Program-made: the position numbers and the translations under genes
In this document: in pieces, positions 1-64,000 of the stretch
Numbering within the stretch: the stretch's first letter is position 1
How the letters are laid out: each line of letters begins with the position of its first letter
The notes under the pieces: generated by a model
Database searches by the model: none
Told to the model about the DNA's origin: nothing
Seen by the model: only the letters and a program-made list of their open reading frames with translations
Assembly: GCF_900128895.1 (NCBI RefSeq)
Contig: NZ_FSQW01000002.1
Coordinates: 868,001-932,000 of the forward strand
Length of the DNA: 64,000 nucleotides
Reading direction: 5' to 3'
From: Parasphingorhabdus marina DSM 22363
GTDB taxonomy: Bacteria > Pseudomonadota > Alphaproteobacteria > Sphingomonadales > Sphingomonadaceae

Positions 1-1117
1 TGATGCGGATGCGTTCACGCAGGCCATATTGGTGGAGAATGTCCGACAGCATCGGCAGGCTTTCGTGCAGTTGCAGCCCGACATTGTCCATCAATGGCAT
101 CGGCGCTGCCCCGGTCCCGCCATCGCCGCCATCCAGCGTGAAGAAATCTGGAGCGCTTTCGATGCCGCGCCGATGAATCTCCTCGCACAGCTCACTCAGC
201 CATCCATAGGACCCGACGACCGACTTGATTCCCGTCGGCTTGCCTGTGGTCCGGCGGATCATATCAACCATGTCGAGCATGTCGCCCACGCTATTGATCT
301 CGGGATGCCGGTTGGGAGAAATCGAGGCTTGCCCGACCGGGATACCGCGGACTTCGGAAATGGTTTCGGTGACTTTTGCAGCCGGCAGGATCCCGCCTTT
401 GCCCGGCTTCGCGCCCTGGGACAATTTGATCTCGAACATGCGAACCTGATCATGCGCCGCTATCGCCTTGAGCTTGTCGGCGTTGAGACTGCCATCTGCA
501 TTTCGCACGCCATATTTGGCGGTGCCGATCTGGAAAACGATGTCGCAACCGCCCTCCAGATGATAGGCAGAAAGGCCGCCCTCACCGGTGTTCAACCAGC
601 ACCCGGCCATACGCGCACCATGGGACAAGGCCCGAATGGCGGGGACGGACAGTGCGCCGAAACTCATCGCGGAAATGTTGAACAGCGACCGCGATTCAAA
701 GGGATTCTCACAATAGGGACCGATGGTGCAAAGCGCCGTTTCCGCAGCATCTTTCTCCAGAGTCGGGAATGGGCAATTGACGAAGATCGGTGTCCCGGCC
801 GGCTGCAGGTTCTTGGTAGAACCGAATGCAATTGTGTTGCCCTTCCCCTTCGCTGCACGGACCACCCATTCACGCTCAGCCCGGTTAAACGGCATTTCTT
901 CGCGATCCATGGCGAAGAAATACTGGCGGAAAAACTCGCCCAGACTGCTGAACAAATGCCGGAACCGCCCGATCACCGGATAGTTGCGCCGGACTGCGTC
1001 CTGCTTCTGTGTCACATCGATGATGAACAGGACCACCAGCAGGGCCAGACCGAGACCCAGAAGAAATATCAGGATATAGGTCAAACTGCTCAGAATATTG
1101 AGAATATTGTCAGCCAT
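1..1117 (-). CDS. FMN-binding glutamate synthase family protein, membrane-anchored (3' end beyond window)
   Basis: The visible 372 residues start at ATG 1115-1117 and run off the left edge without a stop. Residues about 8-30 form one hydrophobic N-terminal segment, followed by a soluble domain with glutamate-synthase central/FMN-domain features, including a glycine-rich LDGGDGGTGAAP stretch near the cut end and GKGGILPAAKV before it. In GltB this TIM-barrel domain converts 2-oxoglutarate plus ammonia to glutamate with FMN and an iron-sulfur cluster. Stand-alone membrane-anchored members are common in bacteria, but their physiological reaction is poorly defined, and no amidotransferase domain is present in the visible part. 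It has no operon partner to its right: the next gene begins 76 bp away and is probably a separate unit on the same strand. The family is sure; the substrate is not. Confidence 0.85.
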   Translation of the reverse strand, partial: MADNILNILSSLTYILIFLLGLGLALLVVLFIIDVTQKQDAVRRNYPVIGRFRHLFSSLGEFFRQYFFAMDREEMPFNRAEREWVVRAAKGKGNTIAFGSTKNLQPAGTPIFVNCPFPTLEKDAAETALCTIGPYCENPFESRSLFNISAMSFGALSVPAIRALSHGARMAGCWLNTGEGGLSAYHLEGGCDIVFQIGTAKYGVRNADGSLNADKLKAIAAHDQVRMFEIKLSQGAKPGKGGILPAAKVTETISEVRGIPVGQASISPNRHPEINSVGDMLDMVDMIRRTTGKPTGIKSVVGSYGWLSELCEEIHRRGIESAPDFFTLDGGDGGTGAAPMPLMDNVGLQLHESLPMLSDILHQYGLRERIRI

Positions 1118-1193
1118 GGGATCCCCGTCATTGCTGTGTCAGGTCTAGCATGAGAGCGGACTGCAACCAAGTTCCGCAGAGCCAAAAAAATCG

Positions 1194-2174
1194 CTAGTCC
1201 AGCGCCGGAATCTGCTGAGATATGCAGTGAAAACTGCCACCCCCGCGAAGCAGCGCCATGCTGGACAGACCAATTACCTTGCGCCCCGGGAAGAAGGCCG
1301 CCAGATTTTCCAGAGCCGCGCTGTCCTCGGGCACGCCATATTGCGGAATAGCGACCACCGTGTTGCCGATATAGAAATTCATGTAGCTGGCTGGTGCGAC
1401 ATCACCGTCGACCAGGTATTTTCCAACCGACGGCAGGCGCCGTACATCCAGTCCGGCTGTTTCGGCACGGGCGGCGGCACCATCATATATCGCCGCGTTG
1501 GGATCATCGGGCCGGCTCCCAATGGGAATGACGAGCGTGCCCGGTGCAACGAACCGCGCCAGATTGTCCACATGGCCATCAGTATGATCTGCCGTCAGCC
1601 CGTCGCCCAGCCAGCAGAGTTTCCGAACGCTCAAAGCAGCTGACAGCCGGCGCTCGGCTTCTGCCCGGTCCAGTCCCGGGTTGCGATTGGAATTTAGGAC
1701 ACATTGTTCCGTCGTCACCAGTCGGCCCGTGCCATCGCCGTCGATCGCACCACCTTCCAGCACCCAGTCATGTTTCCGGATCGGCATCGAACGCATCGCG
1801 GCCAGACGCGATCCGATATCCTGATCACCGGCCATTTCAAATTGCCGGCCCCAGCCATTGAAGCCAAAATCATTGGCCAGCAATTTGCCCTCATCGATGG
1901 TTATGACCGGACCGGTGTCGCGGAGCCAGATGTCGCCGAATGGTTCGATGACCGGCTGGACCCGATCTGATGTCAGCGACCGTGCTGTTCTGGCATCCTG
2001 CTGGTCCCGGCAGACGAGCAGAACCTGCTCCCCCTTCCCGTCATCAGAAACCGCGTCAGCAAAGGCCGCCACTTCTCTCTGGGCTTCTTTGAGCATTTCC
2101 GGCCATTCCGCCGGATTGCCCGGAAATCCGATCCAGACGGCCTCGTGCCGTTCCCATTCAGCAGGCCATCTCAC
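1194..2174 (-). CDS. aguA: Agmatine deiminase family protein
   Basis: A 326-residue protein of the guanidino-group-modifying (pentein) fold. AguA hydrolyses agmatine to N-carbamoylputrescine and ammonia in the arginine-decarboxylase route to putrescine. Visible catalytic landmarks are WLRDTGP near residue 84, EGGAID near 140, HTDGHVDNLARF near 215 and the C-terminal GGGSFHCISQQ with the nucleophilic cysteine. Length is slightly below the usual 340-370. The start is taken as GTG at 2174 with an AAGGG motif about a dozen bases upstream; the nearest ATG codons are out of frame. It lies 18 bp downstream of the M28 peptidase gene and may be cotranscribed with it. Some family members act on peptidyl-arginine, but the lack of a signal peptide argues for the cytosolic agmatine enzyme. 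Confidence 0.88.
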   Translation of the reverse strand: MRWPAEWERHEAVWIGFPGNPAEWPEMLKEAQREVAAFADAVSDDGKGEQVLLVCRDQQDARTARSLTSDRVQPVIEPFGDIWLRDTGPVITIDEGKLLANDFGFNGWGRQFEMAGDQDIGSRLAAMRSMPIRKHDWVLEGGAIDGDGTGRLVTTEQCVLNSNRNPGLDRAEAERRLSAALSVRKLCWLGDGLTADHTDGHVDNLARFVAPGTLVIPIGSRPDDPNAAIYDGAAARAETAGLDVRRLPSVGKYLVDGDVAPASYMNFYIGNTVVAIPQYGVPEDSAALENLAAFFPGRKVIGLSSMALLRGGGSFHCISQQIPALD

Positions 2175-2192
2175 CAGGTCGATGCACCCTTT

Positions 2193-3869
2193 TTATGAAC
2201 CGGCACGACTCTGATCACGGATGGCCCGGAATTCGTCACCTTCCACCCAGTTCGGCCAGTCTTCCGTCGTCGCCAGCATCCGCGCAACCGTATAATAGAC
2301 TCTGAGATCAGCCATCACGCCGGTCCAGTCCCAGTCGGCATCAAATTCATCCGACGGTGCGTGATATTTGTTGGCGCGGTAGTCATCGGCAATTTTCTTG
2401 CCGGCTTCCCGGCCGCCGTCAACCAGATCCTCACCGCCATCGAAATAGATCATCGGCACGCCCTTCTTGGCAAAGCTGAAATGATCCGAACGGTAATAGT
2501 AGCCCGCTTCCGGTGTCGGTTCGGCTTCCGCTATGCGACCATCATTGGTCAATGCTGCCTCGAGATAGTTATCGAGCTCCGATTTGCCCTTGCCAACCAC
2601 CACAACATTCTTCGCCGGTCCGGCAATCAGAAAAGCATCCATATTGACCCCGCCGACAGTCTTTGCGAGCGGATAAACAGGATTTTCGGCATAGTGCTTC
2701 GAGCCCAGCAAACCAGATTCTTCAGCTGTCACCGCCAGAAAAATGATGCTGCGTTCCGGAGCGCCTGCCTTGGCATGTGCTTCTGCCAGCGCGACCAGCG
2801 CTGCGGTTCCGGTGGCATTGTCCACCGCTCCATTGCAAATATTGTCACCACTTGCATCCGGTTTGCAGATGCCCAGATGGTCCCAATGCGCGGTATACAG
2901 CACATATTCGTCAGGCCGGGATTTGCCCTGCAATATGCCAATCACATTTTTCGAATTCATGCGCATCATGGTGTTCTCGAAAGACACCGAAGCCTTCAGT
3001 CCCAGATCGACAGCCTTGAAGCCTTTCTGTTTCGCCGCAGCCATCTGTGCGGCAAGATCCAGACCAGCATTCGCAAAGATCCGCGCCGCCACATCTTTGT
3101 GTATCCAGCCATTGACCTTGGTTTGGTCAGCGCCGCCATTCTCGCTCTGGGCATAGAATTGCGGTCCGCTCCAGCTCGATTCCACGACGTTCCAGCCATA
3201 GGAAGCCGGTGCGGTATCATGGACAATCAGCGCCGCCGCTGCACCTTGCCGCGCGGCTTCCTCATATTTGTAGGTCCAGCGGCCATAATAGGTCATCGCC
3301 CGGCCACCGAAATCACCTTCCAGGCTATCGGTCCCAAAGTCCGGATCGTTTACCAGAATGACAACGGTTTTACCTTTGACGTCCAGCCCCTCATAGTCGT
3401 TCCAGCCGCGTTCCGGCGCATTCACGCCATAGCCAACGAACACCATGTCGCTGTCGACGATGTCGATCTTTTTCTGTTCCCGATAGGTGGTGACAACCAT
3501 CTCCGGACCGTAGGCCAGGCTCAGATCCTCGCCGCCTCCCGTAATCGTCAACGGTGATACATTCTGAGCTTCAATAGATAAAAGTGGAACATCCTGGTAC
3601 CAGCTGTCTCCATTGCCCGGCGCAATCCCGGCAGCTGCAAATCTTTCTGTGAGCAGCGCAAGAGTTTTCTCTTCCCCGACAGTGCCCGGTGCCCTTCCCG
3701 CAAATTCATCCGAAGACAATTCCCGGGTGATATCCTTCATCGTTTCCAGCGAAAGCTCGGGTGCTGAAGTCGGAGGAACAGGAGCAATTCCCGCATCCAT
3801 GTCGTCATCGACACATGCACTTAAACTGAGGAGAGACGCAGCCAGGACTGCAGGTAGAAGCTTTTTCAT
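2193..3869 (-). CDS. M28 family zinc metallopeptidase, putative lipoprotein
   Basis: A 558-residue exported aminopeptidase-type enzyme. The N-terminus is a lipoprotein signal with lipobox LSAC (Cys19), so the mature protein should be lipid-anchored in the periplasm or outer membrane. A PA (protease-associated) domain lies roughly at residues 100-280. The M28 catalytic domain follows, with AHWDHLG, GAVDNATGTAAL, TAEESGLLGS and YYRSDHFSF carrying the zinc ligands and general base. Family members remove N-terminal residues from peptides. It is divergent from an S9 peptidase across a 159-bp gap, so the two may serve the same extracytoplasmic peptide use. The true substrate cannot be read from sequence. 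Confidence 0.9.
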   Translation of the reverse strand: MKKLLPAVLAASLLSLSACVDDDMDAGIAPVPPTSAPELSLETMKDITRELSSDEFAGRAPGTVGEEKTLALLTERFAAAGIAPGNGDSWYQDVPLLSIEAQNVSPLTITGGGEDLSLAYGPEMVVTTYREQKKIDIVDSDMVFVGYGVNAPERGWNDYEGLDVKGKTVVILVNDPDFGTDSLEGDFGGRAMTYYGRWTYKYEEAARQGAAAALIVHDTAPASYGWNVVESSWSGPQFYAQSENGGADQTKVNGWIHKDVAARIFANAGLDLAAQMAAAKQKGFKAVDLGLKASVSFENTMMRMNSKNVIGILQGKSRPDEYVLYTAHWDHLGICKPDASGDNICNGAVDNATGTAALVALAEAHAKAGAPERSIIFLAVTAEESGLLGSKHYAENPVYPLAKTVGGVNMDAFLIAGPAKNVVVVGKGKSELDNYLEAALTNDGRIAEAEPTPEAGYYYRSDHFSFAKKGVPMIYFDGGEDLVDGGREAGKKIADDYRANKYHAPSDEFDADWDWTGVMADLRVYYTVARMLATTEDWPNWVEGDEFRAIRDQSRAGS

Positions 3870-4028
3870 TCTTGAGCACCCTTGTGCTTGTTGGTTTCCT
3901 TTGCAATCTCATTGGCAGAGCAAGGAATTTGAGGCAAGTGACGACTGCAGCAAAATGTCTCGTTGCAAAGCCATCCAAATTATGTTTGATCAACAAAATC
4001 GGTATTACTTTCCGGCGGGGCTTTTTTC

Positions 4029-5987
4029 ATGCGTTTTGCACTTCTTTTGTTAACCGTTATTGGTTTCTCTGCATCTGCCAATGCCCAGACCGAGGCGGAA
4101 CCAGAGTGGCTTTTTGGACAACGACAGGGTGTGCTGGACATTTCGCTTTCACCAGACGGGAAGCAAATCGTTTATGTTGCGCCGGGCCCGGGGCGAACAT
4201 CTCATGTCTATCATGTCAATCTCGCTGACAAACAGCCCAAGCTGATTTCCCGGTCTTCCGGAAATCCGGAACGGATTACCGGTTGCGACTTTATTTCCGG
4301 CAACCGGATAACATGCTCTGTCTACGGTGTAAGAGACATTGGCGGAGCGATCATCAACTATCGGGAAAATATCGCTCTTGGTACCGATGGCAAAGACATG
4401 CAGAAGCTAGGTCAAAGGCAGAGTTTTTACGCCACGAAAAGACGCCAGTTTGACGGCTTTATTGTAGATAGCCTTCCCGAAAGTGATGATGTTCTGATGG
4501 CATGGGAATTCGTTCCGGAAGTCAACGCGTCATCGAAAATTTCCCGGACCGCAGATGGTATGGGGGTTGTTCGGCTGAATACGAAAACGGGCAGATGGAA
4601 GGGAATCGAAAAAGCCCGGCGAACGGCCACCGATTTCCTGAGTGACGGGAGTGGCAATATCCGGGTCATTGGATTTGATGTTCTCACCACTCGGGGAAGC
4701 GGTTCGACCGTCACACGCTATTCCTATCGCAAAGCCGGAGAAAAGAAGCTTCACGATCTGAGTACGTATGATTATCTGGATCGCAGTGGTTTTCGGCCAC
4801 TTATTGTCGACAGCTCAACCAATTCGGTATTTGGCCTCCAGCTGAACAAGGGAAAAATGGCTCTTTTCTCCGTTTCGCTTGACGGATCGCTCGACAAGAA
4901 ACTGGTCTACGCGCATCCGGAAGTTGATGTCTCGGGAACCAAGCAGTTTGGACGCGACCAACGTGTTGTCGGAGCTCGATATGCAGACGAATTCAACCGT
5001 GTTGAGTATTTTGACAAGTCACTCGCCTCGTTGTCAGCGCAGCTTTCAAAGGCATTGCCAGGTAATCCCACTCTCCAGTTTCTGCAATCCAGCCTGAACG
5101 AAAATATTCTGCTGCTTTACGCTGGCAGCGATATTGACCCTGGCCGGTATTACATATTTGACCGGTCTCAAAAAAGGCTCGAAGAAATCATGCTGGAACG
5201 ACCGCAGCTGGAAAACATCTCGCTGGCAAGGGTCAAACCAGTTTCCTATGCCACGCCAGACGGCACGACAATTCCCGGCTACCTGACACTCCCGCCAGGT
5301 CAGAATTCATCAAATCTGCCCGCAATCGTGATGCCACACGGCGGTCCATCTTCACGCGATGTCTGGGGCTTCGACTGGCTGGCTCAGTATTTCGCCAGTC
5401 AGGGTTATGCTGTATTGCAACCGAATTTTCGCGGATCAGATGGATTTGGACAGAAATGGTTTGAAGTGAATGGATTCCAGCAGTGGCCGACAGCGATCGG
5501 CGACATTTCCTCCGGAGCCAGGTGGCTGGTGTCGGAAGGTATTGCAGATCCGGACAAACTGGCCATAGTTGGCTGGTCATATGGCGGTTATGCGGCATTG
5601 CAATCAGGAGTTACCGAGCCAGATCTGTACAAGGCCATCGTTGCCATCGCCCCGGTTACAGATCTCAGGACGGAACTTGATAACGCGCGAAAATACACGC
5701 ATTTCAGCAATGTTTTGAAATATATCGGCCAAGGGCCTCATCTTGTCGAGGGCTCGCCGGCTCAAAAGGCTGAGAAGATGAAAGCTCCGGTCATCATGTT
5801 TCACGGGGATATGGATTTGAGCGTAGATGTCGCCCATTCCCGCAAGATGCAGAACGCTCTCAAAAATGCCAACAAGGAGTCGGTTTTGCACGAATACAAG
5901 GATCTTGACCACGGTCTCGAAGACAGCAATGTCCGGACCAGAATGCTCCAGGAAATTGACGTTTTCCTTGGATCACATTTGAAATAA
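4029..5987 (+). CDS. S9 family serine peptidase (prolyl oligopeptidase type), exported
   Basis: A 652-residue protein with a clear Sec signal peptide (cleavage probably after ANA near residue 20), an N-terminal half compatible with a beta-propeller, and a C-terminal alpha/beta-hydrolase domain. The serine nucleophile is in GWSYGGYAA (about residue 517), the acid in HGDMD (about 594) and the histidine in DHGLE (about 628), all in the expected order. HGGPSSRDVWGFDW is the oxyanion-side motif typical of acylaminoacyl-peptidase-like members. It is expected to cleave short peptides in the periplasm. It is divergent from the M28 peptidase and followed by a hairpin terminator shared with rpsD. The oligopeptidase/acylaminoacyl choice cannot be settled. 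Confidence 0.9.
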   Translation: MRFALLLLTVIGFSASANAQTEAEPEWLFGQRQGVLDISLSPDGKQIVYVAPGPGRTSHVYHVNLADKQPKLISRSSGNPERITGCDFISGNRITCSVYGVRDIGGAIINYRENIALGTDGKDMQKLGQRQSFYATKRRQFDGFIVDSLPESDDVLMAWEFVPEVNASSKISRTADGMGVVRLNTKTGRWKGIEKARRTATDFLSDGSGNIRVIGFDVLTTRGSGSTVTRYSYRKAGEKKLHDLSTYDYLDRSGFRPLIVDSSTNSVFGLQLNKGKMALFSVSLDGSLDKKLVYAHPEVDVSGTKQFGRDQRVVGARYADEFNRVEYFDKSLASLSAQLSKALPGNPTLQFLQSSLNENILLLYAGSDIDPGRYYIFDRSQKRLEEIMLERPQLENISLARVKPVSYATPDGTTIPGYLTLPPGQNSSNLPAIVMPHGGPSSRDVWGFDWLAQYFASQGYAVLQPNFRGSDGFGQKWFEVNGFQQWPTAIGDISSGARWLVSEGIADPDKLAIVGWSYGGYAALQSGVTEPDLYKAIVAIAPVTDLRTELDNARKYTHFSNVLKYIGQGPHLVEGSPAQKAEKMKAPVIMFHGDMDLSVDVAHSRKMQNALKNANKESVLHEYKDLDHGLEDSNVRTRMLQEIDVFLGSHLK

Positions 5988-5994
5988 CAAAAAA

Positions 5995-6017
5995 GGCGGC
6001 CTCGCAATGAGGCCGCC
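5995..6017. terminator. Bidirectional hairpin terminator between S9 peptidase gene and rpsD
   Basis: A perfect 9-bp inverted repeat, GGCGGCCTC and GAGGCCGCC, encloses a 5-base loop. It is preceded by a run of A (the U-tract for the minus strand) and followed by CCTTGTTT on the plus strand. It sits between convergent genes and can serve both. Confidence 0.85.
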
Positions 6018-6043
6018 CCTTGTTTCAGGTATAAAGTGCCAAA

Positions 6044-6658
6044 TCAGCGCGAATAGAATTCGACGACCAGATTGGGTTCCATCGTTACCGGATAAGGCAC
6101 CTCGTCCAGGGTCGGAACGCGCACATAGGTCACCTTGTCGGTACCGTCCGGGGTCACATATTCGGGAATTTCCCGCTCGGGCAGGCTCTGCGCTTCGATG
6201 ACGAGCAGCATTTCCTTGGCCTTGTCGCTCAGCGTCACATCATCGCCCGGAACAACCTTCCGCGAAGCGACGTTGCATTTCACGCCGTTGACCCGAATAT
6301 GACCATGGCTGACCAGCTGGCGGGCGGCGAAAATCGTCGGTGCGAATTTTGCGCGATAGACCACCATGTCAAGACGCTGTTCGAGAAGACCAATCAGGTT
6401 CTGGCTGGTATCGCCCTTCATTGCAGCGGCTTCTTTATAAGCGCGGCGGAACTGCTTCTCGGTCACATCGCCATAATAGCCTTTCAGCTTCTGCTTCGCG
6501 CGCAGCTGCAGGCCATAATCGGACAATTTGCCCTTGCGGCGCTGGCCGTGCTGACCAGGGCCATAATCGCGCCGGTTGACGGGCGATTTGGGGCGTCCCC
6601 AGATATTCTCGCCCATGCGGCGATCAAGCTTGTATTTCGAACTGGTACGTTTGGTCAC
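6044..6658 (-). CDS. rpsD: 30S ribosomal protein S4
   Basis: A 204-residue primary 16S rRNA-binding protein of the small subunit. The [11 protein letters not shown] and GQHGQRRK region is the usual S4 N-terminus, the S4 RNA-binding domain covers about residues 90-155 ([14 protein letters not shown]), and the C-terminus is [10 protein letters not shown]. The start is set at GTG 6656-6658 because GGAG lies seven bases upstream and the protein then begins with the usual TKRxSxKYKLDRR; an upstream ATG would add ten unrelated residues. It is a single gene here with its own sigma-70 type promoter, not part of an alpha ribosomal operon. Confidence 0.97.
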
Positions 6659-6766
6659 GAAAGGACTCCAATTTGCTGTTTGATACAATCCCGGAATGCA
6701 CCGAATATCCGGAAGATATCCGCGGCTACCGCTTCACCGGGGTGCGGAGCCAATTGCAAGACGCGC

Positions 6767-6795
6767 GCTATGACGAGAATCTCTGTCCCTGTCAA
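6767..6795 (-). promoter_or_regulatory. Predicted sigma-70 promoter of rpsD
   Basis: On the minus strand TTGACA (6790-6795) and CATAGC (6767-6772) are separated by 17 bp, about 110 bp upstream of the rpsD GTG. The tRNA-His gene has a similarly built TTGACG-17-CTATGC, which supports both calls. Confidence 0.6.
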
Positions 6796-6852
6796 GCGCG
6801 GGTACCTCGTTTCAAGACTGGGCGCTATTTCAACTGACGGAACGCCGGGCGC

Positions 6853-7092
6853 CTAGTCTTCATTCAGATTCTGCGTACCACGGCTGTAGTTGGACCGGTT
6901 CTGCAGTTCTTCCTTGTTGCTCTTGTCGATGCGTGCCCATTGCTTGGAGGTGCGGCAGACTCGCTCCGGTATGCGGGATCCGAGTACCCGATGGGTTCTG
7001 CAGACGATCTTTTTCTCTTCCGCATTGTCTGTTTCGACCGTTTTGTCGACGGTATCTCCGACCACAGCGAGTGAAAGCAAAAGTGAAAACAT
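6853..7092 (-). CDS. Small exported two-cysteine protein, copy 1 of 3
   Basis: A 79-residue product whose function I do not recognise. It has a short hydrophobic N-terminus (a likely signal peptide, MFSLLLSLAVVG), then an acidic linker and a conserved core with two cysteines at positions 31 and 46 (KKIVCRTHRVLGSRIPERVC), an aromatic KQWARID segment and a polar tail ending SRGTQN. The two cysteines could form a disulfide in the periplasm. Of two adjacent ATG codons the second is chosen, because GGGAG then sits seven bases upstream exactly as in the two paralogues that follow upstream. It resembles small conserved hypothetical proteins with a CRxxxxxGSRxxxxxVC core found in Sphingomonadales and relatives. 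Confidence 0.75.
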   Translation of the reverse strand: MFSLLLSLAVVGDTVDKTVETDNAEEKKIVCRTHRVLGSRIPERVCRTSKQWARIDKSNKEELQNRSNYSRGTQNLNED

Positions 7093-7145
7093 CATAGTTC
7101 TCCCGAAAACAATTACGCCTGCAAATTAACTCCTGTCCGCAAAGT

Positions 7146-7379
7146 CTAGTTGCTGCCCTGGGTTCCGCGGCTCTGGTTGGAACGGGTTTCCAGCTGGCGC
7201 TTCTGTGCCTCGTTGATTTTCGCCCATTCCTTGCTCGAACGACAAACCCGCTGGGGTATCCGTGTACCGAGCGTTTTGACGGACTTGCATACCATTTTCT
7301 TTTCTTCGGCTGCATCCGTTTCCGTCGGTGTGGCGACAGTGTCACCTGCCAAGGCAAGTGAAAGCAATAGTGAAAACAC
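7146..7379 (-). CDS. Small exported two-cysteine protein, copy 2 of 3
   Basis: A 77-residue paralogue of the flanking genes. The hydrophobic leader MFSLLLSLALAG is followed by an acidic stretch, cysteines at 31 and 46 in the core KMVCKSVKTLGTRIPQRVC, then SSKEWAKI and a tail ending SRGTQGSN. It is the most divergent of the three copies in the core (KSVKT where the others have RTHRV). The start is GTG 7377-7379 with GGAG seven bases upstream, a context shared with the other copies. Function unknown; periplasmic location inferred from the leader. Confidence 0.75.
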   Translation of the reverse strand: MFSLLLSLALAGDTVATPTETDAAEEKKMVCKSVKTLGTRIPQRVCRSSKEWAKINEAQKRQLETRSNQSRGTQGSN

Positions 7380-7434
7380 AACAATTCTCCTGAAATACTA
7401 AAGGCGAAGCAGATCTGAACCTGCCGAAAAAAGC

Positions 7435-7668
7435 CTAATTACTGTTTTGTGTGCCGCGACTCTCGTCAAAACGTTTCCGCAGCTGTTGGTCATTTTCCTT
7501 GTCAATTCGTGCCCATTCCTTGTTCGTCCTGCACACCCGTTCCGGAATTCTGGAACCGACCACCCTATGGGTTCTGCAAACGATCTTCTTCTCGTCTACA
7601 ATGTCTGTTTCTGCCGGAGTGGCAGCAGTGCCACCTGCCATGGCAAGTGCAAGTAAAACTGAAAACAC
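7435..7668 (-). CDS. Small exported two-cysteine protein, copy 3 of 3
   Basis: A 77-residue paralogue, first in transcription order. The reading frame is open to 7728, but the start is placed at GTG 7666-7668. There GGAG lies seven bases upstream, the product begins MFSVLLALAMAG like its neighbours, and the length equals copy 2. Cysteines are at 31 and 46 and the core IVCRTHRVVGSRIPERVC is nearly identical to copy 1. The gene is divergent from the chorismate mutase gene across 113 bp, which must hold both promoters. Function unknown. Confidence 0.75.
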   Translation of the reverse strand: MFSVLLALAMAGGTAATPAETDIVDEKKIVCRTHRVVGSRIPERVCRTNKEWARIDKENDQQLRKRFDESRGTQNSN

Positions 7669-7781
7669 AACAAATCTCCAGGAATTTGAATGCCTGATGC
7701 TTAGCAGAATTCCGGTAGAAATCCACAACTATTCCCAACATCTGCTCGACAATTGACTAAAGCTCTTATAACGCCGCGCCT

Positions 7782-8093
7782 ATGTCTTATTCCAAAGAAT
7801 CCATCTCCCGGACCACCGATATGGCCGCGCTCAGAACGACCATTGACCAGCTGGACGCCGACCTTGTCTCACTTCTCGAATTGCGGTTCCAATGCATGGA
7901 AGCAGCCGCCAGAATCAAGGAGACGCGCGACGCGGTTCGTGACGAAAAACGCAAGGCCGAAGTCCTGGAAAATGTGAAGAAACTGGCCAGTGAAGCGGGA
8001 ATCCCGTCCCCTTCCGTCGCTGCAATGTGGGAAATTCTGATTGAAACATCAATCAGTTACGAATTTCAAAAATGGGGCGATCTCAGAGAATGA
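7782..8093 (+). CDS. Chorismate mutase, AroQ class
   Basis: A 103-residue all-helical protein of the AroQ type, which converts chorismate to prephenate at the branch to phenylalanine and tyrosine. The family signature is the N-terminal LRTTIDQLDADLVSLLELR helix with the conserved arginines, followed by AARIKETR and a C-terminal SYEFQKWG. It is a stand-alone domain of minimal length with no signal peptide, so it should be cytosolic. The related isochorismate-pyruvate lyases share the fold and cannot be fully excluded, but no siderophore or salicylate genes are nearby. It ends 9 bp before the convergent trmJ. Confidence 0.88.
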   Translation: MSYSKESISRTTDMAALRTTIDQLDADLVSLLELRFQCMEAAARIKETRDAVRDEKRKAEVLENVKKLASEAGIPSPSVAAMWEILIETSISYEFQKWGDLRE

Positions 8094-8102
8094 GATTCTG
8101 CT

Positions 8103-8837
8103 TCAGGGCTTTTTGCGGGGATGCGGGTTTTCCAGTGCACTGATGACACCGCGCAATGTCCGGATCTCCTCGCTGGTCCATCCCGGTTTCGTTAACATGT
8201 TTCGGAGTGTAATTTTGGTGGCCGGCGCCCGGTCCGGGGGATAAAAATATCCCGTCTGTTCAAGGGCCCCCTCCAAATGATCATATAACTGATCCAGCTC
8301 GGATTGCGGTGCCGGGGAAGATGGTTCTTTCTCGCGCGTTGGCTGAACAGTCATCTGACCGGTTCGGGAAAGTTCATAGGCCATCAGAATCACGGCCTGG
8401 GCCAGGTTCAGCGATCCAAATTCCGGGTTAATGGGAACGGTGATAATCTTGCGTGCCAGTTCAACATCGGCAACCTCCAGCCCGGATCGTTCCGGTCCAA
8501 ACAGAATCGCAGATTTGCCCGTTGCTAATTGCATCTCTGCTGCTGCCTCCACCGGATCCAGAACCGGCTTTGTCATGCCACGCTTGCGCACGGTTGTGGC
8601 GTAGACATGGGCACAATCCGCCACCGCTTCAGCGGTCGATGCATATACCGCCGCTTTTTCCAGCACGATGTCTGCACCTGCGGCGGTTGGACCCGCCGCC
8701 GGATTGGGCCAGCCATCGCGCGGATCGACAATTCGCATCTCGGTCAGGCCGAAATTGAGCATGGCCCTTGCCGCCTTGCCGATATTCTCGCCAAGTTGCG
8801 GCTTGACCAGCACCAGTGCAGGCAGGTCGCTGCTCAC
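8103..8837 (-). CDS. trmJ: tRNA (cytidine/uridine-2'-O-)-methyltransferase, TrmJ type
   Basis: A 244-residue SPOUT-fold RNA methyltransferase. TrmJ methylates the ribose of residue 32 in the tRNA anticodon loop using S-adenosylmethionine. The signature motifs are [14 protein letters not shown] near the N-terminus, [10 protein letters not shown] near residue 115 and [16 protein letters not shown] near 140, which form the trefoil-knot SAM site. The C-terminal extension (about residues 165-240) matches the dimer-stabilising tail of TrmJ. The start GTG 8835-8837 overlaps the nrdR stop by four bases (GTGA), so translation is probably coupled. It is last in the rpiB-glyA-nrdR-trmJ unit. Confidence 0.9.
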
Positions 8838-9310
8838 TTGTCGTTCAGATCGCTGGCGCCGATATCCTTCACGCTACCCGCAAATTCCTCGAAATCCTTC
8901 GCCTCAGTGAAATCCTTGTAGACCGACGCAAACCGAATATAGGCCACGCTGTCGAGCGATTTCAGTCCATCCATCACCATTTCACCGATCCGCTTCGACG
9001 GGATCTCGTTTTCCCCGCTGGTTTCCAGCTGACGCTGAATACCCGAAACAAGCTGATCCATCTGTTCCTGAGCGATTCCGCGCTTGCGACAGGCAAGGGA
9101 AACCGAGAGATCGATCTTCGACCGGTCAAATGGTTCTTTCCGGTCCTCGCTCTTCACGACGGTTATTTCCCGAAGCTGTATCCGCTCAAAGGTCGTGAAT
9201 CGGGCACCACAGCCTTCGCATTGCCGGCGCCGGCGAATGGTGGTGCCATCTTCGGTTGGTCGACTGTCTTTGACCTGACTGTCATCATGGGCACAAAAGG
9301 GACAACGCAT
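8834..9310 (-). CDS. nrdR: Transcriptional repressor NrdR
   Basis: A 158-residue global repressor of ribonucleotide reductase genes. An N-terminal zinc ribbon carries CPFC and CEGC (residues 3-34), followed by an ATP-cone domain (about 49-140) that senses ATP/dATP. Length is standard. It is 15 bp downstream of glyA, a classical neighbour (glyA-nrdR links one-carbon and deoxynucleotide supply), and overlaps trmJ by four bases. No NrdR box is evident in the immediate gap. Confidence 0.97.
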
Positions 9311-9325
9311 GGAAAACCTGCTCGT

Positions 9326-10636
9326 CTATTCAGGATAAATCGGGAAACGCGAACACAGATCCTCGACCCGGGCACGGACATCGGCTTCCACCGCCGGATC
9401 ACCGCTTTCGCCTTTCTCCCGCAGTCCGTCGAGAACATCAGCGACCATGTCACCGATCATCTGGAACTCGGCAGGCCCAAATCCTCGTGTGGTGCCAGCC
9501 GGAGAACCAACACGAATCCCGCTCGTTTTCATTGGCGGTTGCGGGTCGTTGGGGATGCTGTTCTTGTTGCAGGTAATGCCGGCCCGTTCGAGCGCTTCGT
9601 CCGCGTCCCGTCCGGTGATCCCCAGCGGGGACAGGTCAATCAGGGCCAGGTGCGTATCCGTACCGCCCGCAACCACGTCCGCGCCCCGTTCTTTCAGGCG
9701 AGCGGCCAGAACCTTGGCGTTTTCGATTACGGCTGCCGAATAGCTGGCAAATTCGGGGCGCAACGCCTCACCGAACGCCACCGCCTTGGCCGCGATCACA
9801 TGCATCAGCGGTCCGCCCTGAAGACCCGGGAAAACCGCTGAATTGATTTTCTTGGCAATTGACTCGTCATTGGTCAGCACCATACCGCCACGAGGGCCCC
9901 GCAATGTCTTGTGCGTCGTGGTGGTCACGACATCCGCAAAGTCCAGCGGACTGGGATGGTATCCGGCAGCAACCAGTCCGGCGAAATGGGCCATGTCGAC
10001 CATGAAGATCGCTCCGACGGAGTCGGCAACTTCCCGGAAGCGCGCAAAATCAATCTGGCGCGGATAGGCCGAACCACCGGCAATGATCAGTTTCGGCTGA
10101 TGCTCCTTCGCCAGCGCTGCCACTTCGTCATAGTTGATCAGGTGATCGTCATCATTCACGCCATATTGCACGGCATTGAACCATTTCCCAGACTGCGCCG
10201 GCTTGGCGCCATGGGTCAGATGGCCACCGGCATCAAGCGACATGCCCAATATCGTATCGCCGGGCTTCGTCAGCGCCAGCATCACGGCGCCATTTGCCTG
10301 CGCACCGCTATGTGGTTGAACATTGGCAAAGCCGCAGTTGAACAGCTGTTTGGCGCGTTCGATTGCCAGCGTTTCGACATCATCGGAAGGGGCACAGCCC
10401 TGATAGTAGCGACGGCCGGGATAACCTTCCGCATATTTGTTGGTGAACACCGAGCCCTGCGCCTGCAACACCGCTTTCGAAACGATATTTTCCGAGGCAA
10501 TCAACTCGATCTGGTTTTGCTGGCGGGTCATTTCCGCATTGATCGCGCCGGCGACAGCGGGATCGCTTTCCCCAACGGCAAAATCAAAAAAGCCGGTCGG
10601 CCGGATATCCTGAATATCTGCTACATTGCTCATCAT
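9326..10636 (-). CDS. glyA: Serine hydroxymethyltransferase
   Basis: A 436-residue PLP enzyme that interconverts serine plus tetrahydrofolate with glycine plus methylene-tetrahydrofolate. The PLP lysine is in [16 protein letters not shown] and the substrate-side motif is [11 protein letters not shown]. The start is one of two adjacent ATG codons at 10631-10636, with GGAG four to seven bases upstream. The first ATG overlaps the rpiB stop. Cytosolic; second gene of the rpiB-glyA-nrdR-trmJ unit. Confidence 0.98.
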
Positions 10637-11082
10637 GCTACTCCTTCGGTGGTCGGAGCGGACAATTTGTCCACCCGGCGCTGATGCCGGTCTCCGCCAA
10701 ATTCCGTATTCAAAAATCCGGTGATGCAGTCCTTCGCAATTTCGATCCCGATCAACCGAGCACCCATCGCAATAACATTGGCATCATTATGTTCGCGGCT
10801 CAGCCGGGCCGACAGGCTCTCCGACACCAGCGCACAGCGGCAGGCCGGATTGCGATTGACCGCGATCGATATTCCAATTCCTGACCCGCAAAGGGCAATG
10901 CCCCGCTCCGCCGCCCCGGAAGCCACAGCCTCCGCCAGTTTGTATCCGAAGTCCGGATAATCGACACTGTCTGCCGTCATCGGCCCCAGATCCGCAACTT
11001 CATGCCCACTCTCTTCCAGCCAGGCTACCAGAGCCGATTTCATTTCGATGGCAGCGTGATCAGAGGCAATGGCAAGACGCAT
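10633..11082 (-). CDS. rpiB: Ribose-5-phosphate isomerase B
   Basis: A 149-residue RpiB/LacAB-family sugar-phosphate isomerase (ribose-5-phosphate to ribulose-5-phosphate, pentose phosphate pathway). Visible motifs are [11 protein letters not shown] at the N-terminus, DSVDYPDFG, and the active-site [13 protein letters not shown] with the catalytic cysteine near residue 65, plus [13 protein letters not shown]. It leads the operon with glyA, which it overlaps at the stop/start. Confidence 0.96.
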
Positions 11083-11188
11083 GGGCCGGTTATCCTGTTG
11101 CGAGAATCAATGCCCGCTATCTAGTAGAGCGGGGCGGGATAGGCCACAAAATATTTGATTGAACGCCACTTCTTTTGGGCGGACGGGA

Positions 11189-13129
11189 TCAGATTTCCAT
11201 CTGACTGCCGAGTTCAACGACCCGGTTGCTGGGAAGCTTGAAAAATTCCATCGCTGTCGCCGCATTGCGCAGCATCCAGGCGAAGATTTTTTCACGCCAG
11301 ATCATCATTTGCGGTTTCTCGGATGGCAACAGGGTTTGCCGCGACAGGAAGAAGCTGGTCTGCATCATCTTGAACTCCATCCCGCATTCCTTGACCTTTT
11401 TCAGCGCGGCTGGGACATCGGTTTCCTGCATGAAACCGTAATTCAGGATCAAACGGTAGAAGCCATCGCCCAGATCGGTAACCTCGACCCGCTTTTCCGG
11501 TTCGACATAGGGCACATCCTGAATGTTGACGGTGAGAATGACAACGCGTTCGTGCACCACCTTGTTATGCTTGATATTGTGCAGCAAGGCGGAAGGGACA
11601 CCGACGGACGCGGAAGCCATGAAGATTGCCGTTCCGGGCACCCGCGTCGCGCTGTTCTTGGCCGATTTGGTAAAAATCTCGATCGGCATGGCAGCTTCGG
11701 CCATGTTCTCGCGCATGATTTTCCGGCCTTTGGCCCAGGTGGTCAGCAACAGGAAGGCAAAACCACCAACCATCAGCGGGAACCAGCCGCCTTGCGGAAC
11801 CTTGGTCAGGTTCGCAGCGAAATAGGCACCATCGACGAGGAAGAAGAGCGCCAGCAACGGCACCGCGTACCACCATTTCCACTTCCACATGGTGAAAACC
11901 AGAACCGCGAGCAGACAGGTGTCAATCAGCATCGCTCCCGTGACGGCGATGCCGTAGGCGGAGGCGAGATTGCTGGAACTCTGGAAGGTCAGAACGAGGA
12001 TCAAAACCGCGATCATGATCGTCCAGTTAATGACCGGAATGTAGATCTGGCCCGCTTCGGATGCACTGGTATGCTTGACAGTGAGCCGGGGAATGAAACC
12101 CAACTGAATTGCCTGGTGCGTAACCGAGAAAGCTCCGGAAATCACGGCCTGGCTGGCGATGAATGTCGCCATTGTCGCAAGGATCACCAATGGCAGTCTC
12201 AGCATTTCGGGGGCCAGCAAGAAAAACGGATTCTGGATCGCGGCGCGGGCACCGGCTTCATCCAGACCGATGATCATCGCGCCCTGGCCAAAATAGTTGC
12301 AGAGCAAGGCCGGCATGACAAAGCCGAACCACGCAATACGCATGGGTCGCCGGCCAAAATGCCCCATGTCGGCAAACAGCGCCGCGGAGCCGGTAACAGC
12401 CAGAACCACTGAGCCCAGCGCCAGAAAGGCCTGAAACCCGTCAATCAGGAAAAACTGGACGGCATACCAGGGGTTGAGCGCGAGAAGGATTTCCGGGTTC
12501 TGGACAATCTGGGTCAGCCCCAGAATTGCTATCACCGTAAAATAGACAAACATGATCGGTGCAAACAAAGCCCCGATTTTGGCGGTTCCGCGCGATTGAA
12601 TGACGAAAAGGAAGACCAGCAGACCGACAGCGATCGGCAACACCAATGGTTGCAATCCAGCCTCAACGACAGTTAGGCCTTCCACAGCAGACAGCACCGA
12701 AATCGCAGGCGTAATCATGCTGTCGCCATAGAAGAGCGATGTTGCGAAAACGCCCAGCAATATGGCCACCCAGCCAAATTTGGACTTTCTCAAGGCCCCC
12801 GAAAGCAATGCAACCACGGCCAGACTTCCGCCCTGCCCCTTGTTGTCCGCCCGCATCAGGATGGTGACATATTGTATCGCCACGACGAGGGTCATCGACC
12901 AGAATATCAGGCTGACCACGCCGAACACGTGGAGCTTGTCCAGATCCAGCGGATGCGCCCCGACGAAAGTTTCCCGAAACGCATAGAGCGGGCTGGTCCC
13001 AATATCGCCAAAAACAATTCCGATCGCGCCGGCCGCCAGTTTGGCAACAGCACTGCCCTCCTGCCTCGAACCGTGCGGTCTTATCACGCGGCCGGGCTTG
13101 CGGCTGGATTTAGCGGTTGATTCTGACAT
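11189..13129 (-). CDS. kup: Low-affinity potassium transporter Kup
   Basis: A 646-residue KUP/HAK/KT-family potassium-proton symporter of the inner membrane. After a basic N-terminus comes the first-helix signature [18 protein letters not shown], a total of about 12 hydrophobic segments up to residue about 460, and a cytosolic C-terminal domain. The start is placed at ATG 13127-13129 (protein begins MSESTAKSS). The frame stays open upstream to a TTG at 13192, but that extension is non-conserved in character. No strong Shine-Dalgarno is seen at the chosen start. Monocistronic. Confidence 0.95.
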
Positions 13130-13284
13130 TGGACAGGCCGGTACGGCGTTCCCCTGAATAGATAGAAACCCGGTGGCTAGCACAGCCTGCAAGTTTCAGC
13201 GAGCGGGCGCGATTAGCACGCGCCTATTGCGCACGCAACACAGCGATCTTTTCGTTAACCAATCGCTTGATAATCCGGGATTTT

Positions 13285-13938
13285 CTATTCAGTCGCAGGG
13301 GGTTCCGAAGATGGCGGCAAACTAGGCTGCGCACGCTCCATAGCGGCCAGACGCGACTCGAGATCTGCACGCCAGGGTGCATCATCACTGCTGCGCTCCA
13401 GCAATTCCGTCCAGATCGCCCGGGCCTGGTCGATATTACCGGACTGGGCATAGGCCATGCCGAGGAAAAATGGTGGTCCGGGATGTTCCGGCGAAATCTC
13501 GGCGGCGCGCTGAAAGGCAAATTGAGCAGCCGGAGTAATGATGCCATCCGCATGAACAACCAGCGCATTGCCGAGTCCCACCCAAAGGTCCGGATCATCC
13601 GGATGTTCCTTGACCCCGTTTCGCAGGTAATTCGCAGCTGCGCCGTGCTTGCCGCCGCGATTCAGCGCATCGGAAAAGATGAGCCATTCCCGGGCATCGC
13701 CAAACCGCTCACCCAGCTCATTCCGGGCATCAATATTGCTGTCATCAAAACTGTTGGGCTTTTCGGTCGGTTCAATCGACACGCCGGCCATCCCCGGATT
13801 ACCCTGCCACGCATAACCGGCCACTGCTAGCAATAGTGCCGCACCGGTCAGTTCCCAGGCCGGTCGCGGCAATTTGCCCAGCCAGAGCAAGGCGCCAAAC
13901 AGCAACAGCAAGAACCCGAGCAGTATCAGCCAGCCCAT
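13285..13938 (-). CDS. ccmI: Cytochrome c maturation TPR protein CcmI
   Basis: A 217-residue protein with two N-terminal hydrophobic segments (residues 2-20 and 29-45) followed by tetratricopeptide repeats (about 85-190, with DLWVGLGNALV and PPFFLGMAYAQSG). CcmI holds apocytochrome c for the haem lyase complex. It is shorter than fused CcmI proteins but has the same order: membrane anchor, then periplasmic TPR. It is the last gene of the ccm run and its ATG overlaps the ccmH stop by one base (TAATG). Identification rests on fold plus position. Confidence 0.85.
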   Translation of the reverse strand: MGWLILLGFLLLLFGALLWLGKLPRPAWELTGAALLLAVAGYAWQGNPGMAGVSIEPTEKPNSFDDSNIDARNELGERFGDAREWLIFSDALNRGGKHGAAANYLRNGVKEHPDDPDLWVGLGNALVVHADGIITPAAQFAFQRAAEISPEHPGPPFFLGMAYAQSGNIDQARAIWTELLERSSDDAPWRADLESRLAAMERAQPSLPPSSEPPATE

Positions 13939-14351
13939 TACTCGTTATCCTTTTTCCGGCGAAACCGACCGCGTGCCAGCCAGATCGCCAATATCAACAG
14001 GATGACCGGAGCGATCCAGAGCGGCCAGGTGATCGCAGATACCGGCGGATCATAGGTCACCCAGGCACCATATCGGTCCACCAGCCAGTCCCGCACCTGT
14101 TCCGGCGTTTCGCCGGCGGCAATCCGTTCGCGCACCTTGCTGCGCATGTCGCCAGCCATGGGCGCGTTGCTGTCCGCGATGGACTGGCTCTGACATTTGA
14201 GACAGCGCAGTTCTTCCATCAGATTACGTGCCGCAGCTTCCTTCACCGGATCATCCAGCTGGCGGTCCGCCAGTGGCGCAGGCGGCAGGCCTGTCTGGGC
14301 GAAAACCGGGGGCGACAACATTAATGCAAGGAGCAGGCAAAAATATTTCAT
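13938..14351 (-). CDS. ccmH: Cytochrome c maturation protein CcmH
   Basis: A 137-residue periplasmic, membrane-tethered thiol-disulfide protein with a signal sequence (cleavage after VFA, about residue 18), the diagnostic LRCLKCQ motif at about 49-55, and a C-terminal transmembrane helix (about 107-125). It reduces apocytochrome c cysteines or passes thiols to CcmG. It overlaps ccmG by four bases (ATGA) and ccmI by one. Confidence 0.97.
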   Translation of the reverse strand: MKYFCLLLALMLSPPVFAQTGLPPAPLADRQLDDPVKEAAARNLMEELRCLKCQSQSIADSNAPMAGDMRSKVRERIAAGETPEQVRDWLVDRYGAWVTYDPPVSAITWPLWIAPVILLILAIWLARGRFRRKKDNE

Positions 14352-14875
14352 TCCGCTTCCTTCAGTTTCTCGAGCAACATGGCGACATCGTCCTTGCGAA
14401 TATCTCCAATATGCTGATGGGTTATCACACCATTGCCATCTATAACAAAAGTCTCGGGAACCCCCGATGATCCCAATTCCAGCTGCACCGAGCTTGTTTC
14501 ATCCGACCCGATCCGGCGATAGGGATTGCCCCAGCGAGTAAGGAAATTTGTGATATCTTCCTGCCGGTCACGAATGGCAATGGCATTTATGTCGACGCCC
14601 GCGCGTTCCAGTTCAAGCAACTGCGGCGCTTCCGCAATGCAGGGAAGACACCAGCTTGCAAAGATATTGAGCAGCTGCGGCTTCCCGGTAGCCAGGTCAC
14701 TGCTGGCTAGCGCTGGCCGCTGATCAATCGCTGCTGGCAGGGAGAATTCGGGCATCGGCTTGCCCACCATGCGCGACTGAATGATATCATCCTTCGGCAT
14801 GATCAGTCCCGTGGCGAAGGCGGCAAAGAATATCGCAAACAGGCCCAGCGGCACCCAGAGCACCCAGCGTCTCAC
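14348..14875 (-). CDS. ccmG: Thiol:disulfide interchange protein CcmG/DsbE
   Basis: A 175-residue membrane-anchored thioredoxin-fold protein. The N-terminal helix (about residues 5-22) precedes a periplasmic domain with the redox motif WCLPC in FASWCLPCIAEAPQL and the cis-proline loop GVPETFVID. It keeps apocytochrome c cysteines reduced. The reading frame is open for a further 44 codons upstream, but the start is GTG 14873-14875: AGAGG lies seven bases upstream, the GTG overlaps the ccmF stop (GTGA), and the extension would be antisense-like low-complexity sequence inside ccmF. Confidence 0.95.
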   Translation of the reverse strand: MRRWVLWVPLGLFAIFFAAFATGLIMPKDDIIQSRMVGKPMPEFSLPAAIDQRPALASSDLATGKPQLLNIFASWCLPCIAEAPQLLELERAGVDINAIAIRDRQEDITNFLTRWGNPYRRIGSDETSSVQLELGSSGVPETFVIDGNGVITHQHIGDIRKDDVAMLLEKLKEAE

Positions 14876-16809
14876 ACCATCACCTCTGCATATTCTCTTT
14901 GCAGGCGCTGACGACGACTGCGACGCAATCTTCCGACCACCGCCAGCAGACCACCGAGCGCGACAAGAATGCCACCATACCAGATCAGCGTAACAAACGG
15001 CTTCCACCAGGTCCGGATCTGCCAGCGCCCTTCGCTGTCACCCTCGCCGAGCACGACATAGAGCTGACCATTCCACCGCGTCAGCAATGCGGCTTCACTG
15101 GTCTGTGTCTGAGCGGAAGCGAACATCCGGTTCTGCGGCGTGATTTCGACCGTTTCTCCCCCGTCATATCGTGCGGAAATCCGGGCTTCCAGAGCGGTCC
15201 AGTTGGGTCCGGCCAGCGGTTCAATTGCTTCGAATTTCAGATTCCACCGGTTAATTTCAATCTCGGTCCCCGGCTGCGCGGCGACCAGTTTTTCTTCCGT
15301 AAAGCTGCTTTCCGATGCCATCCCAACCAGAGCGACCGCAATGCCGAAATGGGCGATGACCATGCCGTAAACATGCATCGGGGTTCGCCGAAGATTGCGT
15401 TTCCAGAGCGGCGCAAAACTGGCCAGGGCAATGCCCGCTGCCAGGCCCATGGCCAGTAGCGACATCACCGACATGGACGTCGTGAGCAGCACCAGCAGGA
15501 AAACGGCTGCGGCTGTAACCAAAATCGGGATTGAAAGCCGGTTGAGCAACTTTTTCGGATTGTCCCTGCGCCACTTCAGCAACGGACCGGCTGCCATGAT
15601 CGCGACGAGCAGTAAAGTGATCGGTCCAGCTGCCAGATTGAAATATGGAGGACCGACCGAAAGTTTCTCGTCCGTGATCGCTTCGACAAACAGCGGGTAG
15701 AGCGTACCGATAAAGACGATACCCAGGATCGCCGAAAGCAGCAAATTATTCGCCACCAGCGCGCCTTCCCGGCTGACCAGTTCGAATTTCGAGCCTTCTT
15801 TCACCGTTCCGATGCGCAGGGCAAAGAGCGCCATGGCGCCGCCGATATAGATGGCCAGCAAGGCCAGTATGAAACTGCCGCGTTCCGGATCAACGGCAAA
15901 GGCGTGAACGCTGGTCAGGATGCCGGAACGGACAAGGAAAGTCCCAATCATCGACATCGAGAACGCTACCACCGCCAGCATGACGGTCCAGGCGCGCAAC
16001 CCGTCCCGTGTGGCGAGCACCGTCACCGAATGGAGCAAGGCGGTTGCGGCCAGCCAGGGCATGAGTGATGCATTCTCAACCGGATCCCAGAACCACCAGC
16101 CGCCCCAGCCCAGTTCATAATAGGCCCAGTAGCTGCCGGCTGTAATTCCCAGCGTGAGGAAAATCCACGCGCCCAATACCCACGGCCGCATCGCCCGGGC
16201 AAAAGCGGGGCCGACGTCGCGGGTGATCATGGCACCAACGGCAAAGGAAAACGCAACAGAGAGCCCGACATAGCCAAAATACAGGGTTGGCGGATGAAAG
16301 GCGAGACCAGGATCCTGCAACAGCGGGTTCAGCCCCTGCCCGTCTGCCGGAACCGGGAACATGCGTTCAAAGGGATTGGAAGAAATGAGAAGGAAAGCGT
16401 AGAAGCCGAGACTGATAAACGCCTGCGCCGCCAAGGTCGTCACCAGCGTGGCCGTCTTGAGATTGCGTTCAAAAAGCGCGATCATCGCGCCTGCCAGCCC
16501 CATGACGGTCACCCAGAGCAGCATCGACCCTTCATGATTGCCCCAGGTACCCGCAAACTTATAGAGAAACGGTTTTACGGACGCGCTGTTCTTAACCACC
16601 AGTGCCACCGACATGTCGGATCGCAGAAACAGCCAAATCAGCAAGAGGAAAGACAGGGTGACCAGTCCGCCCTGTGCCACAGCCACTGGCCGAATCGCCT
16701 GCAGGAGATCTGTGCGTCCGGCCTTCAGCCCGATACCGCCCAGAGCCAGCTGCAACAAGGCCAGCCCGGCGGCAAGCCAGAGCGCGATCAGTCCTGCTTC
16801 AGCAATCAT
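14872..16809 (-). CDS. ccmF: Haem lyase CcmF
   Basis: A 645-residue multi-spanning inner-membrane protein that attaches haem from CcmE to apocytochrome c. The tryptophan-rich signature WGGWWFWDPVENASLMPWL lies near residue 235, with many hydrophobic helices on both sides and a large periplasmic loop in the C-terminal third. Length is normal for the family. It overlaps ccmE (upstream) and ccmG (downstream) by four bases each. Confidence 0.98.
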   Translation of the reverse strand: MIAEAGLIALWLAAGLALLQLALGGIGLKAGRTDLLQAIRPVAVAQGGLVTLSFLLLIWLFLRSDMSVALVVKNSASVKPFLYKFAGTWGNHEGSMLLWVTVMGLAGAMIALFERNLKTATLVTTLAAQAFISLGFYAFLLISSNPFERMFPVPADGQGLNPLLQDPGLAFHPPTLYFGYVGLSVAFSFAVGAMITRDVGPAFARAMRPWVLGAWIFLTLGITAGSYWAYYELGWGGWWFWDPVENASLMPWLAATALLHSVTVLATRDGLRAWTVMLAVVAFSMSMIGTFLVRSGILTSVHAFAVDPERGSFILALLAIYIGGAMALFALRIGTVKEGSKFELVSREGALVANNLLLSAILGIVFIGTLYPLFVEAITDEKLSVGPPYFNLAAGPITLLLVAIMAAGPLLKWRRDNPKKLLNRLSIPILVTAAAVFLLVLLTTSMSVMSLLAMGLAAGIALASFAPLWKRNLRRTPMHVYGMVIAHFGIAVALVGMASESSFTEEKLVAAQPGTEIEINRWNLKFEAIEPLAGPNWTALEARISARYDGGETVEITPQNRMFASAQTQTSEAALLTRWNGQLYVVLGEGDSEGRWQIRTWWKPFVTLIWYGGILVALGGLLAVVGRLRRSRRQRLQREYAEVMV

Positions 16810-17255
16810 TCAATCAGTGTTCCCGTTGCCTGTGGCGTACCCGTCATGTCTATGCCTTCCAGCTCGCGCGGAACATAGTTTTCATCATGTTTGGCGAGCA
16901 GCGTTTCGGCCACGAACTGTCCGTCTGCAGTCAGCGACCCGTCGGCCACAACACCGGATCCTTCAACAAACAGATCCGGCGTGATCCCGGTATAGCTGAC
17001 CGCCTGGCGGGCATCGCCGTCCTGGACAATGAAATTGACCGTCACGCCGTCGGCGTCGCGTTTGATCGAGCCAACCTCCACCATGCCACCCAAGCGAATG
17101 GCTTGTCCGGCCTCCGGTTTTTTCGCCACGATATCAGATGGCGTGTAGAAGTAACTGGCCTGATCGCGCAGTGCAAAAGCCGCCAGCAATCCAGCACCGA
17201 TCAGTGCCACCAGCGCCAGCAAAGCCAGCGTCAATCTTTGATGTTTCGCCTTCAT
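16806..17255 (-). CDS. ccmE: Periplasmic haem chaperone CcmE
   Basis: A 149-residue single-pass protein (helix about 8-28) with an OB-fold periplasmic domain. The covalent haem-binding histidine and the conserved tyrosine are present in LLAKHDENYVP (about residues 119-129). It receives haem via CcmC and delivers it to CcmF. It overlaps ccmD and ccmF by four bases each. Confidence 0.97.
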   Translation of the reverse strand: MKAKHQRLTLALLALVALIGAGLLAAFALRDQASYFYTPSDIVAKKPEAGQAIRLGGMVEVGSIKRDADGVTVNFIVQDGDARQAVSYTGITPDLFVEGSGVVADGSLTADGQFVAETLLAKHDENYVPRELEGIDMTGTPQATGTLIE

Positions 17256-17404
17256 GTCCCGGTCTTGGCCCCACTTCGTTTCCTGGTCAGCGCTTCAGCG
17301 TGCCGCTCTGCTTTGCGCATGCTGGCATAGCTGAATGCCACCACAGCCATGGTGCCGAATAGCACAATCAGATAGGAAGCGATAACAAATGGCCAATGGT
17401 TCAT
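17252..17404 (-). CDS. ccmD: Haem exporter subunit CcmD
   Basis: A 50-residue single-helix membrane protein: MNHWPFVIASYLIV starts the helix and a basic, charged tail follows (RKAERHAEALTRKR). CcmD stabilises the CcmC-CcmE haem-loading complex. The open frame continues upstream, but the ATG at 17402-17404 overlaps the ccmC stop (ATGA), the pattern of every junction in this operon, and gives the normal size. Position between ccmC and ccmE confirms the call. Confidence 0.92.
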   Translation of the reverse strand: MNHWPFVIASYLIVLFGTMAVVAFSYASMRKAERHAEALTRKRSGAKTGT

Positions 17405-18117
17405 TCTGCAGCCATCCGTTTCAATCGCGCTTCTACCTTTGTTTCGGCCAAAACAGCCCGCATTCTCATCAGAACAATGGCACCGAACAGCAAGCTGAAG
17501 CCAATGACATTTACCAGCAATGGCCATAGAAATGCACTATCAATCGACGACCCGCCCACCGTGATGCTCGCCTTTTGGTGCAAGGTGTTCCACCAGACAA
17601 CCGACCGGTTGATGATGGGAATATTGATGGCCCCGACAATCCCGAAAATGGCGGTCACCCTGGAAACTCCGCCTTTTCCACTGCTGGCATTTGCAAGCGC
17701 GATATAGGCCAGATAAAGAAAAAACAGCACCAGAACAGAGGTTACCCTCCCATCCCAGACCCACCAGGTGCCCCAGGTCGGCCGCGCCCAGATTGAACCG
17801 GTCATCAGGCTCATTGCCGCGAACATGGCTCCGGGCAGCGCAATCGCCCTCGCGGCGACTGCTGCCAGCGGATGCTGCCAGACGATCTGCATGATGCTGG
17901 CGATCGCAATGCCGGTCCAGCCCCCCATGGCCAGCCAGGATGCCGGCACGTGGATATAAAGGATCCGGACGCTGTCGCCCATCAGCCGGTCAGCCGGTGC
18001 GAGGACCAGTCCATAGACCGAACCCGCGGCAATTAGCAGGATACCCAGCCCAAACAGCCATGGCGTCAATGGCCGCGCAATGGACAGAAAACGGGCAGGA
18101 TTCGCGTAAGCGTGCAT
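17401..18117 (-). CDS. ccmC: Haem exporter protein CcmC
   Basis: A 238-residue six-helix inner-membrane protein with the haem-handling signature WGTWWVWDGRVTS (about residues 115-127) and flanking histidines (YIHVPASW; WWNTLHQ). It loads haem onto CcmE. First gene of the visible ccmCDEFGHI run. The ABC subunits CcmA and CcmB, which usually precede it, are absent from this window. Confidence 0.97.
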   Translation of the reverse strand: MHAYANPARFLSIARPLTPWLFGLGILLIAAGSVYGLVLAPADRLMGDSVRILYIHVPASWLAMGGWTGIAIASIMQIVWQHPLAAVAARAIALPGAMFAAMSLMTGSIWARPTWGTWWVWDGRVTSVLVLFFLYLAYIALANASSGKGGVSRVTAIFGIVGAINIPIINRSVVWWNTLHQKASITVGGSSIDSAFLWPLLVNVIGFSLLFGAIVLMRMRAVLAETKVEARLKRMAAE

Positions 18118-18220
18118 TTAGGAACCGGTCTTCTTCAGTGTCTGCCGAAATAGCTGCATAATCGCAGGTTTCGATGGCAGAAGACCAGCTGAGCGACAAG
18201 TGTTTTTCTTGGAATTCGGC

Positions 18221-18233
18221 AGCCCGAAGGGCT
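18221..18233 (-). terminator. Possible weak hairpin after the GGDEF-EAL gene
   Basis: AGCCC and GGGCT, separated by three bases, form a 5-bp stem directly after the TAA of the gene to the right. There is no clear U-tract, so termination is uncertain. Confidence 0.3.
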
Positions 18234-20507
18234 TTAGGCGGCCCGGACTTTTGCAAGGTCGCCGCTCAATTCGGCGATCACATTGTAGATTTCGTCAGGA
18301 GCGACCGGTTTGCTCAGGAAAAAGCCCTGCACCTGATCGCAACCCTGACTTTTCAGGAATTCCAGCTGTTCGGCATTTTCCACACCTTCCGCCACCGTAT
18401 CGAAATTGAGCGCCTTGCCCAAGCCAATAACCGCCGCAATAATTGAGCCGGTACCTTCCGAACTTCCCGCATCGCGGATGAAGCTCTGGTCGATCTTGAT
18501 GTTGTTGAATGCGAAGGATCGCAAATAGCTGAGAGAGGAATAGCCTGTACCGAAGTCATCAAGGGCGATGCGCACACCCATGTTCTGCAGGTTTTTCAGC
18601 GTCTTGCGAGCTTCCTGAACGTTATCGATCAGCACCGTCTCCGTGATTTCCAGTTCCAGCCGACCGGGTTTGAGCTGATAGGCTGCGAGCGCCTGCAATA
18701 TCTGGCTGCTAAACCCTTTTTCCTTCAACTGGATTGCTGAGATATTCACCGAAATCCTGATATCATCCGGCCATTTCGATGCCTGGCGACACGCTTCGAG
18801 AATGACCCATTTGCCAATCGGATTGATCAGGTCCGCCTGCTCCATCAGCGGGATGAACTCATCAGGAGCAATCTGGCCGAGCGTCGGATGTTCCCAGCGC
18901 AGCAATGCTTCAAACGCGATGATCTTCTGACCCGACAGGCTGATGATCGGTTGATAGCAGAGCCGGAGCTGATCATTTTTCAAGGCTGATTTCAGATCAA
19001 GGCGGAGCTGTCCGGATTTGTGATATTCTGCGCCCAGCTCTTCGTTATAAAAGCGACAGTCTTTTCGGCCACTGGCCTTGGCGACATAAAGTGCAATGTC
19101 CGCACTTTTAGCAAGAGACTCGGGGCACAAGGCACTGTCGGACGAAATAGCCGCACCAAAGCTGGCGCTCGCCCCGATCGTCTGGCCCTCAATCTGAAAA
19201 TCATCATCGAAACAGGCTTCAAGCTGCCTCGCTGTCTGGGTGAAATCCGGGTCTTTCAGTCTTTGCTGCTTGATGATGGCAAATTCATCTCCGCCGATGC
19301 GGGAAACCAGGTTGATATCCGGGATCCCGGCAAGCCTTTCTGCAACCTGACGGAGAAGCTCATCCCCCGCCGGATGACCAAGGCTGTCATTGATCGTTTT
19401 GAAATTATCCAGATCGATTATGAACAGCGCTACCGGATCAACCGGACAGTTGTCCTGTCCCAGAAGTGATTCCAGCGTTTCATTATGCTTCTTGCGGTTG
19501 GCGATCCCCGTCAGTTCATCGATGCGCGCGATATTGCGCAGTTTCTCTCGCAGGGAAGACTGATCCGTTACATCCTGAATAACCCCGACCAGGGCAACAA
19601 GCTTGCCGTCTTCGAATTCCGGTTCGCCAAGATTGCGCACCCGTTTCGCAATACCTGTTTCCGTAACGAAATCTGTTTCGATGTCGAAGGAACTGCATTC
19701 CTCAATTGCGAGTTGCAGCGATCGGAACAGGGTTTTGGATGCTTCGCCGGGATAGTATTTCATGACATCTTCGAGACTCGGCATCTCGCCGATCGGCAAT
19801 TGATGAATCCGAAAAATCTGGTCTGACCATTCCAGTTTCCAGTCATCGACTGTCAGCCGCCATGATCCGATATTGGCGATAAGTTCCGATTGGCGGAACT
19901 GACGGTTGGCAAAATCCAGCTGCAACTGCAGGATTTTCTGTTCCGAAATATCGATGTTTACACCCACAAAACCGGCGATTTCTCCGTCCTGGTTCCGGTA
20001 GGGGCTGCTCAGCACGGTGATCCAAACGACCTGACCCGATGGCTGCCGCATCCGGAAATCCATCTTGAACAAGCCTTCCTCCCGGACCGCCCGATCCCAT
20101 TCCGTCCAGACCTGGTCGCGGTCATCGGGATGAATGGCATCTACCCAGCCCGGCCCCAGCGCCTGTTCCAGATTCAGACCGCTGACTTTCAGCCAGGACT
20201 GGTTGACGTAGATGCAATCGCCGCCGCTGTCGGTGAGAAAAATACCGGCGGGCGACATGTCTGCGAGCGTCTGGAATCTCTGATCTTCATCGGGATTGAA
20301 GAGTGCATTTGGCCCCAATATTCTGGTCAGGTCCTCCGCGGATATGGAATGGCGCTCGTGGCCTGCTTCATCAGCCAGGATATCCGTGTGCGGATCATCG
20401 CCGGACCGCCGCGACCGCACATGACTGATCACCCGCAAAAATATGCAAATGGATGCGGCCAGGGCAAATCCCAGAATTAGTGGCAAAAATGTTCCGAATT
20501 CACGCAT
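18234..20507 (-). CDS. PAS-GGDEF-EAL cyclic-di-GMP signalling protein
   Basis: A 757-residue hybrid protein. One N-terminal hydrophobic segment (about 8-27) is followed by two PAS/PAC sensor modules (about 80-200 and 205-320), a GGDEF domain (about 330-490) and an EAL domain (about 500-745). The diguanylate cyclase signature is intact (RIGGDEFAII). The phosphodiesterase signature is also intact (FEALLRWEHP, then DDFGTGYSSLSYLR), so both activities are possible and the net direction is unknown. It is alone in its unit. The N-terminal helix suggests membrane attachment with cytosolic PAS domains. Confidence 0.95.
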   Translation of the reverse strand: MREFGTFLPLILGFALAASICIFLRVISHVRSRRSGDDPHTDILADEAGHERHSISAEDLTRILGPNALFNPDEDQRFQTLADMSPAGIFLTDSGGDCIYVNQSWLKVSGLNLEQALGPGWVDAIHPDDRDQVWTEWDRAVREEGLFKMDFRMRQPSGQVVWITVLSSPYRNQDGEIAGFVGVNIDISEQKILQLQLDFANRQFRQSELIANIGSWRLTVDDWKLEWSDQIFRIHQLPIGEMPSLEDVMKYYPGEASKTLFRSLQLAIEECSSFDIETDFVTETGIAKRVRNLGEPEFEDGKLVALVGVIQDVTDQSSLREKLRNIARIDELTGIANRKKHNETLESLLGQDNCPVDPVALFIIDLDNFKTINDSLGHPAGDELLRQVAERLAGIPDINLVSRIGGDEFAIIKQQRLKDPDFTQTARQLEACFDDDFQIEGQTIGASASFGAAISSDSALCPESLAKSADIALYVAKASGRKDCRFYNEELGAEYHKSGQLRLDLKSALKNDQLRLCYQPIISLSGQKIIAFEALLRWEHPTLGQIAPDEFIPLMEQADLINPIGKWVILEACRQASKWPDDIRISVNISAIQLKEKGFSSQILQALAAYQLKPGRLELEITETVLIDNVQEARKTLKNLQNMGVRIALDDFGTGYSSLSYLRSFAFNNIKIDQSFIRDAGSSEGTGSIIAAVIGLGKALNFDTVAEGVENAEQLEFLKSQGCDQVQGFFLSKPVAPDEIYNVIAELSGDLAKVRAA

Positions 20508-20696
20508 CAGACAGTGTTACGCGTGGTCGGAGGAAATCAGGCAAACAGACATGATTCCCATAACGGATTTCGATCCGGAATGTTTACCGTGATCTTTACT
20601 GCGATCCAAAGTGCCGGGATGGATTTACAAGGGCGAACGGAATCGCATGTATAAAATGTTCGCCAATAGCGGCAAAATCAGCAGAAATTCAAAAGT

Positions 20697-21749
20697 TTAC
20701 GCCCGACCGATCAAACGTTGTGCCATATTGTCCGCAACGATGGCGGAGGGCAGTTTTTGCGAAGCGCTCTGTTCCCATATTTCGGTCAAACGACCAGGGA
20801 TCCGGTCCACACGGGCATTGACGTCGTCGACATCGCTGTCGCCCAGATATTCCAGACCTACGCTGATAATTCCGCCTGAATTGATCACGTAATCCGGCGC
20901 GAACAGGATCTGACGGTCAAAAAGCCGTTGCCCGTCTTCGGGCGTGGCCAGCTGGTTATTCGCTCCACCCGCGACGATTGGGACGTTCAGATGTGCAATC
21001 GAGACCTTGTCCAGTATCGCCCCCAGGGCATTGGGACTGAACACATCCGCTTCCAGCCGCATGATTTCATCAAGACCCACAACCTCTGCCCCGATTTCCC
21101 CGGCGAGCGAGAGGGCATGTTCACGATTGATATCAGCAATGCTGAGACGGGCGCCATCCTTTGCCAGCAACCGCGCCAGTCCACCGCCAACACTCCCCAC
21201 ACCCTGAATCGCAACATGGACGCCATCCATGTCGGTTTTTCCCAGCTTGTGGGCCACGGCCGCCTTGACCCCGAGATACACGCCTTTGGCGGTAAAGGGT
21301 CCAGGATCACCACCTGCATGGTCGCTGTTGCTCACGGGAAGACCGGAAACGTAGCGAGTTTGCTTTGAGACCTCGACCATGTCCGCGGTACTGATACCAA
21401 CATCTTCCGCCGTCACATAGCGACCACCCACGGAATCGATCATCCGCCCGAAGGCCGCCATCATTTCCGGCGTCTTCGTCCGGTTGCGATCAGCGAGAAT
21501 CACGGCTTTGCCGCCGCCCAGCGGCAGATCGGCCAGAGCATTTTTGAAGCTCATGCCACGCGACAGCCGGAGTGCATCCGTGACCGCTGTTTCGCGATTC
21601 TCATAGTGCCAGAACCGGGTGCCGCCAGCGCCGGGTCCGAGATGAGTCGAATGCAATGCGATAATGGCGCTCAGGCCAGTGTCATTGTCGTGAAAAAAAT
21701 GGACCGCTTCATGTCCATCATAATCTGGCAAATCCCACATTACCGTCAT
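20697..21749 (-). CDS. Glu/Leu/Phe/Val dehydrogenase (leucine dehydrogenase-like)
   Basis: A 350-residue NAD-dependent amino acid dehydrogenase that oxidatively deaminates a branched-chain or related amino acid. The catalytic lysine is in LPLGGGKAVI (about residue 80), and the Rossmann motif GVGSVGGGLA lies near 187. Length and the short N-terminal domain fit the leucine/valine/phenylalanine group and are too short for glutamate dehydrogenase. Substrate cannot be fixed by eye. Monocistronic, about 130 bp downstream of the tRNA-His gene on the same strand. Confidence 0.9.
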   Translation of the reverse strand: MTVMWDLPDYDGHEAVHFFHDNDTGLSAIIALHSTHLGPGAGGTRFWHYENRETAVTDALRLSRGMSFKNALADLPLGGGKAVILADRNRTKTPEMMAAFGRMIDSVGGRYVTAEDVGISTADMVEVSKQTRYVSGLPVSNSDHAGGDPGPFTAKGVYLGVKAAVAHKLGKTDMDGVHVAIQGVGSVGGGLARLLAKDGARLSIADINREHALSLAGEIGAEVVGLDEIMRLEADVFSPNALGAILDKVSIAHLNVPIVAGGANNQLATPEDGQRLFDRQILFAPDYVINSGGIISVGLEYLGDSDVDDVNARVDRIPGRLTEIWEQSASQKLPSAIVADNMAQRLIGRA

Positions 21750-21881
21750 TTCGGAATTCCTCGGCGCAAGTAGTAATTAAATTTGTTCAAGGAGTAATAA
21801 TATTACAAACCGCGTTTGTCATCCCGGAAAACCGGGAGACCTGAATTAACTGTCAAACGAAGGAAAATACAGGGCCAATGC

Positions 21882-21959
21882 TGGGGCGATCGAGGGGTCT
21901 CGAACCCCCGACCTCCGGTACCACAAACCGGCGCTCTAACCAACTGAGCTACGATCGCC
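21882..21959 (-). tRNA. tRNA-His (GUG)
   Basis: The cloverleaf can be folded by hand. Acceptor GCGATCG pairs with CGATCGC over seven base pairs. The D-stem is GCTC/GAGC, the anticodon loop TTTGTGG has anticodon GTG, and the T-stem GGGGG pairs with CCCCT around TTCGAGA. CCA is encoded (complement of 21882-21884). The discriminator is C73 and the base before position 1 is G, so the G-1:C73 identity pair is genomically encoded; the coordinates include G-1 and CCA. Confidence 0.97.
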
Positions 21960-21998
21960 ACAACTTTGCTGCAATCAGACATTCTGATGCGCGACGCT

Positions 21999-22027
21999 GC
22001 ATAGGGACGGCAACGGGTCATCGTCAA
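21999..22027 (-). promoter_or_regulatory. Predicted promoter of tRNA-His
   Basis: On the minus strand TTGACG (22022-22027) and CTATGC (21999-22004) are spaced by 17 bp, ending about 40 bp before the tRNA 5' end. The layout matches the rpsD promoter. Confidence 0.6.
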
Positions 22028-22059
22028 GCCTTTCCCGCGCCATGACGGTGAATTCCCGC

Positions 22060-23055
22060 CTAAAGCGTATCCCCGCGGCGACGCTGAACAAGCCGGGCCG
22101 GTTGCAGCCCTGCATCAACCAGCGCCTGTTCTTCTATCAGCGCGCTTTGCATTTCGACGGTCAGGTCCAGCCGGAACCAGCGCGTTGCGACCTTCACCTG
22201 TCGCTGCACCTCGGAATCGGCGCCGAACCGGGCGGGAACGGGCCGGGACCAGAAATCACCGACACTGCTGAAGCCGGTTTCGGGACGACGGCCGAGAAAC
22301 TGCCGAATCTCAACGCTGTTGACGGGATTCTCTGACAGTATCTCGAGCAGCAGAGACTGTTCGGGCTTCAAAGTGTTGACATTGACCGGGGACAGTTCGG
22401 CGATCGGCAATGCACAGATCCAGGGAGCCAGCCGCGCATAGATCGTCGTATCTACCCCCTTCACGGCCCGAAGCTCGCTGATGTCGACTATCAGACTATT
22501 GGCCGTGCGATAGGCGCGTTCCGATTGCAGATAATATTCATCCTCAGCGCCACCGGGCGCGGCGATCGTGTCACTGTCCAGCCAGTCGGCAACCGAAGCT
22601 GCGATGTCGATCGCATCTCCCTGCGGCACATCAAGCAGCCCCATAAGGCGGACAAACTGGTCCAGCCCCGCCTGTCGCGCCGTGAAAATGTTCTGCTCCT
22701 GACGCACCAGGCCATTGATGTTGAAACAATTGCCGCCGTCTGAGATGGACGCGGTGATGATCCCGCCCTCCACCGGCACCCGATTGGGACGACCGTTCCA
22801 GTCTCCCAGATTCGTGGTGCGTCCGGGAGATGCCGCCGTGATTTGCTGTGCGGTTTCCATTCCGAGATTTTCGGCCGCCACCATATAGGCCTGCGCTTGC
22901 GCCAGTTCCCGGGCGTTCGATGTCAGCTTGGCCGCTCCCGCAATGCGGTCAATACCGTGGGCCGCCAGAATCGCGAGCACGGCAACCAGCAGCAGCACGG
23001 TCAAAAGCGCCGCACCTTTTTCCGATTTTCCGAAAGGCTTTTCAGACATCTTCAC
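22060..23055 (-). CDS. gspK: Type II secretion minor pseudopilin GspK
   Basis: A 331-residue protein with a short basic leader ending KSEKG, then the hydrophobic ALLTVLLLVAVLAILA helix of a type IV pilin-like N-terminus, and a large periplasmic domain including a conserved GGNCFNINGLV stretch. GspK caps the type II secretion pseudopilus with GspI and GspJ. The start is GTG 23053-23055 (overlapping the gspJ stop, GTGA) or the ATG two codons later. No gspL/M/N follow; the next gene downstream is tRNA-His. Confidence 0.92.
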   Translation of the reverse strand: MKMSEKPFGKSEKGAALLTVLLLVAVLAILAAHGIDRIAGAAKLTSNARELAQAQAYMVAAENLGMETAQQITAASPGRTTNLGDWNGRPNRVPVEGGIITASISDGGNCFNINGLVRQEQNIFTARQAGLDQFVRLMGLLDVPQGDAIDIAASVADWLDSDTIAAPGGAEDEYYLQSERAYRTANSLIVDISELRAVKGVDTTIYARLAPWICALPIAELSPVNVNTLKPEQSLLLEILSENPVNSVEIRQFLGRRPETGFSSVGDFWSRPVPARFGADSEVQRQVKVATRWFRLDLTVEMQSALIEEQALVDAGLQPARLVQRRRGDTL

Positions 23056-23666
23056 AAATATCCCGTGCCAACCAGAAAAACATGACGATAGGTACGGCCA
23101 TTCTGATCAAACTGCAGTTCCAGCGCGCGCGGCATATCGTTCAGCCGTCCCGGCTGCCAGTCGCTGAGCCATTGCCCGCGACGATCGCGAAACCGGATTT
23201 CGAGATTTTCAATACCGCTGACCAAACGGGCGGGGTCACTGGCAAGACCTCCATCAGTCATTTCAAACTGACGACGTTCCAGCTGACCTTCCGTCAACCG
23301 ATAGGAAACTCGCTGCAGGCTCGAACGAGGCTCGTCATTCACATTGCCTTGCCCCCCTCGCGTAAAGGTCAGAAAATCCTCGTCCGAAATACGCGATTCC
23401 GCAATGAACGCCGCTTTCCGGTCACCGTCTTCATCCCGGTAAGTCCGCGCAATCGCCTGACTGAGGTCAGCCTCCATCAGCGACACAAGGCGTTGCATCC
23501 CAGCCATTTCGCGCAATCTGGCATCGGTGACTTCATTGCTGTCGACGGCGGAGCGCAGCAACAGGACACCGGCAACTGCCAGCATCGAAAATACCAGCAA
23601 AGCGATCATCATCTCGACCAGTGTGAAGCCATTGCGCGAATGATCGGAGAGACGGAATACTGTCAT
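23052..23666 (-). CDS. gspJ: Type II secretion minor pseudopilin GspJ
   Basis: A 204-residue prepilin-like protein: a basic leader, the cleavage motif RNG before FTLVEMMIALLVFSML, then a periplasmic domain rich in beta-strand. It is coupled to gspK by a four-base overlap. The ATG at 23664-23666 has a poor Shine-Dalgarno; a much better GGAGGGG lies in front of an out-of-frame ATG ten bases upstream. No gspI or other T2SS gene precedes it: the adjacent gene is divergent and unrelated. Confidence 0.92.
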   Translation of the reverse strand: MTVFRLSDHSRNGFTLVEMMIALLVFSMLAVAGVLLLRSAVDSNEVTDARLREMAGMQRLVSLMEADLSQAIARTYRDEDGDRKAAFIAESRISDEDFLTFTRGGQGNVNDEPRSSLQRVSYRLTEGQLERRQFEMTDGGLASDPARLVSGIENLEIRFRDRRGQWLSDWQPGRLNDMPRALELQFDQNGRTYRHVFLVGTGYL

Positions 23667-23763
23667 CGTGGCTCATGCTATAGCCCCTCCCGGCACATCC
23701 GCAAAGAGCAGTTGCGGTGCTCCATTTTTCTACTAGTCTGATGCCGACAGGGACGGATGGATT

Positions 23764-24405
23764 GTGGAGATGAGCAACACCACAAATGCGGATTATCTGG
23801 TGGCACTGGGCGGAGTCGAACGATTTCCGGCCGACGATATCGAGCTGTGTGTTGTGAAAGACTTTCTGCGCAGGTCGGAATGCGACGAGCTGATCCGGCG
23901 GATTGACGAAAAACGACGACCTTCGACAATTGCGGACGATAACGGGGACGACTATTTCCGGACCAGTGAAACCTGCGATCTGGATCACCAGGACCCTCTG
24001 GTTGCCGAGCTGGATGACAGGATTTGCAACTTCGCAGATATCCTGCCCATATTCGGAGAACCGCTTCAGGGACAACGCTATGCCGAGGGGCAGGAGTTCA
24101 AAGCGCATACAGATTATTTTGATCCCGGCGGGGAAGATTTCGAAAAGTTCTGCTCGCTTTCCGGGCAGCGGACCTGGACCTTCATGATTTATCTGAATGC
24201 ACCGGCCGGTGGTGGTACCACCTGGTTTGTGGAACTGGATCATCAGTTTGTTCCCGAGGCCGGGACCTTGCTTTGCTGGAACAATCTCAAACCTGACGGG
24301 TCGGTCAATGACCGAACACTGCATCATGGCATGGCGGTGACAAGCGGGACCAAATATGTGATCACGAAATGGTTCCGGGAGAAACCCTGGCCATGGAACA
24401 GTTGA
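23764..24405 (+). CDS. Prolyl 4-hydroxylase-like 2-oxoglutarate/Fe(II) oxygenase
   Basis: A 213-residue cytosolic oxygenase of the P4Hc type. The iron triad is visible as HTD (EFKAHTDYF, about residue 115) and a distal histidine in LHHGMAVTSGTKYVITKWF, whose lysine would bind 2-oxoglutarate. YLNAPAGGGTTWF is the usual double-stranded beta-helix strand. The start is GTG 23764 or ATG 23770; the ribosome site does not decide. It ends 13 bp before the transporter gene and may be cotranscribed with the 5-oxoprolinase unit. The hydroxylated substrate is unknown. Confidence 0.85.
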   Translation: MEMSNTTNADYLVALGGVERFPADDIELCVVKDFLRRSECDELIRRIDEKRRPSTIADDNGDDYFRTSETCDLDHQDPLVAELDDRICNFADILPIFGEPLQGQRYAEGQEFKAHTDYFDPGGEDFEKFCSLSGQRTWTFMIYLNAPAGGGTTWFVELDHQFVPEAGTLLCWNNLKPDGSVNDRTLHHGMAVTSGTKYVITKWFREKPWPWNS

Positions 24406-24418
24406 TGCGAGGCTGGTT

Positions 24419-25648
24419 ATGCCCATGAAACTATCCGCCTATCGGCCCGGCCCCGGCATGATGGTCTCTGCGGCGTTCATCGGTCCGGGAACCGTCACCG
24501 CCTGCACCCTCGCCGGTGCCAATTTTGGTTTTGCGCTGATCTGGGCTCTCGTATTTGCCACGATAACCACAATCATTCTGCAGAGCTTCGCCGTGCGGAT
24601 CGCACTGGTTTCGCGCATGGGTCTGGCGGAAGCCATGATGGCCAGCATTTCCTCTACCATCGTAAAAGTCCTCGCGGCGCTTTTGCTGATCGCCGCCTTG
24701 CTGCTCGGCAATGCCGCCTATGAGGCCGGCAATATTTCGGGCGCGGTTCTGGGTGTCGAGGCACTCGCGGGAACCGACATTGCCTCATTCCGGCCGCTGG
24801 TGATCATCGGGATTGCGTTGCTGGCAACCGGACTGCTTCTGCTGTCACGACCGCGATGGGTTGAGCGGGTGCTGATCGCGCTGGTCCTGCTGATGAGCGG
24901 TGCCTTTCTCTCGGCTTTTCTTTTGACCCGCCCGGATTTCGCCGCAATATTCTCCGGTTTTGTGCCCCGGATCCCCGAAGCGGGTCTCCTCACCGCCATT
25001 GCCCTGATCGGGACGACCATTGTTCCCTATAACCTGTTCCTGCACGCCGCGAGTGCGCGCCGGCGATGGGACAGCGTGGACGGGTTACCTGAAGCACAGA
25101 CGGACAATATTGTCTCGATCGGTATCGGTGGTCTGATTTCAATCACGATCCTGGCCACGGCGGCGGCCAGCCTGTTCGGGACAGGAAGCGAGATCGCCAA
25201 TGCCGCAGACATGGCTCGTCAGCTGGATCCGGTTTTCGGAAGCATAGCCACCCTGATGCTGGGTCTCGGCCTTTTTGCAGCTGGTCTGACATCCGCCATA
25301 ACGGCACCTCTCGCGACCGGATATATCATGCAGGAAATCTTTGGAAGGTCAGCGACTTCCGGATCAAGGCTGCCCTATATTCTGGGAATCGCGATTGTTC
25401 TTTTGTCTGGTACAATTGGCGCTTTGCTGAACTACCGCCCGGTCGAGATCATCTTCGTGGCCCAGATTGCCAATGGGTTGCTGCTACCCATAATTGCTGG
25501 ATTTCTTCTGTATCTGGCGAATAACCAAGATATTTTGCAGGACCATGTCAATGACCGGAAAGCCAATTTCGCGGGTATCCTGATTCTTCTGATTACCGGC
25601 TTGCTCGGCGTGCGTCTGATCACCCGCGCCCTGGGGATCTGGCCATGA
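24419..25648 (+). CDS. Nramp-fold transporter lacking the metal-binding motifs (YcsG-like)
   Basis: A 409-residue inner-membrane protein with about 11 hydrophobic helices, of the Nramp (SLC11, LeuT-fold) superfamily. In true Nramps helix 1 carries DPGN and helix 6 MPHN, whose Asp, Asn and Met bind Mn/Fe. Here the matching positions read FIGPGTVTAC and TIVPYNLFLHAA, so these ligands are gone. The gene overlaps pxpA by four bases (ATGA) and is therefore probably coupled to the 5-oxoprolinase genes. I recall the Bacillus subtilis Nramp-like gene ycsG lying beside its pxp homologues. A role in 5-oxoproline uptake is an inference. GAGG lies six bases before ATG 24419. Confidence 0.85.
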   Translation: MPMKLSAYRPGPGMMVSAAFIGPGTVTACTLAGANFGFALIWALVFATITTIILQSFAVRIALVSRMGLAEAMMASISSTIVKVLAALLLIAALLLGNAAYEAGNISGAVLGVEALAGTDIASFRPLVIIGIALLATGLLLLSRPRWVERVLIALVLLMSGAFLSAFLLTRPDFAAIFSGFVPRIPEAGLLTAIALIGTTIVPYNLFLHAASARRRWDSVDGLPEAQTDNIVSIGIGGLISITILATAAASLFGTGSEIANAADMARQLDPVFGSIATLMLGLGLFAAGLTSAITAPLATGYIMQEIFGRSATSGSRLPYILGIAIVLLSGTIGALLNYRPVEIIFVAQIANGLLLPIIAGFLLYLANNQDILQDHVNDRKANFAGILILLITGLLGVRLITRALGIWP

Positions 25649-26403
25649 GCGACTCCATTGATCTCAATGCCGACCTCGGTGAGGATGAGTCCGCTGACGG
25701 TATCGCGCGCGATGTCGCCATGATGGAGATCGTGTCCAGCTGCAATATCGCCTGCGGGGGACATGCCGGGTCTCCGGAACTCGCGGCCCGGATGCTGGTC
25801 GCCGCATTGCAGCACAAGGTCGCCCCCGGCGCACATCCCTCCTATCCGGATCGCGAGAATTTTGGCCGCGTCAGCATGGCAATTGCGCCTGACGAACTGG
25901 CCGCGTCACTGCACGCACAAGTGCGACTTGTGCTGGATGTAGCAGACCGGACCGGCGCGAAAATCACGCATATCAAGCCGCACGGCGCGCTCTATAATGA
26001 CGCGCAGGACAGCGAGATTTTGTCGCGAATTCTGGTGGACCTGGCAAAGACGCATCAGCTCCCGCTCGTCGGCATGGTCCCCTCTGGACTCCGTGATCAC
26101 GCCCGTGATCAGAATATCGGATTTATCGCCGAAGCCTTTGTCGACCGCCGCTATGACAAGAACGTCAGGCTCGTACCTCGCAGCCAGCCGGATGCTGTCA
26201 TAGCCGATCAACAGGAACGGCTTGACCAAGGTCTGGCGCTCGCCAAAGGCCGCCCCATCAAAATTTCCGGCGGCGAGGAATTACAAATTTCGGCCGATAC
26301 ACTCTGTCTCCATTCCGACAGCAACGGCGCTTTGAAAACCGCACAGTTAATGCGTGCGGAGCTGGAACGTCACGGGATCGGGGTCGGGGTACCCAAATCA
26401 TGA
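25645..26403 (+). CDS. pxpA: 5-oxoprolinase subunit PxpA (LamB/YcsF family)
   Basis: A 252-residue protein of the LamB/YcsF family. PxpA acts with PxpB and PxpC in ATP-dependent opening of 5-oxoproline (pyroglutamate) to glutamate. Family motifs are IDLNADLGE at the N-terminus, SCNIACGGHAG near residue 35, GAHPSYPDRENFGR near 58 and KPHGALYN near 112. It overlaps the transporter gene upstream and pxpB downstream, each by four bases. Confidence 0.96.
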   Translation: MSDSIDLNADLGEDESADGIARDVAMMEIVSSCNIACGGHAGSPELAARMLVAALQHKVAPGAHPSYPDRENFGRVSMAIAPDELAASLHAQVRLVLDVADRTGAKITHIKPHGALYNDAQDSEILSRILVDLAKTHQLPLVGMVPSGLRDHARDQNIGFIAEAFVDRRYDKNVRLVPRSQPDAVIADQQERLDQGLALAKGRPIKISGGEELQISADTLCLHSDSNGALKTAQLMRAELERHGIGVGVPKS

Positions 26404-27068
26404 CGGATGTCACAGCGGACCTTCACGTTTGCGATGACTGGATCTCCTGCAAAATAAAGGACTTGCCGCATATCCATGCGCTGGTGCCTTTCTTGCTGAA
26501 AGCCGGGACCTGGTTAGAAGTGGTGCCGGGACTGGACAGCATCACTGTGCAGTTTGACTCGGCCCGGATCTCGGTCAAAGAAGCTGCCTCCGTCTTGCGC
26601 GAACAGATTTCAACCGGTCAGGAAACCGCGATATCTGCGCCTCCAGCGATTGAGTTACCAATCTGCTATGATCCGGAATTTGCCCCAGATATCCATGGGG
26701 TTGTGAGTCAGACCGGACATAGCGTGGAGAGCTTTGTCGCATGGCATCAGGGCCTGGACTTTTCGGTCAGCATGCTGGGCTTCCTGCCCGGATTCGCCTA
26801 TCTTCGCAGCACACAGGACATGGGCGATGTTCAACGGCTGGAACAACCACGCCAGCATGTCGCAGCCGGTTCGGTGGGCATGATCGGCAATCAGAATTGT
26901 CTCTATTCCTTCTCCAGCCCGGGCGGATGGCCGATCATCGGGCGTACGCCGGCCCTGCTCTTCGATCCCGGAAAAACTCCGCCAAATCTGCTTCAGCCCG
27001 ATCAACCTGTCCGGTTCCGGCAGATCGGGAGGGAGCAATATGACGACCTGGTCGCAGGATTACCGTGA
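26400..27068 (+). CDS. pxpB: 5-oxoprolinase subunit PxpB (KipI-like)
   Basis: A 222-residue cyclophilin-like-fold protein, the first half of the allophanate-hydrolase-2 type pair. Characteristic segments are LGFLPGFAYL and the C-terminal SPGGWPIIGRTP. It forms a complex with PxpC. In Bacillus the homologue KipI also inhibits the sporulation kinase KinA, which has no counterpart here. It overlaps pxpA by four bases and pxpC by one to four. Confidence 0.95.
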   Translation: MTDVTADLHVCDDWISCKIKDLPHIHALVPFLLKAGTWLEVVPGLDSITVQFDSARISVKEAASVLREQISTGQETAISAPPAIELPICYDPEFAPDIHGVVSQTGHSVESFVAWHQGLDFSVSMLGFLPGFAYLRSTQDMGDVQRLEQPRQHVAAGSVGMIGNQNCLYSFSSPGGWPIIGRTPALLFDPGKTPPNLLQPDQPVRFRQIGREQYDDLVAGLP

Positions 27069-28012
27069 TGACCATCCGTATTGAAAAGCCCGGTCTGCAA
27101 ACCACGGTGCAGGCCGCACCTTTTTTCGGTCATCGGCACGTCGGAATGCCCGCAGCCGGTGCAGCGGACTGCCTGTCCTCATGCCTGGCAAACCGTCTGG
27201 TCGGCAAAATCCCGACCGCGGCAACGCTGGAGGTCACGCTCGACGCGATGGAGTTCACTGTCCGAGAGACCTGTACCATCGCCGTCACTGGCGCTGCCGA
27301 ATATGTCAAGGTGAATGACGAAGCGGCAACCCTGCACAAAAGTTTTCGGCTGACAGCCGGCAACAAGGTTCGAATAGGCCCGGCCCGAACGGGATGCCGC
27401 AGCTATGTAGCATTTGCCGGGGATCCCTCATGGAACCCCGTCCTGGGGAGTTGGTCCACGTGTCTTCAGGCAGGTCTCGGCGGATATCAGGGACGTGGCC
27501 TGCGGGCCGGTGACATATTGGAATTTTCCGCGAACAACTTCCCGTCGGATGCCCTCGAGACTCCGGTCCAGTTTATACCCAATCTGTCGGGCCATCATCT
27601 GCTTCGTGTGACCGCTGGCCCGGAATTCACCAAACTCGAGGAGGATTCCCGGCACCGTCTCTTTTCGAACAAATGGCAATCGGGGCAACGCTCCAGTCGC
27701 ATGGGCACGATGCTGGCGGGCACTCCGCTTGATTTGCAAGATCACAACACCATGCCCAGCGCAGCGGTGTTTCCGGGAACGATCCAGTGTCCGCCTGATG
27801 GCGCCCCGTTTCTGCTGGGGCCGGATGCGCAGACAACCGGAGGATATCCGCGAGTTGCCCAGGTCATCCGGGCGGACCGGCATCTGATCGGACAATTGCG
27901 TCCGGGCGATCGGGTCCAGCTGGTGTTGACCAGCCCGGAAAAGGCACAGGAAATCTACCGGCAGAAGCTCAAGCTTCTGCAACCGTGGCTGGGGGATATC
28001 AGCTTGTGGTGA
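27065..28012 (+). CDS. pxpC: 5-oxoprolinase subunit PxpC (biotin-dependent carboxyltransferase-like)
   Basis: A 315-residue partner of PxpB (KipA-like). The N-terminal region has GHRHVGMPAAGAAD; the middle has GYQGRGLRAGD and LRVTAGPEF; the C-terminal third has SSRMGTML, FPGTIQCPPDGAP and QTTGGYPRVAQVI, all typical of this domain. The start is GTG 27065 (GTGA overlap with the pxpB stop) or the next codon, ATG 27068. It ends the operon, 27 bp before the convergent rpmE. Confidence 0.95.
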   Translation: MMTIRIEKPGLQTTVQAAPFFGHRHVGMPAAGAADCLSSCLANRLVGKIPTAATLEVTLDAMEFTVRETCTIAVTGAAEYVKVNDEAATLHKSFRLTAGNKVRIGPARTGCRSYVAFAGDPSWNPVLGSWSTCLQAGLGGYQGRGLRAGDILEFSANNFPSDALETPVQFIPNLSGHHLLRVTAGPEFTKLEEDSRHRLFSNKWQSGQRSSRMGTMLAGTPLDLQDHNTMPSAAVFPGTIQCPPDGAPFLLGPDAQTTGGYPRVAQVIRADRHLIGQLRPGDRVQLVLTSPEKAQEIYRQKLKLLQPWLGDISLW

Positions 28013-28039
28013 AAACAGATGTTATCACCACCGCCGAGA

Positions 28040-28270
28040 TCAGCTTTTCTTGAGAGACAATCCGCCGAAACGCTTGTTGAAGCGAGCAACCTGACCACCG
28101 GCGTCGAGCAGACGCTGGTTGCCGCCGGTCCATGCCGGGTGCGACGTCGGATCAATGTCGAGCTGCAGCGTATCGCCTTCCTTGCCCCATGTGGAGCGGG
28201 TTTCGAAGACCGTGCCGTCCGTCATCTGGACCTTGATCATGTGATAATCAGGATGTGTATCTTTTTTCAT
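28040..28270 (-). CDS. rpmE: 50S ribosomal protein L31
   Basis: A 76-residue large-subunit protein. The start is ATG 28268-28270, with GGAG six bases upstream, giving the usual [11 protein letters not shown]-terminus; the frame is open further upstream but that part is not L31. The zinc-ligand cysteines of the C+ form are absent throughout, so this is the cysteine-free (C-) type. Confidence 0.96.
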
Positions 28271-28379
28271 TTTCTGCTCCATGACGGGCTGGTTTCCGAC
28301 CAGACCCCAAGCGAATAAATTTGTGCGAAGCGGCGCATTAGCCCCCGTCGCTGCAAAGTGCAAGATTCTTTTGCGCCGG

Positions 28380-28838
28380 TCAGGCGGCAGGTGGATCCGC
28401 GATCATGGCGGTAAAACTGGCCTCTGCAGCCAGTTTGTCACCAATCATGGCCTGACCCGCAAATTTGCACACCCGCGGGCGTTTCTGGACAAACTCCACA
28501 TTGAGTGACAGCAGGCAGCCCGGTTCGACAGGCTGCCGGAATTTGGCACCGTCAATAGCCATGAAATAGACCAGTTTTCCGGAGCCAACCAGATCGAAGC
28601 TTTCCATCGCGAGAACGCCGGCCGCCTGGGCCAGCGCTTCGACAATCATCACGCCGGGCATGATCGGGCGGCCAGGGAAATGCCCCTGAAAAAAGCCCTC
28701 GTTCATGGTGACAGCCTTGATCGCCCGGATCGACTCGTCCTTGACCAGTTCTTCCACCCGGTCGACGAGCAGCATCGGATAGCGATGGGGGAGAACCCCC
28801 ATCACCCGGGTCACGTCATAATCGAGAGCTTCCGTCAT
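28380..28838 (-). CDS. fabZ: 3-hydroxyacyl-[ACP] dehydratase FabZ
   Basis: A 152-residue hot-dog-fold enzyme that dehydrates beta-hydroxyacyl-ACP in fatty acid elongation. The catalytic histidine lies in [13 protein letters not shown] (about residue 54) and the catalytic glutamate in [21 protein letters not shown] is the N-terminal signature. It is 9 bp downstream of skp; lpxD, which normally intervenes, is missing, and lpxA does not follow. Confidence 0.97.
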
Positions 28839-28847
28839 CGAGACCGA

Positions 28848-29504
28848 TTACCGGCCGGTCGGCTGGTTGGTCGCTGCGGGTTGCTGCTGGGCCTGCTGAT
28901 TCTGCTGACCCGGCTGCCATCCCGCAGGCGGTGTAATCGAGGCTGATGGAACCAGCTTGTTCAGTTCCGCCACGATATCGTCTGTGATATCCACATAGGG
29001 CTCACGGGCAACCACGGCCTGCGGAGACAGAACCAGATCCACGTTCTTTGCCTTCATCGCGGCCTGAATGGCGGCCGTCAGCTGCTTGCCGACCTGTTCT
29101 TCGACATAGGCGGTTGCGAGGGTGACGCGCTGTTGCAGCCGGGCCAGTTCCTGCTGACCGGAATTGCGCTTGGCCTGCAAAGCCTGTGCCTGCGGCTGAA
29201 CCGATTGCGGGGTAGCGCCAGGTTGCTGCACCGCCGCGTTATAGGCATCAACAAGCGGTTTGATTTCGGCCTGCAGTGCCGTTGCACGGGCATTGGTCGC
29301 ATCGATGTCCGACTTGTAGGTGGTTTTCATCTGGTTGACCGCCGTCTGATAGGCGTTCGACTTCACGATGGCGGATTCAAAATTGGCCATGCCGATACTT
29401 GTGCGTGACTGTGCAGCAGCGGGAGCGGTTACGATAGCTGGTACCGACACCGCCGCAATGGCAAGTGCTGCGGATTTCAGCAGTGTTTTGGAAAGTTTTT
29501 TCAT
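28848..29504 (-). CDS. skp: OmpH/Skp family periplasmic chaperone
   Basis: A 218-residue secreted protein. A signal peptide (about residues 1-31, cleavage near AAAQS) is followed by long charged/glutamine-rich coiled-coil helices (about 60-150) and a low-complexity Q/P/A tail (about 195-218, beginning PPAGWQPGQQ). Skp holds unfolded outer-membrane proteins on their way to BamA. Its ATG overlaps the bamA stop by one base (TGATG). The tail is longer than in enterobacterial Skp. Confidence 0.9.
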   Translation of the reverse strand: MKKLSKTLLKSAALAIAAVSVPAIVTAPAAAQSRTSIGMANFESAIVKSNAYQTAVNQMKTTYKSDIDATNARATALQAEIKPLVDAYNAAVQQPGATPQSVQPQAQALQAKRNSGQQELARLQQRVTLATAYVEEQVGKQLTAAIQAAMKAKNVDLVLSPQAVVAREPYVDITDDIVAELNKLVPSASITPPAGWQPGQQNQQAQQQPAATNQPTGR

Positions 29505-32188
29505 CAGAATTGAGTTCCTACGTTAAATGTAAACAGTTTAGTATCGTCGCCTGGCTCTTTCAACAGAGCGCGGGCGATATCGATCCGGAACGGACCAAAT
29601 GGAGAATTCCAGTTCACGCCAAAGCCCACGGAAACACGCGGGCTGGGGCTGTCGCCGAAAAATTGCTCGGTGAAGCTGACCAGCGGGTTTGTGTTCAGCG
29701 CTGGCTCATTGGCTATGCCCATGGCGTCCGTGGCATCAACCGTCGTTACTATCGCGCCAGTATTGTCAACGGTCAGGAACAACGGATCACCATCGTCGTT
29801 GACCAGCTGTACCTGGCTCGTAACCAGCGACGGGCGGGTGACATTGAAAACAGCACCGGCATCCACAAAAATTGAGGGCCGAAGTCCGAGCTCCCGGGCT
29901 CCGCTGCCCAGCGGAATTTCCAGTTCTGCGCGTGCCAGATAATAGGTTCGTCCGCCAATTGCATCGTCGTTGACGTTGTTACGATTGGTGTTGAAATCGA
30001 CAACCGAGTTGACGGCCCGACCATCGACGATTTCCGGAACAAATCCGGATCGAATTACCCGTGGCCCCACCCCCCGAATATCAAAGCCGCGAATTTGCGG
30101 TTCACCGAGGAAAAACCGGTCGGTCAGGCGCACATCGTCTATGCCATCTGCCGCGCTGCCGCGGTTTTCCAGCGGATAAATATAACCGCCTTCGGCGCTG
30201 ATGTTGAAAATGAAGTCTCCAAAGACGCGCCAGTGTTTCGAAGCATTTAACCGGCCACGAAGATATTTGACACTGCCGCCCAGACCCGCAAAATCGAGAC
30301 TGCCAACAACCTGCTGACCGCGAGTGGGACGTAGCCGGTTATCCCGGTCATCATAGATAAGTGATGCCCCGATGGATGATGTCGTGCGTTCGCCAATGGC
30401 ATCACACAGGAAGCGTCCGGAACGCAGCGGATCGCAGGTGTCATCCGGGCTGTTACCCAGGATCCCGTCATTATTGTTGTCGGTAAAGAAGGAGTTCCGG
30501 TCCAGCGTCACGTCGTCAAAACTGAGACCATAACGCAAGGTGGCCGACATGAATTCCGTGATCGGAACACCTGCACGAATCTGGAAACCGGTGGTCAGCT
30601 GCTCAAAGGTGGTCCGACGATCGCCGGTACTGCCAAAGCCAAAACTGTTCAGATCGCGGCGGAATACATCGACACCGACTGCCACATTTCGATCGAACAG
30701 GTAGGGTTCGGTGAAACCAAGCTCAATCGCCTGGGAGAAACTGGAATAGCTGACGCTGGCACGCAATTCCTGACCTTTTCCGCGGAAATTGCGCTGCCGA
30801 ACCGAAGACTGGAGAATGAAATTCTCGACGCTGGAGAAACCGGCTGACAGTTGCAATTCACCGGTCGCTCTCTCTTCGACATTCGCCTCCAGAATGATTC
30901 GGTCAGGTGCACTGCCCTGCTTTTGCTCGATTTCCAGTTCGTCCTGGAAGAAGCCCAGAGACTTGATCCGGTTCGCGGAGCGCTTGACCTGGAAACTGTT
31001 AAAGGCGTCCCCCTCGTTCAGACGAAATTCGCGCCGGACGACCTTGTCCACGGTCAGCGTGTTGCCGTTAATGTCAATCCGTTCGACATAAACACGCGGT
31101 GTCTCTGCAACGCGGAAGACGATTGACATGGTCAGGTCTTCCTTGTTCCTGTCAAACTGCGGCCGGACATCGGCAAAGGCATAGCCGAAAAGACCCGCGG
31201 TCTCGGACAGCTGCTCCACCGTATCCTCGACCAGCTTGGCGTCATAAGCATCGCCCGTTTCCATCGGGAGCAACGGAGTCAGACGCTCGGCCGTAAAATC
31301 CCGGATATCGCTCTCGACCGACACGTCACCAAATTTATACTGCTCGCCTTCTTCCACAACATAGGTGATGATGAAGTCACGCTTGTCAGGCGTCAGCTCG
31401 GCTACCGCCGAAATGACGCGAAAATCGGCATAGCCTTCAGTCAGATAAAATTGCCGCAGCTTTTGCTGGTCAAAGGCCAGCCGGTCGGGGTCATAAGTAT
31501 CGCTGGAACTGAAGAACCGGTAGAAACGGGACTGTTTGGTTGCCATTTCACCGCGCAACTTGCCATCGGAAAACACTTCGTTGCCGATAATGTTGATCTG
31601 TTGAACCTTGGACTTCGGACCTTCGTTGATCTCGAACACAATATCGACGCGATTCTGGTCCAGCTGGACCATCTTGGGTTCGACATTCGCCGCGAACCGG
31701 CCCTTGCGCTTGTAAAGTTCAATGATCCGGGCCACATCGGCACGCACCTTGGATCGGGTAAAAATCTGCCGCGGAGCCAGCCGGATTTCGGGGTAGATCT
31801 TGTCTTCCTTGATCCGCTTGTTGCCTTCCAGCAGGATCCGGTTGATCACCGGATTCTCGATGACCTCGATGACGACCGCACCGCCATTGTTGCGAATGCT
31901 GACATCCTTGAACAATTCGGTTTCAAAAAGGTCCTTGAGAGCCTGGTCAGCACTTTCCTGGGTATATTCCTGACCAACCCGCAGCTTCATGTAAGACAAG
32001 ACGGTGCTGGGTTCGAGGCGCTGTGAGCCATTCACGACAATCGAACGGATCGTATTATCCACCGGAGTCGCTTCCGGTGGGGTGGCTTCCGCCGGCGGAG
32101 CGGCCTGCTGCGCAGATGCGGAAACCGCAATGCCCGTCAAAATCGTACCGCACATCAGGAGGGGCAAGAGCCGTTTCTTATGCTTCAC
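29504..32188 (-). CDS. bamA: Outer membrane protein assembly factor BamA
   Basis: An 894-residue Omp85 protein. A signal peptide (ending ASAQQA, about residue 28) is followed by a short proline/alanine linker, five POTRA domains (about 48-455) and a 16-strand beta-barrel with the VRGF-like motif (IRGFDIRGVGP, about 705). It ends with a C-terminal phenylalanine (NVGTQF), the usual beta-signal. It inserts outer-membrane beta-barrels. It is 130 bp downstream of rseP, with room for its own promoter. Confidence 0.97.
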   Translation of the reverse strand: MKHKKRLLPLLMCGTILTGIAVSASAQQAAPPAEATPPEATPVDNTIRSIVVNGSQRLEPSTVLSYMKLRVGQEYTQESADQALKDLFETELFKDVSIRNNGGAVVIEVIENPVINRILLEGNKRIKEDKIYPEIRLAPRQIFTRSKVRADVARIIELYKRKGRFAANVEPKMVQLDQNRVDIVFEINEGPKSKVQQINIIGNEVFSDGKLRGEMATKQSRFYRFFSSSDTYDPDRLAFDQQKLRQFYLTEGYADFRVISAVAELTPDKRDFIITYVVEEGEQYKFGDVSVESDIRDFTAERLTPLLPMETGDAYDAKLVEDTVEQLSETAGLFGYAFADVRPQFDRNKEDLTMSIVFRVAETPRVYVERIDINGNTLTVDKVVRREFRLNEGDAFNSFQVKRSANRIKSLGFFQDELEIEQKQGSAPDRIILEANVEERATGELQLSAGFSSVENFILQSSVRQRNFRGKGQELRASVSYSSFSQAIELGFTEPYLFDRNVAVGVDVFRRDLNSFGFGSTGDRRTTFEQLTTGFQIRAGVPITEFMSATLRYGLSFDDVTLDRNSFFTDNNNDGILGNSPDDTCDPLRSGRFLCDAIGERTTSSIGASLIYDDRDNRLRPTRGQQVVGSLDFAGLGGSVKYLRGRLNASKHWRVFGDFIFNISAEGGYIYPLENRGSAADGIDDVRLTDRFFLGEPQIRGFDIRGVGPRVIRSGFVPEIVDGRAVNSVVDFNTNRNNVNDDAIGGRTYYLARAELEIPLGSGARELGLRPSIFVDAGAVFNVTRPSLVTSQVQLVNDDGDPLFLTVDNTGAIVTTVDATDAMGIANEPALNTNPLVSFTEQFFGDSPSPRVSVGFGVNWNSPFGPFRIDIARALLKEPGDDTKLFTFNVGTQF

Positions 32189-32318
32189 AGACTAACTCGC
32201 TTTCACGCCTAAAAACCAAAATTACCGTCAATGCCGAAAATCGCATTAACTTTGCGAACCCCCTGCCCCAACCAGGCCCATCAATCAATGGCCAATCACC
32301 ACTCTGCATACGCACAAG

Positions 32319-33443
32319 CTAGCCGCCGAATGCCCGGAACAGGCCAAAGGATGACAAGTCATTGAATGTCACCACCAGCATGAACACCATGACCAGCGCA
32401 AAACCGGACCGGAATGCCCATTCCTGAACCTTTGGATTGGCAGGTTTCCTCCTCACTGCTTCAATCGCGTAGAGCATCAAATGCCCTCCATCGAGCATGG
32501 GGATTGGCAGCAGGTTGATGAACCCCAAGTTAATTGAGATCAGGGCAACAAAGCCAATAAATGCTTCCAAACCAAGTTTGAATTGCTCGCCCGAGATTTG
32601 AGCAATTTTGAGCGGTCCTCCAAGCTCCTTGATTGAACGCTTCCCGGTTATAACCTGCCCCAGAGTGGTCCAGATGGCTTTGACGATGCGAATTGTGCGC
32701 TCTGTGGCAACCAGCGGCGCTTCCAGCAAACCCACTTCTCGCCATTCCACCTTACCGGCGGACATGCCCAGCAGGCCGAGCCGATACTCATTTCCAAAGC
32801 GGTCCACCTGTACATCGACGCCGACAATTGCAGTTTTTTCGATCAACTGGCCTTCACGCTCATAAACAAATGTGGCTTGCTGATCAGGAATCAGAACAAT
32901 TTTCTGTTTCAGATCATCAAACATTTCAATGCTGTCGCCATTGACCGATACGATCCGGTCTCCTGGCTCCAGGCCGATTTCTGCTGCAGTCGAGTTTTCG
33001 GATATGGTACCGGCAACCGGCAGCGTTTCGCTCGTTCCGTAGGCCAAAGCAAATCCAGCCAGAATCAGAATTGCAAACAGGAAATTGATCGCCGGACCGG
33101 CGAACACAATGGACGCGCGTTTCCAGAGAGATTTGGACTGAAACGTCTGGTTGCGCTCTTCCGCCGGGAGCGACAGCCATTCCTTGCTGGGTGTGCTGGC
33201 AGGATCCATGTCTCCGGCAAACTGCACATAGCCGCCCAACGGAAGCATGCAGATTTTCCAGCGCGTGCCACGCTTGTCGGTCCAGCCGGTCAGCTCCTTG
33301 CCGAAGCCGATCGCAAAAGTCTCGGCCTTCACGCCACACCAGCGGCCGACGAGATAGTGCCCCATTTCATGGACGAAAACGAGCACGCCTATCGTGATGA
33401 GAAAGGCAAAAATCGTCAGCAGGAAGCCGGGATTGTCAGTCAA
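32319..33443 (-). CDS. rseP: RIP metalloprotease RseP (site-2 protease)
   Basis: A 374-residue intramembrane zinc protease. HEMGH in the first helix (about residues 25-29) provides two zinc ligands and the catalytic glutamate. One PDZ domain (about 120-205, GLEPGDRIVSVNG) follows. The late motif NLLPIPMLDGGHLM carries the third ligand. It cleaves membrane-bound anti-sigma factors or signal remnants. It overlaps dxr by four bases. Confidence 0.96.
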   Translation of the reverse strand: MTDNPGFLLTIFAFLITIGVLVFVHEMGHYLVGRWCGVKAETFAIGFGKELTGWTDKRGTRWKICMLPLGGYVQFAGDMDPASTPSKEWLSLPAEERNQTFQSKSLWKRASIVFAGPAINFLFAILILAGFALAYGTSETLPVAGTISENSTAAEIGLEPGDRIVSVNGDSIEMFDDLKQKIVLIPDQQATFVYEREGQLIEKTAIVGVDVQVDRFGNEYRLGLLGMSAGKVEWREVGLLEAPLVATERTIRIVKAIWTTLGQVITGKRSIKELGGPLKIAQISGEQFKLGLEAFIGFVALISINLGFINLLPIPMLDGGHLMLYAIEAVRRKPANPKVQEWAFRSGFALVMVFMLVVTFNDLSSFGLFRAFGG

Positions 33444-34609
33444 ACTTTCATTTCCTCAACTACTGTCTCTGCCCGACAGCGCGATTCTTCATCTGCTGCA
33501 AAGATATCCGCAAGACTGATGGGTTGCGGCGGGCTATAACTACTTAGCACCCGCGATACAATCTCCGTTATGTCCAGAAACTGAATGGCCCCGTCCAGAA
33601 ACGCTGCCACAGCCACTTCATTGGCCGCATTCAGGATGGCCGGCTTGACGCCACCGGCTTCAATCGCCGATCGCGCGAGACCCAAAGCGGGAAAGCGGTC
33701 GTGATCGGGTGCTTCGAAATCCAGCTGGCCAATTTCTGCGAGATTCAGCGGCCGTGAGTCCGTTTCCATCCGTTCCGGCCAGGCAAGCGCGCTGGCAATC
33801 GGAATACGCATGTCCGGAGACCCGAGCTGGGCCAGTGTCGAGCGGTCCTGATATTCAACCATGGAATGGATGACCGACTGCGGGTGGACCAGAATGTCGA
33901 TGTTATCGAGCCCGACCGGAAACAGATGAAAGGCCTCGATCAGTTCGAGTCCCTTGTTCATCAGCGTGGCGCTGTCGACCGAGATTTTGGCCCCCATGTC
34001 CCAATTGGGATGCGCAACCGCTTGTTCAGGTGTGACCGGTGCCATCTGATCGCGCGTCCATGTCCGGAATGGCCCGCCACTTGCCGTCAGGGTGATTTTG
34101 CGGACCTGGTTGATTTTCCCGCCCTGCAGGCACTGGAAAATGGCGTTATGCTCGGAATCCACCGGAAGCAACACCGCGTCGCTCGAACGGGCTTCCGCCA
34201 TCATCAGGTCACCGGCCGACACCAGTGCTTCCTTGTTCGCAAGCGCAACAGTCTTGCCACATTTGAGCGCCGCAAGCGTGGGCGGCAGGCCGGCACATCC
34301 GACGATCGCAGCCATGGTCCAGTCTGCTCCGAGTGCCGCAGCCTCCACCAGCTTTTCCGGGCCGCATGCCGCTTCGGTTGATGTCCCGGCGAGCAAATCC
34401 TTCAATTCTTCATACCGGTCCGGATCGGTGATCACGGCCAGCTCGGCGGAAAATTCCTTCGCCAGATTTGCCAGAGCCCGGGCATTGCCATTCGCCGTCA
34501 AAGCGAGGACGCGGTATTTGTCGGGGTTGAGGCGGACAAGATCCAGTGTCGATGTGCCGACCGATCCGGTCGCACCGAAAATCGATATGGTTCGCGTTGA
34601 TCCGGTCAT
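33440..34609 (-). CDS. dxr: 1-deoxy-D-xylulose 5-phosphate reductoisomerase
   Basis: A 389-residue NADPH-dependent enzyme, the second step of the MEP isoprenoid pathway. The nucleotide-binding FGATGSVGTSTLDL is at residues 11-24. Metal and substrate sites lie in PVDSEHNAIFQCL and TASGGPFR, then GAKISVDSATLMNKGLE. It overlaps cdsA upstream and rseP downstream by four bases each. Confidence 0.98.
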   Translation of the reverse strand: MTGSTRTISIFGATGSVGTSTLDLVRLNPDKYRVLALTANGNARALANLAKEFSAELAVITDPDRYEELKDLLAGTSTEAACGPEKLVEAAALGADWTMAAIVGCAGLPPTLAALKCGKTVALANKEALVSAGDLMMAEARSSDAVLLPVDSEHNAIFQCLQGGKINQVRKITLTASGGPFRTWTRDQMAPVTPEQAVAHPNWDMGAKISVDSATLMNKGLELIEAFHLFPVGLDNIDILVHPQSVIHSMVEYQDRSTLAQLGSPDMRIPIASALAWPERMETDSRPLNLAEIGQLDFEAPDHDRFPALGLARSAIEAGGVKPAILNAANEVAVAAFLDGAIQFLDITEIVSRVLSSYSPPQPISLADIFAADEESRCRAETVVEEMKV

Positions 34610-35409
34610 GTCTGGCTGCCCAGCAACATGATGGCCGCGACGACCGGTGCCACCGGGATCAGGCCATCCAGCCGATCCATAACGCCGCCATGACCGGGGA
34701 ATATGATCCCGCTGTCTTTGGCTCCGGCGCTTCGCTTCAGCCAGCTTTCAAACAGGTCACCCATTTGCGCGAGAACGGCCAGCGGCATGCTGAGCAGGAC
34801 CAGCCGGAAAGGCAATTGCCACCAGACATGCAGGGCGAAGCTGAACAGAAGAGCCACAAGCATGCCGCCGATCAGACCCGCCCAGGTCTTGTTGGGGCTG
34901 AACCGAGGTGCCAGCTTCGGACCGCCAATTGCACGGCCGGCAAAATAGGCGCCGATATCCGTGGCCCAGACAATCGCCAGGGTCCAGAATACCAGTAACA
35001 GCCCGTCGTCGATGCCGCGAAGGTAAAGAACAGCCAGGGCGGGCAGACCAGCGTAGATGACCCCTGCCGCAAGCTTCAGGGACCGGTCAAAAACCGCCGT
35101 GAACATCGCAGCGCCAAAAATCATGCCCAGTGCCAGAAAGGATGGCCCGGCGGCAAAGGGAGACATCATCGTCAGCGGGACGAACAGCGTGTATTGGGCG
35201 AGCTTCTTGCTGCTGCTGCGGTCTGTCAAATCTGCCCATTCGGACACAATGCCGAGCGACATCAGGGTCACGAGCAGCCAGAGCGCATGCCGGCCAATGT
35301 AATGATCCCCCACCAGCAGGGTAAAGACGGTGACCGCAACCAGCGCGACACCGACAATGATGCGGGTTCGCAATTCATTCTGCACGGCCGGCTGCGCGGG
35401 TTCGGTCAT
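34606..35409 (-). CDS. cdsA: Phosphatidate cytidylyltransferase
   Basis: A 267-residue inner-membrane enzyme that makes CDP-diacylglycerol from phosphatidate and CTP. It has multiple hydrophobic helices and the C-terminal CDS signature around KRSAGAKDSGIIFPGHGGVMDRLD (written across residues about 226-249). It feeds pssA, found at 40270-41064 in this window. It lies 3 bp after uppS and overlaps dxr. Confidence 0.96.
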   Translation of the reverse strand: MTEPAQPAVQNELRTRIIVGVALVAVTVFTLLVGDHYIGRHALWLLVTLMSLGIVSEWADLTDRSSSKKLAQYTLFVPLTMMSPFAAGPSFLALGMIFGAAMFTAVFDRSLKLAAGVIYAGLPALAVLYLRGIDDGLLLVFWTLAIVWATDIGAYFAGRAIGGPKLAPRFSPNKTWAGLIGGMLVALLFSFALHVWWQLPFRLVLLSMPLAVLAQMGDLFESWLKRSAGAKDSGIIFPGHGGVMDRLDGLIPVAPVVAAIMLLGSQT

Positions 35410-35412
35410 ATG

Positions 35413-36180
35413 TTACCGGCCACCAAAACGGCGCTGCCGATCACCGAAGGATTTCAAGGCTCTCTGCAACTCTCTTTTGTCGAAATCGGGCCACAGCACA
35501 TCCGTGAAATAGAGTTCGGAATAAGCGGCCTGCCATAGCAGAAAATTGGACAAACGAATTTCGCCGGATGTCCGGATCAGCAAGTCCAGCGGCGGAAGAT
35601 CGGCAGTATCCAGGGCTTCGTTCAGATGTTCCGGCGCTATCTGCTCGGGAGTCAGTTCGCCGCGCTTTACCGCCTGTGCCACATTTTGCATGGCCCGGAC
35701 GATCTCGTCCTGCGCGCCATAGTTCAGCGCAATCGCCAAAACCATCCGGTCATTACCGGCTGTTCGATCCAGCGCATCTTCAATCAGTTTGACAATATCC
35801 GGCTCGAGCGCCTTGTAATTGCCGATAACTTTCAGCTTGATTCCGTTCTCGACAAACTCTTCAATGTCCGACTGGATATATTGCCGCAGCAAGCCCATCA
35901 GGTCCGAGATTTCGTCTTCCGGGCGGCTCCAGTTTTCCGACGAGAACGCATAGAGCGTCAGGACGTTGATCCCCATCTCTCCGGCAGCGCGCACGATGTT
36001 CCGGACAGCTTCCACGCCCTTTTTGTGGCCCAGTGCACGCGGCAGATGCTTCTTCTTTGCCCAGCGGCCATTGCCGTCCATGATGATCGCAACATGCTGC
36101 GCCCCATGGGTGGGGTCAGCCACGGTCGTGGCGGTCGCGGGAGAATCGTGTGATTCCTTCCGGGCAGGACGCAGGTTCAC
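35413..36180 (-). CDS. uppS: Isoprenyl (undecaprenyl) diphosphate synthase
   Basis: A 255-residue cis-prenyltransferase that builds the undecaprenyl carrier for peptidoglycan. HVAIIMDGNGRWAKKK (about residues 30-45) holds the catalytic aspartate, and LLIRTSGEIRLSNFLLWQ is the C-terminal substrate signature. The N-terminal 25 residues are a non-conserved extension. The start is GTG 36178-36180, overlapping the frr stop (GTGA). Confidence 0.97.
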   Translation of the reverse strand: MNLRPARKESHDSPATATTVADPTHGAQHVAIIMDGNGRWAKKKHLPRALGHKKGVEAVRNIVRAAGEMGINVLTLYAFSSENWSRPEDEISDLMGLLRQYIQSDIEEFVENGIKLKVIGNYKALEPDIVKLIEDALDRTAGNDRMVLAIALNYGAQDEIVRAMQNVAQAVKRGELTPEQIAPEHLNEALDTADLPPLDLLIRTSGEIRLSNFLLWQAAYSELYFTDVLWPDFDKRELQRALKSFGDRQRRFGGR

Positions 36181-36734
36181 TGGGAGAGAATTTCTTTCTC
36201 TTTGGCATCGGCCAGCGAATCCGCTTCCGCGATCTTGTCATCGGTCAGCTTTTGGACTTCGGTTTCCAGCCGCTTCTTGTCGTCTTCGCTGATTTCCTTT
36301 TTGTTTTCGTCAGCCTTGATATCATCCATTCCATCCCGGCGGACATTCCGGATGGCAATCCTTGCCTTCTCGGCAAATTGCCCGGTCAGTTTCGCCAGTT
36401 CCTTGCGCCGTTCCTCGGTCAGATCGGGTATCGGCAAGCGGATATTGGGACCGTCGACCATGGGATTGAGTCCCAGCCCCGCTGAGCGGACGGCCTTTTC
36501 CACCGGCTGGATATTGCTTTTGTCCCAGACCTGGATCGACAGCATCCGGGGTTCGGGAACCGAAACAGTCGCCACCTGATTCAGCGGCATTTTGGATCCG
36601 TAGACCTCGACCGTCACACTGTCGAGCAACGCGGTGTTTGCCCGCCCCGTCCGCAGGCCGCTCAAATCATGCCTGAGCGCATCGAGGGACGCGTTCATGC
36701 GCTTGTTCAAATCGTCCTTGTCATATTTCGCCAT
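36177..36734 (-). CDS. frr: Ribosome recycling factor
   Basis: A 185-residue factor that splits post-termination ribosomes with EF-G. Sequence marks are LSGLRTGRANTALLDSVTVEVYG near residue 25-48 (read in two parts), ALRHDL before it, and ERRKELAK in the hinge-following helix. Length is standard. It is 30 bp after pyrH and overlaps uppS by four bases. Confidence 0.98.
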   Translation of the reverse strand: MAKYDKDDLNKRMNASLDALRHDLSGLRTGRANTALLDSVTVEVYGSKMPLNQVATVSVPEPRMLSIQVWDKSNIQPVEKAVRSAGLGLNPMVDGPNIRLPIPDLTEERRKELAKLTGQFAEKARIAIRNVRRDGMDDIKADENKKEISEDDKKRLETEVQKLTDDKIAEADSLADAKEKEILSQ

Positions 36735-36764
36735 TTTCTGTTCCTCCAGGCCCTGTCGGGCAAG

Positions 36765-37487
36765 TTATCCGTTGCTTCCGACGATGGTCGCAGTGCCTTC
36801 GCCGCCGAGAATCTTGGCCAGATTGCCCTGCTCCCGGATCGAAAATACCACGATCGGAATATTGTTGTCCCGGCAAAGCGCCACCGCACTCGCATCCATG
36901 ACCCTGAGATTGTCGCTCAGGACCCTGTCATAGCTCACATTGTCAAAGCGCCTGGCATCCGGATTGGTCTTGGGGTCGCTGTCATAGACGCCATCAACGC
37001 TGGTACCCTTGAGCAGCGCATCACATTTCATTTCCGCGGCCCGCAGGGCTGCGCCGCTGTCCGTGGTAAAATAGGGACTGCCAACACCCGCCGCAAAAAT
37101 CACGACCCGCCCTTTTTCAAGGTGCCGCAATGCCCGTCGCCTTATTACTGGCTCGCAAACCTGATCCATTTCGATGGCCGACTGGACCCGGGTATGCACA
37201 CCAAGCTGTTCCAGCGCATTTTGCATGGCCAGCGCGTTCATGACGGTTGCCAGCATGCCCATATAATCGGCCTGCGCCCGGTCCATGCCACCGGCAGCAC
37301 CAGCAACGCCGCGAAAAATATTGCCGCCGCCAATAACGAGGCACAGTTCAAATCCGGCTTCCTTCGCTGCCTGCACTTCCTTGGCCACTCGTGCGACTGT
37401 GTCGGTATCGATGCCAAACTCGCCGCTTCCCATCAGAGCCTCGCCTGAAAGCTTCAGCAAAATGCGCTTGAACGCAGGTCTGTTCAT
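36765..37487 (-). CDS. pyrH: Uridylate kinase (UMP kinase)
   Basis: A 240-residue amino-acid-kinase-fold enzyme that phosphorylates UMP to UDP. Marks are [13 protein letters not shown] at the N-terminus, [10 protein letters not shown] near residue 52, [17 protein letters not shown] near 135 and [11 protein letters not shown]-type sequence ([14 protein letters not shown]) near 160. The start ATG is at 37485-37487. The 140-bp gap to tsf contains a perfect 16-bp palindrome 17 bp upstream of the start. Confidence 0.98.
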
Positions 37488-37503
37488 GTAATTTCCATCC
37501 CAA

Positions 37504-37519
37504 TGACATGATCATGTCA
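37504..37519. repeat. Perfect 16-bp palindrome upstream of pyrH
   Basis: TGACATGATCATGTCA is its own reverse complement. It lies 17-32 bases upstream of the pyrH ATG in an otherwise compact operon. It could be an operator, or part of the pyrH leader; nothing in the sequence decides. Confidence 0.6.
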
Positions 37520-37544
37520 GGCCCATTTATGACGCCAGATATGA

Positions 37545-37611
37545 CAATGGCGCAGACCATAGATAGTCCGCGCCATTGCGCCAAGTGTTAATGCACCAAT
37601 CCGCAGATTGG
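37545..37611 (-). other. Two hairpins in the tsf-pyrH gap (possible attenuator or processing site)
   Basis: CAATGGCGC (37545-37553) pairs with GCGCCATTG (37570-37578), and CCAATC (37596-37601) with GATTGG (37606-37611) around a CGCA loop. Neither has a U-tract. They follow the tsf stop on the minus strand and could pause, process or partly terminate the rpsB-tsf transcript. Confidence 0.4.
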
Positions 37612-37627
37612 CTGTAATTTCGCCGGA

Positions 37628-38551
37628 TCAGCTGCCCAAAGTGGCCGCGACTTCCGCTGCGAAATCTTCTTCTTTCTTCTCGATGCCTTCGCCGAGCTGA
37701 AAGCGAACATATTCGGTCAGCTTGATTTCCGCACCTGCATCCTTGCCAGCCTGCTCGACAACCTGTGCGATTGGCGTTTTGTTGTCCATCACGAAAATCT
37801 GGCTCAGAAGCGCGTTTTCCTTGGCAAATTTTGCCATCGCGCCGTCGACCATTTTCTCGACGATATTGTCAGGCTTGCCGGATTCGGCGGCCTTTTCCTT
37901 GGCAATGGCGCGTTCGCGTTCCATCATGTCCTTGTCGAGGCCTTCGGCATTGAGGGCCTGCGGGAAGGCGGCTGCAATGTGCATGGCTATCTGCTTGCCC
38001 AACGGCTCGAGCACGTCGGCACCGGCGGTGCTTTCCAGCGCCACGAGGACGCCGATCTTGCCCATGGTCGGAGTGACGGCATTGTGCACATAAGGTACAA
38101 CCAGACCGCTGCTGACCGCGACGGTTTTCATCCGGCGAATCGTCTGATTTTCACCAATGGTCGCGATATTGTTGGTCAGCGCATCCTGCACTGTTCCGCC
38201 AGCGGGATGATCTGCAGCCGACAGTGTATCGACATCATCGCTTCCCAGGTTCAGCGCCACACCGGTCACGGTGGTGACAAAGTCCTGGAACTGGTCATTC
38301 TTGGCTACAAAGTCGGTTTCGCTGTTCACTTCAACAGCAACACCTTTTGTGCCTTCAACAGCCACGCCGACCAGGCCTTCTGCAGCCGTCCGGCTGGACT
38401 TTTTCTGGGCAGCAGCAAGGCCTTTGGTTCTGAGCAGGTCAACTGCGGCTTCGACGTCGCCATTGGTTTCGTTCAGTGCTTTTTTGCAATCCATCATGCC
38501 GGCGCCGGTGCGCTCACGCAGTTCCTTCACTGCAGCTGCTGTAATAGCCAT
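37628..38551 (-). CDS. tsf: Elongation factor Ts
   Basis: A 307-residue guanine-nucleotide exchange factor for EF-Tu. The N-terminal UBA-like domain has [19 protein letters not shown], followed by the EF-Ts signature [13 protein letters not shown] near residue 75. It is 113 bp downstream of rpsB, the universal pair. Confidence 0.98.
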
Positions 38552-38664
38552 TTTTCGTTCCTCAAATGTCTTGGGTGGGGAATGTACAATTGGGGCGACG
38601 CTGCGGCCGCCCCATTACTAATTTTTATGCCGCCAATATATGGCCGCAGAAAGACGCTTCAAGC

Positions 38665-39801
38665 TCAGGCCTTTTCGTCAGCCGCCTTGGCATCTTCCTT
38701 TTTGGCCGCGGCCTTTTTCGCCGGAGCTTTCTTGGCAGGTGCCTTCTTGGCAGCCGGCTTTTTCGCCGGAGCTTTTTTGGCAGCCGCTTTCTTGGCAGGA
38801 GCCTTTTTCGCAGCAGCCTTTTTGGCGGGCTTTTCTTCCGCCTTGGCTTCGTCTTCTGCAGGCGCTTCTTCCTTGGCAGGCTCCACTTCGACCTTGGCCT
38901 CTTCCTTTGCCGGCGCTTCTTCGGCTGGCGCTTCTTCTGCCTTGGGTGCCTCAGCCGGAGCTTCTTCTGTCGGCTTCTCGGCAGCCTTCTCGGCAATGTC
39001 CGCAACCGCGGCTTCTTCGCCGCTGGCCATGGCACTGGCATTCGCCTCGCTGGAGACAATCTGTTCGACCGGCGGTGCAACAGCAGCGCCAAGATCTTCC
39101 CCGGATGCGACAGCAGCTTCCTGACCACCCTTGGTGGCAGCAGCAGCTACAGATTCGCAGTAGAGACGGATCGCGCGTGCCGCATCGTCATTGCCCGGTA
39201 CCGGGAATGCAATGTTGGTCGGATCGACATTGGAGTCGAGGATCGCGACAACCGGAATGCCAAGCACATTGGCTTCCTTGATCGCGAGTTCTTCCTTGTT
39301 GGCGTCGATCACGAACATCACGTCAGGAATTCCGCCCATGTCCCGGATACCGCCAAGCGACAATTCCAGCTTGTCCCGTTCCCGAGTCATCTGCAGGACT
39401 TCTTTCTTGGTGAAGCCGGCGGTGTCGCCGCTCAGCTGTTCCTCAAGTGTTTTCATCCGGCGAATCGAGTTGGAAATGGTTTTCCAGTTGGTCAGCATGC
39501 CGCCGAGCCAGCGATGGTTGACAAAATGCTGGCCACTGACGCGGGCAGCTTCTGCAATCGGTTCCTGCGCCTGGCGCTTGGTTCCGACAAAAAGGACCTT
39601 GCCACCGGCCGCAACCGAATTGGCAATAAAGTCGAGAGCGCGCGCGAAAAGCGGAACGCTCTGGGACAGGTCGAGAATATGGACACCGTTACGGGCTCCG
39701 AAGATGTATGGTTTCATCTTGGGGTTCCAGCGGTGGGTCTGGTGGCCGAAATGGGATCCGGCTTCAATCAATTGCTGTAGGGTGACGACAGGGGCCGCCA
39801 T
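38665..39801 (-). CDS. rpsB: 30S ribosomal protein S2 with long charged C-terminal extension
   Basis: A 378-residue product. Residues 1 to about 235 are ordinary S2 ([53 protein letters not shown]). From about 250 on there is an Ala/Glu-rich acidic stretch, then about 50 residues of AKKAP-type lysine/alanine repeats resembling histone H1-like tails. The start is ATG 39799-39801 with AAGGAG seven bases upstream. The tail is in frame, has no stop and shows the same repeat to the last codon, so it is genuine coding sequence. Its function is unknown. Confidence 0.96.
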
Positions 39802-40015
39802 AGTCTTTCTCCTTCCGGTTATGCCTCTGGAAAGCTGAGAACCTCGGTCGACCTGAAAGGGCGGCGTTGGCACCGGTATGTGTGCTTTCCATGTGGAATG
39901 AGCGTGCCGTTAAAGCGGCGCGCCGCGGAATGCAAGCCCAAAGCGGCAAATAATGTAACCTTTTCCCGATTCTGGCGAATTTTGGATGTGAGTTGACAAT
40001 AACGGTTGACAAAAA

Positions 40016-40052
40016 GAACATAATTAGAACATTATGCGTTCATAGAAAGAAC
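40016..40052 (+). promoter_or_regulatory. LexA-type operator array upstream of small membrane protein gene
   Basis: Four half-sites occur every 11 bp: GAAC 40016-40019, GAAC 40027-40030, GTTC 40038-40041, GAAC 40049-40052, each separated by exactly seven bases. The first pair is the alphaproteobacterial LexA box GAAC-N7-GAAC, the same arrangement as upstream of recA in this window. Two TTGACA hexamers lie just upstream (39993-39998 and 40006-40011), so the array overlaps where the -10 region would be. It ends 15 bp before the ATG at 40068. Confidence 0.75.
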
Positions 40053-40067
40053 ATACAGGAATTCGCC

Positions 40068-40322
40068 ATGCTGACATTTGCCATCACGACTCTCTTTGTC
40101 CTCTCCTTTTTCGGGGCTCTTTCGGTGATCGGATATATGTTTGCCACCTATCGCGGCAAGATCGCATCGGTGATTCGGCAGGAACTGCAGCTGCCCTCCC
40201 CCGAACCACTATCTGGTGAATCAGTTCGGACATTCCGTGTTAGGTCTACCCGCATCACTGGCACAGCTATCAGGCCGCAGCGTCATTCCCGTCGGCCTGC
40301 TCCGCTCGCCGCTGCCGCTTGA
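40068..40322 (+). CDS. Small single-pass membrane protein, candidate SOS-induced
   Basis: An 84-residue protein I do not recognise as a named family. Residues about 2-24 form one hydrophobic helix (LTFAITTLFVLSFFGALSVI), then a short basic segment, a proline-containing middle and an arginine-rich C-terminus. The start is ATG 40068 with AGGA seven bases upstream; the frame is open upstream through the operator and is ignored there. It sits directly behind the LexA-like operator array. Its last 53 bases overlap the 3' end of pssA on the other strand. A role as SOS-induced division inhibitor, by analogy to SulA or Caulobacter SidA, is only an inference. Confidence 0.65.
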   Translation: MLTFAITTLFVLSFFGALSVIGYMFATYRGKIASVIRQELQLPSPEPLSGESVRTFRVRSTRITGTAIRPQRHSRRPAPLAAAA

Positions 40323-41064
40323 CTCTTGCATAGCTTCTGATGCTGAACGGGATCAGGACAATATAGCCGATACTGATTGCGCAGAGCGTGATCCAGGGAT
40401 TGTTGAGCAGGGCCACGCCCAGCAAGGCAAAAAGCGCCAGAGCTTCGAGGCGGATATTCTTGCGCAGACGCAGTGATGACCAGCTGTAGGTCGCCGTGTT
40501 GGAAATCATCAGAAAGGCGATGATCACGATCCAGGGGGCGACCAGAGCATAATGCCGGAACAGTTCCTGCCCGGTCACCATCCACAGATACAGCGGTAGC
40601 ATGACCAACCCTGCACCAACCGGCGCCGGGATCCCGGTCAGAAAACCAGCGGATTTGTGCGGCTGGTCTTCATCGTCAATCTGGGCATTGAACCGCGCAA
40701 GTCGCAGAGCACATCCCACGGCCATGGTCAGTGTCAGCACCCAGCCGAACTGCGGCATATGCTGTGTTGACCAGAAAAACATGACGAGAGCCGGCGCCAC
40801 ACCGAAGGCAATAACATCGGCAAGAGAATCGAGCTCCGCGCCAAAACGGCTTTGCGCATTGAGCAGACGGGCTATTCTACCGTCCAGACCGTCCAGAATA
40901 CCGGCGAGCACGATCGCGCCCGCGGCAAGGACCCAGTTTTCCAGATAGGCAAACCGCACGCCGCTAAGCCCCACGCTCAGCGCCAAGGCGGTCACCGCAT
41001 TCGGAATGAACTGCCTCAGAGAGATACCGCGTTCGGGCCTCCTGCCAGTACCGGGACCGTTCAT
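40270..41064 (-). CDS. pssA: CDP-diacylglycerol-serine O-phosphatidyltransferase
   Basis: A 264-residue inner-membrane CDP-alcohol phosphatidyltransferase. The family motif D-G-x2-A-R-x8-G-x3-D-x3-D is complete (DGLDGRIARL through AELDSLAD, about residues 62-87). It has about seven hydrophobic helices. It makes phosphatidylserine for the psd gene just upstream (37 bp gap), giving phosphatidylethanolamine. Confidence 0.96.
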   Translation of the reverse strand: MNGPGTGRRPERGISLRQFIPNAVTALALSVGLSGVRFAYLENWVLAAGAIVLAGILDGLDGRIARLLNAQSRFGAELDSLADVIAFGVAPALVMFFWSTQHMPQFGWVLTLTMAVGCALRLARFNAQIDDEDQPHKSAGFLTGIPAPVGAGLVMLPLYLWMVTGQELFRHYALVAPWIVIIAFLMISNTATYSWSSLRLRKNIRLEALALFALLGVALLNNPWITLCAISIGYIVLIPFSIRSYARVKRQRRAEQADGNDAAA

Positions 41065-41101
41065 CTCGGGATCCGGCGGGTCAGGATCAAACGACCGGGC
41101 A

Positions 41102-41836
41102 TTACTGACCCACGCCTTCGATCTCTTTCATGGTTCCGACTTCGGCGATAACTGTTTCCCCGGCAATCGTCCGTTGGCCGAGAACCACATTCGGGGTGGT
41201 GCCTTTGGGGAGATAGACATCGACACGGCTGCCGAAACGGATCAGACCGACGCGCTGGCCGGCAGCGACAAAATCGCCTTCCTTGACAAAGGACATGATC
41301 CGGCGGGCAACCAGGCCGGCAATTTGGGTGAAACCAACTTTCAGACCGTCATTGCGCTCCACCATGAAATGCTGACGCTCGTTTTCCTCGCTGGCCTTGT
41401 CGAGATCGGCATTCAGGAATTTGCCCGAGATATAGGCTTGGCGCTTGACCGTACCCTCGATTGGCGTGCGATTAATATGTACGTCAAAAACGCTCATGAA
41501 AATCGAAACCCGGATCAGTTCTTCGTCTCCGAGACCCCCCTCGCCCTGCAATTCGGCGGGAGGCACAACCGGCATGATCAGATTTACCAGGCCGTCTGCC
41601 GGCGCAACAATATATTTGTCGTCGAGCGGCGTGACCCGTTTCGGATCACGAAAAAAGGCGAGCACCCAGATCGTCACACCCGCCATCGGCCAGGCCAGGG
41701 TCTCCCATGCCATGAATGCAAATGCCGCAGTTACCAGACCGGAGATCACCGCAAATTTGCGGCCTTCAGGATGAACCGGCGGGAAAGACCATTTCGCTTC
41801 GCCCAGTCCCTTGTTGGAATATTTCTCTATCGCCAT
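41102..41836 (-). CDS. psd: Phosphatidylserine decarboxylase
   Basis: A 244-residue proenzyme of the short PSD-A type. An N-terminal hydrophobic stretch (about 30-60) precedes the catalytic domain. The self-cleavage site that yields the pyruvoyl group is the Gly-Ser in [13 protein letters not shown] (about residue 205). It decarboxylates phosphatidylserine to phosphatidylethanolamine. It precedes pssA in the same unit and is divergent from icd across 187 bp. Confidence 0.96.
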
Positions 41837-42023
41837 AAGCGTTACTTAGGGAGAGTGACCTGCTCTGACAACACTCCTGATCTTCCAGGTCAAATTTGGA
41901 GCGCCGGTCCGAACTGATAGTTGCTCATCCCGAACAGATGGTTGAACATATCGCGATCTTTGCTAAGAGGTGCCCCAACACTGTTCCTCCCGCCTGTCCC
42001 AATCCAGGAAAGAGCTTTCAAAT

Positions 42024-43244
42024 ATGTCGAAAATCAAGGTCAAAAATCCCGTTGTCGAACTCGATGGCGATGAAATGACGCGCATCATCTGGCAATGGAT
42101 TCGCGAAAAACTGATTGAACCCTATCTCGACATTGACCTGCATTATTATGACCTGTCCGTCGAAAAGCGCGACGAAACAAATGACAAGATCACCGTCGAC
42201 GCGGCCAATGCCATCAAGAAGCACGGCGTCGGTGTCAAATGCGCTACAATCACGCCGGATGAAGCCCGGGTGGAAGAATTTGACCTGAAACGGATGTGGA
42301 AATCGCCAAACGGCACCATCCGCAACATTCTCGGCGGCGTTGTTTTTCGCGAGCCGATTGTCATCGACAATGTCCCGCGCCTGGTCCCTGGCTGGACCGA
42401 TCCCATCGTGATCGGCCGTCACGCCTTTGGTGACCAGTATCGCGCAACCGACATGCTCATCCCGGGTCCGGGCAAACTCCGCATGATTTTCGAAGGTGAC
42501 GACGGCGTTGTGCAGGACGAGGAAGTTTTCCGTTTCCCGTCATCGGGTGTCGCGATGTCGATGTACAATCTGGATGATTCCATCCGCGACTTTGCCCGTG
42601 CGAGCATGAACTATGGCCTGCAACGCGCTTGGCCGGTCTATCTCTCGACCAAGAACACCATCATGAAAAAATATGATGGTCGGTTCAAAGATCTGTTTGA
42701 AGAAGTCTTCGAAAAAGAATTCAAGGCGGATTTCGACAAGGCGGGAATCAGCTACGAACATCGCCTGATCGACGACATGGTCGCCGCGGCAATGAAATGG
42801 TCCGGCAAATTTGTCTGGGCTTGCAAAAACTATGACGGCGATGTCCAGTCGGACACCGTGGCGCAAGGCTTCGGTTCGCTCGGCCTGATGACTTCGGTTC
42901 TGATGACGCCCGATGGCAAGACAGTGGAAGCGGAAGCCGCGCATGGCACTGTGACCCGCCACTATCGTCAGCATCAGCAAGGCAAGGCGACATCAACCAA
43001 CCCGATTGCCTCGATCTTTGCCTGGACACGCGGTCTGATTTATCGCGGCAAATTTGACGAAACGCCGGAAGTCACGCGCTTCGCCGAAACGCTGGAAAGG
43101 GTCTGTATCCAGACAGTCGAAAGCGGTGACATGACCAAGGATCTCGCAATTTTAATCGGTCCCGACCAGTCGTGGATGACAACCGAACAGTTTTTCGAAG
43201 CCATCCGGGTCAATCTCGAAAAAGAAATGGACAACTGGAAATAA
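42024..43244 (+). CDS. icd: NADP-dependent isocitrate dehydrogenase
   Basis: A 406-residue TCA-cycle enzyme of the eukaryote-like homodimeric subfamily (it begins [21 protein letters not shown], read as residues 3-23). [12 protein letters not shown] (about 95-106) is the substrate-binding loop, and [17 protein letters not shown] (about 305) is the NADP site. The start is ATG 42024 with AGGAAAGAG upstream. A possible promoter TTGAAC-16-TAAGAG lies at 41942-41969. Confidence 0.97.
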
Positions 43245-43312
43245 ATCCAGCTTTCTCCGGAAAGTCATCATCAGTGCTGACAATCGCTCGCTTTCCCGTA
43301 TAGGAGAGGAGC

Positions 43313-45145
43313 ATGGCAACACCTTTTGAAAGTCCGGCCTTCATTGATGCCATTGTGATACTGGGCGCGGCGGGGATCGTCATTCCGGCCTTCGCCCGTT
43401 TCCGGATCACCCCGATAATCGGTTTTATTCTGGTCGGCATCCTGCTCGGCCCGTCGGGTCTGGGTTCGCTCCAGAGCCAGTATGACTGGCTCCGATTTGT
43501 GACCATCAATGACCGGGAGGCGATAGAACCCTTCGCCGAATTCGGGATCATATTGCTGCTGTTCTCGATCGGACTGGAACTGTCATTCAAGCGACTCTGG
43601 TCGCTCCGGCGGCTGGTTTTTGGCGTCGGTGCGGCCGAGCTGACCATTTCCGGTGCCCTGATCGGCGGGGCGCTATATCTCTATGGTTATCCGCAACAAA
43701 GCTGGGAGGGCGCGGTTGGGCTGGGCCTTGCGCTGGCGCTGTCTTCCACCGCTCTGGTCCTGCCGATGTCTGGGACCAAGAGTCCGGTTGGCAAGGCAGC
43801 GCTCGCCATGCTCCTGTTCGAGGATGTTGCGATTGTCCCGATCATTTTCCTGCTGGGTGCGATCTCCCCGGCGATGGCAGCCAATTCCGGCTGGGATGAA
43901 CTTGGCCGCACTCTGCTGATCAGCGGCATTGTCATTGGCGGAATGCTCGTTCTCGGCCGTATTCTCTTGCCGAAAATATTCGCTCAGGCTGCACGGACAA
44001 AAAGCCCCGACCTGTTTCTGGCGGTCAGCCTGCTGGTCATCATTCTCGCCAGCCTCGCAACAGCTGCAACCGGCCTGTCCCCGATTGTTGGCGCACTGCT
44101 CGCCGGACTGCTGATCGCCGAAACCGAATATCACGGCGAGGTCGAAGTCATTACGCAGCCCTTCAAGGGCCTCGCTCTGGGTGTCTTCCTGATCACGGTG
44201 GGCATGCAGATAGATATCCGGGTCATTCTGGAAAACTGGGCTACGCTGATCACGGCAGTGGTAGGTGTCGTCATCGTCAAGGCTATCGTGACCGGCGGCC
44301 TGCTCCGGTTTGCAGGCGCCCGGGTTGGCACGGCAACCGAAGCCGGTGTGTTGATGGCGAGCCCCTCGGAAACCACCCTGATCGTGTTAGCGGCCGCAGC
44401 ACAGGCCCAGCTCATTCAGCCACAGACCGCTGCTTTCTGGCAGATTGTGACCGCCATCGGTCTGACCATCACCCCGCTGCTCGCGCGATTTGGGCACGAC
44501 ATGGCGAGGCGGATCGAAATGCGCGGTGACAATGTCAGTCTCGATGAAGAACATCCGCCAGAAGCCCAGCAAACGATCATCATCGGCTTTGGACGGGTCG
44601 GGAAGCTGATCGCCGACATGCTGAAAACGCATGATCAGGAGTTTCTGCTGGTAGAATCGAATATTGATGTCGTCGCCGAAGCACGTCGGAACGGCTATCC
44701 GATCATCTTCGGCAATGTGTCGCGCAACGAAATGCTCGACAAATTGCGACTGGGTCACGCCAAGGCGCTGGTCCTGACGATGGATGAGCCGGTGCTGTCG
44801 GTCCAGATTGTCAAACGCGTCCGCGCCTGGGTGCCCGATTTGCCGATCATCGCCCGCGCACGCGATACCGAGCATGCGGCGGAGCTATATCAGGCCGGTG
44901 CCACAGATGCGGTACCCGAGGCACTCGAAGGCTCGTTGCAGCTTTCGGAAGCTGTGCTGGTGGAAAACGGCGTGGCCATGGGGCCGGTCATCGCCTCCAT
45001 CCACGAAAAACGGGATCAACTGAGGCAGCAGATCAAGTCGGAAGGAGACCTCGACAAGGCACCGATACTGAAATCGATGGAAACGACCAACGCCCTGAAG
45101 ACATCTTCGGGCGAAGGCGATCTCAAGCCGCAATCTTCGACCTGA
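43313..45145 (+). CDS. Monovalent cation:proton antiporter-2 (CPA2) with TrkA-N domain
   Basis: A 610-residue protein. Residues about 8-390 contain 12-13 hydrophobic helices of the Na/H exchanger fold ([46 protein letters not shown]). A cytosolic RCK/TrkA-N domain (about 420-540) has the nucleotide motif [13 protein letters not shown]. It resembles KefB/KefC-type potassium efflux systems. The ligand and ion cannot be determined. The 3' end overlaps alaS (opposite strand) by 23 bp. Confidence 0.93.
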
Positions 45146-47771
45146 TCTCCGCAATCGCCTGATCGGCCTTGCTGCCATCCGGTCCACCGCCCTGCGCCAT
45201 GTCCGGGCGTCCTCCGCCGCCTTTGCCGTCAACCGCCGCCACACCGGCCTGCACCAAATCGACGGCATTGAAATTGTCGGTCAGGTCATCGGTCACGCCG
45301 ACAGCCACCGCGGCGCGGCCATCATTGACCGCCACCAGAACCGCAATGCCGCTGTTCAGCTTTTTCTTGGCCTCATCGATCAGGCCGCGCAATTCCTTGG
45401 GGTTCAGGCCGTTAATCACCTGACCACTGAACGCCACGTCGCCCACGGTTTCGATTTCCGCCTCGGCATTGCCACCGCCGTCTCCGGCCAGTGCCAGAGC
45501 CTTTTTCGCTTCGGTCAGTTCACGGTCCAGTTTCTTGCGTTCTTCCACTAGGGTGGCAACGCGCTCTTCGGCTTCCTCCGGTGAAGACTTCAAGACCGAT
45601 GCAATCGATTTCAATTTGCTGTCACGTTCCCCGAGCCAGAGCCGAGCGGCTTCACCCGTCAGCGCCTCGATCCGGCGTACACCGCTCGATACGGCCGATT
45701 CCGCGATGATCACCATCAGCCCGATATCGCCCAGTGCCTGGACATGGGTCCCGCCGCACAGTTCAACCGAATAATCCGTTCCTGCTTCCATTCCCATCGA
45801 CAGGACCCGAACTTCGTCGCCATATTTCTCGCCAAACAGGGCCAAAGCACCGGCTGCAACGGCGTCATCGGGACTCATCAATCGGGTGACTACCGTGCTG
45901 TTACCGCGGATCTGCGCATTGACATCGGCTTCCACCGCCCGGATTTCATCGTCGGTCAGTGCGGAAAGATGGGAGAAGTCAAAACGCAGGCGATCAGGCG
46001 CAACCAGACTGCCTTTCTGCGTCACATGATCACCGAGATGGTCACGCAACGCCTTGTGCAGCAAATGGGTGGCGCTGTGATTGGCCCGTAATTGTGTCCG
46101 GCGCGCGCCGTCTACGTCCAGATGAATGGTGTCACCGACCGAAATCGTGCCTTTTTCAATCTTCGCATGGTGTGCATGCAGCCGTCCCAGCGGCTTGGAC
46201 GTGTCCGAAACGGTTGCGTGCAGATCGCCTGCGCCGGATATGATTCCGGCATCTCCCATCTGACCACCACTTTCGCCATAAAACGGCGTCTGGTTGGTCA
46301 GGATGATAATGTCATCACCCGGTCCGGCTTCCGCGATCGCATTGCCATCCTGAACGAGAGCCACAACAACGCCCTCACCCTCTTCGGCGGTATATCCGGT
46401 GAATTCGGTGCTGCCATGCTTTTCGGCGATGTCAAACCAGACCGTCTCCGACGCCTGATCTCCTGAACCTTTCCAGGCTGCCCGCGCCGCCGCTTTCTGC
46501 TGTTCCATCGCGGCGTCAAAGCCGGCCCGGTCCACGCCCAGCGCGCGCGCGCGCAAGGCATCTTCCGTGAGGTCATAAGGGAAACCATAGGTGTCATAGA
46601 GCTTGAACGCGGTTTCGCCCGACAATGTATCGCCTTCGCTCATATCGGCAATTTCGGCATCCAGCAGCTTCAATCCGTTAGCGAGAGTTCGCCGGAAGCT
46701 GGTTTCCTCGCGCAGCAAAGTCTCCTCGATCAACGGTTTGGCGCGGATCAGTTCGGGAAAGGCATTACCCATTTCCCCGGTCAGTGATCCGACCATGCGA
46801 TGCATCAACGGATCTTTCGCACCGAGCAGATGGGCATGGCGCATCGCCCGGCGCATGATCCGGCGCAGGACATATCCGCGTCCTTCATTGGCCGGCAGCA
46901 CACCGTCTGCCACCAGGAAAGAGGCGGCGCGCAGATGATCTGCGATCACCCTGTGACTGGCCTGGTTGTCACCGGTCGTGGCGGTTCCGGTCAGAGAACC
47001 CGATTCCGCGATCAGCGTCTTGAAGAGGTCGATTTCATAATTGTCATGCGTACCCTGCATCACCGCTGCAATGCGTTCGAGACCCATTCCGGTGTCGATC
47101 GAGGGGCTGGGCAGATCCCGACGATCGCCGCCTGCCTGCTGGTCATATTGCATGAACACCAGGTTCCAGATCTCGACAAAGCGATCCCCGTCTTCATCGG
47201 GGCTACCAGGAGGGCCTCCGGCGATATGATCGCCGTGATCATAGAATATTTCACTGCACGGGCCGCAGGGACCGGTATCACCCATCGACCAGAAATTGTC
47301 GTTGGTCGCAATCCGGATGATCCGGTCTTCCGGCAGCCCCGAAATCTTGCGCCACAGATCGAACGCCTCGTCGTCCGTATGATAGACCGTCGCTGTCAGC
47401 CGCCCGGGATCAATACCCCATTCCCCGGTGATCAGCTTCCAGGCGTGATAGATCGCCTGCTCCTTGAAATAGTCACCGAAGGAAAAATTTCCCAGCATCT
47501 CGAAAAATGTATGATGGCGAGCAGTATAGCCGACATTGTCGAGATCATTATGCTTGCCACCGGCACGCACACATTTCTGGCTGGACGTGGCCGTCGCATA
47601 GGCACTGGTTTCAGCGCCAGTGAAAACATTCTTGAAAGGTACCATCCCGGCGTTGACGAACATCAGCGTTGGATCATTGTGCGGAATCAGGGGAGATGAC
47701 GGAACAACCTCATGTCCGTTATCTCCAAAATATTCCAGAAAAGAGCGTCTTATATCGTTGGTCGTCTGCAT
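45123..47771 (-). CDS. alaS: Alanine-tRNA ligase
   Basis: An 882-residue class II synthetase. In order it has the catalytic domain (motif near [38 protein letters not shown] split at about 80-100), an editing domain with the zinc motif [11 protein letters not shown] (about 565) and CGGTH (about 675), and a C-terminal domain with the [13 protein letters not shown] motif (about 855). Full length. It is convergent with the antiporter gene and overlaps its end. Confidence 0.98.
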
Positions 47772-47880
47772 GCTGCCGACTTAGGACAGCCGTTGGTCGT
47801 TTACAATCCCGCTTGATGCCTCGATGGGCTTTTCCGAACCATCTGGCTGAACTTTACAATCCGCATGACACCAGAGCATG

Positions 47881-47923
47881 TTAAAAGGGCCGTCCTCAGT
47901 GTCGGGGGACAGAAGGACGGCCC
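47881..47923 (-). terminator. Probable rho-independent terminator of recA
   Basis: GGGCCGTCCT (47887-47896) and AGGACGGCCC (47914-47923) form a perfect 10-bp stem with a 17-base loop, followed on the minus strand by TTTTAA. It lies about 130 bp after the recA stop and upstream of alaS. Confidence 0.75.
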
Positions 47924-48054
47924 GCTTGCCTGACGCCGCCTCGGGGAAGGCTGGTCCTGGCAAAATCGTTTTGTGGCAGGAGTACGCACTTCACATCTGA
48001 TGGCGCACCCGATGATGCAGGGACTGATAGATTGGGTCCCTGCCTCGATATGGT

Positions 48055-49137
48055 TTAGCTGTTGTCTTCGGATTCGCTGCCGACAGGTCCGGTCATCATC
48101 TCTTCGGCCACTTCTTCTTCCTTGCCGCGGATCTGACCTTCCAGCTTGGCCATCATTTCCGGGTTTTCGAGCAGGAAGCGTTTTGAATTTTCGCGTCCTT
48201 GCCCGATCCGTACGGAGTCATAGGAGAACCAGGCTCCCGACTTTTCGACCACACCGGCCTTCACGCCCAGGTCGATAATCTCGCCGACCTTGGAAATGCC
48301 CTGGCCGTACATGATGTCAAACTCGACCTGCTTGAACGGAGGCGCAACCTTGTTCTTGACCACTTTCACCCGGGTGGAGTTGCCGACAATCTCGTCACGC
48401 TCCTTGATCTGGCCGGTCCGCCGGATATCCAGCCGTACCGATGCATAGAATTTCAGGGCGTTGCCACCGGACGTGGTTTCGGGATTGCCATACATGACAC
48501 CGATTTTCATCCGCACCTGGTTGATGAAGATCACCATGCATTTGGAGCGGCTGATCGAACCGGTCAGCTTGCGCAGCGCCTGACTCATCAGCCGGGCCTG
48601 CAGACCGACATGGGCGTCACCCATTTCACCCTCGATCTCCGCCCGCGGGACCAGAGCCGCGACCGAATCCACCACGAGAATGTCAATCGCATTGGACCGC
48701 ACCAGCGTGTCGGTGATTTCCAGGGCCTGTTCACCGGTATCCGGCTGCGAGACGATCAGTTCGTCAATATCCACGCCCAAGGCTTTGGCGTAAACCGGAT
48801 CAAGGGCATGTTCCGCATCAACAAAGGCAGCGGTTCCGCCGGCTTTCTGCGCTTCGGCAATGGCGTGCAGCGCCAGTGTTGTTTTACCCGAACTTTCCGG
48901 TCCGTAAATTTCAATGACACGACCCTTGGGCAGTCCCCCGATGCCCAGTGCGATGTCGAGCCCGAGAGAGCCGGTGGAAATGGCTTCCACTTCCATTGCC
49001 TGTTTCGAGCCCAGCTTCATTGCCGAGCCCTTGCCAAAGGCACGATCAATCTGTGCCAGGGCTGCGTCGAGCGCCTTCTGTCTGTCTGATGAGTTCAATT
49101 GATTTTCCGATTCCACGACTTTTAAATTGCCGGCCAT
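48055..49137 (-). CDS. recA: Recombinase RecA
   Basis: A 360-residue DNA strand-exchange ATPase that also stimulates LexA self-cleavage. Walker A is GPESSGKTT (about residue 77), Walker B is in [11 protein letters not shown], and [11 protein letters not shown] plus [18 protein letters not shown] follow. The acidic C-terminus is usual. The start is ATG 49135-49137 with a purine-rich AGGGGACAGG upstream; the frame is open 14 codons further but that part is leader. A LexA box lies about 75 bp upstream. Confidence 0.98.
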
Positions 49138-49212
49138 TTGCCTGTCCCCTTCGCTAAATGCTTGTACGATATCAATCAATGATGGAAATGATGTACCGCA
49201 TTTGTTCTACCA

Positions 49213-49227
49213 GAACAAGAGGGGAAC
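49213..49227 (-). promoter_or_regulatory. LexA (SOS) box upstream of recA
   Basis: GAAC 49213-49216 and GAAC 49224-49227 are separated by exactly seven bases (GTTC-N7-GTTC on the recA strand), the alphaproteobacterial LexA consensus. A further GTTC at 49204-49207 makes an overlapping GTTC-N5-GAAC dyad. Confidence 0.85.
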
Positions 49228-49280
49228 GAAACTTTTTTAGCTCTGTGTTTTTTGGCTTTGTTTCAGATATTTATATCACA

Positions 49281-51731
49281 CTAGTCGTCACCCTTGCCTT
49301 CTTCGGTCAAAATTTCGCCGACGGCTTCTGCAATCTGCGCGACAGAAAAGGGTTTGGGGAGAAATGCGACATTGTCGAGATCGATGGATTTGCGCAATTG
49401 CTCCTCCGCATAGCCGGACATGAACAGGATCGGCATGTCCGGATAGTCGCGGCGAACTTGCTGCGCCATTGTCGGGCCATCCATATTGGGCATGACCACG
49501 TCAGACACGATCATGTCGAATATTTCTTCGCCCGCTTCGGCCTGGGCAGCCAGATGAGCCAGCCCCTCTTCGCCGTCGCAGGCTGTCATGACGGAATAAC
49601 CCTGCCGGGTCAGGGCCCGTTCGGCCACGGCACGGACCATGTCTTCGTCCTCGACCAGCAGGATATGGCCGCTGCCCCAAAGCTCTTTCTTCGCAGCTGC
49701 CTTGAGCGGTTCGCTTGCCGGCGCTTTCTCGGAATCGGACAATTTGTGGACCGGGAAGTAGATCGAGAAGCTGGCGCCTTCGCCCAGTTCGGAATCTGCG
49801 AAGATATAACCGCCCGACTGCTTCACGATACCGTAGACTGTGGACAGTCCCAGCCCGGTGCCCTTGCCGACCTCCTTGGTTGTGAAAAACGGTTCGAAAA
49901 TCTTGCCGATGACCTGCGGCGTAATACCCTTGCCGGTATCCTCCACGAACAGCGCCGTATACTCGCCCACAGGAAGAATCTCGTTTTTGAGCTCGCGCAC
50001 CTCTGCCGGTGAAACGGAACGCGTGGAAATGGAGATGGTGCCACCGCCGGGTCCGCGATCATTGATTGCATCTCGTGCATTGACGCCAAGATTGATGATC
50101 ACCTGTTCGAGCTGACCCGGATCGGCCCGCACAAGTCCCAGATTGCGTCCGTGTTTCACTTCCAGCTCGATATTGTCGTCGAGCAGGCGTTTGAGCAGAT
50201 TGGAAACGTCCGCAACCACGTCGGGCAACTGCAGGATCTGTGGCCGCAGGGTCTGCTGACGGGAAAAGGCCAGCAACTGCCGGGTCAGGCCGGCCGCCCG
50301 GTTGCTGTTGTTGCGGATCTGCTGGATGTCGTCATAGTCGCTGTCGCCCGGCGCATGGCGCAGCAGCATGAGATCACAATGACCGATAATCGCGGTCAGG
50401 ATATTGTTGAAATCGTGCGCAACTCCGCCTGCCAGTTGCCCCACGGCCTGCATTTTCGTCGCCTGTGCGACCTGACTTTTGAGCCGGGTTTCCTCGCTAT
50501 TGTCCTTGATCGAGAGCAACACCGCCGCATCACCCAGCCCGCGAACACTCGCCATGCCCAGCGCCACCGGATCATCTCCGCCCGAGCGGAGCCGGACTGC
50601 CATGTCGCCGGACATGGGAGGACCGCTGGCGTAGCGCCGCACCGCATCCGCCACTGCCGACTTGTCATCGCGGATCATCAGGTCGCCTGGATAGAGCGGC
50701 TTTTCGCCTTCACCGACGCCGGCCGTGCGGGCAAAGGCCTTGTTGAGAAACAGGAACCGACCATCGCGGTCGGTCAGCGCCAGCCCCAGCGGAAGCAGCG
50801 ACAACATCGACTCGACCTGTTCCAGCGCCTGTCCGCGTTCGAACGTCCCGCCATCATCATCGATCAGCAGGATCAGGGCCGGCCCCTTTTTCTGCGTCCG
50901 CTCAAGCGGGATATGGAACATGCGGACCGGGGTGCCGTGCCGGCCTTCCCGTTCGAAAAATATCGTTCCCTTGTCATCGGCACGGAGAAAATTGATGAAA
51001 TTGCGACCGGAGATATTCGCATCCGTGCTTCCCGTTGCACGCAAGGCGAATCCGGCATTGGAAGCCCGAATGCGGCCTTCGCTACCGATTACGGTGGCCA
51101 GAACCCCGGCTTCAGACAGGGCCCGGCCCGTACCTCCGCCAACCATCTTGATGGTGTCGTCGAGAATATCGGCGCGAATTTCGGGCGTGAATTGCCAAAG
51201 CAGATACTCATCCCCCTGCCCTGTCCGCAGCACCTTTGCCGCATATTCCGCCACACCGCGCTTCAGCCCCTCGGCATAGCCCCGGCCATCCCGCCAGGCA
51301 TTGCGTCCCGCCGTGGCAAGCAGGTCATTGCCGCCATCCTGAAGTGGCAGTTCGGGTGGCACTGCGGGGCCGTTGAACCATTTGGTGAAAAGGTCATTGG
51401 CGCAAACAAGCCGCCCGGCCCGGTCCGTAACTGCAAGTCCGATGTCCGACTGGTCCGCGATCAGGCGAGTCACCACCCAGTCGGCCGACTCCGTGACAGC
51501 CTCATCCTCGAGCCCGGTTTGCGGCCGAATGAAATATACCGCGGCGGCCGTGCAGATAACCATCGCTCCGAAGGCAATCAGCAATGCCGTGTTGGGAACC
51601 TGCCAGTATAGCAGGCCAAGAGAAGCGATGACGGCAACACACAGTATCGCAAATCGGGTTTGCGTGCCGATACTGGTCAGCTTCGTACTCTGATTGAGCA
51701 GTCCCGAACTGCTGCCTGCTTCACTCGCCAT
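49281..51731 (-). CDS. cckA: Cell-cycle hybrid histidine kinase CckA
   Basis: An 816-residue hybrid kinase. Two N-terminal helices (about 25-60) are followed by PAS-type sensor domains (about 90-410), HisKA with the phosphorylated histidine in VAHDFNNILTAI (about residue 438), and HATPase-c with G-boxes (EDTGKGI, GKGTGLGLSTVYGIV). A C-terminal receiver follows, with its aspartate in IVSDVVMPNMDGP (about 743). In Caulobacter CckA phosphorylates ChpT and so controls CtrA; neither partner gene is in this window. The start ATG 51729-51731 lies inside the end of the DUF2062 gene (11-base overlap). Confidence 0.95.
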   Translation of the reverse strand: MASEAGSSSGLLNQSTKLTSIGTQTRFAILCVAVIASLGLLYWQVPNTALLIAFGAMVICTAAAVYFIRPQTGLEDEAVTESADWVVTRLIADQSDIGLAVTDRAGRLVCANDLFTKWFNGPAVPPELPLQDGGNDLLATAGRNAWRDGRGYAEGLKRGVAEYAAKVLRTGQGDEYLLWQFTPEIRADILDDTIKMVGGGTGRALSEAGVLATVIGSEGRIRASNAGFALRATGSTDANISGRNFINFLRADDKGTIFFEREGRHGTPVRMFHIPLERTQKKGPALILLIDDDGGTFERGQALEQVESMLSLLPLGLALTDRDGRFLFLNKAFARTAGVGEGEKPLYPGDLMIRDDKSAVADAVRRYASGPPMSGDMAVRLRSGGDDPVALGMASVRGLGDAAVLLSIKDNSEETRLKSQVAQATKMQAVGQLAGGVAHDFNNILTAIIGHCDLMLLRHAPGDSDYDDIQQIRNNSNRAAGLTRQLLAFSRQQTLRPQILQLPDVVADVSNLLKRLLDDNIELEVKHGRNLGLVRADPGQLEQVIINLGVNARDAINDRGPGGGTISISTRSVSPAEVRELKNEILPVGEYTALFVEDTGKGITPQVIGKIFEPFFTTKEVGKGTGLGLSTVYGIVKQSGGYIFADSELGEGASFSIYFPVHKLSDSEKAPASEPLKAAAKKELWGSGHILLVEDEDMVRAVAERALTRQGYSVMTACDGEEGLAHLAAQAEAGEEIFDMIVSDVVMPNMDGPTMAQQVRRDYPDMPILFMSGYAEEQLRKSIDLDNVAFLPKPFSVAQIAEAVGEILTEEGKGDD

Positions 51732-52305
51732 AATGTATCTGTCCCAGTCGCTTGGCTCGCTTGCGTGCCACCCACCATCTCCAGCCAACCGAGCTGATGA
51801 CATAGCCGAGGGCTCCGAATACAATGGCCAGCAGCAAAAACCCGAAAGCCGTGACGCCGGCTTCGCGCACAAACCAGCTCAGCCATTCTCCCAGTCCGCT
51901 GCGCATGCCTTCATTGAGCGGCTGACCTGCCGTCAACGCGTCGATCCGCAGTACAAACTTGCCGATCTGGTTCGCAACCGCGATCCAGAAGGGATATGTA
52001 AACGGGTTGGTGATGAATGTGGTCAGCGCAGCGATTGGGACATTGGCCCTGACCGGAAGGGCCAAAAACACCGCAGCAAAAATCTGCCCGACCGGAATCA
52101 GAAAGGCCGCCAGCATGCCCAGCGCCACACCACGCGGTACGGAGCGACGCGTGAATCGCCACAAGTCAGAGCGCAGAAACCGGTGCGCAATCGGCTTGAG
52201 ATAGCGGTTTTTCCGCATCCCGTCCCGTGTCGGCATCTTGCGCTCAAGCCAGGCGGCGGCCCGCTTGATCGTTCGTGCACCCCAGTCCTTGTCTTGCTCA
52301 GCCAT
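51721..52305 (-). CDS. DUF2062 domain-containing membrane protein
   Basis: A 194-residue protein with about three hydrophobic segments (about 65-90, 100-125, 150-180) in a DUF2062 layout ([32 protein letters not shown]). The function of the family is not established. It is overlapped by cckA downstream (11 bases) and by smpB upstream (8 bases), so it is part of the dapA-smpB-DUF2062-cckA chain. Confidence 0.85.
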
Positions 52306-52780
52306 GTTCGCGCATCAGCCGGCCCTGTTGCCGTTTCCAGTCGCGTTCCTTTTCGGTCGCGCGCTTGTCAGGTGCCTTCTTGCCTTTGGCCAGTGCCAGT
52401 TCGATTTTCGCCCGGCCCTTGCTGTTGAAATAGATCGACAGCGGGACAATCGTCATGCCCTTGCGATTGACCGCACCATATAGTTTGTTGATCTCTCGTC
52501 TGTTTAACAGCAACTTGCGAGGCCGTTTCGGTTCGTGATTGAACCGGTTGCCGTGACTCCATTCCGGGATATTGGAATTGATCAGCCAGACCTCGTCATC
52601 CTTGACCTCGGCATAGCTCTCCGCGATCGTTCCCGAACCGAAACGCAGAGACTTGACCTCTGTCCCGGTCAGCATCAAACCCGCCTCGAACTTTTCATCC
52701 AGATGATAGTCGTACCGTGCGCGGCGATTTTCCGCGACGACCTTCTGTTTGTCAAATTCGGTGGGACGGGGCTTTGCCAT
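52298..52780 (-). CDS. smpB: SsrA-binding protein SmpB
   Basis: A 160-residue RNA-binding protein that brings tmRNA to stalled ribosomes. Marks are the N-terminal [30 protein letters not shown], and the basic C-terminal tail [17 protein letters not shown]. The start overlaps the dapA stop (TGATG). No tmRNA gene is visible here. Confidence 0.97.
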
Positions 52781-53655
52781 CAGACCAGGCTGGCTCCTTC
52801 CAGAGCCGCATCCACAGCTTTCCTGCTGGCTTCCGATGGTGGAGTCATGGGCAGGCGCAAGTCGGTCGGGAATCCGTCAATAACCCGGGACAAGGCATAT
52901 TTGACTGGCCCGGGAGATGCATCGGAAAATAACGCCTTGTGCAGCGGATAGAGAATGTCGTTCAGCTCGCGGGCCTTGTCATAGTCCCCGGACTGGCAGG
53001 CGGCCTGAAACTCTGCACAAAGTTTGGGGGCAACATTGGCGGTGACGGAAATACATCCGCCGCCGCCTGAGGCGTTAAAGGCCAGAGACAATTCATCCAC
53101 ACCCGACAACAGACAGAATTTTTTCGGGCAGGCAAGCCGGTGATCGGTCACCCGGTCAATTTCACCGCTGGCATCCTTTATCGCCACAACCGACGGTAGC
53201 TTGGCGAGCGCGGCGACCGTTTCGGGCAGGATGTCCGTCACCGTCCGGGCCGGAACATTATACAGGACCAGCGGAAGGTCATTGCCTTTGGTCAGCGCTT
53301 CGAAATGCGCATAAATGCCCTCCTGGTTCGGACGGTTGTAATAAGGCGCCACAACCAGTCCCGCAGTCGCTCCGCATTTCCTCGAGAAATTCAGGTGCAG
53401 CATCGCGTTGGTTGTATCGTTCGATCCACAGCCGGCTATCACGGGAACACGCCCCGCGGCCTGCTCCACGCAAACTTCGATGACCCGGTGATGTTCGGCA
53501 TTGGACAGAGTCGAGGATTCACCGGTGGTTCCGCAGGGAACCAGTCCGCTGCTCCCCTGCTCGATCTGCCAGTCTACCAGCGCCCGAAACTCCTCCTCCG
53601 CAAACGATCCGTCGCGAAAGGGAGTCACCAGAGCCGGAATTGAGCCGGAAAACAT
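52780..53655 (-). CDS. dapA: 4-hydroxy-tetrahydrodipicolinate synthase
   Basis: A 291-residue TIM-barrel aldolase-type enzyme, the first committed step of lysine and diaminopimelate synthesis (pyruvate plus aspartate semialdehyde). The Schiff-base lysine is in [12 protein letters not shown] (about residue 162). [12 protein letters not shown] (about 42) and YNVPART (about 134, catalytic tyrosine) are present. First gene of its chain, divergent from slt across 103 bp. Confidence 0.96.
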
Positions 53656-53758
53656 GGAATTACTCCTTTAAATTTGGCCTGGAAATTGCCACAGCTATCA
53701 CAAGCTTAACAATGATATAGTTTACCGTTCAGCGCCTGATAAGGAGCCTAACCCCAAA

Positions 53759-55741
53759 ATGTCCAGTATGGTATCAAGAATTCTTCTGTCGTCGCTGCTT
53801 TTGACACCCGCCACCTGCATGGCCGCGGAACAGACCGCTTGGCAAAGCAGCGGAGACCGGTCTCTTTCCGACCCGACCAATGGCAATGCCGTACTGGCCT
53901 TGCAAAGATGGCGGGTGCTCTCGCAATCGGACAATTATTCGTTCGAGGATTATGCGGGCTTTGTGATGACCTATCCCGACTGGCCGGATGGCGAGCGGAT
54001 GAAACGCAATGCCGAACAGGCGATCAATATCGAAAGCTTCTCACCGCGGATGGCGCTGCAATATTTTGATCGCTTTGCGCCGGTCACCAATGGCGGGGCA
54101 GCCAAATATGCAGTTGCTCTTCTCGCCACGGGGCAACGCGAAAAAGCCAACACCCTGGCCCGTCAGGCCTGGCGCGGTGGGACCATGGCGGATGAAGATG
54201 AAGCCGCCCTGCTGAGCCGGTTCCGCTCCATCTTTTCACCAGCCGATCATGATGCCCGGATGAATGCGCTGCTTTGGGCCCGCGCTACCAAGGCCGCGAC
54301 CCGGCAACTGGGTTTCGTTTCGTCTTCGATGCGCCCGGTATTTGCGGCCCGACTGGCCCAGCTGACTGAGTCCCCAGATGCCAATACCCGGGCCAGTGCA
54401 GTAGGCGCGCAGGCCCGCGATGATGCCGGCTTTCTCGCCGATCGCTCGCGTTATCTCCGCAACAAGGGGCAAAGCTTCGCGTCGCGTCAGCTGCTGGCTT
54501 CCCGCCCACCATTGCGGGTCAAGCCGGCCAAGGTGGAAACCTGGTATGAGTCGAACCTGATCAACGCGCGCGCTGCAGCCAATGACCGGCAATGGAAGCT
54601 GGCTTACGACATCGCCTCCAATGTCGATGACGCATGGACGGGCGCGGTGAATATTGCCGAACAGAACAGCCGGATCCGGGACAAATATTCCGACCTGGTC
54701 TGGCTGGCCGGAACGGTGGCGCTGGAGAAACAACGCCAGCCGCGCAAGGCGGTGGCGATGTTTGACCGCTATGCACGATCGTACAATTCTCCCAATATCC
54801 GTTCCAAGGGCTATTACTGGGCTGGACGGGCTGCTGCGGATGCGGGTCAGACCGACCAGGCGATCAGCTATTTCCAGAAAGCGGCGCAATTCCCCGCCTA
54901 TTTCTATGGACAGCTGGCCCATGAACGACTGGGCCGTGCTTTGCCCGCGTTTGACCGGACCTATCAGGCGGAAATATCGCCTGAGGACCGCAAGGTATTC
55001 AATAACGAAACGCTGGTCCAGGCGGCGATTGCTTCGGCACGCACAGGACCGTGGCGCGAGCAGATCCGTTTCTATCGGGCACTCGCGTACAAGGCGGAAA
55101 CTCCCAAGGACTATGCCCTGCTCAGCGACCTGTCCGTCCGCATTGGCCAGCGCGATCTTGGTGTCATCTCGGGGATCAGTGGTGTCGGCAATGGCGCCGG
55201 CGTAACTGACGCCACATTCTTTCCCACGCTGAAGGTGCCATTCGGCTATGAGAACAGCTGGACCAGTATCCATGCGATCACGCGGCAAGAGAGCCAGTTC
55301 GCCATCGGTGCGATCAGTCATGCCGGCGCCCGCGGCCTGATGCAGCTCATGCCGGGAACGGCCCGCGAACAATCCGGCAAGGCGGGCCTGCGCTACAACA
55401 TGTCCGCACTCACCACGGACCCGCAATATAATATCCGGCTGGGCAGCGGTTATTTTGAACGCATGCTGTCCTATTATGGCGGATCCTGGCCACTGGCCGC
55501 CGCCGCTTACAATGCCGGACCGGGCAATGTGAACAAATGGCTGCGCCGCAACGGCGACCCGCGCATGGGCGGCATCGACTGGCTGATGTGGATCGAGAAC
55601 ATCCCGATCTCCGAAACCCGCAATTATGTCAAACGGGTGCTGGAAAATGCGGTGGTCTACGATACCAAGAATCCACGCGGCCCCCGGATGAAGAGCGACA
55701 CACCACTGACGCGCTATATCGGGAAGAATTACAAGGGGTGA
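53759..55741 (+). CDS. slt: Soluble lytic murein transglycosylase
   Basis: A 660-residue periplasmic enzyme. A signal peptide (about 1-21, CMA-AEQ) is followed by a long alpha-helical superhelical region (about 30-480) and a C-terminal GEWL/SLT domain. The catalytic glutamate is in ITRQESQFAIGAIS (about residue 511), with GARGLMQLMPGTA and YNAGPGNV after it. It cleaves glycan strands, forming 1,6-anhydro-muramic ends. The first palindromic repeat lies 15 bp downstream. Confidence 0.94.
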   Translation: MSSMVSRILLSSLLLTPATCMAAEQTAWQSSGDRSLSDPTNGNAVLALQRWRVLSQSDNYSFEDYAGFVMTYPDWPDGERMKRNAEQAINIESFSPRMALQYFDRFAPVTNGGAAKYAVALLATGQREKANTLARQAWRGGTMADEDEAALLSRFRSIFSPADHDARMNALLWARATKAATRQLGFVSSSMRPVFAARLAQLTESPDANTRASAVGAQARDDAGFLADRSRYLRNKGQSFASRQLLASRPPLRVKPAKVETWYESNLINARAAANDRQWKLAYDIASNVDDAWTGAVNIAEQNSRIRDKYSDLVWLAGTVALEKQRQPRKAVAMFDRYARSYNSPNIRSKGYYWAGRAAADAGQTDQAISYFQKAAQFPAYFYGQLAHERLGRALPAFDRTYQAEISPEDRKVFNNETLVQAAIASARTGPWREQIRFYRALAYKAETPKDYALLSDLSVRIGQRDLGVISGISGVGNGAGVTDATFFPTLKVPFGYENSWTSIHAITRQESQFAIGAISHAGARGLMQLMPGTAREQSGKAGLRYNMSALTTDPQYNIRLGSGYFERMLSYYGGSWPLAAAAYNAGPGNVNKWLRRNGDPRMGGIDWLMWIENIPISETRNYVKRVLENAVVYDTKNPRGPRMKSDTPLTRYIGKNYKG

Positions 55742-55755
55742 CGGAGGAGTGAGTT

Positions 55756-55781
55756 TGTCCGCTAAATCCCGAAAGCGGACA
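55756..55781. repeat. TGTCCGC palindromic repeat, copy 1
   Basis: TGTCCGCT (55756-55763) and AGCGGACA (55774-55781) form a perfect 8-bp inverted repeat with loop AAATCCCGAA, continued by TTGG. It sits just after slt and may act as its 3' hairpin. Confidence 0.7.
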
Positions 55782-55847
55782 TTGGCACCCAACGAACTCA
55801 ACGGGAAAATTGGTGGAACGAATAATCTCCTATGATAGACAAGAAAG

Positions 55848-56264
55848 ATGGGCATTCTTCACAAATCCGCTGTTTCTCTTGGTTTCTACAATGATGACCT
55901 TGATCCTTCTCGCATCTCAGAAATCTTAGGTGCTGAACCGGATGTGGGTGTAAAAAAAGGCGATGTGTGGAAAACGGTTGGCGGTGTTGAAAAAGTTGCG
56001 ATCACCGGTTCTTGGAGAATTGGTTCTGAACGCCGTTCACCCGGGGATGTTGATGGGCAAATACAAGATATCTTCGGGAAGCTTGAGAGTGATATCGGAG
56101 TGTGGCGGCAGTTATCTGAGTTGTACCAAGGAAGAGTATTTTGTGGACTGTTCTTGGCAAGCGGAAATGAAGGTATCCGACTACAACCAGAAACGGTTGC
56201 AGCCATTGGCGAAAGAAGCCTGCTTCTCGACTTTGACATTTATGGTGCGGAACTGCCAGACTGA
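55848..56264 (+). CDS. DUF4279 domain-containing protein
   Basis: A 138-residue cytosolic protein that matches the DUF4279 pattern by eye: FYNDDLDPSRISEILGAEP at the start, a KKGDVW strand, GSWRI, a DGQIQDIFGKLESD helix and a terminal LDFDIYGAE. The family has no known function. Base composition is visibly AT-richer than the flanking genes and the gene is bracketed by palindromic repeats, so recent acquisition or a mobile-element past is possible. No promoter can be named with confidence. Confidence 0.75.
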   Translation: MGILHKSAVSLGFYNDDLDPSRISEILGAEPDVGVKKGDVWKTVGGVEKVAITGSWRIGSERRSPGDVDGQIQDIFGKLESDIGVWRQLSELYQGRVFCGLFLASGNEGIRLQPETVAAIGERSLLLDFDIYGAELPD

Positions 56265-56280
56265 GCGAGTGATTTTCTAA

Positions 56281-56306
56281 GGTCAGCTACATCCCGAAAG
56301 CGGACA
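56281..56306. repeat. TGTCCGC palindromic repeat, copy 2 (degenerate left arm)
   Basis: The right half is identical to copy 1 over TCCCGAAAGCGGACATTGG, same orientation. The left arm reads GGTCAGCT in place of TGTCCGCT, so pairing is partial. Confidence 0.65.
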
Positions 56307-56387
56307 TTGGAAGACAAGAATAAGACGCCCCTCACTTTCAAATTCTGATAGAGAACGAAACTGGTCGATCAGTGAACAGGTGAGTAG

Positions 56388-56606
56388 ATGAAATCCACAG
56401 TGGAAGTGCCGGTTGAAAATGTCCGAGACCTTTTCCAGCTAATGGAGAAGATGAATGACCTGTTTCATCAACCGAGAAACCTCAAAGACGGCAAACGAAT
56501 TGCTAGATTTGCGGATGAAAATTATCCTTCAATACACAAGGCTTACTATGAAATCCTTTGGAACCTGCTTCCGGAAGAGGATCGGAAAACGATTGAAAAC
56601 GCTTGA
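56388..56606 (+). CDS. Hypothetical 72-residue protein
   Basis: A small, charged, apparently soluble and helical protein with no recognised motif. The start ATG 56388 has AGGTGAG within reach upstream. Composition is AT-richer than the housekeeping genes around it, like the DUF4279 gene. It lies between repeat copies 2 and 3. It may be a real accessory gene, but the coding evidence is length, ribosome site and composition only. Confidence 0.5.
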   Translation: MKSTVEVPVENVRDLFQLMEKMNDLFHQPRNLKDGKRIARFADENYPSIHKAYYEILWNLLPEEDRKTIENA

Positions 56607-56625
56607 ATTGAACAACTGAATCCAA

Positions 56626-56652
56626 TGTCCGCTTTTGCGCCCGAAACGGACA
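56626..56652. repeat. TGTCCGC palindromic repeat, copy 3 (inverted)
   Basis: TGTCCG (56626-56631) and CGGACA (56647-56652) flank a CTTTTGCGCCCGAAA interior. With the preceding CCAA, it is the reverse orientation of copies 1 and 2. Confidence 0.65.
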
Positions 56653-56796
56653 TCTGCATGTTGTCGGCAATATCCGGCAGGAGAGCCCTAGGCAATGTTG
56701 AAACCGGGCCAGCATGGCCGCAGCAAATTAGATGCTGACAACTACCATCGGGACGGGCACATTCGGCTTTCTTCGTCACGCAACCCGGAGTTTGGA

Positions 56797-57570
56797 ATGT
56801 TTCGTCTTGTCTCTGCCAGTCTGGCGCTTTTCATCACAGGACTTTTCGGGACATTTGCGACTGAAGTCCGGGCGGATGCCGGCCGAGCTGCCAACGCCCC
56901 GGCACCCGACATCACCATCTACCATCTTGAGGGCCGTCGTTCCGAGCGGATTGTCTGGCTGATGGAGGAACTGGGCATGCCGTACAAGCTGGAATATGTG
57001 CGCGGTGACCTTGCCGCCTCCATGGCCAAGGTCCGCGCGCTCGGACATGAAATGCCGATGGTCCCTACGGTCGTGATCGATGAGCAGATTCTGGTGGAAT
57101 CGGGAGCGATTATCGACCTGATCCTTGCCCGCTATGCGCCCGGCCGACTGACCCCGGCGCGCGACAGCGTCGATTATCCCGGGCATCTCATGTGGATGCA
57201 CTATGCGGAAGGGTCCCTCGCCGCGCGCCTGTTCAGCGATTACCGGGCGTGGCGCACGCGGCCCCCGACGGTGCGGTCCCGGTTTGTCGATAGCGAAGCG
57301 GTGGTCCAGTTCTCGGAAAACCACCTGGCAAAACATTCCTGGTTTGGCGGATCGGAATTCTCGACAGCCGACATCATGATGCTGTTTCCGCTCAATGTCG
57401 CCACGGGCCTGAACCTCGTCGACAAGGAAAAGTTTCCCCACATTGCTGCCTGGAAAAAGAAGATCGAAAACAGGCCTGCCTACCAGCGCATGCTGGCCGC
57501 GGCCCGACCAGATGGCATGATCGGCAATCTGCCGCCGATCAAGCAACGGCCGCCGTCAGAACGCAAGTAG
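56797..57570 (+). CDS. Glutathione S-transferase-like protein with a signal peptide
   Basis: A 257-residue protein. The N-terminal thioredoxin-like GST domain (about 40-115) has PTVVIDEQILVESGAIIDLI as the glutathione-binding segment. The helical C-terminal domain (about 125-235) includes STADIMMLFPL, the usual N-capping/hydrophobic staple region. Residues 1-28 look like a Sec signal (MFRLVSASLALFITGLFGTF, then VRADA). The start ATG 56797 has GGAG six bases upstream; the open frame from 56695 has a weaker site. GSTs are normally cytosolic. If cleaved, this one is periplasmic. Confidence 0.8.
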   Translation: MFRLVSASLALFITGLFGTFATEVRADAGRAANAPAPDITIYHLEGRRSERIVWLMEELGMPYKLEYVRGDLAASMAKVRALGHEMPMVPTVVIDEQILVESGAIIDLILARYAPGRLTPARDSVDYPGHLMWMHYAEGSLAARLFSDYRAWRTRPPTVRSRFVDSEAVVQFSENHLAKHSWFGGSEFSTADIMMLFPLNVATGLNLVDKEKFPHIAAWKKKIENRPAYQRMLAAARPDGMIGNLPPIKQRPPSERK

Positions 57571-57617
57571 CAAAATCCGGATGTTATGCATGCCGCGCGA
57601 CGCGTGACGCGTGACGA

Positions 57618-58400
57618 TCAGTCGGGTTTGTATCCAAAAGCGTCTTCCGCCATTTTGACGAGTTCCGGATCCGCATCCGGCAGACCCTCCGGCAGAGCGG
57701 CCTCCAGCGTCTCGGCAACATGAGTCATCGCCTTGATCCGGGCGGATTTTTTGTCATTGCCGTCGATAACTGTCCACGGCGCCCAGCGCGTGTCGGTTTG
57801 TTTGAACATGTCCTCGATCGCTTCGACATAATCTTCGCGTCTGGCCCGATTGCGGAAGTCCTCTGCCGTGATTTTCCAGCGCTTGTAGGGCGTATCCAGT
57901 CGGCGGGCAAAGCGCTTGTCCTGTTCTTCCTGGGTCGTGTGGAAAAACAGTTTGATCAGGTTGGTGCCGCCATCAATCTGCTGCGCTTCGAACTCGTTGA
58001 TTTCGTCATAGCCGCGTTTCCATTCGGCTTGGCTGCAAAATCCTTCCACCCGCTCGACCAGAACCCGGCCATACCAGCTGCGGTCAAACACGGCGATATT
58101 GCGGCTTCCCGGAAGGTTTTTCCAGAAACGCCAGAGAAAATGCCGGTCCTTTTCTTCGCTGGACGGCGCGCCAATCGGATAAACTTCGAAGTAACGGGGA
58201 TCCCATTCGGCGGTCATGCGCCGAATGCACCCGCCCTTGCCGGCCGCGTCCCAGCCCTCGAATACCAAAATAGTGCGATTGCCGTAGATGATATGCTTGA
58301 AATGGACGTCCGCCAGCCGTTCCTGCACGTCTTTCAGCGCATCGCCATAGTCCCCGTCGAATTTCTCGCCAGCTTCAAAGTCGGAAAGCTTGATGGTCAT
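57618..58400 (-). CDS. ppk2: Polyphosphate kinase 2 family protein
   Basis: A 260-residue P-loop kinase that transfers phosphate between polyphosphate and nucleotides. Walker A is in FEGWDAAGKGGCIRR (about residue 48), the lid/Walker B region has FDRSWYGRVLVERVEG (about 110), and the WKITAEDFRNR segment follows. Whether it uses NMP, ADP or GDP cannot be read. A GCGTGAC tandem repeat lies just after its stop (57599-57616). Confidence 0.93.
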   Translation of the reverse strand: MTIKLSDFEAGEKFDGDYGDALKDVQERLADVHFKHIIYGNRTILVFEGWDAAGKGGCIRRMTAEWDPRYFEVYPIGAPSSEEKDRHFLWRFWKNLPGSRNIAVFDRSWYGRVLVERVEGFCSQAEWKRGYDEINEFEAQQIDGGTNLIKLFFHTTQEEQDKRFARRLDTPYKRWKITAEDFRNRARREDYVEAIEDMFKQTDTRWAPWTVIDGNDKKSARIKAMTHVAETLEAALPEGLPDADPELVKMAEDAFGYKPD

Positions 58401-58440
58401 GGCGTCGGTCTAGCCCAGAAAAGCGTCAGAAGCCAACCGG

Positions 58441-59301
58441 TTAACCGTGATTTTGGAGGATAAGACCGGCAATGGTCGCCGGCTCCTGCATTGGCATAAA
58501 ATGTGTGAGATTATCGATATAAATATCTGTTCCCAATACAAAAAACTCCGCGAGACCCGGCGGTGTCGGAGAGGAAGCGAAGTCAAAACCGCCTTTTTGC
58601 TCAATCTGCGGGGCGCGCAAAATGGTGACCGGCTGCGAGATATTTTCCATCAGGGGCCAGGGGTCGACAGTTGCGCTGGTCGCATAGACCGAAGCCTCGG
58701 ACTGCGGCGGACAGGCGAGCTCAAAAGTGCCGTTTCCAGCGGGGAGCAGGCCATGTTCGCAATAGTCTCTGAGCACAACGGGATCCCAAAGCCGATAGGG
58801 ATGCCGGTCGCAAAATCGCTCGAACATCTCATCCGGTCCGGCCCAGCTGTTCCGCCGTTTTGCCACCATATGATTGGTCGCACTGTAATCAGGCGGGTCG
58901 AGATAGGTCTCGCGTTCCATGATCACCGGGTCGACAAGAACCAGGCGTCCAATCTGTCCAGTCAGCTGCGCCGCCACCTGGACCAGACAATGCCCGCCCA
59001 TGCTGTGTCCCACACCGATATCAAACGGAATGTCCAGCGACTTCAGAAGCTGCGCCGTGGCATCAGCGATCATGTGCCAGTCCGTGATCTCCGGCCTGGC
59101 ACTACGTCCATGGCCCAGCTGATCCACTGCAATGACACGGGTATCGGGAGGAAACGCAGCAACCACCTGATCCCAGCACCGCGCATGAAATCCGGTTGCG
59201 TGCAACAGCAGCACAGATGGCCCGATGCCCGCCCTGCCCCATTCAAAATAGCAGATATCGCCATGGGAAGAGGAGAAGACATGCTGTTCGGGTTGCGTCA
59301 T
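58441..59301 (-). CDS. Alpha/beta-hydrolase
   Basis: A 286-residue hydrolase. The nucleophile serine is in GVGHSMGGHC (about residue 100), the oxyanion segment is LLLHATGFHARCW (about 32), and a late NLTHFMPMQ provides the histidine. Length and the lid region (about 140-215) fit the esterase/epoxide-hydrolase-like class. The start is ATG 59299-59301, although the frame is open for 54 more codons upstream over the aspS end. Substrate unknown. Confidence 0.85.
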   Translation of the reverse strand: MTQPEQHVFSSSHGDICYFEWGRAGIGPSVLLLHATGFHARCWDQVVAAFPPDTRVIAVDQLGHGRSARPEITDWHMIADATAQLLKSLDIPFDIGVGHSMGGHCLVQVAAQLTGQIGRLVLVDPVIMERETYLDPPDYSATNHMVAKRRNSWAGPDEMFERFCDRHPYRLWDPVVLRDYCEHGLLPAGNGTFELACPPQSEASVYATSATVDPWPLMENISQPVTILRAPQIEQKGGFDFASSPTPPGLAEFFVLGTDIYIDNLTHFMPMQEPATIAGLILQNHG

Positions 59302-59386
59302 ATGCAGCGTTCCGCAATTAGTGGTCCGGTCGATGGGCAAAGGCGATAATCGGCAATTGCCCGGCCTGCCACTAGCGGAATAAAGA

Positions 59387-61171
59387 CTAGCCTTCCTTTG
59401 GCGGCTCAACGACCCGGATATGCAATTCGCGCAGCTGCCTGGGCGACACGCCGCTGGGTGCACTCATCATCAGGTCTTCGGCCTTCTGGTTCATCGGAAA
59501 AGCCACCACTTCCCGAATATTCGGTTCGTCTGCGAGCAGCATGACGATCCGGTCTACACCTGGTGCAGAACCACCATGCGGCGGAGCGCCGTATTTCAGC
59601 GCATTGATCATGCCCGAAAATTCGCTGTCGACCTGATCTTTTGTATATCCGGCGATTTCAAAAGCCTTGTACATGATATCTGGCCGATGGTTCCGGATCG
59701 CGCCAGAGGACAGCTCCACACCGTTGCAGACAATGTCATATTGCCAGGCGAGAATATCGAGCGGATCCTTCGTTTCGAGCGCCTCCATTTCGCCCTGCGG
59801 CATGGAGAAGGGGTTGTGCGAGAAATCAACTTTCTTCAGTTCCTCGTCATATTCGAACATCGGGAAATCGACGATCCAGCAAAACCTGAATTCATCATCC
59901 TTGATCAGATCCAGCTTTTCTGCGGCCCGGGTCCGAGCCACACCAGCCAGCCGGGCGGCTTCCGCTTCCTTGCCGGCCGCAAAGAAGACGCCGTCATCAG
60001 GACCACATCCGAGATCGGCCAGCAGCTTCGCGGTTCCTTCTTCCCCATGGTTTTTGGCGATCGGGCCACCGGCGGCACCGTCTTTCATGTTGATATAACC
60101 CAGCCCGGCAAATCCCTCGCCGCGGGCCCAGTTGTTCATGTCGTCAAAAAACTTCCGGCTATTCTTGCCGGCTTCCGGCGCGACAAAGGCGCGAACCGTG
60201 CCGCCGCTCGCGGTGATTTTGTCAAACAGGCCAAAGCCGGACCCCTTGAAATGGTCGCTGACGTCCCGGATGATAATCGGGTTCCGGAGATCCGGCTTGT
60301 CCGACCCATATTTCAGCATCGCTTCCTTGTAAGGAATACGCGGGAATTCCCCTGCCGGCGTTACCGAACGACCGTTGGCAAATTCCTCAAACACCCCTGC
60401 GAGGACCGGTTCCAGAGCAGCGAAAACGTCATCTTGCGTGACAAAACTCATCTCGAGATCGAGCTGATAAAACTCCCCGGGAGACCGGTCTGCACGCGCA
60501 TCTTCATCGCGGAAACAGGGCGCGATCTGGAAATAGCGGTCAAATCCCGCCACCATCAACATCTGCTTGAACATCTGCGGCGCCTGCGGAAGTGCGTAGA
60601 ACTTGCCCGGGTGAACCCGGCTGGGCACCAGATAGTCGCGCGCGCCCTCGGGAGAAGAAGCGGTCAGAATTGGTGTCTGGAACTCGGTAAATCCCTGGTC
60701 GACCATCCGGCGGCGAATGCTGGCGATAACTTCGGACCGCAGCATCATGTTGGCGTGAACTTTCTCGCGCCGCAGGTCGAGGAAGCGGTAACGCAACCGA
60801 ATATCTTCCGGATATTCCTGATCCCCGAATACCGGCATCGGCAGTTCTTCCGCCGGTCCCTGCATGAAAACGGTTTCCGCGACGACTTCCACTTCGCCGG
60901 TGGGCAAGTTGGCATTCACCGTCTCGTCATCGCGCGCCACCGTCTTGCCGGTCACCGTTACCACCGACTCAATGCGGGCACTGTCGAGCAACTTGAAGGC
61001 TTCGCTGCCGGTCTCGCTGACAATCTGGGTCAGGCCGAAATGATCGCGCAAATCCACAAAGAGCAAATTGCCGTGATCGCGCTTCCGGTGAATCCAGCCA
61101 GAGAGACGAACCTCGGTGCCAACATCGGAGGAGCGAAGCTGCGAACAGTTGTGGGTGCGGTAAGCGTGCAT
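59387..61171 (-). CDS. aspS: Aspartate-tRNA ligase
   Basis: A 594-residue bacterial-type class II synthetase with the GAD insertion. The anticodon-binding OB domain ([20 protein letters not shown], about 25-44) is followed by motif 2 ([20 protein letters not shown], about 217-236) and motif 3 ([13 protein letters not shown], about 527). The GAD domain lies around 290-420. In many alphaproteobacteria this enzyme is non-discriminating (charging tRNA-Asn as well), which cannot be judged here. Confidence 0.98.
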
Positions 61172-61309
61172 GATGGGCCTTCATAAATGGATTGTTGCCA
61201 AAGGCAGACTGTGGTGCGCCTAACACAGTGAAAGGCGGCTTTTGTCAAGGTTGAACTCCGCTGTGCAGAAACATTTGCGGGCTGCGCCGGACTCTGTATA
61301 GCAATTGCC

Positions 61310-62509
61310 ATGAAAATACATCCTTTGCTGACCGACAATCAGGACATTGCCGACCTTTGCGCACGTTTTTCCAAAGCTGACTTTGTCGCTGTCGACACCG
61401 AGTTCATGCGGGAGAATACCTATTGGCCGATTTTGTGTCTGATTCAGATCTCGGACGGCAAAGAAGCAGCAGCGATTGATCCACTGGCCAAGGATGTTGA
61501 TCTGCAGCCCCTGCTCGACCTGCTGGTCGACAATGAAGATGTGCTGAAGATCTTTCATGCCGGCGGACAGGACGTGGAAATCATCCACAACATGACGGGC
61601 AAGACCCCGCACCCGATATTCGATACCCAGATCGCGGCAATGGCGCTCGGCCCCAGTGAACAGATTGGATATGCCAATCTCGTTGACAGCTGGCTGGGTG
61701 TTACCCTCGACAAGGGTGCCCGGTTCACCGACTGGTCGCGGAGACCACTGAACGAACGGCAGATCAAATATGCGATCGGTGACGTCACGCATTTGTCCGA
61801 AATATTTCCGATGATGCTCGAGAAGCTCAGGGAATCGGGTCGCGGCATGTGGATCAACGCTGAAATGGAACGTCTGGCGGACCCGGAAAACTACATCAAT
61901 GATCCGGATCTGGCATGGCGCCGGGTCAAATTCCAGGGCCGCAACCTGGAAGCGCTTGGACGGCTCAAGGCGCTGGCTGCCTGGCGGGAAGAAGAAGCAC
62001 AGGCAAAGGATTTGCCGCGAGGCCGCATCATGCGAGATGAGACGCTTGCAGATATTGCCGGGCACCCGCCCAAGGACCAGTCAAAGCTTGGTCAGGTCCG
62101 CGGCCTTTCAAATGGCTGGAAAAACAATGACATTGGGGAGCGCCTGATGGAAGTTCTCCAGAATGCCGATCCCCTTCCCCGTGAAGAAATGCCAGTGCGC
62201 AATGGCCGCCGACCAAAATTTGGCAAGGAAAACGCCCTCGTTGCCGATCTGTTGAAATTGCTGCTGAAAATTCGTTCCGCAGAAATGAACGTCGCTTCCA
62301 AATTGCTTGCCCGCGCCGATGATCTGGAACGGATCGTCAGCGGAGACCGGGAAGACGTGCCCTTGCTCGAAGGGTGGCGCTATGAAGAATTTGGCCGCGA
62401 TGCCCTCGACCTGATCGAAGGACGAATGAGCTTCACCGTCAAGGACGGTCGGCTGAAGATGACACATCAGCCCGAGGAAGACTCACAGGCAGAAGCGTCT
62501 GAAGGCTGA
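61310..62509 (+). CDS. rnd: Ribonuclease D
   Basis: A 399-residue DEDD 3'-5' exoribonuclease for tRNA end maturation. The acidic residues are in FVAVDTEFMRE (about residue 28), FHAGGQDVEII (about 82) and KYAIGDVTHLSEIF (about 154). An HRDC domain (about 205-285) follows. It is divergent from aspS across 138 bp. A GAGACC/GGTCTC dyad at 62526-62551 lies between its end and the convergent ppx. Confidence 0.95.
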   Translation: MKIHPLLTDNQDIADLCARFSKADFVAVDTEFMRENTYWPILCLIQISDGKEAAAIDPLAKDVDLQPLLDLLVDNEDVLKIFHAGGQDVEIIHNMTGKTPHPIFDTQIAAMALGPSEQIGYANLVDSWLGVTLDKGARFTDWSRRPLNERQIKYAIGDVTHLSEIFPMMLEKLRESGRGMWINAEMERLADPENYINDPDLAWRRVKFQGRNLEALGRLKALAAWREEEAQAKDLPRGRIMRDETLADIAGHPPKDQSKLGQVRGLSNGWKNNDIGERLMEVLQNADPLPREEMPVRNGRRPKFGKENALVADLLKLLLKIRSAEMNVASKLLARADDLERIVSGDREDVPLLEGWRYEEFGRDALDLIEGRMSFTVKDGRLKMTHQPEEDSQAEASEG

Positions 62510-62562
62510 AACGCGGCGCGAGCCTGAGACCATGGGTCCGCCCCGGGTCTCTCGGATCCGGT

Positions 62563-64000
62563 TCAGTCCGGAACCAGAACACAGGCCGCTTCCAGCTTCA
62601 GCATATGAGCGAGCTGTTCATGCCGCTTCGCCACGGCTTCACCATAAAGGTCGCGCAGGCTTTCTGCCATTACCAGTTCCAGCCGTTCGCCAGATTTGCG
62701 TAACCTCGTCTGCTCCAGCGGTTTGCGGGTACCGCCGCTGAGTCTCTGGGCCAGTCGCATCGCAAGCCCCCAGCAAATCGCCCGTTCCGTAGCCGCATCA
62801 TCCAGGAGTTTACCACCGCCAGGGAACACATTCGCGCCGCCACCAAAACTGGTGAAAAGCGTTTGGCCCAGCATTTCCCGCTCGGGTCCGTTGATACCGA
62901 CCCAGTTGCCGTGGAGCCCCATCACCAGACCCCGCTCGGCGCGGAAGTTCGGATTTGCCCGCCAGGCCACATCACCCAGATTGCAGGCGGCCTGTCGAAT
63001 GCGCTGCCATTCCGGGGAATCGCCGGTAAAAATCTCCGCGAGCCATTTCCCGAGCAGCTTGCTGTTGGCGGGAAAACGAGCCTGAGCCGCACCGGACTCC
63101 TCGGTCGCGAGAAGTAACGGATCCCGCTTGCTTTCCTGCGGACTGATGCGGCTGTACAACATGCCTTCGCGGACGCCGTAGGCCGACACAATCAGCCGGC
63201 TGCTGTCGAGATGGCGAACGATGAATGACAATAGCCAGGCCGCATCATCAAGCGTGGGAATCCGGGATGTCGAAAGTCCCGGTACTGCCTTCAGCTTTGC
63301 CTTGTCCAGCCGGGCCAGCCGGCTGACAAGCCGTCGCGCTCTGCGCGGTTCCATTTCATAATGGTGGATCACCGGAAGCGGGTAGCCGCTGTCGTGCATA
63401 TCAAGCCTTGCCAGTGATCGCCATGAGCCACCGACCAGATAGAACGGGAGTCGCTCCGAGTCTTTCGGCCAACCGGTTTTCTTCAACATCTTGCGCACTT
63501 GCCGCTTGAGCTTGTCCTTTCCCTTTACGCGCAACTCGGCGATCCGCAACACGCCTAACGGAAAGGAATAACGGTCCGTCACCTGCCCATTCTCGATCCG
63601 CGCCAGCTCGAGACTGCCTCCCCCGAGATCACCCACGATTCCGTTCGCACCGGGAATGGCAGAGATCACGCCAAGACCGGCCAGGTCGGCTTCCTCCTCG
63701 CCTTGCAAAATTTGTGTCTGAATCCCGATTTTTTCCGCAGCAGCAAGAAAATCCGCACCATTGCTTGCATCTCGAACCGCTGCGGTGGCGAAACTCTCGA
63801 CATTATCGACATCCATCTCGATACAAAGATGATGGAACCGCTGGAGGGCACCAACACCCAGCTCAAATGATTCAGGTGAAATCGCCCCGGTCGTAGCCAG
63901 ATCCTTGCCCAGGCCAGCCATGGCTTTTTCGTTGAAAAGGATCGCCGGCACCCGCGCCGGCCCCTGATAGACAACAAGCCGGATTGAATTCGAACCAATA
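62563..64000 (-). CDS. Ppx/GppA family phosphatase (5' end beyond window)
   Basis: At least 478 residues. The frame is open to the right edge, where the N-terminal nucleotide-fold signature IGSNSIRLVVYQG is visible, so only a few residues are missing. GDLGGGSLELARIENG (about residue 135 of the visible part) is the phosphate-2 motif. A long C-terminal HD-like region follows. The family hydrolyses polyphosphate and/or pppGpp; both activities are possible. A ppk2 gene in the same window adds a polyphosphate context. Confidence 0.92.
   Translation of the reverse strand, partial: IGSNSIRLVVYQGPARVPAILFNEKAMAGLGKDLATTGAISPESFELGVGALQRFHHLCIEMDVDNVESFATAAVRDASNGADFLAAAEKIGIQTQILQGEEEADLAGLGVISAIPGANGIVGDLGGGSLELARIENGQVTDRYSFPLGVLRIAELRVKGKDKLKRQVRKMLKKTGWPKDSERLPFYLVGGSWRSLARLDMHDSGYPLPVIHHYEMEPRRARRLVSRLARLDKAKLKAVPGLSTSRIPTLDDAAWLLSFIVRHLDSSRLIVSAYGVREGMLYSRISPQESKRDPLLLATEESGAAQARFPANSKLLGKWLAEIFTGDSPEWQRIRQAACNLGDVAWRANPNFRAERGLVMGLHGNWVGINGPEREMLGQTLFTSFGGGANVFPGGGKLLDDAATERAICWGLAMRLAQRLSGGTRKPLEQTRLRKSGERLELVMAESLRDLYGEAVAKRHEQLAHMLKLEAACVLVPD

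Follow-up and report, generated by a model that had tools for sequence, protein, structure and literature searches.

A candidate SOS checkpoint gene of Sphingomonadaceae: a small single-pass membrane protein behind a LexA half-site array in Parasphingorhabdus marina

P0001 of Parasphingorhabdus marina DSM 22363 is an 84-residue reading frame preceded by four regularly spaced copies of a short motif, and the locus raises the question of whether LexA controls a genuine small membrane protein here and, if so, what that protein does. It lies in a stretch of 64,000 nucleotides, hereafter the window. An earlier note on this DNA had described four half-sites, GAAC-N7-GAAC-N7-GTTC-N7-GAAC, at exact 11-bp steps, placed behind TTGACA and 15 bp ahead of the ATG of the 84-residue frame; reading the window confirmed the array at 40016-40052 and bore out its place relative to TTGACA and the ATG at 40068. 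The features of the locus are the following.

38665..39801, minus strand: rpsB, divergent neighbour, named from its sequence; the same neighbour is found in relatives
39993..39998, plus strand: upstream TTGACA hexamer; this second hexamer was not seen in the other genus members printed
40006..40011, plus strand: TTGACA, likely -35 element, with an 18-nt spacer to CATTAT (10/12 match)
40016..40019, plus strand: LexA half-site 1 (GAAC), exact in 29/29 genus homologues
40027..40030, plus strand: LexA half-site 2 (GAAC), exact in 29/29 genus homologues
40030..40035, plus strand: CATTAT, likely -10 element, from a promoter scan (weak evidence alone)
40038..40041, plus strand: half-site 3 (GTTC, inverted); all four half-sites are exact in 24/29 genus homologues
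40049..40052, plus strand: half-site 4 (GAAC), exact in 29/29 genus homologues
40057..40060, plus strand: AGGA, likely ribosome-binding site, 7 nt ahead of the ATG, read from the sequence
40068..40322, plus strand: P0001, 84-residue single-pass membrane protein, SOS-controlled by comparison; stop codon at 40320-40322
40077..40142, plus strand: approximate transmembrane segment, residues 4-25, with a charge-free stretch before the helix
40270..40322: 53-bp antiparallel 3' overlap with pssA (40270-41064, minus strand)
40314..40319, plus strand: C-terminal Ala-Ala, candidate ClpXP degron, from the counts of such ends in relatives
49213..49227, minus strand: single LexA box of recA (48055-49138, minus strand), for reference

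A single promoter-like match, TTGACA-18 nt-CATTAT, is present upstream of P0001, where shuffled sequence gives 0.6 expected. Half-sites 1 and 2 form the direct-repeat box GAACATAATTAGAAC, which lies inside the -35/-10 spacer; with the promoter at 40006-40035, half-sites 3 and 4 would fall around the transcription start. A stem-loop formed by half-sites 3 and 4 in the leader was rejected, its folding being no better than that of shuffles (z -0.27). Taken singly, the first GAAC-N7-GAAC pair is close to chance in frequency and not significant (five matches in the 64 kb of the window against 1.94 expected, with 6 of 100 shuffles reaching five), and comparison across genomes was therefore used instead. 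The four-half-site pattern occurs in 5 of 199 family genomes, with one match in each and none for a backwards control, and three of the five matches belong to the P0001-type gene. At loci L031 and L032, from two other genera, a four-half-site array lies ahead of a different, oppositely read gene of at least 284 residues (in the L032 reading) that is without a Pfam match and is possibly a second LexA-controlled gene there.

Within the genus, the gene is present in 30 of 32 genomes, and the remaining two could not be judged (in G004 the contig ends 57 bp short of the locus, and in G021 rpsB was not found). Searches recovered a homologue in 28 of the 31 other genus genomes, with E values from 1.9e-12 to 3.5e-5. 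The homologue of G022 was recognized by position; it has 84 residues, an ATG 52 bp behind the box, the ending RVAA, and all four half-sites. With G022 included, all 30 genus genes have exact copies of half-sites 1, 2, and 4, and 25 of them have an exact half-site 3. The distance from box to ATG is 52 bp in 28 of 29 genus homologues and 53 bp in one, and TTGACA stands 2-5 nt ahead of half-site 1 in all 29. These proteins are only 35-48% identical to P0001, and the conservation of the array despite this divergence is what decides that the observation is real. Two loci, L030 and L090, were set aside as false matches.

Several findings identify the box as that of LexA. One gene with a LexA helix-turn-helix was found in the P. 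marina genome, and GTTC-N7-GTTC adjoins the start at 30 of 30 genus lexA loci scanned, that of P. marina (L062) included. The Caulobacter LexA consensus, given as GTTC-N7-GTTC in the consulted part of PMC12700426, matches the box here. The earlier note had likened the first pair of the array to the arrangement at recA, 9 kb away; the same direct-repeat box is indeed present there, as GAACAAGAGGGGAAC, but as a single repeat and not as an array. Elsewhere in the P. marina genome, boxes of this type stand ahead of rmuC and of a gene for a UvrD-type helicase. In other genomes, the TTGAC-box pattern also retrieves lexA (nine loci), uvrA (three), and ssb (one), as recognized by eye among the 44 of 55 places read. 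Genome-wide, the GAAC-N7-GAAC pair is only weakly enriched in P. marina (92 matches; backwards control, 64), so that most single pairs are probably chance. Among 15 other boxes hand-picked from the 92, possible SOS neighbours were seen at four (rmuC, the UvrD-type helicase, a radA-like/patatin pair, and a radical-SAM gene) and nothing was recognized at 11. At L281 and L282 (C1 near 685164 and 992989), boxes lie before the radical-SAM gene and between the radA-like and patatin-like genes. We consider it very probable, from the sequence comparison, that the P0001 gene is under LexA control, and binding of LexA to the inverted pairs of the array (GAAC-N7-GTTC and GTTC-N7-GAAC) is a possible, putative addition.

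The distribution of the gene beyond the genus was followed by profile and by position. A profile of genus members only matched 15 of 296 order genomes in 8 genera, the own genus and one false match being counted; with 12 more distant members added and a limit of E 0.05, it had matches in 119 of 397 family genomes, representing 40 of 96 genera, those of lowest score being doubtful. At the 92 profile loci judged outside the genus, an exact box was found within 300 bp upstream in 85, a place beside rpsB/pssA in 84, and both in 78. This count keeps the false match L169 as a miss and leaves out L105 and L111 (short flank) and L186-L191 (weak matches), and further weak and second profile matches were not among the judged loci; L188, L189, and L190, left out, do have the box and the Ala-Ala end. 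Of 87 profile-match loci with a box, L188 and L189 among them, 74 have TTGAC no more than 16 nt from the box.

The region of rpsB was scanned in 59 genomes (57 of other genera outside the profile matches, together with G022 and G004), and those with pssA within 1500 bp gave 43 intervals. The exact box is present in 41 of these, against 1.8% expected from first-order resampling, a one-helix ORF of up to 140 residues in all 43, and an ORF ending in Ala-Ala in 38. By the same rule the opposite strand yielded six ORFs (one at a stricter threshold), none ending in Ala-Ala, and resampled intervals held a one-helix ORF in 7% (1% at the stricter threshold), again none with this end. The ORF in the L261 interval has 52 residues, another frame phase, and the ending AVRR, and may not be a family member. 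Two loci outside the 43 intervals, L200 and L214, have a box and an ORF beside rpsB. The TTGAC-gap-box pattern recovered the gene in 9 of 12 tested genomes, with a different upstream neighbour and still converging on pssA; seven of the nine end in Ala-Ala, and L329 and L334, which do not, are in another phase. The pattern gave no gene in L206, L217, and L277. Four of the 59 genomes scanned at rpsB gave no gene; L253 was outside the 12 that were pattern-tested, and G004 (L250) is cut by its contig end.

The profile and interval genes together represent 69 genera, 68 of them with an exact LexA-type box and 63 with the box and Ala-Ala in one gene. An exact box is absent in 9 of the 135 genes, namely seven profile genes, of which five have a box with one mismatch and L181 and the false match L169 have none, and two interval genes, L195 and L267. 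The expectation that homologues in related genomes are preceded by a LexA box was thus checked and held (in 85 of the 92 profile loci judged beyond the genus and in 41 of 43 intervals), and with the boxes at lexA, recA, rmuC, and the helicase gene it gives strong comparative support to the view of the earlier note that the locus encodes a single-helix membrane protein controlled by LexA. Outside the genus, 105 of 126 box-bearing profile and interval genes have a single box, which makes the four-site array a genus-level elaboration. Tight or cooperative repression through nested boxes, also suggested earlier, is possible in the genus but, given the single boxes elsewhere, not central to the system as a whole. 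The spread through the family, the conserved Ala-Ala end, the predicted N-out/C-in topology, and the 3' overlap with pssA go beyond that note.

In genus g77 (L157, L166, L171, L176, and L177), the box ahead of the small gene is reversed, GTTC-N7-GTTC. In L116, two profile matches about 600 bp apart (G138:C1:2190346-2190540 and 2190950-2191135) are perhaps a tandem copy. Scanning 700 bp of sequence ahead of rpsB (423 bp in L222) in 27 genomes from the order's other families revealed no box, and pssA was not seen next to rpsB in any of them; L229 and L242 have a hydrophobic ORF at rpsB, without a box. In 14 other-family genomes, 20 of 22 places with the box pattern were read and no one-helix gene of the P0001 kind was seen, the genes named by eye at these 20 places including lexA (seven), uvrA (two), and ssb (one). 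At the search sensitivity used, the gene looks like an invention of Sphingomonadaceae.

The reading frame itself is real and under selection at the protein level, since variation over the first 43 codons of 29 homologues is biased to the third position (0.246/0.194/0.400 for the three codon positions). The median length of the gene set is 80 residues, with the helix beginning near residue 4. Lysine and arginine are absent ahead of the helix in 157 of 164 genes, and the region behind it averages 9.7 K+R against 3.6 D+E. By the positive-inside rule, together with the lack of charge before the helix, the tail is predicted to be cytoplasmic and the protein to have an N-out/C-in topology. The helix of the aligned genus members contains no charged residue. 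Conservation over residues 4-38 is helix-periodic in five of seven clades, with its maximum at 96-102 degrees per residue and a shuffle p of at most 0.04. In the genus, where the period is 96 degrees, none of 5000 shuffles did as well, and the four further clades have p 0.007, 0.010, 0.040, and 0.007; the periodicity is not significant in the other two (g69, p 0.14; g2, p 0.28). The genus-invariant residues F10, I21, M24, Y28, I32, and V35, with the adjoining F25, share one face of the helix, and this is likely a docking face. The tail is Arg-rich and variable, its sequence being hardly kept between genera.

What the tail does keep is its end. Ala-Ala terminates 150 of 164 genes (29/29 in the genus, 83/92 profile, and 38/43 interval), the 14 without it including the false match L169; among complete ORFs of at least 200 residues the background is 27 of 743 for the retrieved loci and 4 of 48 for the window. 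The tmRNA tag of P. marina is ANDNEALAVAA, ending AVAA, and the terminal Ala-Ala is described in the consulted part of PMC7652416 as the element of the ssrA tag that matters most to ClpXP. The gene overlaps pssA antiparallel at its 3' end in 139 of 151 genes where pssA was found, with the same frame phase in 137 of the 139 pairs and in seven of the nine genes with another upstream neighbour, and Ala-Ala could thus be an antisense shadow of pssA. This was rejected on the strength of 12 profile genes that lie near pssA but clear of it and 13 genes whose retrieved sequence contains no pssA. Of these 25 genes, 23 still end in Ala-Ala; the box is also present in 23. Ala-Ala is probably a protease tag that leads to turnover by ClpXP.

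Comparison with databases gave no named relative. The single P0001 sequence had no match in Pfam or NCBIfam, and a 21-member alignment had no significant match, only weak single-member ones, in Pfam, NCBIfam, and PHROGs and no match in the PDB. No Pfam match to a LysM domain was seen for P0001 or the alignment, and profile searches of Pfam, NCBIfam, PHROGs, and the PDB found no similarity to known division inhibitors. Among the open-licence PMC papers listed for alphaproteobacterial LexA, sphingomonads, SidA, and Zymomonas, none was seen to describe an SOS division inhibitor of Sphingomonadaceae.

Control by the LexA box, the membrane topology, and the conserved tail are supported by comparison, and from these we infer damage induction, a partner, a block of division, and proteolysis. 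In the mechanism we propose, LexA bound to the box or boxes in the -35/-10 spacer and the start region would silence a strong sigma-70-type promoter, which would open once DNA damage leads to RecA-stimulated cleavage of LexA. The product would insert into the inner membrane as an N-out/C-in single-pass protein, and its conserved helix face would dock on a partner in the membrane, the septal cell-wall synthase complex, with FtsW or the proteins associated with it, being the likeliest candidate, and so halt constriction in the fashion of SidA and YneA. ClpXP would take the Ala-Ala end of the cytoplasmic Arg-rich tail, so that the brake would lift soon after LexA returns. A reversible checkpoint needs such a combination of LexA control, a single helix that has a docking face, and a tag favouring quick removal. 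By analogy with the known inhibitors, we lean slightly towards P0001 being an inhibitor of division, and hold with about the same reserve the whole explanation as a Sphingomonadaceae SOS checkpoint gene whose N-out/C-in, SidA/YneA-like product is cleared by ClpXP. A point against the likeness to YneA is that YneA needs a periplasmic LysM domain, while almost nothing of P0001 is predicted outside the membrane.

Other readings account for part of these observations. P0001 could be a membrane-anchored adaptor or regulator of PssA or of an envelope sensor or repair complex rather than of division; the predicted cytoplasmic Arg-rich tail and the single conserved helix face would suit such a role, for which HigX, an SOS-induced membrane-associated envelope regulator in Caulobacter according to the consulted part of PMC13384398, is a precedent. 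Pfam and NCBIfam recognized no DNA-binding or other domain, however, and the tail sequence hardly persists between genera, so we regard this as unlikely. Somewhat less likely again is a toxin like TisB or DinQ, induced by the SOS response, which would depolarize the membrane through its helix and produce dormant survivors. The protein is small and hydrophobic, with an N-terminal helix, control by a LexA box, and in the genus several half-sites, as such a toxin might be. TisB-type toxins have an amphipathic charged helix and an antitoxin RNA, whereas the aligned genus helices are free of charge, and a variable Arg-rich tail with a conserved Ala-Ala end is not expected of a pore peptide. The conserved place of the gene also speaks against a toxin.

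The overlap with pssA suggests a further possibility, that SOS-driven convergent transcription into the pssA-psd 3' end lowers phospholipid synthesis and the ORF is secondary. The frequency and constant phase of the overlap agree with this, as does the convergence on pssA of all nine genes with another upstream neighbour; the 25 genes without overlap or pssA nevertheless mostly keep box and Ala-Ala, and the codon-position pattern is that of selection on a protein, which leaves this reading improbable. A chance motif ahead of a spurious ORF, for which the near-chance frequency of the lone pair in the window could be cited, is practically negligible given the conservation in 69 genera, the interval and opposite-strand controls, and the codon pattern. 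The checkpoint we favour has a more far-reaching version, to which we give only a small chance: an undescribed, family-wide checkpoint whose drifting product is held only by a LexA box, one helix face, and an Ala-Ala tag, and in which the overlap with pssA would couple the SOS pulse to a drop in phospholipid synthesis. In that version, a single gene of 80 residues would encode both the onset and the lifting of the brake.

The P0001 gene is a concrete candidate, consisting of one gene and present in 69 genera, that rapid drift conceals from homology searches but that can be found by promoter, position, and tail. Two testable questions follow: do one-helix proteins of convergent origin strike FtsW-type targets, and can a checkpoint carry its own ClpXP off-switch?

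SOS division inhibitors are unrelated between lineages, as stated in the consulted part of PMC4211646. SidA, a 29-residue SOS division inhibitor of Caulobacter crescentus that acts on FtsW (PMC4211646, in part), resembles P0001 as a LexA-controlled tiny inner-membrane protein of an alphaproteobacterium; P0001 differs in its 84 residues, predicted cytoplasmic Arg-rich tail, and Ala-Ala end, and in that its gene occurs family-wide at a kept place. YneA (Bacillus), SosA (Staphylococcus), and ChiZ (Mycobacterium) are small membrane proteins, induced by the SOS response, that inhibit division; P0001 resembles them, by sequence and comparison, as a predicted LexA-controlled single-pass membrane protein. 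The helix of YneA docks on FtsW, and models from the same work, whose confidence is not high, point to such docking for SidA, SosA, and ChiZ as well (PMC13396833, in part). For recovery YneA is degraded by the proteases YlbL and CtpA (PMC6051672, in part); it carries an outward LysM domain, whereas the tail of P0001 is predicted inside and its candidate protease is ClpXP. With ssrA-like ClpXP substrates P0001 shares the terminal Ala-Ala, as a candidate for degradation only. DidA of Caulobacter, with 71 residues, one helix, and FtsN as its target, is close in size and single helix and is damage-induced (PMC4211646, in part); it is DriD-dependent and SOS-independent, whereas the P0001 gene has LexA boxes.
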